The position numbers and the translations under genes are program-made. Under the pieces are notes generated by a model, which had not been told where the DNA came from, ran no database searches, and worked only from the letters and a program-made list of their open reading frames with translations. Positions 1 through 64,000 of a stretch of 64,000 nt of DNA are shown here, one piece after another; positions within the stretch are counted from its first letter, which is position 1; every line of letters begins with the position of its first letter. Origin of the DNA: Pseudomonadales bacterium (GTDB lineage Bacteria > Pseudomonadota > Gammaproteobacteria > Pseudomonadales > Azotimanducaceae); assembly GCA_030749725.1 (NCBI GenBank), contig JASMJM010000066.1, forward strand, positions 1-64,000, read 5' to 3'.

Positions 1-179
1 TTTTCCATGGTTGACGGGACTTTTTCGTGCACTATTATACCTGAAATATCATATATTCCATAATAATATCAATGGCTTATAGTTTATGAGCAGACTCTAG
101 TTAGTTTTTTCTTCTGGGCCGAGTGTGGCCAGAACAAGGCTGAGGGATGGCACTTCGTAGTGTAGAGATTGGGGCATGA

Positions 180-302
180 ATCTGGGGTGTTCACTACACT
201 TTTTCTGCGTGCGCCATCCCTGGCGCACTCCGAAGCTCCACCGCTACTTCGCCATCCTGGCTCCGCTACGCGGAGGGAAGCCGTTCCGTGAACACCCCAG
301 AT
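180..302. repeat. Hairpin-type repeat with 15-bp perfect inverted ends
   Basis: A perfect 15-bp inverted repeat (ATCTGGGGTGTTCAC at 180-194 and its complement at 288-302) encloses about 93 bp. Inside are three further small palindromes: GTGCGCCA/TGGCGCAC (209-228), GCCA/TGGC (251-260) and CTCCGC/GCGGAG (261-275). The arm contains GGGGT, as do the stem arms of the repeats at 420, 54231 and 54463, so it may be a divergent member of the same family. No gene is visible in 1-579 apart from these repeats; 1-120 is AT-rich and shows nothing recognisable. Confidence 0.7.
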
Positions 303-419
303 CCACACCCCTTCGTTTCCCGATTTCTTGACAAGCAGGCAACCTTCTCACTTCTGACATGACTGCGGTAGGAGTAACAGAGTAGCTTCCTGCATTAGCC
401 TCGAAGACAAGCCCAAAGC

Positions 420-557
420 GAGCAGTGCGGAGAGGGGGTACACTTTCGGGACCGTCCCGGTCCGCGCTCGGGGTGGCAGGGATGCCACCGCGAGCCTACA
501 CGGATGTACTTGTCGCGTGTCGAGGAAGTGTACCCCCTCTTCGTGCTGCGTATTAAG
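420..557. repeat. Dispersed hairpin repeat, copy 1
   Basis: About 138 bp bounded by near-complementary arms: GAGCAGTGCGG then AGAGGGGGTACACTT on the left, and AAGTGTACCCCCTCT then TCGTGCTGCG on the right. The loop holds GTGGCAGGGATGCCAC, which is itself a hairpin, then GCGAGCCTACA and GGATGTACTTGTCGCGTGTC. Copies 2 and 3 (54231-54357, 54463-54602) share the loop and outer arms but carry different, still complementary inner arms. It lies just past the 3' end of argJ, so it may end transcription of the secA-argJ unit; that role is inferred. Confidence 0.85.
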
Positions 558-579
558 ACCTACAGACTAGCCGTCAATT

Positions 580-1794
580 CTAAGTCCGATATTCTGCATT
601 GATACGAACGTACTCGTGAGAGAGATCGCTGGTCCAGACTGATTCGGTAGTTTCGCCCCTACCCAGGTCGATGCGAACAATAATCTCCTCGTTGGCCATC
701 ACCGCCGCACCCATCTCCTCTCGGTACCGCTCATCTCTCTCGCCACACCTGACGATACATACGTCTTCCAGATATATTGACACCTTAGCAACGTCAAGAT
801 CTTGCACACCGGCCTTGCCAACCGCCATCAGAATCCTTCCCCAGTTTGCGTCGCTGGCATACATGGCTGTCTTTACCAGGGGAGATTCTGCTACAGAATA
901 CGCAATCGTAAGGCACTCGTTAGTATCGTTACCGTTTTCTACCTTCACCTCGATAAACTTGCTGGCACCTTCGCCATCCTTAACGATCCCCTTCGCCAAC
1001 TCTACGCAGACTTCATCCATCGCAGCAGAAAATTGACGCAGGCTTTCGCTTCCCTTTGCTATCTGTACCTCGGACAGGTGTGTGGCCGACAGCATACAGG
1101 AATCGTTAGTTGACGTGTCACTGTCGATGGTCACCCGATTAAAGGAGCGATCGACGGAATGATGGAGGATGTCCTCAAGAAGATCGAATTCGATGCTGGC
1201 ATCGGTCGCCAGGAACACCAGCAGCGTTGCCATATCCGGTCTGATCATGCCGGATCCTTTGGCCATTCCGGATATAGACACCTCCCTGCCCTCTATGGAT
1301 ATTTTCCTGGAACAGATCTTGGGCCGGGTATCGGTGGTCATAATAGCTCTGGCAGCGGCCAGCCAGTTGTCCTCATTGAGGTCGGCCAGAAGATCGGGAA
1401 TGGAACCAGTAACCCTATCTATGGGTAGTTTTTCACCGATTACACCGGTTGAAAAGGGTAATACCTGCTCTGTTCTCACGCCTGCCCCGGCAGCTAATTG
1501 CTGACAAGACGTCAGTGCGTCGGTGACTCCTGCCACTCCCAGTCCGGCATTGGCGTTGCCGCTGTTGATCAGAAAGAACGTGGGTTTTTCCGCATGCAGG
1601 TGCCTTTTGCTGACCGTTACCGGCGCTGCACAGAACGCGTTGCGGGTAAACACGCCGGCAGTTGTGGACGCGGGGGCAAGCTCCATAAGCACGAGATCGG
1701 GCGTGTCGTCCGTCTTGATGCCTGCCGCCACCGCAGCCAGCTTGACACCTGGTACCGCGTGGACGTCAGCATATATTTCCTGCCCTACGGCCAT
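580..1794 (-). CDS. argJ: ArgJ, glutamate N-acetyltransferase / amino-acid acetyltransferase
   Basis: Cytoplasmic enzyme of cyclic arginine biosynthesis that moves the acetyl group from N-acetylornithine to glutamate; the bifunctional form also makes N-acetylglutamate from acetyl-CoA. The 404-residue length fits the family. The self-cleavage site is visible as PDM-A-T-LLV, with Thr190 (counted from the chosen start) as the nucleophile exposed after cleavage, preceded by the MAKGSGMI segment. The ATG at 1794 is preferred over a TTG two codons upstream because AGGTGA lies about 7 nt before it. It follows secA by about 30 bp and is probably cotranscribed with it. From the sequence alone the mono- and bifunctional forms cannot be told apart. 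Confidence 0.96.
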   Translation of the reverse strand: MAVGQEIYADVHAVPGVKLAAVAAGIKTDDTPDLVLMELAPASTTAGVFTRNAFCAAPVTVSKRHLHAEKPTFFLINSGNANAGLGVAGVTDALTSCQQLAAGAGVRTEQVLPFSTGVIGEKLPIDRVTGSIPDLLADLNEDNWLAAARAIMTTDTRPKICSRKISIEGREVSISGMAKGSGMIRPDMATLLVFLATDASIEFDLLEDILHHSVDRSFNRVTIDSDTSTNDSCMLSATHLSEVQIAKGSESLRQFSAAMDEVCVELAKGIVKDGEGASKFIEVKVENGNDTNECLTIAYSVAESPLVKTAMYASDANWGRILMAVGKAGVQDLDVAKVSIYLEDVCIVRCGERDERYREEMGAAVMANEEIIVRIDLGRGETTESVWTSDLSHEYVRINAEYRT

Positions 1795-1825
1795 CTGCAA
1801 TCACCTACCCCGTACTGCCCTGCAC

Positions 1826-4552
1826 CTAGGCCAAACTGCCGTGACAGACTTTGTACTTTTTTCCCGACCCACATGGGCAGGGTTCATTGCGCCCTACCTT
1901 CCGCTCTCTGCGAACGAAAGGAACCTGGGCTTGTGCTTCCGGCTGCGCCTCTCCCTGTAGATTTGCGGATGACTCCTTCTGGAACTGAATCCTCTTTTTT
2001 GCTTCCGCACTACGCCTTCGCCTCTCAATCTCCTCGACATCTTCGGTCTGGCTGAATTGAACCTTGGACAGAAAAGTGATGACTTCGAATTTCATGTTGT
2101 TGAGAAGCTCTTCAAACAACTCAAAAGCTTCCCGCTTATACTCCTGCTTTGGCTGCTTCTGGGCGTAGGCACGCAGGTGGATGCCCTGTCTCAGATAATC
2201 CATGGCGGCCAGATGTTCCTTCCACAGATTGTCCAGAATCTGCAACATGATCTGCTTCTCAAATATCCGGATATCGGCGCCAATCAGTCGCTCTTTTTCA
2301 GCATATTCTGCCTCGGTGACAGCCAGGATCTTCTCCTTGAGTGACTCCTCGTGCAGTTCATCATCCTCATCAAGCCAGCGCTGCACGGGAATGCGGCAGT
2401 TGAACTCGGTTTGGCAACTTTGCTCCAGACCGGCTATATCCCACTGCTCTTCCAGACTCTGGGGTGGAATGGAGTTTTCGATGACCTGATTAACCACTTC
2501 TGCTCGGATGGATTGCACGATATCGGACACATCCTGCGACTCCATGAGTTCGTTGCGTTGCCGATAGATCATCTGGCGTTGATCGTTGGCTACATCATCG
2601 TATTCCAATAACTGCTTTCTGATATCGAAGTTGCGACCCTCAACCTTTCTCTGCGCCTTCTCGATGGCGTTGGTAACCATCTTGTGCTCAATCGCTTCGC
2701 CCCGCTCCATACCCAGATTCTGCATCCAGCTCTTCACCCTGTCGGATGCAAATATGCGCATCAGGTTGTCTTCCAGGGATAGGAAGAATCGTGACCGACC
2801 CGGATCGCCCATGCGCCCGGCTCTACCTCTCAGCTGGTTGTCGATGCGACGACTCTCATGTCGCTCGGTCCCGACGACGTGTAAGCCGCCGGCTTTGATA
2901 ATCATATCGTGGCGGCTTTGCCACTGCTGCTTAATGGACTCTATTTTCTCCTCCGATGGATCCTTGAGATCGTCTATCTCCGCCTCCCAGTTACCCCCCA
3001 GAATGATGTCCGTTCCCCTGCCGGCCATGTTCGTGGCGATGGTGACCGAACCGGGACGACCCGCCTGGGCAATAATCTCAGCTTCCTTTTCGTGGAATTT
3101 GGCATTCAGGATATTGTGATGGAGCTTCTTCTTCTTGAGCATGCCGGAAAGCAGTTCCGACGTTTCGATGGATGCGGTTCCCACCAGTACCGGAACATCG
3201 CGTGCCCGACAATCTCTGATCTCCTCTACGATCGCTTCAAATTTCTCCTCGTGGGAGAGATAGATCAGATCGTTTGAATCTTCTCTGACCATCGGCAGAT
3301 TGGTGGGGATGACTACCACATCCAAGCCGTATATCTGCATGAATTCAAATGCTTCGGTATCGGCGGTGCCCGTCATGCCGGACAGTTTTTTGTACAGGCG
3401 AAAATAATTCTGGAACGTCGTAGAGGCCAGTGTTTGACTCTCCTCGGTGATATTTACCCCTTCTTTAGCCTCTATCGCCTGGTGAATTCCACCGGACCAG
3501 CGTCTGCCCGGCATGGTTCTACCTGTGTGTTCGTCAACGATGACGATCTCATCGTCCTGCACGATGTAATCGACATCGTTCTGAAACAGCAGGTGGGCTT
3601 TCAGGGCCGCATGCACATGGTGCAGCAGGCCGAGATTGGAAGCACCGTAAAGGCTCTCCCCCTTTGCCAGCAGTCCATTCTTTGTCAACAGGGTCTCAAT
3701 CTTTTTATGACCATCTTCCGTCAATTCGATATCGCGCTGTTTTTCATCGACGCAATAGTCCCCGGGCGGTTCTATCTCGTTAAGTATATCTTCAGGGGTT
3801 TTGATCTGTTGATTCAGCGAAGGGATGAATCGGTTGATGAGCCGATACAGTTCTGAACTATCTTCAACCCCACCGGAGATGATGAGTGGAGTTCTCGCTT
3901 CATCGATGAGGATGGAGTCCACCTCGTCCACGATGGCGTAATGCAGCGGCCTTTGCACCTTGTCAGCCAGGGCAAACGCCATGTTGTCCCGCAGGTAGTC
4001 AAAGCCAAACTCATTGTTGGTGCCATAGGTAATATCACACTGATAAGCCTGCCTTTTCTCTTCGGGCGACTGCCCGGCATAGACCACGCCTACGGACATG
4101 CCGAGAGCCTCGTAGATCGGTCGCATCCACTGCGCGCCCCACTTAGCGAGGTAGTCGTTGACGGTTATCAACTGCACCCCGTATCCCTCTAGAGCGTTCA
4201 AGTACAACGGCAGAGTTGCCACCAGTGTTTTCCCTTCACCCGTGCGCATTTCCGCGATACGCCCTTCATGGAGGGTGATGCCGCCGATCATCTGTACGTC
4301 GAAGATCCTCTGGCCCAGTGTTCTCTTACCCACTTCTCTTGTAATCGCAAAGGCTTCCGGCAATAGCTGGTCCAGGGATTCACCATCCATCAATCTTTGT
4401 CTGAAAATATCCTTGCGTAGCCGAATCTCTTCCTCGGTTAGCTGCTCAACGGATTCTTCAAGAGAGTTGATCTGATCAACAATCTTGCTCATCCGTTTGA
4501 GTTCGCGATCGTTCTTGCTGCCGAACAGCTTGCTTAGGAATTTCATCACCAT
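1826..4552 (-). CDS. secA: SecA, preprotein translocase ATPase
   Basis: Motor ATPase that drives unfolded preproteins through SecYEG. It has Walker A GEGKT at residues 105-109, the DEVDS Walker B segment, the helicase-like second nucleotide domain ([19 protein letters not shown]), and the C-terminal zinc-binding SEC-C tail [19 protein letters not shown] that contacts SecB and ribosomes. The frame is open back to a TTG at 4573, but family N-termini match [10 protein letters not shown]. The ATG at 4552 is chosen because GAAGAG lies 9 nt upstream; the ATG at 4546 is an alternative. About 908 residues, close to the usual 900. No SecM-like gene lies between it and lpxC. Confidence 0.98.
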
Positions 4553-4648
4553 GAGGACTGGCTCTTCAATCAAAATTCACATGAAACGTGAACAGACGTT
4601 ACCATGACTGGCATGTCTGGAGAAAAGATAGACGGTGGCTAGATTTAA

Positions 4649-5572
4649 CTATCTGCTGGTACGCTGAATGTAGGAGTAGGGATCTACGACGCGCCCGTTT
4701 TTGAATACTTCGAAATGAACATGGGGACCGGTGGACCGACCGCTGCTTCCCATTTTGCCGACAATCTGGCCTTTCTTGACGATGTCGCCAACCTTGACGA
4801 ACAGCTCCTTGTGATGGCCGTATCGGCTGGTAAATCCGCTGCCGTGATTGATCTCTACCATTTTGCCGAAGCCACTGCGGGGACCAGCGTATACCACCAC
4901 GCCAGCAGCCACAGTGATGACGTCCGACCCATCTTTGCCGGCGAAATCAACCCCGTTGTGCCAAGCCAATCGACCGTTGATCGGGTCCGTTCTTCTGCCA
5001 AACCGGGAGGACATCCACCCTTTCTCTACGGGTCGCCCTGCCAGGAATACGTCGCTCTGGATCTTACGGTCCACCAGCAAGGTCTCCAGAATGGAGAGCT
5101 GATCGCCTCGACTCTCGATATCCTCCGCCAGCTTGTCCATCACTTTGAGGAATTCGGGGGCGCTGTAGGCAGCACCCATCTCCACCGATTCAGGACCACC
5201 TAATGCGGGCGCTTGAGAGAAGTCGAATTCACCCTCATCCAGATTCGCTATATTTGACAGTCGCTCGCCAAGCGCATCCAGTCGAACGATTCTGGCCTGA
5301 AGCTGGGCCAGTCTCAGCGCCGAGGCCTCTAGATTCTCTCTCGCCTCTCTCCTGGCGACTTCGATCGCTTCAACCTGATGTTGCAGGGCCTCTTTCCACT
5401 TGCTGACGATATCTGAGGTAGCGCCCGCCTCTTTCAGTCCCGCACGATATGACATATAGCCGATTGCTGCGGGCAAGCCCAGCAAACTGGCAATGGCGAC
5501 TCCCAAAATCAGTCGATTGGCGGACATGTAGCGGGATTTGCCGCTTTTTTGGTTGACGATGATGAATTTCAT
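4649..5572 (-). CDS. M23-family (LytM-type) peptidase, membrane-anchored
   Basis: The 307-residue protein has a short cytoplasmic N-terminus, one membrane segment (about residues 21-40), a coiled-coil-like helical stretch (about 60-110) and a C-terminal LytM domain. The zinc ligands are visible: H205xxxD209 (WHNGVDFAG) and H284xH286 (GPHVHFEV), so the peptidase looks catalytically complete. Family members cut peptidoglycan cross-links or activate amidases in the periplasm. The gene sits between secA and the divergent dciA-like gene, the same position as its counterpart in Pseudomonas. Its substrate and partner are not known from the sequence. Confidence 0.93.
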   Translation of the reverse strand: MKFIIVNQKSGKSRYMSANRLILGVAIASLLGLPAAIGYMSYRAGLKEAGATSDIVSKWKEALQHQVEAIEVARREARENLEASALRLAQLQARIVRLDALGERLSNIANLDEGEFDFSQAPALGGPESVEMGAAYSAPEFLKVMDKLAEDIESRGDQLSILETLLVDRKIQSDVFLAGRPVEKGWMSSRFGRRTDPINGRLAWHNGVDFAGKDGSDVITVAAGVVVYAGPRSGFGKMVEINHGSGFTSRYGHHKELFVKVGDIVKKGQIVGKMGSSGRSTGPHVHFEVFKNGRVVDPYSYIQRTSR

Positions 5573-5626
5573 AGCAATCAGATTTACTATCTACTTCTTG
5601 TGACTTCCGTATAGTACCAAATTTCC

Positions 5627-6097
5627 ATGTCTAGCGACCAAAGTCCATTAAAGCGCCCTTCCAGCCTGTTTGCCGATCCCGGCAGCGCGGTACATGCACT
5701 CTTCAAACAGACCCGGACGCTTCACAGGCTGCAGCAACTGGTCTATCGGTACCTTCCCCCAGCTACTCAGCCCCACGTTCGGGTTGCCGCATACCGTGAT
5801 GACACACTTCATCTTCTCACCGACAGCGCTCACTGGGTCACCAGACTTCGTTACCAGGAGGGCGAGTTGATCGAAAAACTGAAGTCCCATTCGCCTTTCC
5901 ATCAGCTCAACCACATCCGTTTAACAGTCAAACCCTGGTATACACCCCTTGAAACACGGCGCCCAGCATCTCCAATATCCGCAAACAACGCCAAACAGAT
6001 GGTCACCGTGGCTAAATATATCGAAGATGAACCGTTACGAAAAGCCCTAATTAAGCTCTCCCGGAACGGCGTCAACGGTAATATGGCAGATGATTAG
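5627..6097 (+). CDS. DUF721/DciA-family protein, probable replicative helicase loader
   Basis: 156 residues with the DUF721 pattern: an N-terminal helix (ALFKQTRTLHRLQQLVYRYL), then a KH-like fold with the L-TDSAHWVTRLRYQ segment typical of DciA. In bacteria without DnaC or DnaI, DciA loads the DnaB helicase. A gene of this family lies at this position beside secA and lpxC in many gammaproteobacteria. It is the only plus-strand gene between argJ and rnpB and is divergent from the M23 gene across 54 bp. The family assignment is by motif recognition; the loader role is inferred from the family. Confidence 0.8.
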   Translation: MSSDQSPLKRPSSLFADPGSAVHALFKQTRTLHRLQQLVYRYLPPATQPHVRVAAYRDDTLHLLTDSAHWVTRLRYQEGELIEKLKSHSPFHQLNHIRLTVKPWYTPLETRRPASPISANNAKQMVTVAKYIEDEPLRKALIKLSRNGVNGNMADD

Positions 6098-6168
6098 GCA
6101 GTTCACCAGCTGATAATAGCGCCACCGGACCAGCGGCGGCTACTGTTTAGAGCAAAACCGATGATCCA

Positions 6169-7080
6169 TCAATTTGCATAAACTGGGCGGGTGAAGGTAA
6201 TTGGTACCGCTTCCGAATCGTCAAAGGTGACGATTTCCCAGGCATCCTGCCTAGCCAACAACGTTTCCCGGAGGGCATGATGGGCTTTGTGGCCGGATTT
6301 GTACCCCGTAAATTCGCCGATCACACAATAGCCAAGTACATAGAGATCGCCGATGGCATCGAGGATCTTATGACGTACAAATTCATCTTCATGCCTTAAA
6401 CCGTCATCATTCAGGATTCGATAGTCATCTACGACTACGGCATTGTCCAAACTGCCGCCCTGAATCAGATTCATCTCTCGAAGATGCTCAAATTCATGCA
6501 TTAGTCCGAATGTTCGTGCCCTGCTGACTTCCTTGACAAACGAGGTGGTGGAGAAATTTACGCTGGCATGCTGCTCTTTAATGACGGGATTGTCATAGAC
6601 GATGGTATGGTTCACTTTGAAACCATCGAATGGCTCTATCTTGGCGTAGTCGTCAAGATTGATTGCCGAGACAGATATCTCCTTGGTGATTCTCATGAAC
6701 TTCTTGGCAGCATCCTGTTCGTCGATACCAGCGGACTGAATGAGAAATACGAAGGTGGCAGCACTGCCATCCATAATGGGCAATTCAGGGGCACTCACCT
6801 CCACGTGGGCGTTATCAATGCCCATCCCAGCAAACGCCGACATCAGGTGTTCGATGGTGGCGATACGGTAACTGTCCCTCGTGATTGTGGTGTTGAGGGT
6901 GGTATCACCGACAAACTCTGTCCTTGCGGGTATTTCCACATTCGGATTGATATCCACTCTGGAGAAGATGATGCCGGAATCGACTGGCGCGGGTCTTAAA
7001 GTCAGGTAGACTTTTTCCCCCGTGTGTAAGCCCACCCCTGTAGCCCTGATTACGTTCTTCAGCGTTCTCTGTTTGATCAT
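6169..7080 (-). CDS. lpxC: LpxC, UDP-3-O-acyl-N-acetylglucosamine deacetylase
   Basis: Zinc amidase that performs the committed step of lipid A synthesis in the cytoplasm. At 303 residues it is full length. The metal ligand His78 ([16 protein letters not shown]), the [10 protein letters not shown] segment supplying the second His and the Asp, and the catalytic His of [14 protein letters not shown] are all present. It ends the division cluster after ftsZ as usual, but is separated from ftsZ by 325 bp that contain an interspersed repeat array, so it may have its own promoter. Its presence indicates a lipopolysaccharide-bearing outer membrane. Confidence 0.98.
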
Positions 7081-7232
7081 TTTTTGATTATCTTTGCTTC
7101 ATTCCATGCTTTGACTAAGGCAGGTATGGTACCAAATTTGCCTCTGGCAGACCATTTGCCCCGTCACATCTTACTTCGGCAGTTTTGCGCCCACATCGCT
7201 CGTTAAGTCTGACTGTTAGTTCTTGAAATAGT

Positions 7233-7409
7233 TGCATCGAATTGCGGCTTGGTGACCGCTTGAGAGCAGACCGGCCAAACACAATCTAATTGTAGCTTGG
7301 CCACCGAGCACAGATCCGCCAAACGCAATCTAATTGTGGCTTCCGGCCAAACGCAATCGAATTGTGGCTTGGCGTCGCCTGAGCGCAGACCGGCCACACG
7401 CAATTCTAG
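7233..7409. repeat. Degenerate direct-repeat array between lpxC and ftsZ
   Basis: Four or five copies of a motif close to GCCAAACGCAATC then AATTGTGGCTTGG occur at about 7233-7252, 7273-7300, 7317-7344, 7345-7372 and (partial) 7392-7409. The spacings are unequal, with variable GAGCACAGA/GAGCGCAGACC-like linkers. The last partial copy runs into the ftsZ stop codon. The remainder of the 7081-7405 gap (7081-7232) shows nothing recognisable. The array does not look like CRISPR because spacers are irregular and partly shared. Confidence 0.7.
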
Positions 7410-8569
7410 TCGGCCTGTCTGCGCAAAAAGGCGGGGATATCCAGATATTCCATGTCGCTCTTGCCCACCTGTGCCTGTGCCTCATCCTTACCTTCGCCCA
7501 TTTTCCTGTTTCTCATCAGGGTGGGTTTATCGAATTCCGTGTAGTCCACGGTACCGTCCCCGGCAAGTATCTTCTGCGTCTTGTCTACGCTCTTCCTGCC
7601 GTTATCCATATCAGCAATACCAAGGCCCGTGGCGACCACGGTGACTCTAATCTCATCGGTCATTTCCGGATCGATTACCGTCCCGATCACTACGGTTGCA
7701 TTATCGGAAGCATACTCTTCGATGGTCGCACCAACTTCAGTGAATTCTCCTAACGATATATCAACACCTGCCGCAATGTTCACCAGAATGCCTCTTGCAC
7801 CGTGGATATCGACTTCATCCAGTAATCGGCTTCTGATCGCAGTCTCTGCAGCGTCGCGTGCCCGTGATTCTCCTTCAGCAGTGCCGGAGCCCATCATCGC
7901 CATACCCATTTCCAACATCACGGTTCTGACATCGGCAAAATCCACATTTATCTTTCCCGGTCGCACGATGAGATCAGCAATGCCTTGCACTGCACCCAGC
8001 AAGACATCGTCTACCGCTCCGAAGGCCTCCAACAAGGGTGTGTCCTCTCCCATTATCGATAGTAGTTTCTCGTTGGGAATCGTTATCAGAGAGTCGACAT
8101 TCTGGGCAAGTTCCTTAATGCCCTCCTGTGCGTTCTTAAGCCTTTTCTTTCCTTCAAAGGGAAAGGGCTTGGTGACCACAGCGACAGTGAGTATATTCAG
8201 CTCTCTCGCCACCTCAGCTACGATCGGTGCGCCGCCGGTGCCGGTTCCACCACCCATGCCCGCAGTGATAAAGACCATGTCTGCTCCCTGCAACACCTCT
8301 GCAATCCGATCACGATCTTCGATCGCTGCCTGTTTGCCCAATTCCGGATTGGAACCTGCCCCCAACCCCTTGGTAACCGAGGAACCCAACTGCAACAGAG
8401 TTTTTGCAGACAGAATCTTCAAAGCCTGGGCGTCGGTATTGGCACAGATGAAATCCACACCAGCGATTTCGCGCATCACCATGTGTTCCACCGCATTACC
8501 GCCGCCGCCACCAACGCCAATCACCTTGATAATTGGATCCGGAGTTGCGTTATCAATCAATTCAAACAT
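7406..8569 (-). CDS. ftsZ: FtsZ, tubulin-like division GTPase
   Basis: Polymerises into the Z ring at mid-cell and recruits the divisome. The 387-residue protein has the glycine-rich N-terminal loop (VGVGGGGGNAVEHM), the tubulin signature GGGTGTG at 106-112, the T7 loop NVDFADVRTV, and the conserved C-terminal peptide EYLDIPAFLRRQAD that binds FtsA and ZipA. It is preceded by ftsA with a 59-bp gap filled by a heptamer repeat, and followed by a repeat array that overlaps its stop codon. Confidence 0.99.
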   Translation of the reverse strand: MFELIDNATPDPIIKVIGVGGGGGNAVEHMVMREIAGVDFICANTDAQALKILSAKTLLQLGSSVTKGLGAGSNPELGKQAAIEDRDRIAEVLQGADMVFITAGMGGGTGTGGAPIVAEVARELNILTVAVVTKPFPFEGKKRLKNAQEGIKELAQNVDSLITIPNEKLLSIMGEDTPLLEAFGAVDDVLLGAVQGIADLIVRPGKINVDFADVRTVMLEMGMAMMGSGTAEGESRARDAAETAIRSRLLDEVDIHGARGILVNIAAGVDISLGEFTEVGATIEEYASDNATVVIGTVIDPEMTDEIRVTVVATGLGIADMDNGRKSVDKTQKILAGDGTVDYTEFDKPTLMRNRKMGEGKDEAQAQVGKSDMEYLDIPAFLRRQAD

Positions 8570-8599
8570 TCTGACTCTCCTTATTTTCAGCCACCAGCT

Positions 8600-8641
8600 G
8601 CTAGTCGCTCGCCGCTAGTTGCTAGTTGCTAATTGCTAGTT
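8600..8641. repeat. Six tandem 7-bp units at the ftsA end
   Basis: Units read on the plus strand as GCTAGTC, GCTCGCC, GCTAGTT, GCTAGTT, GCTAATT, GCTAGTT. The ftsA stop codon (TAG, 8629-8631) lies inside the array, so the last codons of ftsA are made of repeat units while the rest fills the ftsA-ftsZ gap. Copy number could vary by slippage. Confidence 0.85.
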
Positions 8642-9870
8642 ACCCTTTTCAACCACGCTCCGATACTGTCAACTACACCGGAAACTCCTTCTTTGCCCAC
8701 TTTTCCATCACCCCCAGCCAACCGCTGCCTGCCACCCCAAAGCAGCAAACCCACTGCAGTTGAATAGATGGGATTCTTTACGATGTCCGTCAAACCGGTG
8801 ACACCTTTTGGTTTACCGATGCTGACCGGCATGTGGAAGATCTCTTCGGCCAGTTCCACTACGCCTTCCATCCTCGACGTACCACCCGTCAATACGATTC
8901 CGGCAGCGACCAATTCTTCGAACCCGCTTCTTCGGAGCTCTGCCTGTATCAGCACAAACAGCTCTTCATACCTTGGTTCTATGACCTCAGCAAGTGCCTG
9001 CCGGGACAGATCCCTATCTGCCCGGTCGCCGACACTCGGCACTTTGACCGTTTCACTTTCACCGGTCAGTTTTGCCAGAGCACACCCATACTTGATCTTA
9101 ATCTCCTCTGCGTGGGGAGTGGGTGTTCTGAACGCCATGGCTATGTCGTTGGTAACTTGACTACCGGCGATGGGGATTACTGCTGTATGGCGGATCGCGC
9201 CATCTGTAAATACTGCGATATCCGTTGTCCCGCCACCAACGTCGGCCAGACACACACCCAACTCCTTTTCATCTTCGGTCAACACTGCGAAGCTGGAGGC
9301 AAGTTGTTCGAGTATCACATCATCCACTTCAAGACCACAGCGGCGTATACACTTCTCGACGTTCTGGGCTGCGTTAACCGCACATGTCACCAGGTGAACT
9401 TTGGCCTCGAGCCTAACTCCCGACATTCCAAGAGGCTCTTTCACTCCCTCCTGCATATCGATGACGTATTCCTGAGGTAGGATATGCAACACCTTCTGGT
9501 CAGCGGGAATGGCCACAGCCTGGGCGGCATCAATCACTCTGTCGATATCCGGCAGGAACACCTCTCTGTCTCGGATAGCAACAATGCCATGTGAGTTGAG
9601 ACTGCGAATGTGGTTGCCCGCAATTCCTGCATAAACTGAATGTATCTGGCAGCCCGCCATCAACTCTGCCTCCTCGACGGCGTGCTGAATGGACTGTACT
9701 GTTGAGTCGATGTTTACCACCACACCTTTCTTAAGTCCTCTGGACTGATGACTTCCCAATCCAACGATTTCGATCTGCCCTTCCGGGGAGACCTCTCCCA
9801 CGATGCAAACCACTTTGGAAGTCCCAATGTCTAGTCCAACAATCATCTGATTTCCGGATATACCGTTCAT
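8629..9870 (-). CDS. ftsA: FtsA, actin-like Z-ring anchor
   Basis: Actin-fold ATPase that tethers FtsZ to the inner membrane and recruits later divisome proteins. 413 residues, with the phosphate-1 motif GLDIGTSKV near the N-terminus, phosphate-2 LADVGGGTTDIAVF, the adenosine motif GIVLTGGTSRMEG, and a C-terminal amphipathic helix (SIGAWLKRV). Its ATG overlaps the ftsQ stop by 4 bp (ATGA), indicating translational coupling. The last codons are formed by a 7-bp tandem repeat, so the extreme C-terminus may differ between relatives. Confidence 0.98.
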   Translation of the reverse strand: MNGISGNQMIVGLDIGTSKVVCIVGEVSPEGQIEIVGLGSHQSRGLKKGVVVNIDSTVQSIQHAVEEAELMAGCQIHSVYAGIAGNHIRSLNSHGIVAIRDREVFLPDIDRVIDAAQAVAIPADQKVLHILPQEYVIDMQEGVKEPLGMSGVRLEAKVHLVTCAVNAAQNVEKCIRRCGLEVDDVILEQLASSFAVLTEDEKELGVCLADVGGGTTDIAVFTDGAIRHTAVIPIAGSQVTNDIAMAFRTPTPHAEEIKIKYGCALAKLTGESETVKVPSVGDRADRDLSRQALAEVIEPRYEELFVLIQAELRRSGFEELVAAGIVLTGGTSRMEGVVELAEEIFHMPVSIGKPKGVTGLTDIVKNPIYSTAVGLLLWGGRQRLAGGDGKVGKEGVSGVVDSIGAWLKRVTSN

Positions 9871-10622
9871 AATGTCTGTTTTCTCTTAAGATTGTCGTTG
9901 CCTGCAAATTCATAACAACCGTCTGTGCAGGTATCATCTTTCCAACTTACCGCCACACCGTTTGGGTAGCGCGTGTCTATTTCCGCGATTGCCCCAACCT
10001 TGTCATCCAAACCTACGGCTTCATAAACTTTGATGAATCGTTGCATCCTTTCAAATATGTCTTCTTTGCCAAGCTTCACAACAATCTGATTCTTTAGCTG
10101 CAACACCCACTCTCCTCTGTCTTCCAGAGTTAACCTCTGTATCGCGAGGCCAGTCTTCTGCAACGCTTTGTTTAGTTGCTGGTACTGCGACATGACAACT
10201 CTCTCAGCACCCGGTGGTCCGTTCAGATCAGGTAGCTTTGTTCCAACGTACAGTTGAGTGTTGAATACCTCTCCTTCACCATTCAGAAAGTTGTCGGCAC
10301 GCCACTTGGCTACAGCCTTCTGTTTAACAACCCGCACCTTCAGCACATCCGGCCAAACCTTCTTAACGTTGACGTGATGTATCCAACCCATCTCTTCCAG
10401 AACCGGCTTCAGGTCTCTAATGGAGGCACTGCTCAGATCCTCGGCAGACAGTTCTCTCCTTACCACTGCCAGCTCCCGGTCATCCAAATCCCCTTCGACG
10501 TCCACATACACGACGGGAGCACTTAACATGCTGTCAAACAGAGAAGCGCCGACGCTGCCAATAGCGAGGCAGAGGATTCCCGAAAATAACAGCAGCGATA
10601 TTCTTGGTGCGATTCTCTTCAT
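9867..10622 (-). CDS. ftsQ: FtsQ, divisome POTRA-domain protein
   Basis: Bitopic membrane protein that links the FtsBL complex to the early divisome. The 251-residue protein has a short cytoplasmic tail, one membrane segment (about residues 10-30), a POTRA domain (from about VVYVDVEGDLDDRELAVVRREL) and the beta domain with the motif NGEGEVFN. It lies 11 bp after murC and overlaps ftsA. The ddl gene, which normally separates murC from ftsQ, is absent. Confidence 0.95.
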   Translation of the reverse strand: MKRIAPRISLLLFSGILCLAIGSVGASLFDSMLSAPVVYVDVEGDLDDRELAVVRRELSAEDLSSASIRDLKPVLEEMGWIHHVNVKKVWPDVLKVRVVKQKAVAKWRADNFLNGEGEVFNTQLYVGTKLPDLNGPPGAERVVMSQYQQLNKALQKTGLAIQRLTLEDRGEWVLQLKNQIVVKLGKEDIFERMQRFIKVYEAVGLDDKVGAIAEIDTRYPNGVAVSWKDDTCTDGCYEFAGNDNLKRKQTL

Positions 10623-10633
10623 TCTCTGTTACC

Positions 10634-12073
10634 TCACACTTTCCGGTTAACCCAGAGCTGGCCTAGATTCATTGCCAGTTTGCCGGTGTCGCCAGCTCCC
10701 TGAGTAAGCACGATATCTCCCTGCTTGACGATATCTGCCAACACACTAGGAACTGATTCGATTGTGCTGACATGAATTGGATCCACTAGCCCCCGCTGTC
10801 GGATACTCCTGCACAGGTGTCTGCTGTCAGCGCCGGCTATTTTCGCCTCACCGGCCGCATAGACATCCAGCAGAACCAACAGGTCCACTTTCGACAATAC
10901 ATCCACAAAGTCTTCGTACAGGTCATGTGTCCGTGTAAACCGGTGCGGTTGATAGACCATCACTAATCGGTTGTCGGGCCAACCCTCTCGCACTGCATCG
11001 ATGGTCGCCATGACTTCGCTTGGATGGTGACCGTAGTCGTCCACTAAGATAAATTGGCCACTGTCGCAACTAAAACATCCATGCAATTCGAATCTTCTGC
11101 CAACTCCTTGAAAACTCTCCAGCCCTTTCGTTATCGCCTCATCGTTCAGTCCTTCATCTGACGCGACTGCGACGGCAGCCAATGCGTTTAGCACATTGTG
11201 CCTTCCAGGCATGTTGAGTGTGATGGTAAGGTCTGATTGATTGCTGCGACGCACCTCAAAACTTGTGGTCGTACGCACCTGCTCCACATGGTGAGCCCTG
11301 ATGTCCGCAGACTCGTCAAATCCGTAGGTGATAATCGCCCTCTGCAGCTCGGGTAGAATCTCTCTGATAACCGGATCGTCAATACAGGCGATTACGATTC
11401 CATAGAATGGCAGATTGTGTACAAATTCAACGAATGCCTGCTTCAGCTTAGTGAAGCTTCCTTCATAATTAGACAGATGATCGGTGTCGATATTTGTGAG
11501 GATGGCGACCATCGGCTGCAGATGCAAAAACGAAGCATCGCTTTCATCCGCTTCTGCGACCATATAGCGGCTGGCACCCAGCTTACCGTTTGTTTCAGCA
11601 CTGTTTAGCAGTCCGCCAATGATGAAGGTTGGATCCAGTCCCCCCTGAGCGAGTACCGATGCGATAAGGCTGGTCGTGGTGGTCTTGCCGTGAGTGCCTG
11701 CCACTGCTATGCCATGGCGATAGCGCATCAGTTCCGATAGCATTTCCGCGCGTCTAACGACGGGGATGCGCTGTTGCCGGGCTGCTGCTACTTCCGCATT
11801 ATCCTTTTGTATCGCACTGGACACGACCACTACATCAGAGTCAGTAATATTGTCAGCATGATGACCAAGGTGAACGACAGCTCCTAAATCCACCAACCGT
11901 TTCGTGGTTGGATTCTCTGCAAGATCGGAACCTGAGACTTTGTATCCCTGATTGAGCAACACTTCAGCAATCCCGCACATGCCCGCTCCGCCAATTCCTA
12001 CAAAGTGGATTCGGCTTATTCTGCGCATCTCGGGTATTTCAACCACACCGCTATTATGCTGTTTACGTCCCAT
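10634..12073 (-). CDS. murC: MurC, UDP-N-acetylmuramate-L-alanine ligase
   Basis: Cytoplasmic ATP-dependent ligase that adds L-alanine to UDP-MurNAc. 479 residues, complete: N-terminal Rossmann segment [18 protein letters not shown]-loop GTHGKTTTT at 126-134, the EADESDASF segment, and the C-terminal DDYGHHPSE and QPHRFTRT motifs. Its ATG overlaps the ftsW stop (ATGA, 12071-12075), which shows that murG, usually found between them, was not recently cut out of a noisy junction. An internal ATG at 12028 (MRRISRIHF) is a plausible alternative start. Confidence 0.98.
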
Positions 12074-13245
12074 CAGTGAATTGAACCTTTGTGCAACGCT
12101 TCGTTTCTGTTTTCATAATCAATTCGAAGCAGAATCGCGATTAATATGCTGCAGACAACCAGACTGTTGCCGCCGTAGCTGATAAAAGGCAGCGTCAATC
12201 CTTTGGTGGGAAGCAAACCGAGATTGACACCGATATTTATGATGATCTGACTGCTCAACAGAAGCGCTATCCCATAAGCTAACAAGCCGGTGAATTCCTC
12301 CCCGTTTTCATGCGCTCTCTTGCCTATCCACAAGGCACGGCAAATCAAACACACGAACAGGGCAATCACAACAATGGCGCCAACAGCACCCAATTCCTCA
12401 GCGAGAATTGAAAACAGAAAATCAGTATGCGCTTCCGGCAGGAAGAACAGTTTCTGAATACTGTTTCCCAGACCCAATCCAAACCACTCTCCCCGCCCGA
12501 ATGCAATCAGGGCCTGAGTCAGCTGGTATCCACTGGTGTATTGATGTTCCCAGGGATCGGCAAACGTGATCAATCTCTGCAGCCGATAAGGCTGCCAGAT
12601 CGCGATGCAACTCACCGTGAGTGAACTCAAGGTGATCACCGGCAGAAACTGGTGCAGAGGCACGCCCGCCAAAAAGATCAACCCCAATACAGACACGGTG
12701 ATAACAACCACTGCGCCAAAGTCAGGTTCCATTAACAACAGGACCACCACAGCCGCGAGAAGAACAATAGGTTTGGCAACGCCAAGCCACTGGTTCAGCA
12801 ACTGCTCCTTGGTGCGCACCAAATAAGCCGACACATATATGATGATAAACAGCTTAACGAATTCGGAACTCTGGATTGAAAACGAGCCCAGGGATATCCA
12901 TCGAATGCTGCCATTCACTTCCCTGCCTATGCCCGGAATAAGAACTACAAGTAACAGCGCAAAGGTCACAGTCAGCAATAGCCAGTCCATTTCCTGCCAG
13001 AAGCGAATCGGAACCAGCAAGGTGGAGCAGGCAATCCCTAAGCCAACAGCAACAAAGACCATGTGTTTTGCCAGCAGATAAAAGGGGCTTCCATACATTC
13101 TGTTGGAGATATCACTTGAGGCCGACGCCACCATCACTACGCCGATCGTTGTCAGAATCACGACGATGATCAACAGGAACAGATCAACAGGACAGCGAAT
13201 TCCATCTCGCCGTCTGATTGCCATGTCCCTCACCTGAGTCTTCAA
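12073..13245 (-). CDS. ftsW: FtsW, septal peptidoglycan glycosyltransferase (SEDS)
   Basis: Ten-helix SEDS protein that polymerises lipid II at the septum together with FtsI. The 390-residue length is typical. Family landmarks are visible: the [17 protein letters not shown] loop with its conserved Ser and Glu, [12 protein letters not shown] with the catalytic-region Asp, [11 protein letters not shown], and the C-terminal [13 protein letters not shown]. It overlaps murC by 4 bp at its 3' end and starts 12 bp after murD. Confidence 0.98.
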
Positions 13246-13256
13246 TTGCTGTGCCC

Positions 13257-14591
13257 CTATCCGTATTCAGCTATCAGCTTCTTGTACAAATTCCCACGCT
13301 GTTCGAAATTGTCGAACATGTCCAGGCTCGAACAAGCAGGTGACAGTAGGACCATATCGCCCTTGTTAGATTGCTGGACAGAAAGCTCCACAGCCTCGGT
13401 CAGGTCCGCTACTCTATCTACCGGCACCACGCCTTGTAATACGGCGTCAATGGCGTCGGCATCCTGACCCATCAGTATGGCGCTTCGTACATGAGCCTTA
13501 ACCGGATCCCTCAACGGTGCAAAGTCCGCACCCTTCGCCACACCTCCCGCTATCAGAATGATTTTTCCTGCACTGGTCTCTCCCAGACCTTTAATCGCCG
13601 CTACGGTTGCACCCACATTGGTCGCTTTTGAATCATCGAAGAAGTCAACTCCATCGATGCAGGCAACCCATTCACACCGATGCGCCAGACCGGCGAACCC
13701 GGTCAGCGTCTCCAGCATGCCCTCGAGGGGAAAGTCCGCTGCCAATCCGATCGCCAGACTTGCCAGAGCATTCAGGTAATTGTGCATTCCCTTGATCTTC
13801 AGGTCTTCAGCACGCAGCAGGGGTTTTGTTCCCCACGTCAGATAGGTTTGGCCACTCCGGCCTGTCAAGCCCAGTTCGTATTCAGAGGTGGGAGCACTTG
13901 TGCCGAAACTCCATGTGGATGTATCCGGGAGACCAAACTCGAATACCTGGTCTCGGTTTATGACTGCCCTCTCACATCCCTCGAAAATCCTGCCCTTGGT
14001 CCCATAGTAATGATCCTGACTCGCGTACCTGTCGAGGTGATCGGGGCTCAGGTTGAGAACCACAGCAATCTGCGCATGCAGTGCCTCAACTGTCTCCAGT
14101 TGAAAACTAGATATTTCCAGCACATACAAGTCATGATCGGATGACAAGAGGTCCAGTGCGGGAAGTCCCAGGTTACCGCCAACACCTGTGTCTCTGCCAC
14201 TGTCCAGTGCCATCTGCCCTACCATGGTGGTCACGGTACTCTTACCGTTCGAACCGGTGATGGCAATCACGGGCTTCGCCACGACTCTGCTGAATATTTC
14301 GATGTCGCCGCTTACCTTAATGCCGGCCGCCACTGCGTTCTGGATCTCAGGCGTACTGAGGGGCACTCCTGGACTGACGACGATTTCATCTGCGCTGAGC
14401 AACATCTTCTGATTCAGTTTGCCGGTGCTCACGGTCACCGCAGGGAACTCCTGTTTGAATTGTGCCAGCAATAGCGGGGATCTATCCTGATCCAAAACTT
14501 CGAACGGGACTGCCTGTGACGAAAAGTAACGTGCACAGGAATAACCGGTTTTCCCCAGACCAACAATCACCTTCTTACTCCCGCTTACCAT
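13257..14591 (-). CDS. murD: MurD, UDP-N-acetylmuramoylalanine-D-glutamate ligase
   Basis: Adds D-glutamate to UDP-MurNAc-L-Ala in the cytoplasm. 444 residues with P-loop TGSNGKST at 112-119, the LEISSFQLE motif, NLSPDHLDRY, and the C-terminal FFDDSKATN and LLSPACSSLDMF segments. It starts 16 bp after the end of murE; the murF and mraY genes that usually lie between them are missing, with no remnant in the 16-bp gap. Confidence 0.98.
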   Translation of the reverse strand: MVSGSKKVIVGLGKTGYSCARYFSSQAVPFEVLDQDRSPLLLAQFKQEFPAVTVSTGKLNQKMLLSADEIVVSPGVPLSTPEIQNAVAAGIKVSGDIEIFSRVVAKPVIAITGSNGKSTVTTMVGQMALDSGRDTGVGGNLGLPALDLLSSDHDLYVLEISSFQLETVEALHAQIAVVLNLSPDHLDRYASQDHYYGTKGRIFEGCERAVINRDQVFEFGLPDTSTWSFGTSAPTSEYELGLTGRSGQTYLTWGTKPLLRAEDLKIKGMHNYLNALASLAIGLAADFPLEGMLETLTGFAGLAHRCEWVACIDGVDFFDDSKATNVGATVAAIKGLGETSAGKIILIAGGVAKGADFAPLRDPVKAHVRSAILMGQDADAIDAVLQGVVPVDRVADLTEAVELSVQQSNKGDMVLLSPACSSLDMFDNFEQRGNLYKKLIAEYG

Positions 14592-14607
14592 CTCACTAAC
14601 AAAACCA

Positions 14608-16086
14608 CTATGCTCTTTGAGATCCTAACGCTATCTCTACCTGTTCATAATCACTGAAAGGTCTCTTGACGCCGGCTACCTCCTGATAATCCTCATGTCC
14701 CTTGCCGGCAATGAGAACCACATCGTTGACATCGGCTGCATGGATTGCGTACTCAATCGCTCTGGATCGATCCGAATCCACATGTACTTTGTCTGGTTCA
14801 GCGACACCCTCCATGATCTCGTCCATGATCCCTTCAGAGTCTTCCCGGCGGGGATTGTCATCGGTCAAGACGATGTGATCTGACAACCTGGCTGCTATTC
14901 CACCCATCTCCGGCCGTTTTCCCCTGTCTCTGTCTCCACCGCAGCCAAATACGCACCACAATTCACCAGTGCAATGTTCACGAAGCGCCAGCAGAGCTTG
15001 CTCCAATGCATCAGGTGTGTGGGCAAAATCTATGACTACTGTGGCACGGTCGGGATGGTCGATTCGGTCCATCCTGCCCCTTATGTTCTTTATGTCCGAC
15101 ATGGTTGACAGAATGTATTCCAGCGTGTTGCCCTCGGTGCCCAGCACACACAGTACAGCCAACAGATTGCTTAAGTTGAACCTGCCGTACAGCGACGACT
15201 CTAGCCAACCACTCCCCCAGGGAGTCGTAACGTGCGAAGACATTCCCTTCTCATGAAAGCTCATGTCTTCACAGAAAACGTCTGCACCCTTGTCCTCAAG
15301 GCTATAGCATATTCTATTGATCTTTTCGGGCAGGGATTTCTGAAGCTCAAGCCCAAAAGGATCGTCGATATTCAAAACTGCCGACTCAACACTCGGCATC
15401 TCAAACAGGATTCGCTTGCTTGATTTGTACTGCAACAGATCACCGTGGTAATCCAGATGGTCTCTGGTCAAGTTTGTCAGAACGGCAATCTTTACGTCAG
15501 TACCGTTCAGCCGCCCCTGAACTAATCCGTGTGAAGATGCTTCAATCGCAACTGCCTCGGCTTGCTGCAGGTTGATCTCAGACAGAAACTGCTGCATCCG
15601 AATGGCATCCGGCGTGGTCAGACCGAATGGCGTTAGATCGGGGGGCACGCCATACCCCAGGGTCCCGATGACCCCACACTTTGTGCCAAGGACTGTCAGC
15701 GACGTGGCAATGAAGTGACTGCAGGAGCTCTTGCCGTTGGTACCGGTTACGGCAATAACGTCCATCTTCCTTGAAGGATCGTCAAAGAATCGACTGGCTA
15801 TCTCGCCTGATCTGGCAGTCAGCTCTTCCACTTCGATCATGGGAACCGAGCGTTTGACTAAGTTCTCTTTCCAACCGGATTCATACAAAACGGCAGCAGC
15901 CCCACTTGCCACGGCCGCATCGATATAGTGGCGCCCGTCTGTTTCAGAGCCCGGCACAGCCAGAAATAACTCACCCTCCTGAACCAATCGGCTGTCCTGC
16001 TGGATGCCATTGATCGTCACATCTTCCTCGTTAACGAAGCCGGGCAGAATCTGACTGATTTTCTTTTCAACCCGTTTGACCTGCAT
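14608..16086 (-). CDS. murE: MurE, UDP-MurNAc-tripeptide ligase (meso-diaminopimelate type)
   Basis: Adds the third amino acid to UDP-MurNAc-L-Ala-D-Glu. 492 residues, complete, with P-loop TGTNGKSS at 114-121, the NLTRDHLDYHG segment and the DDNPRRED motif that marks meso-diaminopimelate specificity (DNPR). It begins 2 bp before the ftsI stop region ends (3-bp spacing), consistent with one operon. Downstream the cluster jumps directly to murD. Confidence 0.98.
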   Translation of the reverse strand: MQVKRVEKKISQILPGFVNEEDVTINGIQQDSRLVQEGELFLAVPGSETDGRHYIDAAVASGAAAVLYESGWKENLVKRSVPMIEVEELTARSGEIASRFFDDPSRKMDVIAVTGTNGKSSCSHFIATSLTVLGTKCGVIGTLGYGVPPDLTPFGLTTPDAIRMQQFLSEINLQQAEAVAIEASSHGLVQGRLNGTDVKIAVLTNLTRDHLDYHGDLLQYKSSKRILFEMPSVESAVLNIDDPFGLELQKSLPEKINRICYSLEDKGADVFCEDMSFHEKGMSSHVTTPWGSGWLESSLYGRFNLSNLLAVLCVLGTEGNTLEYILSTMSDIKNIRGRMDRIDHPDRATVVIDFAHTPDALEQALLALREHCTGELWCVFGCGGDRDRGKRPEMGGIAARLSDHIVLTDDNPRREDSEGIMDEIMEGVAEPDKVHVDSDRSRAIEYAIHAADVNDVVLIAGKGHEDYQEVAGVKRPFSDYEQVEIALGSQRA

Positions 16087-16088
16087 GG

Positions 16089-17756
16089 CTAAGCCGCCTT
16101 CTTGAAATCGTCAGGAGGCACGTTTAGCAGCCGCAGCGCACCTGCCATGACTCTCGAAAAAACAGGGGCTGCGATGGAACCGCCACCAAACTCATCGCTT
16201 TTTGGGTCGTTGATGAGTACAACGGCAACCAGTCTTGGATGCTCTACCGGCGTTACACCTACAAAGAACGCCAAATGGTGATCGGTGACATAGCCGCTGG
16301 AGCCAACTTTTCTGACCGTACCGGTCTTACCGGCTACCGTGTATGAGTCCACCTTTGCCCTGCGCCCAGTGCCCTCGGTAACGACCCGCTTGAGTATCTG
16401 GAGCACTTGCGCGGCCACCTTCTCATCCAACACGCGCTGTGTTTGGCGCACGGATCTCTTCACGAGTGAGATCTGTTTCTTGACGCCACCACTGGCAATC
16501 ACCAGGTATGCTCTGGCGAGTTGAAGTGGTGTCACGCTCAACCCATATCCATAGGCGAACGTGGCTCTTTCTATATCGTTCCAGTTTCTTCGGTTGGGCA
16601 GGTAACCGGCACTTTCCCCGGGAAAGCCTGCACCGGTAGTCTCACCCAAACCCAACTCGTGGAACATATTCCACATATCCTGTTCGTTGAGGCTCAACGC
16701 GATTTTGGTGATCCCCACCTGGCTCGATTTGGAGATCACGGAAGCCACATCCAGAACGCCGAGGTTGCTGGGATCACTGATCATCTTGTTGTTCACTCGG
16801 ATGGGTGCAGTGTCGATCTTGGTGTGGGGTGTATATTTTCCTGACTGCAAGGCGACCGCCAAGGTGAACGGCTTGACGGTAGAACCCGGTTCAAACAGAT
16901 CGATCACTGCCCTGTTGCGAACGAATGCGGCTTCCAGGCTGGATCGATCGTTCGGATTGAAAGAGGGTTGATTCACCATCGCCAATACTTCCCCATTTTC
17001 CACGTCCAGAATGACAATGGATCCTGACTCGGCTTTGTATCTCTGCATGGCCGTCTTCAATTCTCGATAGGCGTGGTACTGGACTCTCAGATCCAGACTT
17101 AGCGCTAGTGTCCGTCCTGCCTCAGCGTCCTCAAGTGGCTTGATGTCTCTAACAATCTGGCCATACCGGTTCTTCAACACCTTTTTCTTGCCGGGAGTTC
17201 CGCGCAGCCAATCGTCAAACGCCAATTCAAGTCCCTCTTGGCCTTCATCATCTATGTTCGTAAAGCCGAGCACTTGTGCTGCGACCTCTCCAGCCGGATA
17301 GAATCTGTGATACTCGCGTTGCACGTACACGCCAGCAACCGCCAACGAGAGGATCTTGTCTACTTGCAGAGGCGGTAGATGTCGCCTGAGATATATAAAG
17401 TCTCTGTCCTGGTTCAGTAGAAGTCTGTTCTCAAATGTCGCAACTTCCACCCCCAGAGAGAGGGCCAGCGCAGCAAGGTCGTCTTCGGACTTGATCAGTT
17501 CCTTGGGATCTGCCCATACTGATCCCACCGGACTGCTTATCGCCAGGGGTTTTCCCTGCCTGTCCTGAATCATGCCTCGATGAGCGAAGATTTTCTCAGT
17601 TCGCACGGTTCGGGCATCTCCCTGGCCCTGCAGAAAATCGCGTTTAACTGTATGCAGCATTAGTACGCGGGCGATCAGGACCCCACACAGCAGGACCAGA
17701 GCCACACGAACCAAGTGGTATCTGAACAGATTTATGCTAGTGGTTTGTTTGCCCAA
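16089..17756 (-). CDS. ftsI: FtsI (PBP3), septal peptidoglycan transpeptidase
   Basis: Class B penicillin-binding protein of the divisome. 555 residues with one N-terminal membrane segment (about 13-33), a pedestal domain (FAHRGMIQDRQGKPLA), and the transpeptidase domain: catalytic S292 in STVK, the second motif SSQ at 344-346 (commonly SSN), and KTGT at 477-480. The Gln in the second motif is a substitution from the commonest form, but the enzyme otherwise looks intact. It acts in the periplasm with FtsW, encoded three genes downstream. Confidence 0.97.
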   Translation of the reverse strand: MGKQTTSINLFRYHLVRVALVLLCGVLIARVLMLHTVKRDFLQGQGDARTVRTEKIFAHRGMIQDRQGKPLAISSPVGSVWADPKELIKSEDDLAALALSLGVEVATFENRLLLNQDRDFIYLRRHLPPLQVDKILSLAVAGVYVQREYHRFYPAGEVAAQVLGFTNIDDEGQEGLELAFDDWLRGTPGKKKVLKNRYGQIVRDIKPLEDAEAGRTLALSLDLRVQYHAYRELKTAMQRYKAESGSIVILDVENGEVLAMVNQPSFNPNDRSSLEAAFVRNRAVIDLFEPGSTVKPFTLAVALQSGKYTPHTKIDTAPIRVNNKMISDPSNLGVLDVASVISKSSQVGITKIALSLNEQDMWNMFHELGLGETTGAGFPGESAGYLPNRRNWNDIERATFAYGYGLSVTPLQLARAYLVIASGGVKKQISLVKRSVRQTQRVLDEKVAAQVLQILKRVVTEGTGRRAKVDSYTVAGKTGTVRKVGSSGYVTDHHLAFFVGVTPVEHPRLVAVVLINDPKSDEFGGGSIAAPVFSRVMAGALRLLNVPPDDFKKAA

Positions 17757-17802
17757 TTATGGTAGTCCTGAATGATTCGAATGCTGAATATTCATCAAGC
17801 GT

Positions 17803-18129
17803 TCACCTACTGTCCTTAGCGTATTCCACCAGGATGACATCACCTGCCGCCGGGGTCTTCATTGCCAGGCGTGACTCGGACAGATTCTCTACGCGGCTGT
17901 ATTCAGACCAAGCGCTCTGCTCGAGCAGCAGCTTCTCATACTCACTCGCCAGCACGTCCTTGTGTTTCTGAAGGTCCTGCAATTGGCTATACAACTGACG
18001 ATTTAAATGAGTCACATAGATAACGCTCAATGCAGATCCAACCGTCAGAACCAAGGCAACCAGAGTCAGGACAATGGAACGCTGCAGCATCCATCTAAAC
18101 AGCTCCACCAAGATCGATCCCTTGAGCAT
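17803..18129 (-). CDS. ftsL: FtsL, divisome coiled-coil protein
   Basis: 108-residue bitopic protein: a short cytoplasmic N-terminus, one membrane helix (about residues 16-40, rich in Leu, Val and Ala), then a periplasmic coiled coil (LNRQLYSQLQDLQKHKDVLASEYEKL; shown here only by its start and end in family comparison). Its size and place between rsmH and ftsI are standard. It works with FtsB and FtsQ to activate FtsWI. Confidence 0.92.
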   Translation of the reverse strand: MLKGSILVELFRWMLQRSIVLTLVALVLTVGSALSVIYVTHLNRQLYSQLQDLQKHKDVLASEYEKLLLEQSAWSEYSRVENLSESRLAMKTPAAGDVILVEYAKDSR

Positions 18130-18152
18130 TGCTCAGCCTTCTATCAAGTCTG

Positions 18153-19076
18153 TCACACGATCTTCTCTGCTACTCTCATCACTGCACTTCGCGCGCGTAT
18201 GTTGACTGCGATCTCTTCTCGACTCGCTCTGATGGCCTTACCGATGTGCTTTAGCTTCCTGCTTAACTGCGCATCTCGGACGGGTAACCGCGCGGGAAAG
18301 GGATCACCCCTGTGATGATCACGGATGAAGCGTTTTACAATGCGGTCTTCCAGGGACTGAAAACTGATAACGACCAGCCTGCCGCCCTTGTTCAATTGTT
18401 GCAGCGCTGCCTGCAGACATTTCTCGAGATCGCCGAGTTCATTGTTGATGAATATTCTGATCGCCTGAAAACTCCGGGTGGCCGGATGCTTCTTCCTCTC
18501 CCGCGTTGGCACCGCCTCTTCGATAATTCTGACCAACTGGCCGGTAGTTTCGATCGGTGCATCTATGCGGCTGCGGACGACAGTGCGTGCGATGCGTCGG
18601 GAGAACTTCTCTTCGCCGTATTTCCATATAACGTCAGCCAGTTGCCCCTCTTTCACGCTGGCCAGCCACTCGGCTGCCGTCACACCACTGGATTGGTTCA
18701 TCCTCATGTCCAGAGGACCGTCGTGCTCAAAACTGAATCCGCGCTGGCCATTTTCCAACTGTGGCGAAGAGACACCCAGATCCATCAACACACCGCTCAG
18801 TGGACCGAGGCCTACCTGCGACGCGTGTTCCTTCAGATCCGCAAAGGAACCATGCACTGCAGTCACTCGACCGTCAGACCCGTACAGCCTGTTGGCATGC
18901 TCGATTGCCTGCAGATCCTTATCAATCACCAGTAACCGCCCCTGCGGATTCAAGAACTCCAGAATCGCTTCTGTATGACCACCACGACCGTAGGTACAGT
19001 CAACATATTCGCCGTCTGCATCTCGCACCAGCGCCTGCACCGACTCCTTCTGCAACACTGCTCTGTGAGCTTCCAT
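18153..19076 (-). CDS. rsmH: RsmH, 16S rRNA m4C1402 N4-methyltransferase
   Basis: SAM-dependent methyltransferase (MraW) that modifies C1402 of 16S rRNA in the decoding centre. 307 residues with the SAM-binding YGRGGHTEAIL motif near residue 30, GVLMDLGVSSPQL, DMRMNQ and the C-terminal ISFQSLEDRIVKRFI. The partner enzyme RsmI, which 2'-O-methylates the same nucleotide, is encoded nearby at 20378-21217. Second gene of the dcw operon. Confidence 0.98.
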   Translation of the reverse strand: MEAHRAVLQKESVQALVRDADGEYVDCTYGRGGHTEAILEFLNPQGRLLVIDKDLQAIEHANRLYGSDGRVTAVHGSFADLKEHASQVGLGPLSGVLMDLGVSSPQLENGQRGFSFEHDGPLDMRMNQSSGVTAAEWLASVKEGQLADVIWKYGEEKFSRRIARTVVRSRIDAPIETTGQLVRIIEEAVPTRERKKHPATRSFQAIRIFINNELGDLEKCLQAALQQLNKGGRLVVISFQSLEDRIVKRFIRDHHRGDPFPARLPVRDAQLSRKLKHIGKAIRASREEIAVNIRARSAVMRVAEKIV

Positions 19077-19108
19077 CGCCCTATCAGAACACCCAGTCCA
19101 TGGAACTC

Positions 19109-19561
19109 TTACAGAGACAACGAGCGCAGTTCAGCGGGTATCTCCAACTCGGCCTGGTCTTCCAGCCAGCTCTCCCTGCGCTCCAACCAATAGGCTTCAC
19201 TCCACAGTTCCAACTTGCCTCCTTGTCCCAACATCACGACCTTCTTTTCCAACCTGGCATACTCCCGTAGCGGTATCGGCAGCAAGATTCTGCCGCTGCC
19301 ATCCATTACAATATCTGTGGCATGACCTATCAGCAGTCGCTGCACCCGTCGCGCAGCCGGATTAAAACTTGGCAAAGCTTCAACTTTTCGTTCAATATCT
19401 TCCCATTGGGGTAGTGGATAGATCAGCAAACACCGTTCATCGGTATCGATGGTGACGACGATCTGACCATCACAGTGCTCAGCGAGGCGGTCACGGTAGC
19501 GAGTCGGAATCGCTAGCCTCCCCTTGGCATCCAGATTGATAGCACTAACACCACGAAACAT
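19109..19561 (-). CDS. mraZ: MraZ, dcw-cluster transcriptional regulator
   Basis: 150-residue AbrB-like DNA-binding protein with the two SpoVT/AbrB-type halves characteristic of MraZ (INLDAKGRLAIPTRYRD and IVMDGSGRILLPIPLREYA). In Escherichia coli it represses its own dcw promoter through direct repeats spaced 10 bp apart, and such a box is present just upstream at 19586-19619. First gene of the cluster. Confidence 0.98.
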   Translation of the reverse strand: MFRGVSAINLDAKGRLAIPTRYRDRLAEHCDGQIVVTIDTDERCLLIYPLPQWEDIERKVEALPSFNPAARRVQRLLIGHATDIVMDGSGRILLPIPLREYARLEKKVVMLGQGGKLELWSEAYWLERRESWLEDQAELEIPAELRSLSL

Positions 19562-19585
19562 GATTGATCCACTAACGCCTAATCA

Positions 19586-19619
19586 CCACAAATCGACACT
19601 TATTCCCACTTTTTCTCAC
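19586..19619 (-). promoter_or_regulatory. MraZ box: four GTGnn repeats at 10-bp spacing
   Basis: On the minus strand the units are GTGAGAAAAA, GTGGGAATAA, GTGTCGATTT and GTGG, each starting exactly 10 bp after the last. This matches the known MraZ operator design of TGGG-like repeats, one per helical turn. It lies between the predicted -10 element and the mraZ start, so binding would block transcription initiation or early elongation. Confidence 0.8.
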
Positions 19620-19626
19620 GTGACAC

Positions 19627-19655
19627 TGTATAAGCGGTCAACCTTGAATAGTCAA
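19627..19655 (-). promoter_or_regulatory. Sigma-70 promoter of the dcw operon
   Basis: Minus strand: TTGACT (19650-19655), a 17-bp spacer, then TATACA (19627-19632). Both hexamers are near consensus and the spacing is ideal. Transcription would start at about 19620, at the edge of the MraZ box. The AT-rich stretch 19656-19847 upstream shows no gene and may include an UP-like element. Confidence 0.8.
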
Positions 19656-19847
19656 GAGACTTTGAATTCGATTTCAGCTCGATTTGTCGTTAAAACACAA
19701 TAACTTAGGACGCTCTTGGAAACTGTTTCGCAGAAAAGGTCAGAAAGAGCTTGAATACAAAAAGATAAAGAGAAAAGTTAAAGTAATTTCTTAGATATTG
19801 AAGTTTTTAGAATCATTTCTTATAAAACTACGAATATATATAACAAA

Positions 19848-20200
19848 AGAGTCAGCCTGTAAGCCGGGTTCTGTCGTGGACAACCATTCATCTGGGATGC
19901 ATGTCACCATGCACCTCTAGCGACCTACCCGAATCCAGCATGCGGGCCACATCATAGGATTCCTATTTGGTCTTGCTCCAGGTGGGGTTTACCGTGCCAC
20001 GGCATGTTACCAGCCGTGCGGTGCGCTCTTACCGCACCTTTTCACCCTTACCGGCAGCCAAGGCTGCTTAGGCGGTTTGCTTTCTGTTGCACTTTCCGTA
20101 GGCTCGCGCCTCCCAGGAGTTACCTGGCACCTTGCCCTTCGGAGCCCGGACTTTCCTCTATCACCCGGATGGGCGACAGCGGTTGCCTGGCCAGCTCTTC
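19848..20200 (-). ncRNA. rnpB: RNase P RNA, bacterial type A
   Basis: Minus strand, about 353 nt. The 5' part begins GAAGAGCTGGCCAGGCAACC and contains the universal GAGGAAAGTCCGGGCTCC core, followed by a CAGGTAACTCCTGGG-like P-loop. The 3' part contains the conserved CGACAGAACCCGGCTTA segment that pairs with the core. It is the ribozyme that matures tRNA 5' ends. The ends are set by comparison with the known type A shape and may be off by several bases. It lies between rsmI and mraZ as in Pseudomonas. Confidence 0.96.
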
Positions 20201-20208
20201 AGCTACAC

Positions 20209-20237
20209 AGCCTAATCCCGATTTGATCTATGCTCAA
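20209..20237 (-). promoter_or_regulatory. Candidate rnpB promoter
   Basis: Minus strand TTGAGC (20232-20237), 17-bp spacer, TAGGCT (20209-20214), placing initiation near the RNA 5' end at about 20200. The -10 hexamer departs from consensus. The remainder of the gap to rsmI (20238-20377) is GC-rich with short CGGGAnCGG-like repetitions and no gene. Confidence 0.5.
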
Positions 20238-20377
20238 TAGGACAATGGCCAGTGCTACCCTTCTGTGAATCGGGAGGGCTCAGTCTTGTCCGGGGCTTCT
20301 CTTGCCTTTACCGCGGTCCTTGGTGCCTTTTGGGGCGCCGTTCCCGATCGCCACTCCCGGTCGACCGCTCCCGGCGG

Positions 20378-21217
20378 CTAGTCTTTACCCCGGATCTTGA
20401 CGGTTAAGGGATACAGATCTTTTTTCTTTGCACCCGTCAGTTGGTTGGCAATGTGCACCGCCTTTTTGGGAGCCAGTTCCGCTAACAGAAGTTCCAGCAG
20501 TTTTTCTGTTTCATAGAGTGAACTGATCTGTTTCACTCCTTGGACCAAGATAACAAACTCCCCTTTCTGAGTTAGTTCGCCATCCTGAACCTGTTCGATC
20601 AGCTCCGCCAGAGTGGCTTTTCTGATCTCTTCGAAAACCTTGGTCAGTTCACGGGCGACGCTCACCGTCCTTTCCCCGCCAAAGACGTTCGCCATCTCCT
20701 TCAGAGTCACCAGGACTCGATGCGGCGCTTCCAGGTACACGATGGTCCTCGTTTCCTGTTCCGCTTCTTTCAGTCTGGTGATGCGCGCGGTTCTGCCGGT
20801 GGGCAAGAAACCTTCGAACAGAAAACGATCGCACGGAAGCCCTGACACGCTGAGGGCCGTCGTCACAGCACTCACACCGGGAATCGGGATCACCTTGATG
20901 GCAGACTCCTGCGCCATTTTGACAAGCAGGTAGCCTGGGTCAGACACCAGCGGCGTACCGGCATCGGAAATGAGAGCCACATGGGTTCCCACCATCATTT
21001 TAGCGATCAAAGACTCTGATACCTGTGCCTCGTTGTGATCGTGATACGAGACGACCCGGGTCTTGATGGCGAAGTGGTCGAGTAGTCTGCGACTGTGTCT
21101 GGTATCTTCTGCTGCGATTAGATCGACCTCGCCAAGCGTTCTGATTGCCCTGGCGGTCATATCTTCAAGATTTCCGATGGGGGTCGCTACGATATACAGA
21201 TTGCCCCGTGCACTCAT
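20378..21217 (-). CDS. rsmI: RsmI, 16S rRNA 2'-O-ribose C1402 methyltransferase
   Basis: 279-residue tetrapyrrole-methylase-fold enzyme. Landmarks: LYIVATPIGNLEDMT at the N-terminus, IAAEDTRHSRRLLDHF, ALISDAGTPLVSDPGYLLV and VIPIPGVSAVTTALSVSGL. It methylates the ribose of C1402 in 16S rRNA, the nucleotide whose base is modified by RsmH. It is divergent from lpoA. Confidence 0.97.
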   Translation of the reverse strand: MSARGNLYIVATPIGNLEDMTARAIRTLGEVDLIAAEDTRHSRRLLDHFAIKTRVVSYHDHNEAQVSESLIAKMMVGTHVALISDAGTPLVSDPGYLLVKMAQESAIKVIPIPGVSAVTTALSVSGLPCDRFLFEGFLPTGRTARITRLKEAEQETRTIVYLEAPHRVLVTLKEMANVFGGERTVSVARELTKVFEEIRKATLAELIEQVQDGELTQKGEFVILVQGVKQISSLYETEKLLELLLAELAPKKAVHIANQLTGAKKKDLYPLTVKIRGKD

Positions 21218-21400
21218 CAGCAGTTCCTGGCCACGCCACTAAGTTTCCGCCCGCCATGTCCTACGGCTTGAGGGGAGATAATCTCACCTGCAATGCTTAC
21301 TGTATCCGACGCCGGTATCGTTGCGTATCTCTTTCGTTGCATGCAGACAGTTGGGATAATATCCGATTAGCAATTGTCATACGATACAATGACAGTCCAG

Positions 21401-23257
21401 ATGAGTGCAAAAGTCGAACATCACAATCTGCCCGGCAGGCATACGCTTGCAGTCATCTGCCTGTTGCTCCTGACCAGTTGCTCTTCCCAACCCGAATCAC
21501 CTCGCAAACCGATAGCCAGGGATGCCGCAGGAATTCCGCTGGGAGATATCCAAAGTCTACTGATGGCAGCGGAAAACAGCCCTTCGCAGCAAGCACAGAA
21601 CTATCGACTCAGGGCTGCCAAATTAGCTCTGGATGGTGAACAGATCTCCCAGGCGGGAGTTATCCTGTCGATCATTTCATCAAGTTCCCTTAACACAGAA
21701 TCGAGAGCCCTTTATCTGGAGTATCAGGCACTCCTTTCCTTGGCTCAAAATCAGCCCAATGAAGCACTCGACTGGTTGTCTTCGGATATTCCCCTGGCGC
21801 GGGAAAACCAGCTCAGATTTGGTGAGTTGAGGGCCCAGGCTTACTATCAATCGAGGCGTTTTCTGGCCAGCGCGAAGGAGCGCATATTCTATGACCCGCT
21901 GCTCGACAATGACAAGAAGGTGCAGAACCATGGCGAGATCTGGAAGTCCTTGATGGAATTGCCGGTTCGCACACTCACCAACCTCGCCAAAGAAGCCCTG
22001 ACAAGCGATCTGAGGGGATGGCTGTCCCTCACAGCAATGTCAAAACAATACCAGGATGATCTCGACCGGCAACTCCAGGAACTGAAAAAGTGGCAGCAGA
22101 TCTGGAGCCATCATCCGGCTACAACCCAGCTACCTGAAAGATTGAGCATGCTGACAAACCTCGTTAGAGAAAAGCCTAAACGAATCGCTCTACTGCTGCC
22201 GCTACAGGGCAATCTGGCACCGTATGGCCGAGCTATCAGAGACGGTTTTCTGGCAGCGCATTATCAATCCGTCAAACTGGGCCAGGATTCCCCCGCTATC
22301 GCAATATTCGACACATTCTCAGTTGATGTAATTGAAAAGTACAACGCTGCCGTGGCGAATGGCGCAGAGTTCGTAGTCGGTCCTCTCGACAGGGAGAATG
22401 TATCGAGGCTGAGTGAAGCGGATGATCTGTCCGTTCCCGTGCTTGCTCTCAACAGGATACAAGCCCCTCTACAGCCGACCAAGACTATCTATCAGTTCGG
22501 TCTGGCTCCTGAAGATGAGGTCATTCAGGTGGCGAATCAAGCATGGCGTGAAGGCTTTCGGCGGGCACTGGTGTTGACCCCTGATAACGATTGGGGACGG
22601 CGTAATTTTGGCGCCTTCCTCGATCGATGGTTATATCTTGGTGGCGATATCGCCGACAACAAGGTATTTACCAGCCAGAAGGATTATTCGAAGCTGGTAC
22701 GGTCGTCACTGCATGTGGATGCCAGCGACAGACGTGCAGACGATCTCAGAAAGACCATCAGGGCGCCCTTTGAGTTCGATCCAAGAAGGAGGCAGGATAT
22801 TGACTTCATCTTCCTGTTGGCAACGCCGTTACAAGCTCGCGGCATCAATCCGACAGTCGCGTTTTTCTTCGCTGAGGATCTGCCCATATACTCTACCTCC
22901 CACATTAACGACAACTCTGAATCGCGTATCGACTACATGGATCTGAACGGCATCCGCTTTTGCGACATCCCATGGAACCTGACTCGTTCAAATTATCTGC
23001 AGCTCCAAATCCAATCGAAGTGGGAGGGTGCTCGCACAAGCCTGGCTCGTTATTATGCGTTTGGTGTTGACGCCTATCACCTGTTGCCGCGCTTGCAGCA
23101 GCTAGAAGAAATTCCAAATGACCGGATTTTCGGATCGACCGGTGTACTCAGTCTGAATGATCAAAGGGTGGTCAACCGTCGGTTGATGTGGGCACAAATC
23201 AAAGATGGCCAGGTAACTCCTGTTCCGATCGTTGTTGAAATGCAGAGCAGCAAGTGA
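21401..23257 (+). CDS. lpoA: LpoA-like outer-membrane lipoprotein, activator of PBP1a
   Basis: About 618 residues. A lipoprotein signal ends in the lipobox LLTSC. An N-terminal TPR-like helical domain follows (about 60-240), then a periplasmic-binding-protein-like LppC domain (from RIALLLPLQGNLAPYGRAIRDGF). LpoA stimulates the class A penicillin-binding protein PBP1a from the outer membrane. The frame is open from a TTG at 21374 with ATGs at 21389 and 21401; the last is chosen because it gives a normal-length signal, although no clear ribosome site decides. First gene of lpoA-yraN-dolP. Confidence 0.9.
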   Translation: MSAKVEHHNLPGRHTLAVICLLLLTSCSSQPESPRKPIARDAAGIPLGDIQSLLMAAENSPSQQAQNYRLRAAKLALDGEQISQAGVILSIISSSSLNTESRALYLEYQALLSLAQNQPNEALDWLSSDIPLARENQLRFGELRAQAYYQSRRFLASAKERIFYDPLLDNDKKVQNHGEIWKSLMELPVRTLTNLAKEALTSDLRGWLSLTAMSKQYQDDLDRQLQELKKWQQIWSHHPATTQLPERLSMLTNLVREKPKRIALLLPLQGNLAPYGRAIRDGFLAAHYQSVKLGQDSPAIAIFDTFSVDVIEKYNAAVANGAEFVVGPLDRENVSRLSEADDLSVPVLALNRIQAPLQPTKTIYQFGLAPEDEVIQVANQAWREGFRRALVLTPDNDWGRRNFGAFLDRWLYLGGDIADNKVFTSQKDYSKLVRSSLHVDASDRRADDLRKTIRAPFEFDPRRRQDIDFIFLLATPLQARGINPTVAFFFAEDLPIYSTSHINDNSESRIDYMDLNGIRFCDIPWNLTRSNYLQLQIQSKWEGARTSLARYYAFGVDAYHLLPRLQQLEEIPNDRIFGSTGVLSLNDQRVVNRRLMWAQIKDGQVTPVPIVVEMQSSK

Positions 23258-23263
23258 CTATGG

Positions 23264-23659
23264 ATGAAGCAGGTGAATGGATTAGAAACAGGAAAACAGG
23301 CGGAAACTGTCGCGCTGAAGCATCTTCGTAAGAATGGCTTGACGTTGATAGAACGTAACTATAGATGTCGATTGGGTGAGATAGATCTAATCATGAAGCA
23401 CAGAGATCTGTTGGTATTCATCGAGGTCAGATTCAGGAAGAGCGATCAGTTTGGCAGCGGCGCGGAGAGCGTGGACTATCACAAAAAAAGAAAATTGATA
23501 TTGACCGCCAAACACTTCCTTGCCTTACATCGACGATACGGAAAACATGACTGTCGATTTGACGTCATATCGGCAAGTCCTGCTGCGAGTGCAGTGCCTC
23601 GTGCCGCGCTTTCAGACATGCAAATCGAGTGGTTCCAGGATGCTTTCCAGAACGACTGA
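23264..23659 (+). CDS. yraN: YraN family (UPF0102) endonuclease-like protein
   Basis: 131 residues with the restriction-endonuclease-like core: G-EIDLIM (Asp), then LLVFIEVRFRK, giving the E-x-K/R-type pattern of the family, and a C-terminal CRFDVISAS strand. Its function is not established in the family; a role in DNA processing or uptake is suggested by the fold. It follows lpoA by 6 bp. The diaA gene usual after it is absent. Confidence 0.93.
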   Translation: MKQVNGLETGKQAETVALKHLRKNGLTLIERNYRCRLGEIDLIMKHRDLLVFIEVRFRKSDQFGSGAESVDYHKKRKLILTAKHFLALHRRYGKHDCRFDVISASPAASAVPRAALSDMQIEWFQDAFQND

Positions 23660-23710
23660 TGACCGAATAGAGGTCCTCGCAGCAAGCTACAGGCTATTCA
23701 AGGAGTCAAT

Positions 23711-24274
23711 ATGAAGCGGATTTGGGTATTCGGCTTGAGTGGCATACTTCTCCTCAACGGCTGCTCGACGATGATGCGGATAACCTCACAGGAATCAGAA
23801 AACTACGGCAAACGTACCTGGGGCGCTGTCATCCAAGACCAGACTATTGAGTCACGGGCCAGGATAAATATTGCTGAAGCTGCACCGGAACTTGCGGATG
23901 CCCACGTGGTCGTGGTTAGTTTCGACGGTGTAGTGCTTCTTGCCGGTCAGGTAGCATCCGAGGAATTGAAGGACGTGGCAGCAAACGCCGTCAAGAACAT
24001 GAGGAAAATAAGCAAGATCCACAATGAACTCAGTGTTTCCGGCCCGACCTCCTTGGTGGCCCGCAGCAACGACGCCTGGCTGACCGTTAAAATCAAGTCT
24101 CACATGGCAACCGATAAAGATGTTGACGCCAACAGGGTCAAGGTTGTAACGGAGAACGGCGTCGTTTACTTGATGGGTCTACTAACTCGCGATGAAGCTG
24201 AGGCAGCGGTCGACCTTACTCGCCAGACCTACGGCGTACAGAAAATCGTCAAGGTGTTCCAGTATGTTAACTAG
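23711..24274 (+). CDS. dolP: DolP-like BON-domain outer-membrane lipoprotein
   Basis: 187 residues: signal peptide ending in the lipobox LLLNGC, then two BON domains (about 45-110 and 120-185, each with the VVSFDGVVLLAGQV or VVTENGVVYLMGLL strand pattern). DolP (YraP) binds anionic phospholipids and supports outer-membrane integrity and the BAM complex near the division site. It is 51 bp after yraN, where diaA would normally intervene. Confidence 0.9.
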   Translation: MKRIWVFGLSGILLLNGCSTMMRITSQESENYGKRTWGAVIQDQTIESRARINIAEAAPELADAHVVVVSFDGVVLLAGQVASEELKDVAANAVKNMRKISKIHNELSVSGPTSLVARSNDAWLTVKIKSHMATDKDVDANRVKVVTENGVVYLMGLLTRDEAEAAVDLTRQTYGVQKIVKVFQYVN

Positions 24275-24290
24275 CCGTCGGATACCTGGA

Positions 24291-24674
24291 CTACTTGATC
24301 ACTTTTAGATCGGGCGATCCTTTTTTTCGTTTTTTGCCTGACGGTGGTTCCGGGGCGTCCTCAGCCTTTGGAAACCACATCCCTTGTCCGTTCTCGTTTG
24401 CATAAATGGCCATCACTGCATGCATGGGGGCATGTATTTCGTGGCGTATGCCTGCAAACCTGCCGCTGAATTGAATCGACTCATCGCCCATTTGCAGATC
24501 CCGTATTGCTGAAGGCGATATGTTCAGAACGATCTGCCCATCCTTGACAAAATCCTGTGGCACAGAAGTATCGCCATCAAGGGCATTGATAACGACGTAG
24601 GGTGTGCAGCGATTGTCCAGAATCCAGTCATACAATGCGCGGAGAAGGTAGGGCACTGATGAGGTCATGGCCAT
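24291..24674 (-). CDS. sspB: SspB, ClpXP specificity-enhancing factor
   Basis: 127 residues: the folded SspB domain (PYLLRALYDWILDNRCTPYV at the start, then VLNISPSAIRDL) that binds ssrA tags, a Pro/Lys-rich flexible linker, and the C-terminal DLKVIK motif that docks on the ClpX zinc domain. It delivers ssrA-tagged proteins to ClpXP. It follows sspA by 47 bp, as usual. Confidence 0.96.
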   Translation of the reverse strand: MAMTSSVPYLLRALYDWILDNRCTPYVVINALDGDTSVPQDFVKDGQIVLNISPSAIRDLQMGDESIQFSGRFAGIRHEIHAPMHAVMAIYANENGQGMWFPKAEDAPEPPSGKKRKKGSPDLKVIK

Positions 24675-24721
24675 CGATCAATCCATCCGGGGCACGCCAG
24701 ACCGGGTCACGCCAAAACGCC

Positions 24722-25354
24722 CTAGTCTCTCATGTCCAACTCCGCTTCGGACAGGCTCGCCTGAAACGAATCTCGATCGAAAATTCGGTCCATATAGGCC
24801 TGTATGGGTTTGGTCTGTCGAGTCGGAAGATCGATGCCCATTACAGGTAAACGCCATAGTATAGGGGCGACGCAGCAGTCGACCAGGGTGAATTCGTCGC
24901 TCATGAAAAAGGGTCTGTCACTGAAGATGGGAGCTATACCGATCAGGCTTTCTCTGAGTTCCTTTCTGGCTCTCTCGATCACGGTTTCTTTCGATCTGCC
25001 CGCAACGATGGTATCGACCATACCACACCAGTCCCTCTGAATCCGGTACACATACAGTCGGCTCTGGGCCCGGGCAACCGGGTAAACAGGCAACAGTGGC
25101 GGATGCGGGAAGCGTTCATCCAGATACTCCATAATCACCTGTGCTTCATAGAGAACGAGGTCTCTGTCGATCAGGGTTGGTAGACTGTTGTATGGATTGA
25201 GATCGGCGAGGTCTTCCGGCTTATTGGCCGGATCCACATCGATTATTTCTACTGCAACACCCTTCTCAGCAAGAACCAACCTGACTCTCTGGCTGTAATG
25301 ATCCAAACCATCAGAGTAAAAAATCATCGATGCATGTTTGGCAACTACGCCCAT
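24722..25354 (-). CDS. sspA: SspA, stringent starvation protein A
   Basis: 210-residue glutathione-S-transferase-fold protein without GST activity in the known family; it binds RNA polymerase and affects stationary-phase and stress transcription. The N-terminal thioredoxin-like domain ([23 protein letters not shown], with the [11 protein letters not shown] and [12 protein letters not shown] segments) and the all-helical C-terminal domain are complete. The petABC genes, usually between rpsI and sspA, are absent. Confidence 0.95.
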
Positions 25355-25588
25355 CGTTTCACCTCACAATAAATGATAGTCAATACAACAGACCGGCAAA
25401 TCTGCACCCCGATATGTTTCCAGATAGGGACGAGATGCAGGCCCGTTACGCGTTCCCTGACAAGGACAGACGGTTAGACAACCGAAGTGAGATACCGACA
25501 TGTATTTTATCATTATCTCCTCAGTAGGGGGCTAACTCTCCATACTGGTGGTTGAATCCTCGTTGGATCGTAGCTCGACCGCCTCCAA
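25355..25588. other. Intergenic gap where petABC is expected
   Basis: Together with the terminator to its right, this fills the 308 bp between rpsI and sspA. No reading frame, RNA or repeat is recognised. In related genomes petA-petB-petC (cytochrome bc1) lie here; no fragment of them is visible. Confidence 0.6.
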
Positions 25589-25615
25589 CAAAAAAGCCGG
25601 ATTGGGATTCCGGCT
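25589..25615 (-). terminator. Rho-independent terminator after rpsI
   Basis: Minus strand stem AGCCGGA/TCCGGCT with a 7-nt loop, followed by a run of about six T. It lies 48 bp past the rpsI stop codon and would end the rplM-rpsI transcript. Confidence 0.85.
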
Positions 25616-25662
25616 CGCGACACTTTGAATAGTTGTAATCCAGCTGACAGCTACGACAGCTA

Positions 25663-26049
25663 CTATCTCTTGGAATATTGGGGTCGCTTACGGGCCTTGC
25701 GCAAGCCTACTTTCTTTCGTTCTACCACCCTTGCATCCCGAGTGACCCAGCCTGCCTGTCGCAGGGCGGGTCTCAGGGTCTCATCGTATTGTATCAGAGC
25801 TCTCGTGACACCATGGCGGATGGCACCGGCCTGACCAGAGCCGCCTCCTCCCTTGACGGAAATTCGCAGATCAAACTTATTGCTCATCTCTACAAGTTCC
25901 AGCGGCTGTCGCACGATCATCCGTGCAGTTTCACGTCCGAAATACAGGTCCAGTGGCCGGTTGTTGACGACGATCTCGCCCTTACCGGAGGTCATGTAAA
26001 CTCTGGCTCTGGCAGATTTGCGCCTTCCGGTTCCATAGTTTTGTGGCAT
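25663..26049 (-). CDS. rpsI: Ribosomal protein uS9
   Basis: 128 residues, complete, with the [12 protein letters not shown] start, [16 protein letters not shown], the [19 protein letters not shown] core and the basic C-terminal tail ending KRPQYSKR that reaches the P-site tRNA. It follows rplM by 16 bp. Confidence 0.99.
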
Positions 26050-26065
26050 AGATCGATCCTGACTG

Positions 26066-26491
26066 CTAATTCAGCTGTTTGGGTTGCTGGGCCGTGTGAG
26101 GATGTTCAGCGCCCGCATATACTTTCAGTTTGCCAAGGATGCTTCGGCTCAATCGGTTCTTGGGCATCATGCCCTTCACCGCCAGTTGGATCACCTTTTC
26201 CGGCGTATGACGAATCATCTCCTCGAACGAAATCGCTTTCATTCCCCCTGGATATCCGGAATAGCGATGGTAGATTTTGTCTCGGGTTTTGTTGCCGGTT
26301 ACCTTTACCTTCTCGGCATTGACGACGACGATGTAATCCCCGGTATCCACATTGGGGGTGTACTCCGGCTTGTGTTTGCCTCTAAGCCTGGTGGCAATAT
26401 CGGTTGCCAATCGACCCAACGTTTTGTCGGTCGCATCGATTAGATACCAATCATGCTTTGCGGTCTCAGCTTTGGCACTAAAGGTCTTCAC
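26066..26491 (-). CDS. rplM: Ribosomal protein uL13
   Basis: 141 residues, complete, starting [20 protein letters not shown] with the conserved [21 protein letters not shown] and [11 protein letters not shown] segments. Large-subunit early-assembly protein; in E. coli the rplM-rpsI pair is autoregulated. A promoter lies 36 bp upstream. Confidence 0.99.
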
Positions 26492-26526
26492 TTATACTCA
26501 ATTCAAGGGATTTCGGCGAGGCGCGC

Positions 26527-26555
26527 ATATTACCGAAGACTGCCCGCTTTTACAA
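26527..26555 (-). promoter_or_regulatory. Sigma-70 promoter of rplM-rpsI
   Basis: Minus strand TTGTAA (26550-26555), a 17-bp spacer, TAATAT (26527-26532), followed by a GC-rich GCGCGCC discriminator as is common for ribosomal promoters under stringent control. The stringent role is inferred. Confidence 0.7.
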
Positions 26556-26657
26556 GAAATTCATGTCACAAATGAAGAGCTGATACCAAGGGACGTGAGC
26601 TTCTACGGACCTTTCTGTAGCAGAAATCAGTCGTTCTCGCGCATGCTCGGATTGCCG

Positions 26658-27974
26658 TTAATCCTCGTTCTGCCCGGCGGCGCGATACTCTGCCGACAAC
26701 GCATGGGCTATCAGGCCCTCCTGCCTTGCCAAGGTAGCCGCAATGCCACCCAATTTGGCAGCTCCCTTGGGCGAACACTTGATCAGTGAACTGCGTTTCT
26801 GGAAGTCATACACCCCAAGGGGCGAGGAGAATCTCGCAGTACCGGATGTGGGTAATACATGGCTGGGGCCAGCCACATAGTCACCAATCGATTCTGCGCT
26901 GTAGGATCCCACGAAAACAGCGCCGGCGTGTCGCACCTGCGGCAGCAGCGAATCCGGATCAGCTACCGAGAGTTCCAGGTGCTCAGGTGCAATCTCATTG
27001 GCGAGGGCAATGGCTTCCTGCAGATCAGTCACCTTGACTATTGCACCTCGCCTTTGCAGTGATTGAGCGATGATGTTGGACCTCTCCATCTCTTCCAATC
27101 GGACTTCCATGCGTTGCGTGACGCTGGACAGCAGTTCGCCATCCGGTGATATCAGAATCGCCTGTGCGTCTTCATCGTGTTCCGCCTGTGCAAACAGATC
27201 CATAACGACCCAGTCGGGATTGGCACTGCCGTCTGCCACCACTACCACCTCTGAGGGTCCGGCTATGATATCGATACCCACCTCGCCAAAGACCAACCGT
27301 TTTGCGGTCGCGACATAGATATTGCCGGGACCGACGATCTTATCCACCTTGGGCACCGTCTCTGTGCCATAGCTCAAAGCTGCTATGGCCTGTGCCCCGC
27401 CGATGGTAAACAGCTGCCGCACACCGGATATCGACGCGGCCGCCAACACCACTTCACTGATTTCGCCTGCGGGACTCGGAACAACTGCGATGATCTCCTC
27501 CACGCCCGCCACCTGCGCCGGTACGGCACTCATCAGGACAGACGAGGGATAGCTGGCCTTGCCTCCCGGAATGTAGATTCCCACCCTCTGCAGGGGATTA
27601 ACTAGCTGCCCAAGTTCAGTTCCATCCTCATCGGTATAGCTCCAGGATTCCTCCTTTTGTCTCGAATGGAACGAGTAAATACGCCTGGCTGCCTGTTCCA
27701 ATGCCGCCAGGACCTCTGCATCGATTTTCCCCCTGGCTTCCTTCAGTCGCTCGCTGCCAATGGTCAACTCAGGCATGCTGGTCACTACCGTACCGTCCAA
27801 ACGATTGGTTAAAGCCACCAGGGCATCATCACCCTTGTCACGAATCTGGGCCAGGATATCAACGACAACGGCCACGACCTCACGTTCCTGTTTGGACTTC
27901 CTGCCAAGCAATCGCTGGAAGTCAGCCCGAAAACCGGCATCCTCACTGTCAAGATAATTGGTAACCTGTTGCAT
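26658..27974 (-). CDS. hisD: HisD, histidinol dehydrogenase
   Basis: Zinc enzyme that oxidises L-histidinol to L-histidine in two NAD-dependent steps. About 438 residues from the ATG at MQQVTNYLDSED; the frame stays open to 28037, but the extra 21 residues do not resemble the family. Landmarks: YIPGGKASYPSSVLM, IVGPGNIYVATAKRLVFG, GPSEVVVVAD, AEHDEDAQ and EHLELSV near the catalytic His. It follows murA directly; hisG, the usual gene between them, and hisC downstream are absent. Confidence 0.96.
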   Translation of the reverse strand: MQQVTNYLDSEDAGFRADFQRLLGRKSKQEREVVAVVVDILAQIRDKGDDALVALTNRLDGTVVTSMPELTIGSERLKEARGKIDAEVLAALEQAARRIYSFHSRQKEESWSYTDEDGTELGQLVNPLQRVGIYIPGGKASYPSSVLMSAVPAQVAGVEEIIAVVPSPAGEISEVVLAAASISGVRQLFTIGGAQAIAALSYGTETVPKVDKIVGPGNIYVATAKRLVFGEVGIDIIAGPSEVVVVADGSANPDWVVMDLFAQAEHDEDAQAILISPDGELLSSVTQRMEVRLEEMERSNIIAQSLQRRGAIVKVTDLQEAIALANEIAPEHLELSVADPDSLLPQVRHAGAVFVGSYSAESIGDYVAGPSHVLPTSGTARFSSPLGVYDFQKRSSLIKCSPKGAAKLGGIAATLARQEGLIAHALSAEYRAAGQNED

Positions 27975-28037
27975 GGCTGACCTCCCCGGGTGTTTCGAGG
28001 ACCTGGCTGTCAAAACCCGGACAATGCTGCAACCCAA

Positions 28038-29315
<1,278 letters not shown>

Positions 29316-29362
29316 TTATCTTTGAATGACTTCTGCGTCCGTTGCTGCCATCGGCGCGACAT

Positions 29363-29599
29363 TTAGGTTGCCCCCTTCTCAGCAGGTGTCAAGGTGGTCA
29401 TCATTACCGCATGTATTTCGCCGCTTTTGATCTTCTCATTCAAGTGACCATACACCATCTGCTGTCTTTTCACTTTCGTCAGGCCCTCAAAAACGTCACC
29501 GACAATAGTCACTTTATAGTGCCCCTCTTCTCCTTCTACCTCAACGTCGCATTCTTTGAACGGATCAGCTAACAGATCTCTAATCTCATTTGAATTCAT
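29363..29599 (-). CDS. ibaG: IbaG, BolA-family protein
   Basis: 78 residues with the BolA class II-like fold: VEGEEGHYKVTIVGDVFEGLTKVKRQQMVYGHLNEKIKSGEIHAV (seen in the translation in shorter pieces: GHYKVTIV, KRQQMVYGHL, SGEIHAV). It has the conserved C-terminal His but Cys only at CDVEV. BolA proteins bind monothiol glutaredoxins and Fe-S clusters; IbaG is acid-responsive in E. coli. Its first 15 codons and leader are duplicated three times upstream (29633-29850). Confidence 0.92.
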   Translation of the reverse strand: MNSNEIRDLLADPFKECDVEVEGEEGHYKVTIVGDVFEGLTKVKRQQMVYGHLNEKIKSGEIHAVMMTTLTPAEKGAT

Positions 29600-29632
29600 A
29601 ATTTAACACCCAAAGGGCAGCCGTTGGCTGCT

Positions 29633-29683
29633 TTAATCTTTGAAACCGTCATCTAACAGATCTTTGATGTCGTTTGAAGTCAT
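29633..29683 (-). CDS. Putative 16-residue micro-ORF A, paralog of IbaG N-terminus
   Basis: Reads MTSNDIKDLLDDGFKD then TAA; compare IbaG MNSNEIRDLLADPFKE. It has its own ATG in the same context (GGGTGTTAAATT-ATG) as ibaG. It could be a leader peptide or a relic of duplication; translation is not shown. Confidence 0.45.
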   Translation of the reverse strand: MTSNDIKDLLDDGFKD

Positions 29684-29715
29684 AATTTAACACCCAAAGG
29701 GCAGCCGTTGGCTGC

Positions 29716-29766
29716 TCATTCTTTGAAACCGTCATCTAACAGATCTTTAATCTCATTTGAATTCAT
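29716..29766 (-). CDS. Putative 16-residue micro-ORF B
   Basis: Reads MNSNEIKDLLDDGFKE then TGA. It is the copy closest to IbaG at the protein level (13 of 16 positions identical to MNSNEIRDLLADPFKE). The stop falls immediately after the residue corresponding to Glu16 of IbaG. Confidence 0.45.
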   Translation of the reverse strand: MNSNEIKDLLDDGFKE

Positions 29767-29799
29767 AATTTAACACCCAAAGGGCAGCCGTTGGCTGCT

Positions 29800-29850
29800 T
29801 CAATTCTTGAAACCGTTATCCAACAGTTCCTTTATTTCATCTGAGTTCAT
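29800..29850 (-). CDS. Putative 16-residue micro-ORF C
   Basis: Reads MNSDEIKELLDNGFKN then TGA. Relative to micro-ORF B it has about six synonymous third-position changes (for example AAT/AAC, GAG/GAA, ATT/ATA, AAA/AAG, TTA/TTG) against four amino-acid changes, three of them conservative. This is suggestive of selection on the peptide, but the sample is small. Confidence 0.45.
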   Translation of the reverse strand: MNSDEIKELLDNGFKN

Positions 29851-29969
29851 AATTCAGTACCCCAAAGTGCAGCTGTCAGCTTCCAGCGACCAAAACTCGA
29901 TCCTCAAAACCCAACTCGATACTGGTAGCTGTTAACTAAGCCAGCAGCCAGAGGCTGTTAGCTGGACCC

Positions 29970-30272
29970 TCAACCGAAGTTGAGTATTTCTCCTATATCA
30001 GAGATTCCGGCGATCTTTCTCAGTCGTTCAGGTGGGTTTAGATACACAATCTGCTTGTCCGCCGCTTCCGCCAGGCGCAGCCAGGATATCAACAGTGCAA
30101 GCCCGGCACTACCCTCAAAGAGAGCGTCTGACAGGTCGACTCTGCTCTCATCCGGCCCACCTGTTATCAGTAAAGCGCCTTTGTCTCTTAAACGAGGCAC
30201 GCTCGACAGGGACAGTGTACCGGTCACTTTAAGGTCACCCCGCCCGAGCTCAAGGATCTGCGCGCTATCCAT
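29970..30272 (-). CDS. mlaB: MlaB, STAS-domain subunit of the Mla lipid transporter
   Basis: 100 residues with a STAS fold (LKVTGTLSLSSVPRLRDKG, VDLSDALFEGSAGLALLISWLRLA with the conserved Ser/Gly loop). MlaB binds MlaF in the cytoplasm and stabilises the MlaFEDB complex that moves phospholipids between inner membrane and periplasm. Last gene of mlaFEDCB, 6 bp after mlaC. Confidence 0.9.
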   Translation of the reverse strand: MDSAQILELGRGDLKVTGTLSLSSVPRLRDKGALLITGGPDESRVDLSDALFEGSAGLALLISWLRLAEAADKQIVYLNPPERLRKIAGISDIGEILNFG

Positions 30273-30278
30273 CGACCA

Positions 30279-30935
30279 CTACTCTGCCTTTGCCTCGGGA
30301 TTCCAGCCATCGATCACCTTATCGATATCTCCCTTCTGTGCTGCCATGTCCTGCCTGAATTTATCTCTGAACTGCAATCCAAGATTGATGCCGTTTACTT
30401 TAACATTGATCAATTTCCACTGGCCGTCAGTCAACGCGGTCGTGTAATCCACCGGATACAAAGTGCCATTCTTGCTGTGCACGACCATCTTGACTACCGC
30501 TTGATCCGCCCTCTTTGGCTTGCCTTTTCTGGGGGGCAGGATCGCGATGCGCTCATTGTCGAATTCAACCAACGCCTTCGCGTAGGTCTTGATCAGACCA
30601 TCTTTAAACACCAGTTTGAATTCTTCCTTCTGTGCGGCAGTCGCGTTTCTATAGTATTTTGCCATAACCCTGCGAGAAAACCTGTTCAGGTCGATGTAGG
30701 GAACTATGGCGCTCTCCACCTCATAGTAAACTCTGAGCGGCTCCTTTGCATAAAGGTGTTTCACCTCGGCCAGCTTTTGCAGCAGATGGTCAGTTGCATT
30801 CTGTATCGTTTCGTGAGCGTTGATGCCAGCAGGCGTACCTGCTGCAGGCGCCCCTGCAGCCTGTAAAGCCACGAAAACCAAAGAAAACGTCAAGAGAACC
30901 AGACTATTCAGTTCTCGCCAATCTATTCTCCTCAT
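30279..30935 (-). CDS. mlaC: MlaC, periplasmic phospholipid carrier
   Basis: 218 residues with a signal peptide (LLTFSLVFVALQAAGAPAAG) and the Tol-Tgt2/MlaC domain: VYYEVESAIVPYIDLNRFSRRVM, YYRNATAAQKEEFKLVFKDGLIKTY and the INLGLQFRDKFR end. It shuttles phospholipid between MlaA at the outer membrane and MlaFEDB. Confidence 0.95.
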   Translation of the reverse strand: MRRIDWRELNSLVLLTFSLVFVALQAAGAPAAGTPAGINAHETIQNATDHLLQKLAEVKHLYAKEPLRVYYEVESAIVPYIDLNRFSRRVMAKYYRNATAAQKEEFKLVFKDGLIKTYAKALVEFDNERIAILPPRKGKPKRADQAVVKMVVHSKNGTLYPVDYTTALTDGQWKLINVKVNGINLGLQFRDKFRQDMAAQKGDIDKVIDGWNPEAKAE

Positions 30936-30944
30936 ACGTGTATC

Positions 30945-31403
30945 TCACTCATCAAATGCTTTCAGGAGGAACTGACCGATCAACTCCTCCAAAACCAGTG
31001 CCGATTGTGTGTCGGTAATCTCGTCACCATCTTCTAACAACTCCTCGTCCGCGCCGAGCACCAGTCCGATGTATTTACCTCCCAGAAGCCCCTCCGTCAA
31101 AATGGCTGCCGTCGTATCACTGGTCAGTTGATCGACGCTTGCGTTCATCTCTATTCGGACCAGAGCAGTAAAGTCTTCCTGATCCAGCTTGATTTCAGCA
31201 ACTTTGCCAACCACCACACCTGCCACGCTAACCTTCGCCCGGATGGCGAGTCCACCTATATTTTCAAACCTGGTGTAGATGCTATAGCTGTTGGTGGCAG
31301 CGCCAACATCGAACCCACTGACTTTGACCGCAAGAACTATCAACGAAAAGATGCCCGCCAGCATGAACGCACCTACGCTGATTTCCACAGTTCTCATCTG
31401 CAT
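30945..31403 (-). CDS. mlaD: MlaD, MCE-domain substrate-binding subunit
   Basis: 152 residues: one N-terminal membrane segment (SVGAFMLAGIFSLIVLAVKVS) and a single MCE domain (YSIYTRFENIGGLAIRAKVSVAGVVVGKVAEI), forming the hexameric ring on MlaE. The ILTEGLLGGKYIGLV segment is the pore-loop region. Alternative ATG at 31397. Confidence 0.96.
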   Translation of the reverse strand: MQMRTVEISVGAFMLAGIFSLIVLAVKVSGFDVGAATNSYSIYTRFENIGGLAIRAKVSVAGVVVGKVAEIKLDQEDFTALVRIEMNASVDQLTSDTTAAILTEGLLGGKYIGLVLGADEELLEDGDEITDTQSALVLEELIGQFLLKAFDE

Positions 31404-31429
31404 GCTAATCCATCCTCGTTAGTTATCGT

Positions 31430-32209
31430 TTAGAACCCAAACATCACCAGTGTCAGGAAGAAGTCCAGTACCAGGATGGCCACAGAGGAGTAGACCACCG
31501 TCTTGGTGGTCGCAGATGCAATCCCCTCCGAAGTAGGCACCGTATCGTAGCCTTCAAAAACAGCTATCCAGGTGACCACAAGCCCGAATACAAAGGTTTT
31601 TACAATCCCTTTCAGGACGTGGTTGTTAAAGTCAACGCCTTCCTGCATCACTGACCAGAAAGCTCCTTCATACACACCCAGCCAATCGACACCCACCAAC
31701 GAAGCACCCCAGATCCCCACCACGCTGAACATCAATGCCAGAATTGGCATAGAGATAAAGCCCGCCCAGAGTCTCGGTGCAACGATCCTGTGAAGTGAGT
31801 CCACACCGATCATCTCCATGCTGGCTAGCTGTTCTGTCGCCTTCATCAGCCCGATCTCGGCCGTCATTGCAGACCCTGCTCTACCAGCGAACAGCAAAGC
31901 CGAAACGACCGGCCCTATCTCCATTACCAGCACCATGGCCACCCCTAGGCCGAGGGCACTCTCTGATCCGTAGCGCACCAACTGGGTATATCCCTGTAAT
32001 GCCAGCACCGCCCCAATGGAGAATCCGGACAGCACCGTAATGACAACGGACAGTACGCCAATCTGATAGATCTGTTGTATCACCAGAGGGGCGGAATTGC
32101 TGAGGTCCGGTTTTGTCCACAAGGACTGAGCCCAGATAACACCTGCGCGACCCAAGGTCGCCAGGATGACCAGGCTGGCCTGACCTATTTGGCGGAGTCT
32201 TCTCAACAT
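31430..32209 (-). CDS. mlaE: MlaE, inner-membrane permease of the Mla system
   Basis: 259-residue multi-helix permease with the family signature GQVSALLFAGRAGSAMTAEIG-like stretch (here VSALLFAGRAGSAMTAEIG), the elbow helix near the N-terminus and the C-terminal LTLVMFGF. It partners with the ATPase MlaF encoded 28 bp upstream. Confidence 0.97.
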   Translation of the reverse strand: MLRRLRQIGQASLVILATLGRAGVIWAQSLWTKPDLSNSAPLVIQQIYQIGVLSVVITVLSGFSIGAVLALQGYTQLVRYGSESALGLGVAMVLVMEIGPVVSALLFAGRAGSAMTAEIGLMKATEQLASMEMIGVDSLHRIVAPRLWAGFISMPILALMFSVVGIWGASLVGVDWLGVYEGAFWSVMQEGVDFNNHVLKGIVKTFVFGLVVTWIAVFEGYDTVPTSEGIASATTKTVVYSSVAILVLDFFLTLVMFGF

Positions 32210-32237
32210 CTCCCGCTCCTACGGACAAAACGCCCCA

Positions 32238-33056
32238 TTATCCCCCATTCTTGAACAGATCTTCACGATAATCTTCGGCCGGATAGTGGAATGGCACCGG
32301 GCCGTCCGGCATGCCTTGAAGAAACTGCTGAACGCGAGGTGACGGATCATCCAATAATGATGCCGGCGTTCCGGAACCGATCACTTTGCCATCCGATACA
32401 ACGTAAATATAGTCAGCAATGTCGGCAGTTTCCTGAATGTTATGGGATACCACGATGGTGGTCATGGCAAATGCTTCGTTCAAGGTTCTGATCAACTGCA
32501 CGATCACACCCATGGCGATTGGATCCAGACCAGTGAAAGGTTCGTCGTACATTATGATCGCCGGATCCAATGCGATCGCTCTGGCCAGTGCAACCCGGCG
32601 CGCCATACCACCGGACAATTCGTTCGGCATCAGTTGCGTGGCCCCCCGCAATCCCACCGACTGCAGCTTCATGAGAACCAGATCTCTAATCATATCGTCA
32701 GACAGGTCGGTATGAATTCGCAGCGGGAAAGCCACGTTTTCAAATACGGTTAGATCGGTAAACAGAGCACCACTTTGAAACAGCATACCCATAGTCTTAC
32801 GCACTTCAAATAGCGTCGCTCGATCGAGAGATGGAATATGGTATCCATTGACTACTATCTCGCCGGAGTCGGGCTTCAGTTGTCCCGACAGCAACCTTAG
32901 CAGGGTGGTTTTCCCGGACCCGCTGGGCCCCATGATGGCAACCACTTTGCCTTGGGGTATGCTAATCGACAAGCGGTCAAAAATCATTCTCGGTCCACGA
33001 TAGTACTGCAGGTTCCGTATCTCGATAAATTCTTCTGTTATTTCAAGACTCACCAT
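32238..33056 (-). CDS. mlaF: MlaF, ATPase of the Mla lipid transporter
   Basis: 272-residue ABC ATPase with Walker A GPSGSGKTT, Q-loop MLFQSGALF, signature LSGGMARRVALARA, Walker B IIMYDEPFTGLDP and the switch His in VVSHNI. First gene of mlaFEDCB. Its upstream region (33057-33306), shared with the divergent yrbG-type antiporter gene, contains a 56-bp-period tandem repeat. Confidence 0.97.
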   Translation of the reverse strand: MVSLEITEEFIEIRNLQYYRGPRMIFDRLSISIPQGKVVAIMGPSGSGKTTLLRLLSGQLKPDSGEIVVNGYHIPSLDRATLFEVRKTMGMLFQSGALFTDLTVFENVAFPLRIHTDLSDDMIRDLVLMKLQSVGLRGATQLMPNELSGGMARRVALARAIALDPAIIMYDEPFTGLDPIAMGVIVQLIRTLNEAFAMTTIVVSHNIQETADIADYIYVVSDGKVIGSGTPASLLDDPSPRVQQFLQGMPDGPVPFHYPAEDYREDLFKNGG

Positions 33057-33140
33057 TCGTGAAAACTAACATCGAAACAGCTCTCCATGAAACACAATTG
33101 GGTTGCTGTGCATTCCTATGATTCATCTTAAAATACCCGG

Positions 33141-33241
33141 CTGTCAATTCAAGCTGATTGCGTTCTTGCAGGCCAAACAGGGACCACCCGTCGGTCCTGT
33201 CAATCCAAGCTGATTGCGTTCTTGCAGGCCAAACAGGGACC
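33141..33241. repeat. Two-copy tandem repeat upstream of mlaF and the antiporter gene
   Basis: A 45-bp sequence beginning CTGTCAATTCAAGCTGATTG and ending GGCCAAACAGGGACC occurs at 33141-33185 and again at 33197-33241 with one mismatch, so the period is 56 bp. It occupies the shared upstream region of two divergent genes. Confidence 0.85.
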
Positions 33242-33306
33242 CCAATCGGGCTGGAAATTCACCTTGCAAATCATGGCAAATCCAATTCTAATGGTCCGTC
33301 TGTTTC

Positions 33307-34302
33307 ATGACTATTCACTCACGAGGTATGCTGCTACTCTGTCTCGCACTTTTGATTGGATTCATAGTTTTGTTCTGGGGTGCGGACTTTTTTGTAGACG
33401 GAGCCGTCGCTACAGCCCGAAACCTGAACATCTCACCCATGTTCATTGGGCTGACCGTAGTTTCCCTGGGCACATCAGCACCTGAAATCTTCGTAGCCGC
33501 CATGTCGGCTTTTCAGGGCGCGCCTCAACTTGCAGTTGGTAATGCCATTGGCTCCAATATTGCCAACATAGGCATGGTACTCGGCATAACAGCTCTGCTG
33601 GTACCTCTCCCTTTCAGGATAGACGTACTCAGCCGCGATCTGCCGGTGCTGATTTTCGTAACGCTCTGTGCCGGTGCTGCTCTTCTAAACCTGTATCTCG
33701 GACCACTGGATGGTCTGCTGCTGATGGCCGGTCTGGTGATATTTATCATTCGCCTGATTGCAGAGCACCGCAGGAGTTCAAGTATGGAGGTCGCGGCGGG
33801 AATAACAGAGCTAGAGGACATGCCCGTCATGACCACCAAGAAAAGTCTTCTGGTTCTGCTCATGGGTCTGCTGCTGCTGCTTGGCAGTTCTGAAATTCTG
33901 GTGTACACAGCGGTTGAAATTGCCAGAACCATGGATATCAGTGAACTGATCATTGGACTGACAGTGATCGCAGTTGGTACCAGCTTGCCGGAATTGGTGG
34001 TGTCGGTAACGAGCGCCTTGAAAGGGCAAACGGATCTTGCTATCGGTAATATCGTCGGCTCCAATATATTCAACATCCTCGCCGTATTATCCCTCCCCTG
34101 TCTCATCGCCCCAACCACCTTTGAAGCCGAGATTTTCTGGCGAGACTACCTCTTAATGCTGATGATGACGGCATTGCTGGTTCTATTCGCCTATGGTGTT
34201 CACAGCAAAGCCAGAATAACCAGACTGGAAGGCGGATTCCTGTTGATGGTATGGATCACGTACTTATTTTCCCTCTATAGTTCTGCTCAAGGACCCGGAT
34301 AA
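33307..34302 (+). CDS. YrbG-like calcium/sodium antiporter
   Basis: 331-residue CaCA-superfamily exchanger with two inverted repeats of about five helices. The two alpha motifs are visible: GLTVVSLGTSAPEIFVAAMSA with GNAIGSNIANI, and GLTVIAVGTSLPELVVSVTSA with GNIVGSNIFNI. An ATG at 33328 is an alternative start. In E. coli yrbG is beside mlaF and followed by kdsD and kdsC; here lptC follows directly after 128 bp. Confidence 0.95.
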   Translation: MTIHSRGMLLLCLALLIGFIVLFWGADFFVDGAVATARNLNISPMFIGLTVVSLGTSAPEIFVAAMSAFQGAPQLAVGNAIGSNIANIGMVLGITALLVPLPFRIDVLSRDLPVLIFVTLCAGAALLNLYLGPLDGLLLMAGLVIFIIRLIAEHRRSSSMEVAAGITELEDMPVMTTKKSLLVLLMGLLLLLGSSEILVYTAVEIARTMDISELIIGLTVIAVGTSLPELVVSVTSALKGQTDLAIGNIVGSNIFNILAVLSLPCLIAPTTFEAEIFWRDYLLMLMMTALLVLFAYGVHSKARITRLEGGFLLMVWITYLFSLYSSAQGPG

Positions 34303-34430
34303 CCAACTGCGAGCTGCGAAAGCCAGCAAGAAACCAAACTTTGTGCCCCACCTCGGGCAGCGGCCAACTTTTCCCCTGTCATGAGGTCAAAAGGACAAGG
34401 TGCAACCCACTAATTCCAGAGAAGTAACGG

Positions 34431-35018
34431 TTGAACAGTAGAACAATCCTGTTAGTGGCATTGCTGGTGATCTCGGCATTGGGTATCAACTGGTATCAGG
34501 ACAGCGTAGTAGTCCACCCGGAGGTCATCCAGACACCGAAGAATGAACCCGATCTATATATGATCAATGCCAAAATAACCCAATTCGACAATATGGGACA
34601 GGGGCACCATCGCATACGAGCCGAGAAGTTTACGCACTTTCCGTTGACAGATATCACCATCTTACGGATGCCCAATGTAATTCTGTACAGCGAAGGGGAG
34701 TCACCGTGGCAGATAGACTCACGCGAGGGTCAGATTCTCCCCGGTGAAGCGCAAGGTGAGGACACTGTGGAACTCTGGAATGAAGTGTTCGCAAAACAGA
34801 CGACACCCGACGGTCGATTCATCCACATCAGGACCGATTTTCTCTCCATCATTCCGGCGGAGGATTACGCCGAAACGGATCGGATCGTAACAATCGACGA
34901 CAATAATGGCACAACCACTGCCGCTGGTATGGTCGCTCATTTCAGTCCGGGGCGCTTTCGGTTCTTCTCCGGGAAAAACCAACGAGTCAACACGGTCATT
35001 CAAGGAAAATCTGAATGA
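34431..35018 (+). CDS. lptC: LptC, bitopic LPS-transport protein
   Basis: 195 residues with an N-terminal membrane helix (TILLVALLVISALGINWY) and a periplasmic beta-jellyroll (MINAKITQFDNMGQGHHRIRAEKFTHFPL). It receives LPS from LptB2FG and passes it to LptA. The only start in frame is TTG at 34431, with GAAG 7 nt upstream. It overlaps lptA by 4 bp (ATGA). Confidence 0.94.
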   Translation: MNSRTILLVALLVISALGINWYQDSVVVHPEVIQTPKNEPDLYMINAKITQFDNMGQGHHRIRAEKFTHFPLTDITILRMPNVILYSEGESPWQIDSREGQILPGEAQGEDTVELWNEVFAKQTTPDGRFIHIRTDFLSIIPAEDYAETDRIVTIDDNNGTTTAAGMVAHFSPGRFRFFSGKNQRVNTVIQGKSE

Positions 35019-35593
35019 ATGATGCTGGACCGATCCTGGGTTACAATAACAAGATGATGAGAAGCCAACAGCGGAAATCAACACTGCGACGGGTGCTGTT
35101 CGCCGTTTTCCTACTGCCTGCCCTCCTGTATGCACTCCCCAGCGATAGAGATCAGGAGATCCGCATAAAAGCTGACGAAGCAGAGATCAATGAAGTCGAC
35201 GGATACTCTGTATATCGTGGAAATGTCACATTCGATCAGGGCACCATACGGATTAGTGCTGACCAGATCGAAGTCCTGGTAGCTGACAGCGAGATCATAG
35301 AGATTATTGCCAGTACAAATCCCACCTCCACGGCGCTAGCTCATTATCAGCAGCAACCGGAAAGTGATGAAGGAATTGTTTACGCAGATGCCAGGGAGAT
35401 TACTTATTACGCCCAGGAAGAGCGACTGAACATGATTGGCCAGGCAAAGTTACGACAGACGGACGACAGATTCAGCGGAGAACTACTAAAGTATGATGTG
35501 AAAAAAGGCACCGTCAGTCTAATTGGCAAGACCAGCCCCGAAGCAGGAACGTCGGAGAGGGTCGAAATCTTGCTGTCCCCGCAGAAACAGTAA
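35015..35593 (+). CDS. lptA: LptA, periplasmic LPS-bridge protein
   Basis: 192 residues from the coupled ATG at 35015; an ATG at 35054 gives a more typical signal peptide ([19 protein letters not shown]). The OstA-like jellyroll is clear: [35 protein letters not shown] and [18 protein letters not shown]. It forms the filament that carries LPS across the periplasm. Confidence 0.95.
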
Positions 35594-35594
35594 T

Positions 35595-36320
35595 ATGGAC
35601 GTCCTTCAGGCTGAAAACCTGGCCAAGAGTTACAGGGGTCATCAGGTAGTCAAGGATGTAACGCTCGCGGTACAAAGCGGCCAGGTAGTCGGACTGCTGG
35701 GACCCAACGGTGCGGGAAAGACCACTTGCTTCTACATGATTGTCGGTTCCATCCCTCGGGATCACGGACGGATTTTTTTTAACGACAGGGATATCACCCG
35801 ATTGCCCATGCATAAGAGAGCGCGAGCTGGAATAGGCTATCTCCCCCAGGAAGCTTCAGTCTTTCGCAAGCTCAGCGTCGCTGACAATATTCTGGCGATT
35901 TTGGAGACCCAGGGAGACCTGAACAGATCGGAACGGCACGAGAAGCTGGAGCATTTGCTGGATGAGTTCCAGATCTGCCACCTACGCAGCAATATGGGGT
36001 TGAGTCTGTCCGGCGGCGAACGACGACGGGTGGAAATAGCTCGAGCGTTGGCCACCGAACCTGCATTCATCCTGCTGGATGAACCTTTTGCGGGAATTGA
36101 TCCTATAACTGTCAACGGCATCAAGACCATCATATCTCAGCTCACAGCAAGAGGAATCGGTATCCTCATCACCGATCACAATGTTCGCGAAACTCTGGAC
36201 ATCTGTGACAAGGCTTACATAGTCAGTGAAGGGCAGATTATCTCTGAAGGAGATACCGAAACGATATTGGCAAATGAACAGGTCCGAAGCGTATATCTGG
36301 GCCAACACTTTAGAATGTAG
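35595..36320 (+). CDS. lptB: LptB, LPS-export ATPase
   Basis: 241-residue ABC ATPase with Walker [10 protein letters not shown], the [14 protein letters not shown]-loop region, signature [15 protein letters not shown] and Walker [14 protein letters not shown]. The frame is open 24 codons upstream inside lptA, but the ATG at 35595 matches the family. The adjacent rpoN gene follows, as in most Gram-negatives. Confidence 0.98.
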
Positions 36321-36362
36321 GTCCCAATGACAAGAACAGTCACAAGTGAGTGTTATTGAATC

Positions 36363-37937
36363 ATGGCGATGAAACCGTCTCTGGTGTTACGACTGGGTCA
36401 GCAGCTAAAAATGACCCCGCAACTACAGCAGGCGATCAAGTTGTTGCAGTTGTCCTCCCTGGAACTGGACATGCAGATACAGGAAGCACTGGAATCCAAT
36501 CTGATGCTGGAGGAACTGGACCAGGAGGATCCCAGCGATGAACCCACCTCCCTGGATGAACCGGAAGAGAGCATCGAAGAAGGCATCAAATCCGACGCCG
36601 AATCCGATGCAGCTTCCAGCGATGACGAGGGAGCCGATAACGACAACACGGTCGAATTGCTGGATCCTGAAATCGATGGGGATGTCGTCCCGGACACCCA
36701 TCAGGAGATGGTTTCCGAGTCAATAGGTGAGGAGTTGCCGGTGGACAGCGTATGGGAAGATGTGTGGGACGACACCTACATCTCATCGCCCAGCGGGACT
36801 GCTACCGAGCATGATGATGAAAACTTCGTAGATACCAGAAACTCCGCAGATCTTACCCTCCAAGACCACCTTCTCGACCAGATCAATCTGCTGCACATTT
36901 CAGATAAGGACCGATTAATAGCCCTTTCCATAATTGACGGGCTCGACAACGAAGGAGTGCTCGCTGAATCCCTTGAAGATATTCTCAGTGGCTTCACTGC
37001 GGATCTGGAAATCGAGATGGATGAGGTAGTAGCAGTTTTACACCGGATCCAGCATCTGGATCCGGTGGGGGTCGCCGCCCGGGATCTACGCGAATGTCTG
37101 CTTATTCAGCTCAACCAGCTACCGGACGATGAGCGTTGGAAGAAGGATGCCATAAAACTGGTTAGCGACTATCTGAGTTATCTCGGCAATCGCGACTTCA
37201 GTCAGCTCATCAGAAAGACGAAATTGAAAGAGCCGCAATTGGGTGAGGTGATCAAACTCATACAAAGCCTCAACCCCAGACCAGGTGCAGAAATAGCCAC
37301 AACAAAAATCGAGATTGTCGAACCAGATGTGATCGTTACCAAACAGAAGAATCGCTGGCAAGTCGAGCTCAATGCAAGAACGGCTCCCCGGATCAGAGTC
37401 AATCCCGAATACTCCGCCATGGTGAAACGGGCAGACTACAGTGACCAAAACACCTACCTGCGCAATAATCTCCAGGAAGCACGCTGGTTTATCAAGAGTT
37501 TACAACAGAGAAACGACACTCTTCTCAAGGTCGCTACAAAAATCGTGGAGTATCAGCGTGGCTTCCTGGAGTATGGGCCAGAGGCGATGAAACCGCTGGT
37601 CCTGCACGACATTGCTGAGGCGGTCGACCTGCACGAGTCCACCATCTCACGGGTGACAACCCAGAAATACATGGTTACACCAAGTGGAATCTACGAGCTG
37701 AAGTATTTCTTCTCAAGTCATGTCGGCACTCTCGGTGGTGGTGAGGTCTCGTCCACTGCAATTCGTGCTTTGATCAAGAGGCTGGTGTCCCAAGAGAACA
37801 TCAGGAAACCACTGAGTGACAGTAAGATTGCATCACTCTTGGGAAATCAGGACATCAAGGTCGCCCGGCGTACAATTGCCAAATACCGTGAATCATTGAT
37901 GATCCCACCGTCGAATGAACGCAAACGCTTAACCTGA
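36363..37937 (+). CDS. rpoN: RpoN, sigma-54 factor
   Basis: 524 residues. The Gln/Leu-rich activator-interacting region is at the N-terminus ([22 protein letters not shown]), then an acidic region (about 55-130, rich in Asp, Glu and Ser), the core-binding domain, and the RpoN box [12 protein letters not shown] near the C-terminus with the preceding helix-turn-helix ([15 protein letters not shown]). It directs RNA polymerase to -24/-12 promoters. Confidence 0.98.
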
Positions 37938-37997
37938 ACGCAGTCAATAGAAAGTTGATGGGGCTCACCCATCGTGTCAACTAAAAGGAGTACATAT

Positions 37998-38294
37998 ATG
38001 CAAATCAACGTAAGTGGTCATCATATCGACGTCACACCCTCGCTGCGCAGTTATGTCGTTAGCAAACTGGATCGGTTGGAGAGGCATTTTGACAGAATCA
38101 CCAATACCAATGTCATCCTGACAGTTGAAAAACAGCGACAAAAGGCGGACGCAACGATCAAGTTCAGTGGTGGTGAGATCTTTGCTGACGCTGAATCTGA
38201 TGATCTTTACGCAGCAATCGATATGCTGGCTGACAAGTTGGATCGTCAGTTGATCAAAAAGAAAGAAAAAGGCACAAACAGGAAACACAGGTAG
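37998..38294 (+). CDS. hpf: HPF-type ribosome hibernation factor, short form
   Basis: 98 residues with the single S30AE/HPF domain (MQINVSGHHIDVTPSLRSYV, then FADAESDDLYAAIDMLADKLDRQL), no long-form tail. It binds 70S ribosomes to promote 100S dimers in stationary phase. The start is fixed by a strong AAAGGAG 10 nt upstream. Classic rpoN neighbour. Confidence 0.96.
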   Translation: MQINVSGHHIDVTPSLRSYVVSKLDRLERHFDRITNTNVILTVEKQRQKADATIKFSGGEIFADAESDDLYAAIDMLADKLDRQLIKKKEKGTNRKHR

Positions 38295-38334
38295 TCTGCA
38301 ACGGTTAGGCGGGGCGACTGAATGCAGACAAGTG

Positions 38335-38793
38335 ATGAACATTGAATCTATTTTGGTTCCGGAGAGAACCAAAGCACAACTACAGGCAGGCAGCAAGAAA
38401 CGAGCGCTGGAAAATATCGCAGAAATCATTCATGGAAACCTTCCGGAAGTCAGCAGTGAGGATCTGTTTGCCGCCTTGATTGCCAGGGAGCGGCTTGGGA
38501 CCACAGCATTGGACTATGGTGTCGCCATCCCTCATATTAGATTTGCGGAGTGCCGGCAGATAACAGGTTCGTTGTTTCAATTTCAAGAGGGCGTCGATTT
38601 CGATGCGTACGACAACCAGTTGGTCAACATTGTATTTGTACTGCTGGTTCCACTGGACAAAGTTGATGAACACCTCGACGTACTCGCCATGCTTGCCCGA
38701 CGTTTTGCGATGGATGACTTTCGAGAAGCATTGCGGGCAGCCGATACTGACGAGGAACTGTACCAAATAGCAATTCAGGAGTTCGAGCTGTAA
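38335..38793 (+). CDS. ptsN: PtsN, EIIA-Ntr of the nitrogen PTS
   Basis: 152-residue PTS EIIA type 2 domain. The phosphorylated His67 lies in DYGVAIPHIRF. It receives phosphate from NPr (ptsO, 39814-40083) and regulates potassium and nitrogen responses by protein contacts. A GTG at 38332 is an alternative start. Confidence 0.96.
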   Translation: MNIESILVPERTKAQLQAGSKKRALENIAEIIHGNLPEVSSEDLFAALIARERLGTTALDYGVAIPHIRFAECRQITGSLFQFQEGVDFDAYDNQLVNIVFVLLVPLDKVDEHLDVLAMLARRFAMDDFREALRAADTDEELYQIAIQEFEL

Positions 38794-38908
38794 GCCGAGT
38801 GAGCGTGATCCACAAGCACAATCAGAGGGACCCATGGTGCCGGGCAAGCAGTGGCGTGTTTGATCGGTGTAACCATCGCGAGCATTAGAATAGCAGGTGG
38901 TGGCAGTC

Positions 38909-39778
38909 GTGTTGAAATTAATCATCATCAGTGGCCGGTCAGGATCGGGAAAGAGCACCGCACTGCATGTATTGGAAGATATGGGTTTCTATTGCATCGA
39001 CAATCTCCCTTTAAGTCTATTGCCTCCTCTAGTAAACGGTATCGCAGAAAGTGGCAGCACGGATAAGATTTCCGTCGGCATCGATGCGAGAAACATCAGC
39101 ACCGATCTACAGAAATTTCCTGAGATTCTTCAGACTTTGGACGGCGAGAATCTGGACCGACAGATCGTCTATCTGGATTCCGCCAGTCCGAGCCTGGTGA
39201 AGAGATTCAGTGAGACCAGGAGGAAGCACCCTCTCAGCAATCAAGAAATGGGTCTCAGGGAAGCCCTTGAATACGAAAAACAGTTGTTGGAACCGATATC
39301 CACGCTGGCTGACCTGAACATAGATACTACCAGCTTGACGCTGCATCAGCTTAGAGACCTGATTCGCAGCCGGGTTGCCCAACAGTCCTTCGGGCTGGCA
39401 CTGTTGTTCGAGTCCTTTGCCTACAAGAATGGCGTCCCGGTGGATGCTGACCTGGTGTTTGATGTACGCTGTCTGCCGAACCCCCACTGGAAGGACAGTC
39501 TCAGGTCTCAGACAGGGCTGGATCAGGATGTGGTCGAATTCCTGGAATCACAATCAGACTGCGTCAGTATGTATGAAGATATTGTCTCCTATCTGGAAAC
39601 CTGGTTGCCGAAGTTCGAGGAGAATAATAGAAGCTATATAACCATTGCCCTGGGTTGCACCGGGGGCCAACACAGATCGGTATATTTGAGTCAGAAACTG
39701 TACCAGCATTTTTCCAGTCAATGGGACAGCGTTCAAGTACAGCACCGTGAATTAACCCTTTCGGTGGTTGATCGTTGA
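38909..39778 (+). CDS. rapZ: RapZ, RNase adaptor / nucleotide-binding protein
   Basis: About 290 residues from the GTG at 38909, which has AGGTGG 8 nt upstream; a TTG at 38912 is equally possible. Walker A GRSGSGKS at 9-16, Walker B-type VFDVRCLPNPHW and the C-terminal IALGCTGGQHRSVYLSQKL are typical. In E. coli it guides RNase E to the sRNA GlmZ and so controls glucosamine-6-phosphate synthesis. Confidence 0.96.
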   Translation: MLKLIIISGRSGSGKSTALHVLEDMGFYCIDNLPLSLLPPLVNGIAESGSTDKISVGIDARNISTDLQKFPEILQTLDGENLDRQIVYLDSASPSLVKRFSETRRKHPLSNQEMGLREALEYEKQLLEPISTLADLNIDTTSLTLHQLRDLIRSRVAQQSFGLALLFESFAYKNGVPVDADLVFDVRCLPNPHWKDSLRSQTGLDQDVVEFLESQSDCVSMYEDIVSYLETWLPKFEENNRSYITIALGCTGGQHRSVYLSQKLYQHFSSQWDSVQVQHRELTLSVVDR

Positions 39779-39813
39779 TCCCACGTGGGACCTGAACCGC
39801 TCGGACTGTGGGG

Positions 39814-40083
39814 ATGATCAAACACAAAATAAAGATTATCAACGAGCTCGGTCTGCATGCACGGGCTGCATCACGGCTGGTGCAAACGGCGCAACAGTTT
39901 TCTTCTCAGATTCAGCTGTCCATAGGTACGGTAGATGCCAACGGTAAGAACATCATGTCGGTATTGATGTTAGCCGCCTCCTGCGACTCCATTATAGACT
40001 TACAGATCGACGGCGATGATGAATTAGACGCACTAGAAGCGCTGACCATGTTGATCAATGGACGCTTCGGCGAAGAGCGTTAG
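39814..40083 (+). CDS. ptsO: NPr, HPr-like phosphocarrier of the nitrogen PTS
   Basis: About 89 residues; the active His15 lies in ELGLHARAA and the regulatory-helix region in GKNIMSVLMLAAS. It carries phosphate from EI-Ntr to PtsN. A GTG two codons upstream (39808) is an alternative start. Confidence 0.96.
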   Translation: MIKHKIKIINELGLHARAASRLVQTAQQFSSQIQLSIGTVDANGKNIMSVLMLAASCDSIIDLQIDGDDELDALEALTMLINGRFGEER

Positions 40084-40118
40084 TGTGCCCTACCTGGAAT
40101 TGATGGAGTACTGAATTC

Positions 40119-40631
40119 ATGTCGGACCACACACAAGATGACCTCGGCAAAAGCAAGTCACAAGTGAAACGGGACATGATTGCGCTAAGACGACTTGGCG
40201 AACGATTGATCGAGCTGTCCTTCGAGCAGCTCAACACGCTGTCAATGGATGATCAACTCAAGGAAGCCGTCATTGAAGCCAAGCAAATGAGTCGAGGTCG
40301 TGCCAGGAAGAGACAGATCCAATACATCGGCAAGCTGATGCGCTCGGTAGATGTCGATACGATTAAGACGGCTATAGAGAAATTCGATAGCAGCTCAAGA
40401 TTGCATGCGCAGCAGTTTCACAAGCTTGAGAGAATCCGCACAGGTCTAATGCAAGATGATTCCGAGACCATCGATGAACTGTTTGCTCAACACACCAGTA
40501 TAGACCGGCAGCATCTTCACCAAATGATTCGTAAAGCACAAAAGGAGCGAGATGCGGATCTATCGGACAGCACCCATTACAGAAAGTTGTTCAGATATCT
40601 CAGATCTCTGCAGGAGGAAGAGCCATTCTGA
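40119..40631 (+). CDS. darP: DarP (YjgA), 50S-assembly factor
   Basis: 170 residues of the DUF615 family: SKSQVKRDMIALRRLGERLIELS, ARKRQIQYIGKLMRSVD and the end DSTHYRKLFRYLRSL. Helical basic protein that binds late pre-50S particles. Its stop codon abuts that of the convergent nitrilase gene; pmbA and tldD, its common neighbours, are absent. Confidence 0.94.
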   Translation: MSDHTQDDLGKSKSQVKRDMIALRRLGERLIELSFEQLNTLSMDDQLKEAVIEAKQMSRGRARKRQIQYIGKLMRSVDVDTIKTAIEKFDSSSRLHAQQFHKLERIRTGLMQDDSETIDELFAQHTSIDRQHLHQMIRKAQKERDADLSDSTHYRKLFRYLRSLQEEEPF

Positions 40632-41483
40632 TCAGAAATCACCTACAGGAATCTGCATGTGTCTATCCACGGGCATATCGTTGCGTATCTTGTAGAGCTC
40701 CTTGAGATCTATCGCGTGCGATATCACCCCAGTCCCCTTGGCCAACCTGTTAACAACATTACCCCAAGGATCGATAATCAGACTGTTTCCGAACGTTCGC
40801 CGGCCGGAGTCATGTACGCCTCCCTGACAGGCACCGATGACATAGCAGCAATTCTCGATGGCCCGGCAACGCATCAGAACTTCCCAGTGGGCGGCCCCGG
40901 TAACTTCCGTGAATGCGGCCGGCACGCTGAGAATCTCAGCGCCTCTTTGAAACAAGATACGAAACAGCTCAGGAAATCTCAGATCATAGCAGACCGATAG
41001 GCCAAGCTTGCCGACATCTGTATCCACCACCTCCAGATGCTCACCAGGCTCAGTGGTTTCAGATTCGACATAGCTCTTCTGGTTGTCTGCAACGATCGCA
41101 TCAAACATATGGATTTTGTCATATCTGGCGACTTCCGTTCCCTCGTGGTCATATACAAAGCAAGCCGCCCTTACCCGACCGTTAGCGACCGTGCGCGTGG
41201 GGTCCGCCATGCTGGCAACAGGAATAGTGCCTCCCACAATCCAGACGCCATGGCGGGCTGCCTGGTCAGCCATAAAGGTCCGGATGACACCGTCCGGTCT
41301 GGCCTCTCCCTCGCCAAGGGTACGCACGTTGGGGTTGGCAAATGCTGCAAAGTTTTCCGGCAACACGATCAGCCCGGCACCTTGCATCGCTGCTTCTTCG
41401 ATTAGTTTTCCGGCCACACGCAGGTTTTCCTGAACCTGCATACAGCTAATCATCTGAACGGCCGCTATTTTCTTGGACTGCAT
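40632..41483 (-). CDS. Nit2-like carbon-nitrogen hydrolase
   Basis: 283-residue nitrilase-superfamily amidase with the full triad: E43 (LPENFAAF), K123 (YDKIHMFD) and C165 (SVCYDLRFPELFR). Relatives at this place next to yhdP often act as omega-amidases or deaminated-glutathione amidases, so damage repair is a plausible job. The tldD gene, typically downstream, is missing. Confidence 0.92.
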   Translation of the reverse strand: MQSKKIAAVQMISCMQVQENLRVAGKLIEEAAMQGAGLIVLPENFAAFANPNVRTLGEGEARPDGVIRTFMADQAARHGVWIVGGTIPVASMADPTRTVANGRVRAACFVYDHEGTEVARYDKIHMFDAIVADNQKSYVESETTEPGEHLEVVDTDVGKLGLSVCYDLRFPELFRILFQRGAEILSVPAAFTEVTGAAHWEVLMRCRAIENCCYVIGACQGGVHDSGRRTFGNSLIIDPWGNVVNRLAKGTGVISHAIDLKELYKIRNDMPVDRHMQIPVGDF

Positions 41484-41487
41484 TGCG

Positions 41488-44400
41488 CTACCTGGGATCG
41501 ACCGTTTCCGGTACCGGTTCCGGGGCCGGTTCCGGGACCGTTTCCGGTACCGGTTCCACTACCGCCGTATCAAGTTCGTCCCGTTTTCGTACAGAGTTAT
41601 CAAAAACAGAGATGAACTCAACTACCGGCTCATCAATCGAGCCACTCACTTTGTACTTGGCGCTACTGAACTGCTTGATCGGGTCTTCGAGTAAGATTTT
41701 TTGTGCGAGGAATACGCCTGCGCCAAACAGAGGACCGGAGGCGATGGCGGCGAACCAGGGCAAATTCCTGCTCACCGGCAAGGTAACGATCATATCACTG
41801 TCCACCTGCCTGGTGAGCAGATTTATCTCGCCACCAACTTTCAGAATACTGCCGGGACTGTCTATTTCGATGGGTTCGACCACTTTGATCACGCCATCTT
41901 CCAGGAAAGCCTTACCTTTTATCTCGTCAAACTGAAAACCACTGTCGACGATGTCTGAAAAATCGAATCTGAAACGCCGCGCAATGGAAGCGAAGTCAAA
42001 GATTCCCAAGAGGCGTAGTGCGCCCGACCCGGGTTGTACTTGTACAAAGCGACCCTCTCCCGTTTCCAGGTCCACCGAACCCGTGACCGACCTATAGGAG
42101 AGCATGGCGGGGGAACCCAGCCAATCAAACTGTGCACTGAACCTCACATCCTGACTCTCAACGCTGGATGCAAATCCCCACTCCCGCAGTACTTTAGCCA
42201 AGTCACTGGAATTCAGGAAACCTTCGAAATGCGATCGGTGTTCCTGCTCAGTCTTGATCCAGTTGATCGATGATTGCTCGCCGTCCTGAGTCGACTTGAT
42301 ATTCAGTCCTTTCACCTCGGCAGAGAGACTGCTTATCAGCGCGCCATCGTCGGTAGGTGTAAACACAAATGACCAGGAACCGTAGTCTTCACCGTCCCAG
42401 CTGAATGAATCCGTGCTGAACTCCAGCGCACCCAACAGTTCAGGCTCGAGCTGCAGCAATGGATCCTCTTTATCCCCTTTGTCTTCATCTGATGCGATGC
42501 GGATATAGTCAAGGTCCACGATGAGGGGTTGATCACCCTCATCAGGCACTTTGAATCGACCGCCGAGAATTGGATTCTTAATATCGATTTCCCAGAGGCG
42601 GTCTCCTCTCCTTAACTGGCTGCTAACGTCGAGCAATTCGCTGCCAAACGCATGTAGCTTGCCGATTTCAAGATCGATGAGTTCAACGCTCCTCGACATC
42701 TCGGCGTCGAGGGACACATCGGACAAAGCCAGGTATTTGCTCTGCAGGTCATCGGTCAAGGACTGCCATTGCGCCAGTTTCACCTCGTCGAGGGCCCCCG
42801 CAACAGTCACGCCACTCGATTTCGGTTCTCCCGCCTCGCCTTCACCGAAGTTGACCGAACCTGCGACTAACTTCGCTTCATTCAGGACGAGTATGGCCCT
42901 GAAGTCGTCGCCAAAGTCCACCTCCACCCTCTGAACAGGATCGCCGAACGTGTTGAGGTAACGAAAGTCCCTGGCCTCGTTCGCTGATTTTCCGAGCGGC
43001 AACGGAAGATCGACGATTACTCCCTCAAGACGTGATCTGGCTTCGAGACTACTGATATCAAGGTCATTACCGAATGGGATTCTCAGCGTTGCGGAATAGT
43101 CGAATTCACCCGTTGCCCTTGTCAGTATCGTCTGTTCGGACCAGTCATACAGATCCTGGACCGTCGTTGTGCCGTCAGCATTGATCGTGACCTCGCCAAA
43201 CTCTCCCATCCGAGTAGTGATGGTTCCAGCTAACGGTTTGCCAAACAGGCGTGCCGTAAATCCGTCAGTATTCAGCCCGGAACGATCAGAATACGACAGC
43301 TCCCCTTTGATATCCTGCAAGAGCACATCATACGAGGGCATCAGTATGTCGTTCCCGTTCATCACTATGTTGATCAGGCTCTTTGGTCCGGTTCTGCCTT
43401 CGTCGGGCATTTCTGCGGTCTCACCAATCGGTATCACCAGGTCTGCCGTCACATTGATGTCACCTTCAGCCTGCCAATCCTGAGCTAGATTATTGACCTC
43501 ATCCGCGAGAGGCGTCTCATTGAGAAAACGCACACCATCGGATGCGCTACCAGTCATCGTGCCTAAGATTTCGACCACCGAAGTCTTGCCGTCCTGATCG
43601 AATGGAACAGTCACATCAGCCGTGGTTATCTGGCTGTCATAGATTCTGGCGACCATGCCCGTTCCTGCAACCCCCCAATTACCCATATAGACTTTGCCAA
43701 CCATTTCGCTTAGCTGTGGCCAGCTCGACTGATAGTCGAGAATGCCGTCTGCCACATTGAAATAAAGCTCATAGGATTTCTCTATGCTGGGTGCTTGCTT
43801 GCTCAGTGTGCCGTGAAACATCAAGCCACTATCGATGACATGGCCGGACACCACAGCCCTGTCAAGCCAGTCATAGGCATCCTCAGAAATGGTAAAGGGA
43901 AGGTAGCTGCGCTTCTCACTGAGATCAGCATGGGTAATGCCAATGATCAATCCCCAGGTCTGCGCACGACGGTCTCGCGGCAAATTCACGTGAAAGCTGC
44001 CTTTTACCGTCATGTCATTTTGAGTCAAGGCAACTAAATCGCTGCTTAACTTGAGCAGACCAGGTACGTATTCGTACTTCACTCTGCCCATTACTGAATC
44101 GAAATTCCAATGGTCTTTGAAGACGGTTGCAAACCTCATTCTAAGATCCTGGTTGTGAATATCGATCCAGCCGTTCTTGAGACCAGCAGAGACGAACCCA
44201 GTCAAGGAAGACAACGCTGGTGATCCCAGGTATGCGCTGGTCTTACCGTTGCTTATGCCGGCGACCAACCGTGCGTCAACCGGGTCCTCATCCAGGAGAA
44301 GCTTGATATGCACCTGTTCAAGCACACCTTGGAACTGCGTCGCCTCAATGCGAGCGCGAGCGCGCTCCGCTAGCAGAGTCGAGTTCTCACTCAGTCTGAG

Positions 44401-45519
44401 CACACTGTCGGAGACCGAACCTAGATCCACCTCGGCGATCGTACCAACCAGATATCGGCCCTTGTCATCCGATGCCGCGGCAGCCTTCACGCTATCGATC
44501 TTCCTCGCGGCACCGTCGTGACTGAAGTACACATCACTCGCTGTGAGCTGCCAGTCCCATACGTCTAGAGCACGCAAATGAATCGACGCCTGTAGACCAG
44601 TGATGAGTTCGTGCCGGTCCTCACCTTGGGCAAAGCCGAGCGAAGGCACAGTCAATTCTCCCTGCAACAGTAACTCACCTTCGTCATAGTCAGACCACAG
44701 GCTCCCCCCAATCAACAGTGTACTCAGGCTCAGATCCTTGATTTGTACGGCCGGCAACAACTCTGTAAGAGGAATTGGGCTGACCCGGAGATAAGCACTG
44801 CTGTGGAAATCATCGTCAATCAACGGATTTCCCCTGAAGTCGCCAACCAGCTCAATGGAACGCGTTTCAGTCTGATCGCCTTCTTGATCAAGACGGTAAT
44901 AGAGCGTTGCGGCAATTCTCCTCAACCCCTGCTCGGTGAGCAGCTCGACGTTGCTCCCTTCAGGAAGGAACAAGTCGATTTTATCTGTGAGGGTCTGCAG
45001 ACTGACCTCAGTATCTGAGATGGTCAGGGATTCTATATTAGTTAGAAACTCCAAGATCGCAGCTGGATCAGCGGGCGCGTCCGGTGGGGGAAGCCCAGCG
45101 ACTTGCCAATCGCCCGACTCTAACTTCGAGACAGAGGTGCGAACGCCACGAGCTTCCAGGCGAGCCAGCGAGAGTGAGACATTTTTCAAGCTTGCCAGAC
45201 TGGCTACGGACAGTGCAATCGATTCAATTCGCGTAGCGGTTTTACCACCTGGTGCAGCGATGGTGAGACCGGAAATTCTTATAATCGGATCCAACCCAAT
45301 GAAGTCACCTTCTATTTCGCCGATGGTAACCTTGGCCTCAAGACTGCTGCTTAGGCCATTTTCCAATGTAGGCTTAAGTCCCGAGATTCCGCCGAGAATC
45401 ATGCGGCCAACACTCACGTAAACGGCGGCAAGCAGGAGTAGTGAAAATGCTGTCCACAGTGAAGCTCGGACAAGAGTCTGCCAGTAGGATTCGAACTTCG
45501 ATGAAATTGAGCCACTCAT
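41488..45519 (-). CDS. yhdP: YhdP, AsmA-like inner-to-outer membrane lipid-transport protein
   Basis: 1343 residues: one N-terminal membrane helix (SLWTAFSLLLLAAVYVSVG), a very long beta-taco-type AsmA-like domain and a conserved C-terminal block (RRFRFDFSDIVDSGFQFDEIKGKAFLEDG seen in parts, and VTLPVSRNLPWFAAIASGPLFGAGVFL). The extreme C-terminus is a Pro-Glu-Val tail (PVPETVPEPAPEPVPETV) made of repeated GGTTCCGG/ACCGG-like codons. It carries phospholipids between membranes. Confidence 0.95.
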   Translation of the reverse strand: MSGSISSKFESYWQTLVRASLWTAFSLLLLAAVYVSVGRMILGGISGLKPTLENGLSSSLEAKVTIGEIEGDFIGLDPIIRISGLTIAAPGGKTATRIESIALSVASLASLKNVSLSLARLEARGVRTSVSKLESGDWQVAGLPPPDAPADPAAILEFLTNIESLTISDTEVSLQTLTDKIDLFLPEGSNVELLTEQGLRRIAATLYYRLDQEGDQTETRSIELVGDFRGNPLIDDDFHSSAYLRVSPIPLTELLPAVQIKDLSLSTLLIGGSLWSDYDEGELLLQGELTVPSLGFAQGEDRHELITGLQASIHLRALDVWDWQLTASDVYFSHDGAARKIDSVKAAAASDDKGRYLVGTIAEVDLGSVSDSVLRLSENSTLLAERARARIEATQFQGVLEQVHIKLLLDEDPVDARLVAGISNGKTSAYLGSPALSSLTGFVSAGLKNGWIDIHNQDLRMRFATVFKDHWNFDSVMGRVKYEYVPGLLKLSSDLVALTQNDMTVKGSFHVNLPRDRRAQTWGLIIGITHADLSEKRSYLPFTISEDAYDWLDRAVVSGHVIDSGLMFHGTLSKQAPSIEKSYELYFNVADGILDYQSSWPQLSEMVGKVYMGNWGVAGTGMVARIYDSQITTADVTVPFDQDGKTSVVEILGTMTGSASDGVRFLNETPLADEVNNLAQDWQAEGDINVTADLVIPIGETAEMPDEGRTGPKSLINIVMNGNDILMPSYDVLLQDIKGELSYSDRSGLNTDGFTARLFGKPLAGTITTRMGEFGEVTINADGTTTVQDLYDWSEQTILTRATGEFDYSATLRIPFGNDLDISSLEARSRLEGVIVDLPLPLGKSANEARDFRYLNTFGDPVQRVEVDFGDDFRAILVLNEAKLVAGSVNFGEGEAGEPKSSGVTVAGALDEVKLAQWQSLTDDLQSKYLALSDVSLDAEMSRSVELIDLEIGKLHAFGSELLDVSSQLRRGDRLWEIDIKNPILGGRFKVPDEGDQPLIVDLDYIRIASDEDKGDKEDPLLQLEPELLGALEFSTDSFSWDGEDYGSWSFVFTPTDDGALISSLSAEVKGLNIKSTQDGEQSSINWIKTEQEHRSHFEGFLNSSDLAKVLREWGFASSVESQDVRFSAQFDWLGSPAMLSYRSVTGSVDLETGEGRFVQVQPGSGALRLLGIFDFASIARRFRFDFSDIVDSGFQFDEIKGKAFLEDGVIKVVEPIEIDSPGSILKVGGEINLLTRQVDSDMIVTLPVSRNLPWFAAIASGPLFGAGVFLAQKILLEDPIKQFSSAKYKVSGSIDEPVVEFISVFDNSVRKRDELDTAVVEPVPETVPEPAPEPVPETVDPR

Positions 45520-45535
45520 TGCAAATCAGTGGCTC

Positions 45536-47032
45536 CTAGACGAGGACGATATCAAAATGTTGCTGCGAATAAGTAGCTTCAACCTGGTAGAGTATTTCCG
45601 TCTGCAACCCCTTGGCCAACTCCTTGATGCACAATGCTTCTTCTTCCAGCAGTCTGTCCACTACCACCTGAGAAGCCATGATGAGGCATTTGTGTTCCCT
45701 GAAGTTGTTGGCGGTTTTGCGTATCTCCCGGAAGATTTCCAGACACACAGTTTCCGGCGTCTTGACCCATCCATCACCCTTACAGTACGGACAGGGCTCA
45801 CGCAACATGTCTGACAAGCTCTCTCGGGTTCGTTTGCGTGTCATTTCCACCAGACCCAACTCGGATATTTCAGATGTCCGGTACTTCGCGCCATCCTGCA
45901 ACTGACCTTTTTCAAGAATTCTCAACACTTGTCTTTTGTGCTCTTCATTCACCATATCGATAAAATCCAGGATCACGATTCCACCGATATTACGCAGGCG
46001 CAGCTGTCTCGGTATAGCCGCCGCCGCCTCCAGGTTGGTTCTGTAGATGGTTTCTTCAAGATCCTTACGCCCGACGTAAGCACCGGTATTTACATCGATG
46101 GTTGTCATCGCCTCCGTTTGCTCAATCACCAGTGAACCACCCGATTTAAGCAGAACGGTTTTGTCGAGTGCCTTGGATATCTGATCTTCTATGTCGTGGC
46201 GGTCAAACAGCGGAGTTCCTGCCTGCGTCAATTCCAAACAGGATAGTTTTTCCGGAAGAACGTCCTCTAAGAGCGGGCCTAGTTTCTCATAGATCGTTCT
46301 TGAATCGGTGGCAATCCTGCCGGTACGCCGATTGATCAGGTCCCGCATGACTCTCAGATGCAGCGGTAAGTCCTCATAGACGAGTGCCGGGCTGGTCAAA
46401 GGCGCCGCTTTGGTATCTATGGATTGCCACAGCGACTTGAGTAAAGAGGCATCCTTCTCTATCTCACCAGAGCGAATCGATTCTGCGGCGGTACGGATGA
46501 TAAATCCGTCTGTTCTGTCTGACTCATCGGGCGACAGATCCTCCACTATCTGTCGAAGTCGTTGCCTTTCATCCTCGACCTCAATCCTTTGAGAAATACC
46601 TATGTGCGGGGTGCCCGGCATATAAACCAGGAACCTGGAGGCAAGGGAGATATTCGTGCTAAGCCTGGCACCCTTGCTCTTGATGGGCTCCTTCATAACC
46701 TGCACGGTGAGCGTCTGTCCCTCCCGCAACAGTGCTTGGATGGTCGGTACATCGGTGGCTGACCGCAGCCCAACTGACCGTTCGTCGCTTGAAATAAGCG
46801 GGTGCGTATCCAGGATATCTGAAACATGCACAAATGCGGCCCGCGGCAGGCCAACATCGATGAAAGCAGACTGCATGCCAGGCATCACCCGAGTCACTCT
46901 GCCTTTATATATATTGCCCAGGACTCCGCGCGTATGGGTTCGCTCAATTAGAATCTCCTGCAACAGGCCCTGCTCAACAACTGCAACCCGGGTCTCCTGG
47001 GAGGACAAACTGATCAATATTTCTTCGGTCAT
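45536..47032 (-). CDS. rng: RNase G
   Basis: 498 residues from the ATG at 47032; a GTG lies two codons upstream. S1-like domain (NIYKGRVTRVMPGMQSAFIDVG), then the RNase E/G catalytic core with TTIDVNTGAYVG and VILDFIDM (metal-binding Asp residues) and the zinc-link CPYCKGDG. It matures the 16S rRNA 5' end and degrades some mRNAs. Order rng-maf-mreD is standard. Confidence 0.97.
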   Translation of the reverse strand: MTEEILISLSSQETRVAVVEQGLLQEILIERTHTRGVLGNIYKGRVTRVMPGMQSAFIDVGLPRAAFVHVSDILDTHPLISSDERSVGLRSATDVPTIQALLREGQTLTVQVMKEPIKSKGARLSTNISLASRFLVYMPGTPHIGISQRIEVEDERQRLRQIVEDLSPDESDRTDGFIIRTAAESIRSGEIEKDASLLKSLWQSIDTKAAPLTSPALVYEDLPLHLRVMRDLINRRTGRIATDSRTIYEKLGPLLEDVLPEKLSCLELTQAGTPLFDRHDIEDQISKALDKTVLLKSGGSLVIEQTEAMTTIDVNTGAYVGRKDLEETIYRTNLEAAAAIPRQLRLRNIGGIVILDFIDMVNEEHKRQVLRILEKGQLQDGAKYRTSEISELGLVEMTRKRTRESLSDMLREPCPYCKGDGWVKTPETVCLEIFREIRKTANNFREHKCLIMASQVVVDRLLEEEALCIKELAKGLQTEILYQVEATYSQQHFDIVLV

Positions 47033-47063
47033 GCGCACCTACTTGTTGCACCACGATTATTGT

Positions 47064-47639
47064 CTATGACAGACAGTCCACGCCGAATCGTCTCAATAAT
47101 TCTGCCGTTTCCATCAATGGCAGGCCGACCACACCGGAATAACTGCCCTGGATCGACTCCACAAAGACCGCTCCCAAACCCTGAATGCCGTAGCCACCGG
47201 CCTTATCACGCGGCTCCCCTGTCTGCCAGTATTTCTCTCGCTCATCTCTAGTTAGTTGCCGGAAGTGCACCAAAGTTTCTGTGGTAACGGTTTCCAGCAC
47301 ATCCCCCTGACACAAGGACACAGCCGACATCACCTGGTGCGTATTGCCGGAGAGCAGGCCTAACATCTCCAATCCATGATCCCGGTCTCTGGGTTTACCC
47401 ATTAACTTGCCCTTCAATACCACCACCGTGTCGGCAGCCACGATAGGCAGATCGGGGTCGGCATTATTCCCCACGTGACGAGCTTTGGCTGCCGAGATTC
47501 GCTTTACGTAGGCGTCGGGTGACTCGCTGTAGAGCGGGCTCTCATCGACGTGCGGCACCACGATTTCAAAGGAAATGCCGAGTTGCCTCAACAGATCTGC
47601 CCTTCTCGGCGAAGAGGAAGCCAGATAGACCTGTGCCAT
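47064..47639 (-). CDS. maf: Maf family nucleotide pyrophosphatase (YhdE type)
   Basis: 191 residues from MAQVYLASSSPRRADLL; the frame is open further upstream but without family similarity. Has the SSSPRR N-terminal motif, the catalytic DTVVVLKGKLMGKPRD and the GGYGIQG loop. Such enzymes hydrolyse dTTP/UTP or modified nucleotides and affect division and septum formation. Confidence 0.95.
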   Translation of the reverse strand: MAQVYLASSSPRRADLLRQLGISFEIVVPHVDESPLYSESPDAYVKRISAAKARHVGNNADPDLPIVAADTVVVLKGKLMGKPRDRDHGLEMLGLLSGNTHQVMSAVSLCQGDVLETVTTETLVHFRQLTRDEREKYWQTGEPRDKAGGYGIQGLGAVFVESIQGSYSGVVGLPLMETAELLRRFGVDCLS

Positions 47640-47650
47640 GACCGGATTCG

Positions 47651-48154
47651 TCAGCTCACATTGAACCGGCGCCTTGCAGCGCGAAGAGAGGCGTACACTG
47701 AGGGCCACAACAGCGCACTCACCACAGAAGGTAACAGGTACAACAGACTCCAATTGTCGATTCCGGAAATATTATCAATCCAGTAGATGATCAGTTGACT
47801 CAGACCGACGATAGCAAAAACGATAGCCCCCTGCTGCCACGTCGGGAACATCCTCATGCGCTGATATAAACTGGATGCAATATACGCCACCACGATCAGG
47901 GCAAGCCCATGTTGGCCAAGCAGGGAACCCCGTAACAGGTCCACGACCAGACCACATGACCATGCCACTGTGATACCGATCCGGTGAGGGGTGGCAATCA
48001 CCCAGTAGATCAACACCATCGCCACCCACTCCGGTCTGGCATAGGAGAACGCAGCAGGGAAAAAATCCGGCAGGGAGATGACACTCAACACGAACGCAAG
48101 AAGAAAGCTTAACGCCACTACCCAGAGCCCGTGTGATTGGTCAGACGCCGCCAT
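47651..48154 (-). CDS. mreD: MreD, Rod-complex membrane protein
   Basis: 167 residues from MAASDQSHG; five or six hydrophobic helices, with PEWVAMVLIYWVIATPHRIGI and GLVVDLLRGSLLGQHGLALIVVAYI (shown in part) typical of MreD. Works with MreC, PBP2 and RodA in side-wall growth. The upstream in-frame extension to 48253 is not supported. Confidence 0.93.
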   Translation of the reverse strand: MAASDQSHGLWVVALSFLLAFVLSVISLPDFFPAAFSYARPEWVAMVLIYWVIATPHRIGITVAWSCGLVVDLLRGSLLGQHGLALIVVAYIASSLYQRMRMFPTWQQGAIVFAIVGLSQLIIYWIDNISGIDNWSLLYLLPSVVSALLWPSVYASLRAARRRFNVS

Positions 48155-48269
48155 TTGATTATTCCCTGTCCAGAATTCACCTAATTCAAGAGTAAGGTTG
48201 TCACAATCGTTAGTCCTGCCACTGACCAAAGGGTCATTCCGCTCGGCATCCAAGTCCGGACAATACGAA

Positions 48270-49118
48270 CTAACGCTTCTCCTCTATTCTCTGCAGCGCA
48301 CGCTCTTCCGTAAACACCAGCAAAACATGCTTGCTTCGGTCCAACAGCGCGCTGGGTTTCGCTTTCACGGTCGCGAACGGCTTACCGGTGTCGTGTATCA
48401 CTTGGGTCACCGTTCCAACCGGATAACCCGCTGGAAATCTACCACCCAATCCGGAACTAACCAGCAGATCCCCAATCCTGATATCCGAGGTATGGGGAAC
48501 ATAAACCAATTCCAGTTCATCGACTTTTCCCGTACCGACGGCGATGACCCTTATATTATTTCTATTGACCTGTATTGGAACTGAATGGGATACATCGGTA
48601 ATCAGCATGGCTCTACTGGAGTCGCCGGTTTCGATAACCTGGCCCATCAACCCCTCAGCGTCCAGCAGTGGCTGGCCGACGAAGACATCATCTTTCTTGC
48701 CCTTATCGAGTATGACCACCTGGCTATCGGGATCGGCATCCACCCCGATGATCTCCGCTACCAGAACGTTGTCTTCCAGTTTACGGGACGATCCCAGCAG
48801 GTCTCGGAGCCTTTCGTTTTCCGCCGCCAACACGGCCATTTTCTGAGTCTGTGCCTTTAGCAGCAGTTGCTCTCTTCTAAGTGTTTCGTTGTCTCTGCTC
48901 ATACTGCTGCGCGATGCAAAAAACCCCGCCACAGCTTCAGTTGATCTGCTGGGATAGTCAGCGATTACAAAGATAGGTGTGACCAGGTAGGTCAGTCCCG
49001 AACGAATGCCGTCCAAGGCATCCGACTGATGATCGACCACGGTCAGAATGATCGATAGGATGCCGAAACCGAGTATCTTATAGGCAACGGTTGTCTCGTC
49101 TAGGAATAGTGGTTTGAT
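48270..49118 (-). CDS. mreC: MreC, Rod-complex protein with a probable ATC start
   Basis: Bitopic scaffold of the elongasome: an N-terminal membrane helix, a coiled coil (about residues 75-115) and two beta-barrel domains. The only usual start codon (GTG 49040) would remove the conserved N-terminus. The frame continues upstream to a TAG at 49125 and reads KPLFLDETTVAYKILGF followed by GILSIILTVVDHQ, matching the family start (M)KPxF plus membrane helix. The codon in the Met position is ATC (49116-49118), with AGGA 9 nt upstream. So an ATC start, or a base error in the sequence, is inferred; about 282 residues. Confidence 0.85.
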   Translation of the reverse strand: MKPLFLDETTVAYKILGFGILSIILTVVDHQSDALDGIRSGLTYLVTPIFVIADYPSRSTEAVAGFFASRSSMSRDNETLRREQLLLKAQTQKMAVLAAENERLRDLLGSSRKLEDNVLVAEIIGVDADPDSQVVILDKGKKDDVFVGQPLLDAEGLMGQVIETGDSSRAMLITDVSHSVPIQVNRNNIRVIAVGTGKVDELELVYVPHTSDIRIGDLLVSSGLGGRFPAGYPVGTVTQVIHDTGKPFATVKAKPSALLDRSKHVLLVFTEERALQRIEEKR

Positions 49119-49186
49119 GGGTAGCTATCCTGATTGCACGCGTGGGTGAGATAGGGCAGCACGGCACCTGTTACGGTTGCTACAAC

Positions 49187-50242
49187 TCAGCGCCCGCTAT
49201 GGGCAGATATGAGAAAGTCACTCTCACCGCGGTCATCCAGGATTTCCAAGGCACGGCCACCACCTTTTGCAACGCACTTCAATGGCTCCTCAGCCAGGAT
49301 GACAGGCAGACCCGTCTCGTTGGACAACAGTTGATCGATCTCTCGGAGCAGCGACCCGCCACCGGTTAAGACGATGCCGCTTTCTGCAATGTCCGCTGCC
49401 AATTCAGGAGGCGTCTGCTCCAACGACACTTTGACAGCCGCCACGATGACCGACAAAGGCTCCTGCAAGGCTTCCAGGATCTCATTGCTGTTCAAGGTAA
49501 AGCTACGTGGTATCCCTTCTGCCCGGTTGAGCCCTCTAACATCGATCTCTCTCAATTCGGCACAGGTGAAGGCAGTTCCGATTTCCTGTTTTATCCGCTC
49601 GGCGGTTGCGTCACCGATAAGACAGCCCTGCGTATTCTTCACATGAGAGGTTATCGCTTCATCAAAACGGTCCCCACCGACCTTGACCGATTGTGCGTTA
49701 ACGACGCCGTTGAGTGAAATAATGGCAATTTCAGTGGTTCCGCCACCGATATCCACCACCATGGTACCGATGGCTTCGTTAACCGGTAGGCCGGCTCCGA
49801 GAGCCGCCGCCATCGGCTCCTCGATTAGCCACACCTCTCTTGCCCCGGCCATTTCCACAGATTCGGTGATAATCCTCTGCTCCACTTCGGTGGACTCGCA
49901 GGGAACAGAAACCACTACTCTGGGGCTGGGTCGGATAAGACTGTTCTCATGTACCTTCCTGATGAAGTGCTGCAACATCATTTCCGTTACGTGGAAATCT
50001 GCAATGACGCCGTCTTTCAGAGGTCTGACAGCAGTGATGTTACCGGGTGTTCTACCGAGCATTCTCTTGGCACCGTTGCCGAATGCGGCGACACTCCTTT
50101 GATTGTTTTTGATGCGAAGAGCAACTACAGAGGGCTCGTCCAGCACGATTCCCTTGTCCTTGATGTAGATAAGAGTATTCGCGGTTCCCAAATCTATGGC
50201 AAGATCATCGGAAAACATACCCATCAGTCTTTTAAAAAACAT
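49187..50242 (-). CDS. mreB: MreB, actin-like cell-shape protein
   Basis: 351 residues with phosphate-1 [14 protein letters not shown], phosphate-2 [16 protein letters not shown] and the adenosine motif [11 protein letters not shown]. Forms membrane-bound filaments that organise side-wall synthesis. First gene of mreBCD; divergent from gatC. Confidence 0.99.
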
Positions 50243-50285
50243 GTTCCGAAGCCACCTTAATAATTCGATTCAAAAACATTCGTTA

Positions 50286-50314
50286 ACTCTATCAATTGTA
50301 AGGTTTTTGTACAA
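50286..50314 (-). promoter_or_regulatory. Candidate mreBCD promoter
   Basis: Minus strand TTGTAC (50309-50314), a 17-bp spacer, TAGAGT (50286-50291), about 45 bp before the mreB start codon. Agreement with consensus is fair. Confidence 0.5.
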
Positions 50315-50501
50315 GTTTAGCAGATTGGGCTTTAGCACTCCGAAAAAAGCCAGAGTCCTTCACCATCAGTTTGAAAAACGCACATTATCCATGCAGGAGG
50401 ATTGCAGAAACGCACAAACCGCATTAGCATTCCACGCCTGCCGGCCCTGCCCTCATTTAGCCAGGTGGGACTGTGAAACCGGAATACCCATGGAGTAAAT
50501 T

Positions 50502-50789
50502 ATGCAAGTTGATCCTTCCGTCGTTACAGCCATTGCCGAGCTGGCCCAACTGCAGCTCGAAGAGGAGGATTTGCAGGAGAATATCGACAGCATGTCAAAC
50601 ATCCTCGCCCTGGTGGATCAGATGCAATCGGTCGATACAAGTGCTATCGAACCGATGGCAAATCCCCTCGATGCGGTACAGACATTACGGCCGGACGAAG
50701 TGACTGAGCCCGACCGGAGAGAAGCATTCCAGTCAATCGCACCTGCGACTGAAGCGGGCTTCTATCTGGTACCCAAGGTAATCGAATAG
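50502..50789 (+). CDS. gatC: GatC, Asp/Glu-tRNA amidotransferase subunit C
   Basis: 95 residues with the typical helical start (PSVVTAIAELAQLQLEEEDL) and the LRPDEVTEP segment. It stabilises GatA in the GatCAB complex that converts Asp-tRNA-Asn or Glu-tRNA-Gln. The gap to gatA is 308 bp, unusually large for this operon. Confidence 0.96.
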   Translation: MQVDPSVVTAIAELAQLQLEEEDLQENIDSMSNILALVDQMQSVDTSAIEPMANPLDAVQTLRPDEVTEPDRREAFQSIAPATEAGFYLVPKVIE

Positions 50790-51097
50790 TCAGCGTCCAT
50801 CCACAGATAGGCATCTTGGCGAAATCAATGCGACAGAGTAGAAATGTTTGCTGTAAAAACAATCACTTGAGTGGGCCGCATTCGGATGGGCACCCGAAGC
50901 ACGGACTTTAAATATGGATGGGCACTAGCTAGTTCTTGTCCGGATGCGGCCCACCGGAAACAGCTGTTTTCGCGGTCGAGGTCACATAGTCGAACCGACT
51001 GATGCCCACTTGAGACTACTATAGTAGGACAAGAACACCCACGACCTATCCCAGGAGAACGGAAACTTTAGTTTCCGGACAGGAACTAACTAGCATT
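50790..51097 (+). other. gatC-gatA gap with several inverted repeats
   Basis: No gene is seen. Inverted pairs: GTGGGCCGCATTCGGA (50871-50886) with TCCGGATGCGGCCCAC (50939-50954), one mismatch; the overlapping GCTAGTTCTTGTCCGG (50928-50943) with CCGGACAGGAACTAACTAGC (51075-51094), imperfect; palindrome AAACAGCTGTTT (about 50958-50969); palindrome CTACTATAGTAG (51016-51027); and hairpin CGGAAAC-TTTA-GTTTCCG (51060-51077), ending 20 bp before the gatA ATG. Confidence 0.75.
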
Positions 51098-52552
51098 ATG
51101 CACACAAAATCGATCACAGAACTGCTGGCTGCGCTGCAAGGCGGAGAGTTTTCGGCACACGAACTTACCAGCCACTTCCTCGACCGGATCAGATCCCTCG
51201 ACCCACACTACAACAGCTTTATTACGCTGCTGGAAGAGGACGCCCTGCAAGCTGCCTTTCGATCCGATCAACGCAGGGCCAAGGGGGAAGCACCGCTTCT
51301 ATCCGGCATACCGATCGTCCACAAGGACATTTTCTGCACCCAGGGCATAAGAACCACCTGTGGTTCACGTATGCTGCATGATTTCATAGCGCCCTACGAT
51401 GCCACCGTTGTGGAGAAGCTCAATCAGGCTGGGGTGATCGTCCTCGGTAAGAGCAATATGGACGAATTTGCCATGGGTTCATCCAACGAGACCAGTCATT
51501 ACGGCAACGTACACAACCCGTGGGATCTGGAAAGAGTGCCGGGGGGATCTTCCGGCGGCTCGGCAGTCGCGGTAGCAGCACGCCTGTGCGCTGCCGCAAC
51601 GGGTACCGATACCGGGGGTTCCATTCGACAGCCCGCGAGCCTGTGTGGCATCACGGGTCTCAAGCCCACCTATGGCAGAATCTCGCGCTGGGGCATGGTC
51701 GCTTATGCATCCAGTCTTGACCAGGCGGGCAGTCTGACTCGCTCGGCCGAGGACGCTGCCCTGATGCTCAGCGTTATGGCCGGTCACGATCCCAGGGATT
51801 CAACCAGTATTGCAGCGCACGTACCACATTACACAGCTGAACTCGATAGTGAGGTCAAAGGGCTGCGCATCGGCTTGTGCAGGGAGTATTTTGAAGATGG
51901 GCTGGATGCGTCCGTAGCAGCCTGCGTGCAAGAGGGTATCGCAGAACTGGAAAAGCTGGGCGCAACCATTTCCGAGGTGAGTCTCGCCAATATCAAGCAC
52001 GCGATTCCCGCCTATTATGTGATTGCACCGGCAGAATGCTCCGCCAACCTGTCGCGCTTCGACGGCGTCAGGTACGGCTACCGATGTGACGACCCGGACA
52101 GCTTGGAAGATCTCTACAAACGCAGCCGCAGTGAGGGTTTCGGGCGCGAAGTTAAAAGGCGAATCATGGTGGGCACCTTCGCGCTTTCGGCCGGCTACTA
52201 TGATGCCTACTATCGCAAAGCCCAGCAGATCAGAAGGTTGATTAAGAACGACTTTAGCAGCGCGTTTGACTCGGTGGATATTCTCGTCGGCCCCACGGCT
52301 CCCGCGCCGGCCTTCAAGATCGGTGAAAAGAGCGAGGACCAGATTGCCATGTATCTGCAGGATATATTTACCATCGCCTGTAATCTGGCTGGTTTGCCGG
52401 CCGCATCCATACCGGTCGGTTTTGTCGATGGATTACCGGTCGGAATGCAGCTGATCGGTAATTATCTGGATGAAGCCACTATTCTGCGCGTGGCTCACCA
52501 GTTTCAACTGCAGACAGATTGGCATGGGCGCGTGCCGGCAACGGCTGCATAG
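51098..52552 (+). CDS. gatA: GatA, Asp/Glu-tRNA amidotransferase subunit A
   Basis: 484-residue amidase-signature enzyme that releases ammonia from glutamine. The Ser-cisSer-Lys triad is visible: K76 (IVHKDIF), S151 (PGGSSGGS) and nucleophile S175 (TGGSIRQPA). It passes ammonia to GatB, encoded 37 bp downstream. Confidence 0.98.
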
Positions 52553-52589
52553 ATTCTCCTGCAGGGGTTTTCCAACATAGGTAGATAGC

Positions 52590-54023
52590 ATGGAATGGGA
52601 AGCGGTAATTGGCCTCGAAATTCACGTTCAATTGGATACCCGGTCAAAGATATTCTCCGGTGCCAGTACCAAATTCGGAGCTGAACCCAACAGCCAGGCA
52701 TGCCCGGTGGATTTGGGATTGCCGGGCGTGTTACCGGTGGTCAATGCGGAAGTATTCAAAAAGGCAGTAGCATTTGGATTGGGTATAGGTGCTGAGATCG
52801 GCTACAGATCTGTGTTCGATCGTAAGAACTACTTTTACCCGGACCTGCCCAAAGGATATCAGATCACCCAATTGCAGTTTCCAATCGTGCTGGGCGGGCA
52901 GGTCGAGATCGCCCTGCCGGACGGGACCGCTAAGACCATCGGCGTCACGCGTGCGCACCTGGAGGAGGATGCGGGGAAGTCAGTGCACGAGGATTTCCAC
53001 GGCATGTCCGGTATCGATCTCAACCGTGCCGGTACGCCCCTGCTTGAAGTCGTCTCAGAGCCCGATATGCGATCTGCCGAGGAAGCTGTCGCGTACGCTA
53101 AATACATACACCAATTGGTCTGCTATCTGGATGTTTCAGACGGTGAAATGTCCCAGGGCTCCATGCGCTGCGATGCCAACGTATCGATCAGACCGAAGGG
53201 ACAAACAACCTTAGGGACAAGAACTGAAACCAAAAACGTCAACTCCTTCAGATTCCTGCAGCGCGCCATCAATTTCGAAATAGCCAGGCAGATCGACGTG
53301 CTCGAAGCCGGCGACTCCGTCCTGCAGGACACGCTGCTATATGACCCTGCTCTGGATCAGACGCGCCCGATGCGCAGTAAAGAAACCGCCACCGATTACC
53401 GCTACTTTCCCGAACCTGACCTGCTTCCTGTCGTGATTGATGCAGCCTATGTGGAAAGCATCCGCAGTCAACTTCCCGAATTACCTCACGCAAAGGTTAG
53501 CCGATTTACGGCCCAATATGGCTTGTCCAAAGTCGATGCCACGATCCTGGCGGCTGAGCGTCCACTGGCCGATTATTTTGAGCAGGCGGCTGAAATTTGC
53601 GGCGATGCAACACTGACCGCCAATTGGGTACGGGTCGAATTGACCGGTCAACTCAACAGGGAGAATCTCGCCATCACGGAAAGCGCCGTAAGCGCCGTGC
53701 AGTTGGGTCAACTGCTGCTGCGCATTAAGGACGAGACCATTTCCGGCAAGATCGCCAAAGACGTGTTCGACGCCATCTGGCAGGGGCAGGGATCGGCCGA
53801 CGAAATCATCGCCGCAAAAGGGCTGCAACAGATCACCAATACGGTTGCCATCGGCCCAATCGTGGATGAGATCATCGCCAACAATCCCAAGCAGGTGGAG
53901 CAGTTTCGAGCTGGCCGTGAGAAAGTGCTCGGATTCTTCATTGGCCAGGTGATGCAGGCCACCGAGGGTAAGGCAAACCCGAAGCAGGTGAACGAAATTG
54001 TTCGAGAGAAACTGAAACAGTGA
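52590..54023 (+). CDS. gatB: GatB, Asp/Glu-tRNA amidotransferase subunit B
   Basis: 477 residues: kinase/amidotransferase domain ([43 protein letters not shown]), then the helical YqeY-like tail ([16 protein letters not shown]) that binds the tRNA. Phosphorylates then amidates mischarged tRNA. Last gene of the conserved block. Confidence 0.98.
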
Positions 54024-54025
54024 CC

Positions 54026-54103
54026 CTATCCCATGCCACGATGGGTCGATGCTCAGGCCCATGGGCCACCATAGTCCGATGCTCTGAATTTGGCACGGGA
54101 TAG
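54026..54103. repeat. Inverted repeat downstream of gatB
   Basis: CTATCCCATGCCA (54026-54038) and TGGCACGGGATAG (54091-54103) are complementary with one mismatch. Inside and after it, ATGGGTCGATGCTC-like words recur (about 54040, 54071, 54143). With the repeats at 54231 and 54463 it occupies the 611-bp gap 54024-54634, which has no supported gene. It may terminate gatCAB transcription. Confidence 0.65.
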
Positions 54104-54230
54104 CCTAGAGATTGGTATGAGAACATGGGTACGTAATACCACTATGGGTCGACACTCGGTGCTTGGGGGTGTCGGTCGCCCAAGTGGGCATTGTCGGGAG
54201 TCGATTCGTTCGAGACTACAGTTCATAAGT

Positions 54231-54357
54231 GAGCAGTGCGGGGAGGGGTACTACTTCGGGGACCGTCCGTCGGCAGGGATGCCGGCGCGAGCCTACATGG
54301 ATGTACTTGTCGCGTGTCCGGGAAGTAGTACCCCTCTTCGCACTGCGCGTTAAGACC
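54231..54357. repeat. Dispersed hairpin repeat, copy 2
   Basis: Arms GCAGTGCGGGGAGGGGTACTACTTC on the left and the complementary GAAGTAGTACCCC then TCTTCGCACTGC on the right (listed here in pieces; each under the full length), around a GGCAGGGATGCC hairpin and the shared GAGCCTACATGGATGTACTT word. The arm core TACTACTT differs from copies 1 and 3 yet pairs within this copy. Confidence 0.85.
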
Positions 54358-54462
54358 GCTGAACCATCAGGCTCACCCAAGAAATGACGAAAGTGTAGCT
54401 TCACCCACGCGTCGGGATCGTGGGATGAATTAGTCTTACTGTTCAATTTACGCCTCCTGAGT

Positions 54463-54602
54463 GAGCAGTGCGGAGAGGGGTGCGGTTTCAAGACCGGCCG
54501 GTCCGCGCTCTGAGTGGCAAGGATGCCACTGCGAGCCTACATGGATGTACTTGTCGCGTGTCGTGGAAACCGCACCCCTCTTCGCACTGCGGGTTCAGAC
54601 CG
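54463..54602. repeat. Dispersed hairpin repeat, copy 3
   Basis: Same outer arms (GAGCAGTGCGG / TTCGCACTGC) and loop words as copies 1 and 2, with arm core GGGGTGCGGTTTC pairing with GGAAACCGCACCCC. It lies 105 bp from copy 2 in the same orientation and just 3' of the DUF1499 gene. Confidence 0.85.
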
Positions 54603-54634
54603 CTAAACCAGCAGCAATGGCACGGAGACGACAG

Positions 54635-55384
54635 CTAAAACCCATCAATAAACCGACTGATGCGTTTTGCGTTCGCACCGAGATCGCTTTGCCCGACTCG
54701 GGAAACAGAGCGCAAGTCGATTATGCTGCCGGTTCCGGACGATTCTATTCGGACCACCAGGTCATCTTTGAAACCAAACCAGAATGTGGTGTCGACCGCC
54801 TCAATGCGTCCGTTGGCGCGATCTGTAGCTATGATCTCAAGCCCTTGCTGCTGCAACAGATCGGTGGCTCTCACAAACGCTTCTGCGACCGCCAACTCTG
54901 ACTGGACCGATCTGATTTCCGGGTAGGCCTGCTGCTGCATTGACCAGCGTTCCTGCCCGGACAGTTCACCCTGACCGTATTCCAGATCGTTGGGCGAGTT
55001 CTTCCTGAGCAGCACGGCTGCATCGAAGGTGGGAATGTTGTCGGCGTCAGTGGTAATGTCGTGAATGGCAGGCACGCCACTTGCCTGGCCGATCTGGAAC
55101 CCCATTATCAGGATGGGGATTAGCAGAATGCCAATGGCAGACACAGCAACTTTTCTCTCTCCCATCAAAGCCTTGGCATTTGCATAAATGAGCGCAAATA
55201 TCGCTGCCAACAGGCTGATCAGGCCGCCCGCTACCACAATCCCGAGGAGCGTGAAGGCGGTGCTTAGATCCAGTACACCCCATCTATGTCCGAGCGCTGC
55301 CGAGGGCAGCAGGGCCAGCAGCAATACAGCGATCAGAAGCAGTGCTTTAGCCCACCACCGCAGCGGGACAACTGTATTTTCCAT
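54635..55384 (-). CDS. DUF1499 membrane protein
   Basis: 249 residues: three hydrophobic segments (about 10-31, 40-68 and 80-100), then a DUF1499 domain (PAIHDITTDADNIP, FWFGFKDDLVVRI, IDLRSVSRVGQSDLGANAKRI). The function of the domain is not established. It lies next to two hairpin repeats at its 3' end. Confidence 0.85.
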   Translation of the reverse strand: MENTVVPLRWWAKALLLIAVLLLALLPSAALGHRWGVLDLSTAFTLLGIVVAGGLISLLAAIFALIYANAKALMGERKVAVSAIGILLIPILIMGFQIGQASGVPAIHDITTDADNIPTFDAAVLLRKNSPNDLEYGQGELSGQERWSMQQQAYPEIRSVQSELAVAEAFVRATDLLQQQGLEIIATDRANGRIEAVDTTFWFGFKDDLVVRIESSGTGSIIDLRSVSRVGQSDLGANAKRISRFIDGF

Positions 55385-55581
55385 AGCTAAATCTCCGGAT
55401 GCTGGTCGATGTTAAGCCTGATCTCATCAGCCTGTATGATTCAAGGGGTGAGGTATCAATCCACATCCACCAGTTCAATCGATCGCCGGCCGAGTGAAAC
55501 ACGAAACGGGCGTTCCCGCAGACAAAAAGCGGGCCTGATGAGGATGTGACCGGGGTGTAACTAGCTACAAGCAGGATGCAA

Positions 55582-56532
55582 TCAGACCACTTTGATATGC
55601 CAGGGCTCAAAGCGCACGCCCAGCAAGTTCCCTTGGGGATAACGCATGGCAACATAGCCGAGTTCCACAAGCCGCTTGAACTCTTTGGTGTGTGCGAAAG
55701 CGGTTGTGAAATTGCGTCGGCCAAAGCCTTTTTTGCCTACGTCAAAATCACCGACGCCATGGAAAGAGTGGCCGGGCGGCGCCAAGGATCTGGAGGCCCT
55801 GGACAGGTTGCCACGCGTCTGGATGGTCCTGGCCAGGAACAAATGAGTCTGTTTGACGATGCTTCGGATGCCGGAACTTAGCACGATATTTCGACCGAGA
55901 TCATCCCGGACCTTCGTATAGAGTTTGATGGAGTCCCCCTTGTAGAGAAAGTGGCCGGTATAGGGCACTTTAAAGCGATCTTTTCTGGGCACGACGGCGG
56001 TTATCTCAGTCTGCACCTTCTCCCCGAAAAAAACGTAACGTCGTGCATTTTCAAAGAAGATGCCTTCCAGAAACTCCAGTTCGTCACTCGTGAACAAGCC
56101 TATACGTGGGAATTGCTTGCTGCACTCGATCATCTCGTCAAAGCTCAGCACGTTAAAGTTGCCGTGGCCTACCAAACTCTGGATGCGATCGATCCTTTTG
56201 AAGGTGGATACCAGCAGCGAAAACTTGTCGTGACCCACGAAGACATCTTCCAGATGGTCTTGCTCAAACCGATCCATCTTCTGCAAGTACTGCTGCAGGT
56301 TGTTCTTGGTTACCAGGCGAGGGGTACTGGTTCTGTTTTGAAAGGCTTGCAGGAGACTGGCGGCGTCCGGTGGCTCCGTCGTCATGTAGCGGATCGTGCT
56401 GCTGAGATCCAGAGACGTAGTATCGAAGTCTTCCAGGATTTCGGGCTCGGGTTGAGAAGGCCACAGCAGCCTACTGCCGATCGCAGCGGCCGAACCTGCT
56501 GAGAATACCTTCAGGAAAGTTCTTCTTTCCAC
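55582..56532 (-). CDS. Tat-exported M15-family peptidase
   Basis: 316 residues. A twin-arginine signal (RRTFLK, then SAGSAAAIGS) is at the N-terminus. After about 190 poorly conserved residues comes an M15 (VanY/DacB-like) domain: SGIRS, then PPGHSFHGVGDFD with zinc ligands H258 and D264, and C-terminal E309-P-W-H312. Family members are D-Ala-D-Ala or L,D-type carboxypeptidases acting on peptidoglycan stems. A Tat rather than Sec signal would fit export of the folded metalloenzyme. The gap 55385-55581 to the DUF1499 gene shows nothing. Confidence 0.82.
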   Translation of the reverse strand: MERRTFLKVFSAGSAAAIGSRLLWPSQPEPEILEDFDTTSLDLSSTIRYMTTEPPDAASLLQAFQNRTSTPRLVTKNNLQQYLQKMDRFEQDHLEDVFVGHDKFSLLVSTFKRIDRIQSLVGHGNFNVLSFDEMIECSKQFPRIGLFTSDELEFLEGIFFENARRYVFFGEKVQTEITAVVPRKDRFKVPYTGHFLYKGDSIKLYTKVRDDLGRNIVLSSGIRSIVKQTHLFLARTIQTRGNLSRASRSLAPPGHSFHGVGDFDVGKKGFGRRNFTTAFAHTKEFKRLVELGYVAMRYPQGNLLGVRFEPWHIKVV

Positions 56533-56714
56533 CCTAATTCCTTTTCCGGCATCGCGGAGGATTTATCCTAACCAACTCGCACGATTTATTCTACTAATCT
56601 ACACGATACGCAACGGGTTAGTCGCGAGGTAAATCACTTCTGCCCCAGGCACCAACCCACAATCCGGCAACAGTGCTCGCCATTTCTTCTCTGCCGGGTC
56701 CTGCTGTGCCTAAC

Positions 56715-57482
56715 TCATGTGCCACCATCGACCACCAGGGTCTGGCCAGTGACAAAACTGCCCGCTCTTGCGGCAAGAAAAACAGCGACTCCGCCGATCT
56801 CTTCAGGCTCCCCTATGCGGCCCAGCGCTGCGTTGGCGGTGGCCTCTGCCAAGATTTCCGGGTCTTCCCACAGCGCCCGGGCAAAGTTGGTCCTGATCAG
56901 GCCCGGTGCGATGGCGTTCGCCCTGATATTGTCCGGGCCATACTCTACAGCGATGTTTCGCGCCAACTGCATGTCTGCTGCCTTGGAAATGCCATAGGTT
57001 CCCAGGAATGCGTGCCCCCGCGTTCCACCGACGGATGAGGTGATGATGATGACACCGTCTTTTCTCACCACCATATCGGGAATCACCATCTGACACAGCC
57101 AATGGTTGGACTTGATGTTGGAATCCATCACCTTCTCAAAGGCAGTGTCGGGCACATCCAGCATGGATCCGTAGAAGGGGTTCACAGCAGCATTACAAAC
57201 CAGAATATCGATCGTTCCAAAGCGACTGTGGGTTTCATCAACCAGGTGCTGCAACTGCTCCTTGTAACCGATATGGCATGGAATGGCGGTGGCTTCACCG
57301 GCACCGTCTTGCACCAGTTCGTTGATCTCAGCCGTGACACTGTCACAAAGATCCTCCTTGCGACTGGACACCACCACCTTGGCGCCATGTAGAGCCATCT
57401 GTTCAGCGATCGCTTTGCCGATCCCCTTGGTTGAACCGGTAACCACCGCGACTTTTCCCGTCAGGTCAAATAGATCTGTCAT
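56715..57482 (-). CDS. SDR-family oxidoreductase
   Basis: 255-residue classical short-chain dehydrogenase: cofactor loop TGSTKGIG, NAAVN, catalytic Ser in ITSSVGG, YxxxK as YGISK, and C-terminal TGQTLVVDGG. The substrate is unknown; the general type is 3-oxoacyl-ACP reductase-like. The Arg/Lys near SSRKEDL suggests NADP preference (inferred). Confidence 0.9.
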   Translation of the reverse strand: MTDLFDLTGKVAVVTGSTKGIGKAIAEQMALHGAKVVVSSRKEDLCDSVTAEINELVQDGAGEATAIPCHIGYKEQLQHLVDETHSRFGTIDILVCNAAVNPFYGSMLDVPDTAFEKVMDSNIKSNHWLCQMVIPDMVVRKDGVIIITSSVGGTRGHAFLGTYGISKAADMQLARNIAVEYGPDNIRANAIAPGLIRTNFARALWEDPEILAEATANAALGRIGEPEEIGGVAVFLAARAGSFVTGQTLVVDGGT

Positions 57483-57735
57483 GCTTGCCCCTCGTTACGA
57501 CCGATTGAATGGAATTAACTTACGCTTCAGAATCGCCTTCGTATTACCGCCGAGGGCAGCGGCTGCGGGGAGCCGCTTCAGACCCTGAGAAGCAAGAGTA
57601 ATCCAGGTGGCTTCTGCTTGTACAGCGGCATCGCCTGCCCTGCAGGAGCCGCTATTCCAAGCATGGCTGGGTCACCGCGAGAGCGTGGTACACTCCAGTT
57701 TTTGCTGCGTGACAGGATCGAATGTGATACCCGGG

Positions 57736-58494
57736 ATGGTTACCTCTTTCTTCGCCGAAAATCAGGATCTGCTCTGGCTGCTGACCCTGGCCATCGATCT
57801 CGGTTTTGCCCTTCTGTTGTATCGTGTTTTTGGCAAAACCGGACTCTACGCGAGCGTGATCCTGAGTATCCTGATGGCAAATCTGCAAGGTCCGAAGTTA
57901 ACTATTATTCTGGGTATGCAGACCAGTCTGGGCGTGATTCTCTATTCCGGCATCTACTTTGCCACCGACCTCCTCAGTGAAAAGTATGGCAAGCGTGAAG
58001 CTAACCGTGCCGTCATGGTTGGATTCTTGGTCAGCGTCATCATAGTGGTGATGATCTCCATCAGCCTGCTGTTTCTTCCCTCCACTGAAGCGAACACCAC
58101 CCAGTTTTCACAGGATGTGCATAACGCCTTCTCGACCCTGTTCAACTTCACACCCCGCTTCGTGTTCGGTTCCCTCTTGGCCTATGTGATCAGCCAGAAC
58201 TTCGATGTCTGGATTTTTCACTTCATCAAGACCCGAACCGGCTCCAAACATCTGTGGTTGCGCAACAACTTGTCCACCATGACGTCACAGGCTCTTGACA
58301 CCATTGTCTACTCGTTAGTCGTATGGTGGGGCATCGTAGATCTGACTACTGCAATTCAGCTTGGGTTGGCCAAGTATTTGTTCAAAGTGTTTATCGCCCT
58401 GTTCGATACCCCGTTTATCTACTGGGGCAGGAGCTGGTCAGTTGCAGAGCAGGACTGGAACGAACCTGCTGATGAGAGTTTTGTGTCAAGGTAG
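57736..58494 (+). CDS. VUT-family (YhhQ-like) queuosine-precursor transporter
   Basis: About 252 residues with six or seven membrane helices. Matches the family at LLWLLTLAIDLGFALLLYRVFGKTGLYA, TDLLSEKYGKREANRAVMVGF and HLWLRNNLSTMTSQALDT (each seen in part). YhhQ imports preQ0/preQ1 for queuosine synthesis. The frame is open to 57607; ATG 57736 (or GTG 57724) fits the family. Its end overlaps the end of the convergent next gene by 9 bp. Confidence 0.88.
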   Translation: MVTSFFAENQDLLWLLTLAIDLGFALLLYRVFGKTGLYASVILSILMANLQGPKLTIILGMQTSLGVILYSGIYFATDLLSEKYGKREANRAVMVGFLVSVIIVVMISISLLFLPSTEANTTQFSQDVHNAFSTLFNFTPRFVFGSLLAYVISQNFDVWIFHFIKTRTGSKHLWLRNNLSTMTSQALDTIVYSLVVWWGIVDLTTAIQLGLAKYLFKVFIALFDTPFIYWGRSWSVAEQDWNEPADESFVSR

Positions 58495-60423
58495 GCGATA
58501 CTGCCCGTCTGTGTAGGCGATACTCGGCCACAGAGCCACAGCAAGAGCATCCCTGGCGAGTTCGGCGTCCAGATCAGCAACAGGTTGTAACTCCTTGTCG
58601 CGATAGAGGAACTGCATAGCGGCTTTATCGGGTTGATGGATGACCACAGAATCGCCACGCATGTAAGCATGATTGTTGCCGAACTGCATCACGGCCCTGC
58701 CGGGATCTTCATCGTCCAGGACGAGCAGGTTACGCCCGATCATGGGAACGCTGGCTTCGATCCCTAACAGTCCCAGTAGAGTGGGAGCCAGATCGATCTG
58801 ACTTGCTATGCGATCATAAACCTGCGGCTCGAGATCAGCAGCGATGATCAGTCCAGGGATGTGGTAGCTCTTGATCGGTACCAGCGAAGCGCCTCGGACC
58901 CGCTCGTCATGATCCGCAACGACCAGAAATACGGTATTGCTCCAGTAGTTGCTTCTCTTCGCCTTCTCAAAAAAACGTCCCAGTGCATAGTCGGCATACT
59001 TGACTGCATTCAACTTGCTGTTCTTGGGTTGTTCATGCAGCTCGATGCGATCGTCAGGAAACTCGAACGGACTGTGGAACGATGACGTGAATACCAGACC
59101 AAAAAAGGGTCGCTCCCCGGCAGTGGAGAATATCCCGTCCGCCCGGTCAAACAGATCTTCGTCAGAAACCCCCCAGGAACCCCTGAAGAGGGGACTATCG
59201 TAGTCCTTCTGATCCACGGTCTCATCAAAGCCGTTGTTCATCAGAAAACCACGCATATTGTCGAAGTCACTCTCGCCGCCGTAGATAAAATAGCTGGTAT
59301 ACCCGAGCTTCTTTACGGTCTGTGCAATGCTGTAGAACCCCCCCTGCGACAGGCCCAGCTTCAATACACTTCTTGCCGGTGTGGGTGGGAAACCGGTGGT
59401 GACCGCTTCGATGCCCCGTGCGGAGCGTATGCCGGTAGCGTAAAGGCGGGTGAACCAGATGCCCTCTGCGGAGAGTTTATCCAGCTCCGGGGTGATGGGG
59501 CGACCCCCCAATTTGCCGACGAACTGGGCACCGAGACTTTCTTCCAGCACGATGACCAGATTTCTCTTCGCTGCCCGGGAACCGGTCTGTACTATCGGAT
59601 GCAGCGTCGGTATGGCATCGTCACGAAAGGCTGCCAGCGGCTGACCGGTCTGCATTCTGACTCGATGCAGAATTTCATCCCGTGGCATCTGTGGATAGAA
59701 ATCAGCCGGATTGCCTTCATTCCTAAGCCGGTAGACAGCGTATAGCAACGAGTAGGTGCTGTTGAGAGCCAGTTCATTGACCAGTTGATCGTTGGAAAAG
59801 GCAACGGTGCTGACATTGACGGGTCTATGGCCCAAGCTGGAGCGGCCACCCAAGAGCAGCAACGACAGGACCAAAGGCAGTGCCAACCACTTGCCACGCA
59901 GGCGCCACTCGACACTCGCAACGATCCAGGTACGGACCATTTTAGTGAGCGCAGACACAACGACCACCAGCACGACCGACGACACCACGAGGGTGACGGT
60001 GAAACCTTTCACCAGCAAGGGCGCCACTTCATTGGGATGAACCAGATACTCAAAAAAGATACGCGCCGGGCGCGAGTCAAAATAGGATATATACGCCGGC
60101 GTGGTACTCTCCAAAACCGTCAGGAGCACCGTCCAGAGAATCAACCACAGCAGCAGCACAGACTGAAAAGCCCTGCTACCGGTAACCCTATTGGGCAAAG
60201 CCAGGACAAGTAATGCCGGCACGACCGTAATCTGGCACAGTAGAACCGTATCCATGCGCAGCCCCAATCCAAGCACGACCCAGAACCCATCTACAGCGAC
60301 AACCCGATCCCACTGCCAGGCAACGAGGCCCAAGCGCACGAGAGTGAGGGCCACCAATGCAGTCAGGAAAAACTGGGCTAGGGGCCTTAAGGGTCCCAGG
60401 AAGCGAAGCAGTGTCACGTTCAA
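58486..60423 (-). CDS. LtaS/MdoB-like sulfatase-fold membrane enzyme
   Basis: 645 residues: about five N-terminal membrane helices (to about residue 195), then an extracytoplasmic alkaline-phosphatase-superfamily domain. Metal sites: E295 in VIVLEES, and DHD in VVADHDERV. At the nucleophile position the sequence is GIRSARGIEA (S334), where relatives commonly have Thr. Such enzymes move phosphoglycerol or phosphoethanolamine groups onto membrane-associated glycans; the substrate here is unknown. Confidence 0.85.
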   Translation of the reverse strand: MNVTLLRFLGPLRPLAQFFLTALVALTLVRLGLVAWQWDRVVAVDGFWVVLGLGLRMDTVLLCQITVVPALLVLALPNRVTGSRAFQSVLLLWLILWTVLLTVLESTTPAYISYFDSRPARIFFEYLVHPNEVAPLLVKGFTVTLVVSSVVLVVVVSALTKMVRTWIVASVEWRLRGKWLALPLVLSLLLLGGRSSLGHRPVNVSTVAFSNDQLVNELALNSTYSLLYAVYRLRNEGNPADFYPQMPRDEILHRVRMQTGQPLAAFRDDAIPTLHPIVQTGSRAAKRNLVIVLEESLGAQFVGKLGGRPITPELDKLSAEGIWFTRLYATGIRSARGIEAVTTGFPPTPARSVLKLGLSQGGFYSIAQTVKKLGYTSYFIYGGESDFDNMRGFLMNNGFDETVDQKDYDSPLFRGSWGVSDEDLFDRADGIFSTAGERPFFGLVFTSSFHSPFEFPDDRIELHEQPKNSKLNAVKYADYALGRFFEKAKRSNYWSNTVFLVVADHDERVRGASLVPIKSYHIPGLIIAADLEPQVYDRIASQIDLAPTLLGLLGIEASVPMIGRNLLVLDDEDPGRAVMQFGNNHAYMRGDSVVIHQPDKAAMQFLYRDKELQPVADLDAELARDALAVALWPSIAYTDGQYRLP

Positions 60424-60455
60424 AATGATCCTTGCGTTTCTGTCATCGGGGCTGA

Positions 60456-62432
60456 CTAGATGACCCGATCGTTGCCCCCATCCACAGCTATCTGTGCACC
60501 AGTGGTTTTGGCAAAGGCGGGTCCAGCCAGTGCAACCACCAGTCTGGCGACATCCTCGGACGTGATATCAGTCTTCAATATGTTGTTTCTTTTGTACTGG
60601 TCCACGCTGAGGCCGTAGTGGTCCGCTCTTTTTTGCAGCACTACATCGGTCCAGACACCTGTGTCAAACACGGCATTGGGATGAACTGCGTTGACACGGA
60701 TGCCGTCACCACCCAGTTCCAGGGCTGCCACGCGCGCTATCTGGGTCAGTGCCGCTTTTGCGGATGAGTAGGCACCTGCGCCAGGCCCCGGTGCGGGTAC
60801 GTTCTTTGAGGCCATCAAGATGATGCAAGGTTCCAGACCCAGTTTGAGATAGGGGATGCACTCCCTCATCACCTTTACGTGGCTGCTGAAATTCAGTTCC
60901 AATGACCTATTCAATTCATCGTCTGACAGTTCCGCTACGGTCAGACTGGCGGGAAACGCACCGGCGTTGCTGACGAGAACATCGATGCCGCCGAAATTCT
61001 CCACGCCCCTCTGAATGGCTGTTGTGATCGACTTAGTGCTGGTTATGTCACAGGTGATTCCCAGCCCATCTTCACCATCGAATTGCTGTTCCACAGCAGC
61101 ATTGATGTCGAGGGCGATTACCGCAGCCCCCAAAGTGCTAAATTCCCTGGCACAAGCCTGGCCAATTCCGGATGCAGCGCCAGTCACCAGCACCACCTTG
61201 CCTTCGAACAGATCAGGTACAACATCCCGTTGCAGTTTGGCCTGCTCCAGTTGCCAGTACTCCAGCTTGAAAATCTTCTCTTCCGGCAAGGGACGCCAGC
61301 CACCCAACTGCTCTCCCAACTGCACCGCTCGTATGGTGTGATCGACTATTTCGTGGACGATGCTCAATCGCTTTCGGTTGACAGCCAGTGACAGGCATCC
61401 CTTCCCTTTCCACACGCCAAAACGCGGTGCCGGATCGAGGCACACCGCACCCTCTTCAGCGTGGTTACCGAAATAGGTCAGATAGTCCTGGCCGAACTGT
61501 TCGACCCCAGCTACGGGGTCGTCATCCAATATGGCAGGAATTCGTTTGCTGTGCAGAACGTGATCCGGCGTGAGGGGACCACGTACAGCAAGACTTTCAA
61601 TATCGTCTAACGACGCGTAGCCAGTACTTTCGGCACTCCTGTTCCATTTCACCAGCAAGGGTAGCCCGGCGAGCTGCGAGGCACTGTGACGCACTCTGGC
61701 AATGTCAAGATAGTCACCGGACTGCGGTTGGTATTGCGCTCTGGCCGGCGACCGGGCATCCATCTTGTGCAGGTGCACTTCAGCCTTGGATACCAGTTCG
61801 ATCATCTTGTCGTAGCTGGTGCGGGCATCATCACCGAAGGTAAATAGACCGTGATGCAGCAGGATGATGCCATCGAGCTGCTGCCAGTCCATCTCCCTGG
61901 TAGCCTCTGAAACCTGTTTGGCAAGTTCGAAACCGGACATCACGTAAGGCAGTATCAGGATGCCAGCGCCATATATCTCCCGCAACAGGGATTCTCCCCG
62001 GGCAGTATTGCTGATGGTTACAACCACGTCAGCATGGGTGTGATCCACGAATTTGCAGGGAATCAGGGCATGCAGGAGGGCTTCCACAGAAGGAGACGGA
62101 GCTAGGGGATCGGTCAACGCAGTCTGCAGGCACTGATTCAGCGCGGCATCGGCGAGTTCCGACAGGGTCAGCAACTGTTTCAGTTGCTCAAGCCTGACCG
62201 GTGAGAAGCCGGTTGCGTCGATGTCTTTAAGATCTCGCCCTGAGCCCTTCACGCTGAGGATCTCCTGCTTCTGCCCGAACAGATCATCCTCGTTGGTTTT
62301 CAGCGAGGTATTGCCTCCGCCATACAATACCAGATCGCTTTCCTGTCCCAGCAATCTGGATGTATAGACTCGCTCCTGCAGATCCGAACCGGCAAATTGC
62401 CGCGCGTCGGAAGCGTCCCAGCGGTTCTTCAT
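60456..62432 (-). CDS. Bifunctional class II aldolase / short-chain dehydrogenase
   Basis: 658 residues: an N-terminal class II aldolase/adducin domain (SDLVLYGGGNTSLK, FVDHTHADVVV with metal-binding His, LLHHGLFTFG) fused to an SDR domain from about residue 400 (VTGAASGIGQACAREF, SNAG, YSSAK, and the end KTTGAQIAVDGGNDRVI). Such fusions (RhaD-like aldolase plus dehydrogenase) act on deoxy-sugar phosphates, such as rhamnulose-1-phosphate, to lactate. The sugar used is not certain. Confidence 0.92.
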   Translation of the reverse strand: MKNRWDASDARQFAGSDLQERVYTSRLLGQESDLVLYGGGNTSLKTNEDDLFGQKQEILSVKGSGRDLKDIDATGFSPVRLEQLKQLLTLSELADAALNQCLQTALTDPLAPSPSVEALLHALIPCKFVDHTHADVVVTISNTARGESLLREIYGAGILILPYVMSGFELAKQVSEATREMDWQQLDGIILLHHGLFTFGDDARTSYDKMIELVSKAEVHLHKMDARSPARAQYQPQSGDYLDIARVRHSASQLAGLPLLVKWNRSAESTGYASLDDIESLAVRGPLTPDHVLHSKRIPAILDDDPVAGVEQFGQDYLTYFGNHAEEGAVCLDPAPRFGVWKGKGCLSLAVNRKRLSIVHEIVDHTIRAVQLGEQLGGWRPLPEEKIFKLEYWQLEQAKLQRDVVPDLFEGKVVLVTGAASGIGQACAREFSTLGAAVIALDINAAVEQQFDGEDGLGITCDITSTKSITTAIQRGVENFGGIDVLVSNAGAFPASLTVAELSDDELNRSLELNFSSHVKVMRECIPYLKLGLEPCIILMASKNVPAPGPGAGAYSSAKAALTQIARVAALELGGDGIRVNAVHPNAVFDTGVWTDVVLQKRADHYGLSVDQYKRNNILKTDITSEDVARLVVALAGPAFAKTTGAQIAVDGGNDRVI

Positions 62433-62499
62433 GATTTATACCGTACGTTACCGCGCAACTTCCCTATGGCAAAGTGCGAAATTGCACGCCTGGCGACCC

Positions 62500-62934
62500 T
62501 TAGTTTTGCTGACGAGATGACTTCTTTGGCACCCAATTGTCGAGCTTCAGCCTGACGACTTTTGAAAAGCGCTTGTGATTGTTTGTCACCAACACGGCAT
62601 TCTTGTCAAGGGCATGTGCAGCGATCATGGCATCGTTATAGCCGATCGGCGTACCTGCTCTTATTAGACGACTCTGCACGACAGCGAATCTGTCCGCAGC
62701 GGATTTATCCCACGCGCTGATAGAATAAAGGCGCTCACAAAACAGTTCGATCGCTCTATTGTACTTGCGCGAATTCGTTGATCTTTCTGCACCCAATCTC
62801 AGTTCGGCATAGGTAATCACCGACACGCAAAGGGCGTCACCTTTCTGAGCCCTAACTTGCATAGCAGACAATACTTCTTCCGGGCGCTTGCGAATCACAT
62901 AGCTGCAAGTGTCTGTATCCAACATGTACAGCAT
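62500..62934 (-). CDS. VapC-type PIN-domain toxin
   Basis: 144-residue PIN ribonuclease: acidic residues D6 and D8 (MLDTDTC), E44 (TYAELRLGA), D101 (YNDAMIAAHAL), and C-terminal VTNNHKRFSKV. Cleaves RNA, commonly tRNA or rRNA, when free of its antitoxin. Its ATG overlaps the vapB stop. Confidence 0.93.
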   Translation of the reverse strand: MLYMLDTDTCSYVIRKRPEEVLSAMQVRAQKGDALCVSVITYAELRLGAERSTNSRKYNRAIELFCERLYSISAWDKSAADRFAVVQSRLIRAGTPIGYNDAMIAAHALDKNAVLVTNNHKRFSKVVRLKLDNWVPKKSSRQQN

Positions 62935-63191
62935 TAGAATCTGACTCTTACAGCGTCTAAGAGTTCTGGCCGTTCTGACATAAAGTCATCACCTACAACA
63001 GGCGCTTCATCGGCAAACGTTTCCCAGGTCTTGCGGGCTGGGATAATAATCAGACTGTTACCCTCTTTTCGGATGATAACTTCTTTCACACCGGCAAATT
63101 GATATGCTTTAGGAATGCGCACGGCTTGACTGCGCCCATTGACAAAAAGCTTTGCTTTTGTTTCCACTACGGTCTCCTGTTTCCGTGGCAT
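62934..63191 (-). CDS. VapB-type antitoxin
   Basis: 85 residues: an AbrB/MazE-like N-terminal DNA-binding strand set (AKLFVNGRSQAVRIPKAYQF) and an acidic C-terminal tail that would wrap VapC. Overlaps vapC by one codon-sharing base pair. Likely represses its own promoter; the upstream region has GGCATATGCC (63186-63195) at the start codon as a candidate operator, and a 9-bp AGACAAGGA tandem at about 63236-63259. Confidence 0.9.
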   Translation of the reverse strand: MPRKQETVVETKAKLFVNGRSQAVRIPKAYQFAGVKEVIIRKEGNSLIIIPARKTWETFADEAPVVGDDFMSERPELLDAVRVRF

Positions 63192-63263
63192 ATGCCAAGT
63201 ATATTACGTGACGAAACATACTGCAAGCATAGGCCAAGGAAGACAAGGAAGACAAGGACTAAT

Positions 63264-63647
63264 TTATCCTGAAGCCCTGGTAAATACGTCGGTGTTGATC
63301 AGAAAGGAATTCCATACCTGAGTGGGCTTGCTGCGTGCTTCATCTTCGAACTGACGGGTCAGGACCCATAGTGTGTGAATTTGTTGATCACCCTGTTCGT
63401 TCTTCAGGATTCTGCCGTTAAACGAGGTCATGGCATGGAGGTTCTCTTCCGGGTCGTCAAAATTCACTATAAAACAGAGAATCTCGCCATTTTGGCTGCC
63501 GGTCACCTGGTATTCCTTGCCCCGTGCAGCGCGTCCCTTCTTTGACTCGAACACAGCCTTGATGGCGGACCCTTCCACCTCGAGAATTCTGAGACAGGAT
63601 CCATTCTGGTTGATCCAGTCCCCCAACAACTCGTCTGAGTCACTCAT
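63264..63647 (-). CDS. Avidin-family protein without signal peptide
   Basis: 127 residues aligning along its whole length with streptavidin: GDWINQNGS, FESKKG, YQVTG, HAMTSFNG, IHTLWVLT and VWNSFLINTDVF correspond to strands 1, 3, 4, 6, 7 and 8. Biotin-contact positions kept: N13, S17, S35, T74, W94, W112, D120. Changed: streptavidin L25, Y43, V47, W79, S88 and W92 correspond to N15, F33, K37, F63, A72 and F76. An in-frame TGA lies 9 codons before the ATG, so no signal peptide exists; it should be cytoplasmic. AAGAG lies about 9 nt upstream. Biotin binding is inferred and may be weaker or altered. Confidence 0.8.
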   Translation of the reverse strand: MSDSDELLGDWINQNGSCLRILEVEGSAIKAVFESKKGRAARGKEYQVTGSQNGEILCFIVNFDDPEENLHAMTSFNGRILKNEQGDQQIHTLWVLTRQFEDEARSKPTQVWNSFLINTDVFTRASG

Positions 63648-63689
63648 GGCGCACTCTTTCTGTGGACCAAATCAGCGCAACGGCGCCGA

Positions 63690-63932
63690 CTAAAAGATTA
63701 TGATCCGTGGATCCAGCTTGCAGTCGTCAGCGACGACAACAGCATAGTGGTAGACTCTCCCATCGGGTCTGCCTGTGCCTTTCTTAATGTGACAGGTAAC
63801 TTGCGACAGTGTTCCAGTGCATTTCCGTTGGTCTTTGAAAGGCCTTTCATTGCCGATTTTCATGACGATCTTGAAGGGAACGCTGACGCCGGAAGTTGGA
63901 CTCCATTTCCACACGATCTTGTTCTTTGTCAT
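63690..63932 (-). CDS. Small protein of unknown function
   Basis: 80 residues from MTKNKIVWKWSPTSG; the frame is open 13 codons further to 63971. It has three Cys and many Lys/Arg, with a short strand-rich pattern (VPFKIVMKIGNERPF; YHYAVVVADDCKLDPRIIIF ends it). No family recognised. It lies 42 bp upstream of the avidin-like gene on the same strand and may share a transcript. Confidence 0.55.
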   Translation of the reverse strand: MTKNKIVWKWSPTSGVSVPFKIVMKIGNERPFKDQRKCTGTLSQVTCHIKKGTGRPDGRVYHYAVVVADDCKLDPRIIIF

Positions 63933-64000
63933 GGCCTTTGCTGTCCTGCACGTTTTATCCCTTTCATGCATAGCATCAGCGTCACAATTCTTGGTCTCTG

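What the first reader, a model, noticed from the sequence alone, without database searches (positions are those of the whole stretch)
29600..29850. Three tandem micro-ORFs that copy the start of ibaG
Upstream of ibaG the leader plus first codons are repeated three times with a period near 83 bp. Each copy is a separate 16-codon frame with its own ATG and a stop at the same place: MTSNDIKDLLDDGFKD, MNSNEIKDLLDDGFKE, MNSDEIKELLDNGFKN. Between the last two, about six of ten differences are synonymous. Each stop is followed by a hairpin (GCAGCCAACGGCTGC; partial before the farthest copy) and the same pre-ATG context as ibaG. This could be a translational-coupling or attenuation leader for a BolA-family gene, or peptides that compete with the IbaG N-terminus. 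Duplication decay is the null explanation.
Basis: partly seen in the sequence, partly recalled or inferred. Interest (0 to 1): 0.75.

Follow-up and report, generated by a model that had tools for sequence, protein, structure and literature searches.

The report
Three duplicated start stubs before ibaG
In one bacterial genome the ribosome-binding site and first 16 codons of a small gene (ibaG) have been copied three times in a row in front of the gene, each copy ending in a stop codon; the copies have changed more like protein-coding sequence than like dead debris, but no relative examined shares them, so whether they do anything is still open.

Summary
On the minus strand, three 16-codon frames (ATGs at 29850, 29766, 29683) precede ibaG (29599-29363; BolA family), spaced 84, 83 and 84 nt. 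The 32 nt before the ATG are identical in copies 2, 3 and ibaG, diverged before copy 1.

Origin: partial tandem duplication of ibaG's own initiation region. The shared stop is best read as one inherited junction (TG|A where ibaG reads TGC), not convergence.

Relatives cannot settle function: the held genus contains only this genome, the best ibaG matches are 56-57% identical, and 0 of 93 relatives' loci examined shows such a copy.

Within the array changes look coding-like: 9 of 17 substitutions are synonymous, 12 of 17 at third positions. A dead-copy model that lets ibaG share the divergence reaches this in 0.2-0.7% of runs (0.4-1.7% without the ambiguous last codons). All 7 replaced residues occur in relatives' IbaG. 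The test is small and post hoc; recombination between alleles could mimic it.

Reinitiation-range spacing and an intrinsic terminator were tested and not met. I lean slightly towards a translated, cis-acting train of short upstream frames (0.45) over inert debris (0.40). Interest is moderate.

The parts
29800..29850 (-). micro-ORF c1, 16 codons + TGA, farthest from ibaG, most diverged copy
29716..29766 (-). micro-ORF c2, 16 codons + TGA
29633..29683 (-). micro-ORF c3, 16 codons + TAA
29363..29599 (-). ibaG, 78 aa, BolA family; its first 16 codons are the source of the copies
   Evidence: Pfam BolA E=1.3e-15
29851..29886 (-). leader L1 before c1: diverged copy, weakened hairpin AGCTGACAGCT
29767..29799 (-). 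leader L2: 33 nt stop-to-ATG spacer with hairpin 29784-29798 and GGGTG Shine-Dalgarno-like stretch
29684..29715 (-). leader L3: 32 nt spacer, hairpin 29701-29715
29600..29632 (-). leader L4: 33 nt spacer and ibaG's own ribosome-binding region, hairpin 29617-29631
29970..30272 (-). mlaB-like STAS gene upstream; 370 nt gap to ibaG that holds the array
28038..29306 (-). murA (EPSP_synthase Pfam family; named murA from its place next to ibaG) downstream of ibaG

Best explanation
A tandem duplication copied the initiation region of ibaG (hairpin leader, Shine-Dalgarno region, ATG and 16 codons) to a place just upstream. Its junction changed ...GAATGC... to ...GAATGA..., so the upstream copy became a 16-codon frame with a stop. 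Later unequal exchange raised the array to three stubs plus the gene. That the units are tandem copies is shown; the single junction and the later exchange are inferred from the alignment. The next steps are inferred too. If the mRNA runs through, c2 and c3 initiate about as well as ibaG, because their 32 nt before the ATG are letter-identical. The frames have been kept as coding frames, and they act in cis as a train of short upstream frames that captures ribosomes and tunes ibaG translation. A ribosome stopped on a stub covers the 5' arm of the hairpin, and the fold left over pairs the next Shine-Dalgarno stretch, so translation of one stub would hold back the next frame. The peptides themselves are probably by-products.
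For: Identical leaders L2=L3=L4 (32 nt) and 53- and 37-nt exact shared stretches. Between c1, c3 and c2: 17 substitutions, 12 at third positions, 9 synonymous (the stop change TGA to TAA counted), with start, frame and stop kept. A dead-copy model in which ibaG, under selection, shares the c1 divergence for equal time gives combined P=0.003-0.007 (synonymous) and 0.002-0.003 (third position). A constrained model (omega 0.2) reaches the observed values in 29% and 11% of runs. With only codons 1-14 used, P=0.006-0.017 and 0.004-0.005. All 7 amino-acid replacements in c1 and c3 are residues seen in at least 2 of 53 relatives' IbaG at that position; 46% of random single-base replacements would be. 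The leader is invariant (0 of 35 columns with the ATG) while codons 2-16 of c2/c3/ibaG vary in 11 of 45, Fisher P=0.002. With the first 10 nt after the stop masked, L2, L3 and L4 each fold so that GGGUG is paired.
Against: No relative examined has the array: 0 of 93 other loci, and the 420-base query matched 1 of 206 family genomes, its own. Seventeen substitutions and one post hoc locus are little data, and c3 alone is not clearly significant (synonymous P=0.04-0.12, 0.17-0.23). In the simplest no-selection simulation both frames stay open in 5-9% of runs, so openness alone is weak evidence. The 11 of 45 variable columns include 5 changes crowded into three ibaG codons; c2 against c3 alone gives Fisher P=0.06. 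The mosaic of c3 (c2-like middle, own 5' end) points to recombination, which could import changes made in full-length ibaG alleles. Stop-to-ATG distance is 32-33 nt. The Shine-Dalgarno stretch is paired in both predicted states, and the alternative hairpin is not formed in L1, so no clean switch is predicted. No transcript or ribosome data exist here.
Confidence: 0.45

Rival explanations
1. Inert duplication debris. The array is a by-product of slippage or unequal exchange; the stubs may be translated by accident but are not selected. The coding-like pattern is chance, or was acquired while these stretches were still part of full-length ibaG alleles that later recombined into the array.
For: Seen in one genome only. 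Junctions that fit a single origin; mosaic copies and homogenised inner leaders with diverged edges, the usual look of a tandem array. Few substitutions; c3 alone not clearly significant.
Against: Third-position and synonymous bias unlikely for dead copies. c1 looks old (its leader has 8 substitutions and 1 indel in 33 columns, counted by eye on the alignment), yet it is still an open frame. Arrays with long identical stretches tend to collapse (general knowledge).
Confidence: 0.4
2. An array of DNA or RNA sites: the selected part is the leader unit (palindrome GCAGCCAACGGCTGC plus ribosome-binding region), repeated to bind a regulator or set mRNA stability. The frames ride along.
For: The leader is the invariant part (0 of 35 columns against 11 of 45). 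3 of the 4 genomic places of the palindrome pattern are here. L1 keeps one stem pair by a two-sided change (C-G to T-A, by eye).
Against: Does not explain the codon-position pattern. Another L1 stem pair is lost (by eye). No Rfam match, no promoter-like or terminator-like site on the minus strand. Inner-array homogenisation also gives identical leaders.
Confidence: 0.12
3. Assembly or strain-mixture artefact of a draft genome.
For: 173-contig draft with estimated contamination 3.04.
Against: The copies differ from each other; the longest exact repeat is 53 nt, shorter than ordinary reads; the locus is inside a 70 kb contig, and ibaG and the array each have one match in the genome. No read data were available.
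Confidence: 0.03

Closest known systems
Partial tandem gene duplication (5' end of a gene)
   Same: Head-to-tail copies of one contiguous segment, junctions that fit one origin, diverged edges
   Different: Three copies that all remain open 16-codon frames, two of them with ibaG's exact pre-ATG region; coding-like divergence
Bacterial regulatory upstream ORFs / leader peptides (for example ermCL; described in passages of PMC10219788 that I saw)
   Same: Short frames with their own start, upstream of a gene and on the same strand, hairpins near the start region
   Different: Peptides are copies of the gene's own N-terminus; three in series; not found in the relatives examined; no terminator on the gene's strand; stalling not tested
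Leader genes that raise translation by reinitiation (hypothesis of PMC4833913; abstract and passages seen)
   Same: Short frame before a structural gene
   Different: That hypothesis rests on a stop-to-start peak near 10-13 bp; here the gaps are 32-33 nt

Membership tests
Partial tandem duplication of a gene start | Head-to-tail copies colinear with the gene's 5' region | tested here: met
Partial tandem duplication of a gene start | Common junction inherited by the copies | tested here: inconclusive
   the three junctions differ by a few bases; a single ancestor is the simplest reading, done by eye
Regulatory upstream ORF / leader peptide | Short frame with its own start and ribosome-binding region upstream of the gene | tested here: met
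   by sequence only, the transcript is not known
Regulatory upstream ORF / leader peptide | Conserved in related species | tested here: not met
   0 of 93 relatives' loci; 1 of 206 family genomes, its own, with the array DNA; but no close relative is held
Regulatory upstream ORF / leader peptide | Codon-level constraint on the frame | tested here: inconclusive
   combined P 0.002-0.007 and 0.004-0.017 against dead copies; post hoc, 17 substitutions
Regulatory upstream ORF / leader peptide | Translated, and its translation changes expression of the gene | not testable with these tools
   needs ribosome profiling or reporters
Transcription attenuator | Intrinsic terminator between leader frame and gene, on the gene's strand | tested here: not met
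   3 terminator-like sites in 28900-31000, all on the + strand (consensus scan only)
Reinitiation leader gene | Stop-to-start distance of about 10-13 nt | tested here: not met
   33, 32, 33 nt (coordinates; distance peak from PMC4833913)
Known structured RNA | Match to an Rfam family | tested here: not met
   0 matches at E up to 1 in 29300-30300

The most novel reading that the evidence does not exclude
A gene has built its own translational governor by serial duplication of its start: three translated self-copies of the IbaG N-terminus, kept by selection as frames, that compete with or gate ribosomes for the full-length gene. The array would show a regulatory upstream-ORF train being born from the gene it controls.
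Probability: 0.3. Interest if true: 0.65.

Novelty: new variant of a known kind. Interest (0 to 1): 0.42.

Why it matters
If the stubs are translated and selected, partial duplication of a gene's start is a direct route to new regulatory upstream frames in bacteria, and the array keeps a record of that route. If they are inert, the case is a caution: a shared stop and open frames can follow from one junction.

Tried and rejected
Genome-wide element: rejected; the palindrome pattern has 4 places in the genome, 3 here, and the leader with up to 3 mismatches has 3 sites, all here. Known RNA: none. Attenuator terminator on the ibaG strand: none. Same array or self-copy in relatives: none found. 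In one search (54 loci) three peptide scores were above the best of their own 30 shuffles: the window's own locus (64) and two relatives (L015 25 against 24, L024 27 against 22); the relatives' stretches run to 40 residues or more (printed cut at 40), score low and are taken as chance. Global fold of 430 nt: z=-1.99, 3 of 100 shuffles as low; not used as evidence. Literature (search listings; outline and passages of PMC4833913, passages of PMC6747721 and PMC10219788): I saw no description of upstream frames made of copies of the downstream gene's start, but that is these seven searches only, and one search returned no paper at all.

Limits of the counts: the 93 loci are 53 plus 40. Four of the 53 hold under 700 nt upstream (L006, L032, L035, L038). 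Some start codons were chosen by rule and may be wrong. One search was run at E up to 1e-10 and found 95 of 206 family genomes (own included); I examined loci of many of these, not all. The amino-acid columns come from a MAFFT alignment of the 53 relatives only.

Full report
What is there. The window's minus strand carries an ABC-transporter ATPase gene in the place of mlaF, then mlaE, mlaD, mlaC and an mlaB-like STAS gene, then ibaG, an EPSP-synthase-family gene in the place of murA, and a histidinol dehydrogenase gene (mlaF, mlaB and murA are named from their place, the Pfam models matched are general). PMC6747721 (passages seen) describes the same neighbourhood, ibaG downstream of mlaBCDEF and upstream of murA, in V. 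cholerae and E. coli. Between the mlaB stop and the ibaG start lie 370 nt. They contain three units, each a leader followed by ATG, 15 more codons and a stop, and the fourth unit is ibaG itself.

Is it more than chance. Yes. The self-similarity score of the ibaG start with its upstream region is 133; the other 61 scored ORFs of the window reach at most 28, 53 relatives' ibaG loci at most 25 and 40 more at most 24.

How it arose. The units align over their whole length. The inner leaders L2, L3 and L4 are identical for 32 nt and L1 is diverged (8 substitutions and one indel in 33 columns, counted by eye). At the end of each stub the sequence runs TTCAA[A]GAA[T]TGA or close to it and then enters the leader, where ibaG continues GAATGC. 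The three junctions can be derived from one ancestor, TTCAAAGAATGAAGCAGCC, by one to three changes each. This is inference by eye, but it makes the common stop an inherited accident of one junction. The copies are mosaic: L2-c2 shares 53 nt exactly with L4-ibaG, while c2 and c3 share a 29 nt stretch in the middle. Tandem Repeats Finder scores the 167-nt dimer above the 84-nt unit. More than one round of exchange is likely.

Do the copies evolve as frames. c1 against c2: 11 substitutions at codon positions 3, 0, 8. c3 against c2: 6 with the stop included, at positions 0, 2, 4. Synonymous: 6 and 3. With substitutions placed at random on both copies, combined P is 0.0006 for third positions and 0.00006-0.0025 for synonymous count, depending on transition bias. 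That null is unfair to decay, because ibaG itself, under selection, accounts for part of the c1 distance. I therefore simulated a dead c1 against a constrained gene with equal time: combined P 0.0033-0.007 (synonymous) and 0.0017-0.0027 (third position). With constrained stubs the observed values come up in 29% and 11% of runs. Leaving out the last codons, where indels make the alignment uncertain, gives 0.0064-0.0174 and 0.0044-0.0054. c3 alone is not clearly significant. The seven amino-acid replacements in c1 and c3 are all residues found at that position in at least two of 53 relatives' IbaG proteins, while 46% of random replacements would be; by multiplication this is about 0.004 under independence.

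Against this: 17 substitutions, one locus picked because it looked odd, and a mosaic array. If stretches of c1 or c3 were brought in from full-length ibaG alleles by recombination, the same pattern would appear with no selection on the stubs. There is no close relative to separate the two: the genus as held contains only this genome, the best ibaG matches are 56-57% identical, and the array DNA matches 1 of 206 family genomes, its own. The only named relatives found by the genome-contig scan are 47% and 41% identical.

How it would work. c2, c3 and ibaG have letter-identical 32-nt upstream regions, so on a common transcript they should start at similar rates; a difference could come only from context. 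Predicted opening energies of the start region are 8.4, 10.0 and 8.3 kcal/mol for c2, c3 and ibaG, and 5.9 for c1. The gap from stop to next ATG is 32-33 nt. A ribosome on the stop would cover the 5' arm of the GCAGCC/GGCTGC hairpin. With the first 10 nt after the stop masked, each inner leader refolds so that GGGUG, the Shine-Dalgarno-like stretch, is paired. The stretch is also paired, with early codons of its own frame, in the unmasked prediction, so this is a brake in both states and not a clean switch; L1 does not form the alternative. Close-range reinitiation is unlikely at this distance (PMC4833913 reports a peak at 10-13 bp in proteobacteria, less pronounced in gammaproteobacteria; passages). 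Attenuation by an intrinsic terminator is not supported. My preferred reading is thus a train of translated short upstream frames that captures ribosomes ahead of ibaG, at 0.45, against inert debris at 0.40.

An oddity worth keeping: at position 13 the stubs keep Gly, which 20 of 53 relatives have, while ibaG itself has Pro, which 0 of 53 have. At that position the stubs look more like a typical IbaG N-terminus than the gene does.

Verdict. Real, unusual, seen in one genome only, with suggestive but not conclusive signs that the stubs were kept as coding frames. Origin is ordinary (partial tandem duplication); the function, if any, would be a new variant of the upstream-ORF theme.

Noticed in passing
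29363-29599 (-), codons 11-13: ibaG itself reads ADP where the three stubs read DDG or DNG; Pro at position 13 occurs in 0 of 53 relatives, Gly in 20. At this place the gene, not the copies, carries the odd residues.
   Followed up: partly
29871-29963 (-): Three near-copies of AGCTRACAGC and a CAGCCTCTGGCTG palindrome lie in the mlaB-ibaG gap, upstream of c1 and in its leader; the array's hairpin may derive from this kind of sequence.
   Followed up: partly
8599-8641: Tandem array of a TGCTAGT heptamer, 6.1 copies.
   Followed up: no
41500-41564: GACCGGTTCCGG repeat, 12- and 24-nt periods.
   Followed up: no
26658-28037 (-): Histidinol dehydrogenase follows murA directly; hisG, which I recall (no call) between murA and hisD in some relatives, lies on another contig (G000:C67:8445-8927).
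   Followed up: partly
29699-29717 (+): Terminator-like hairpin with T-rich tail on the strand opposite to ibaG, inside the array; it could act only on a transcript of that strand.
   Followed up: no
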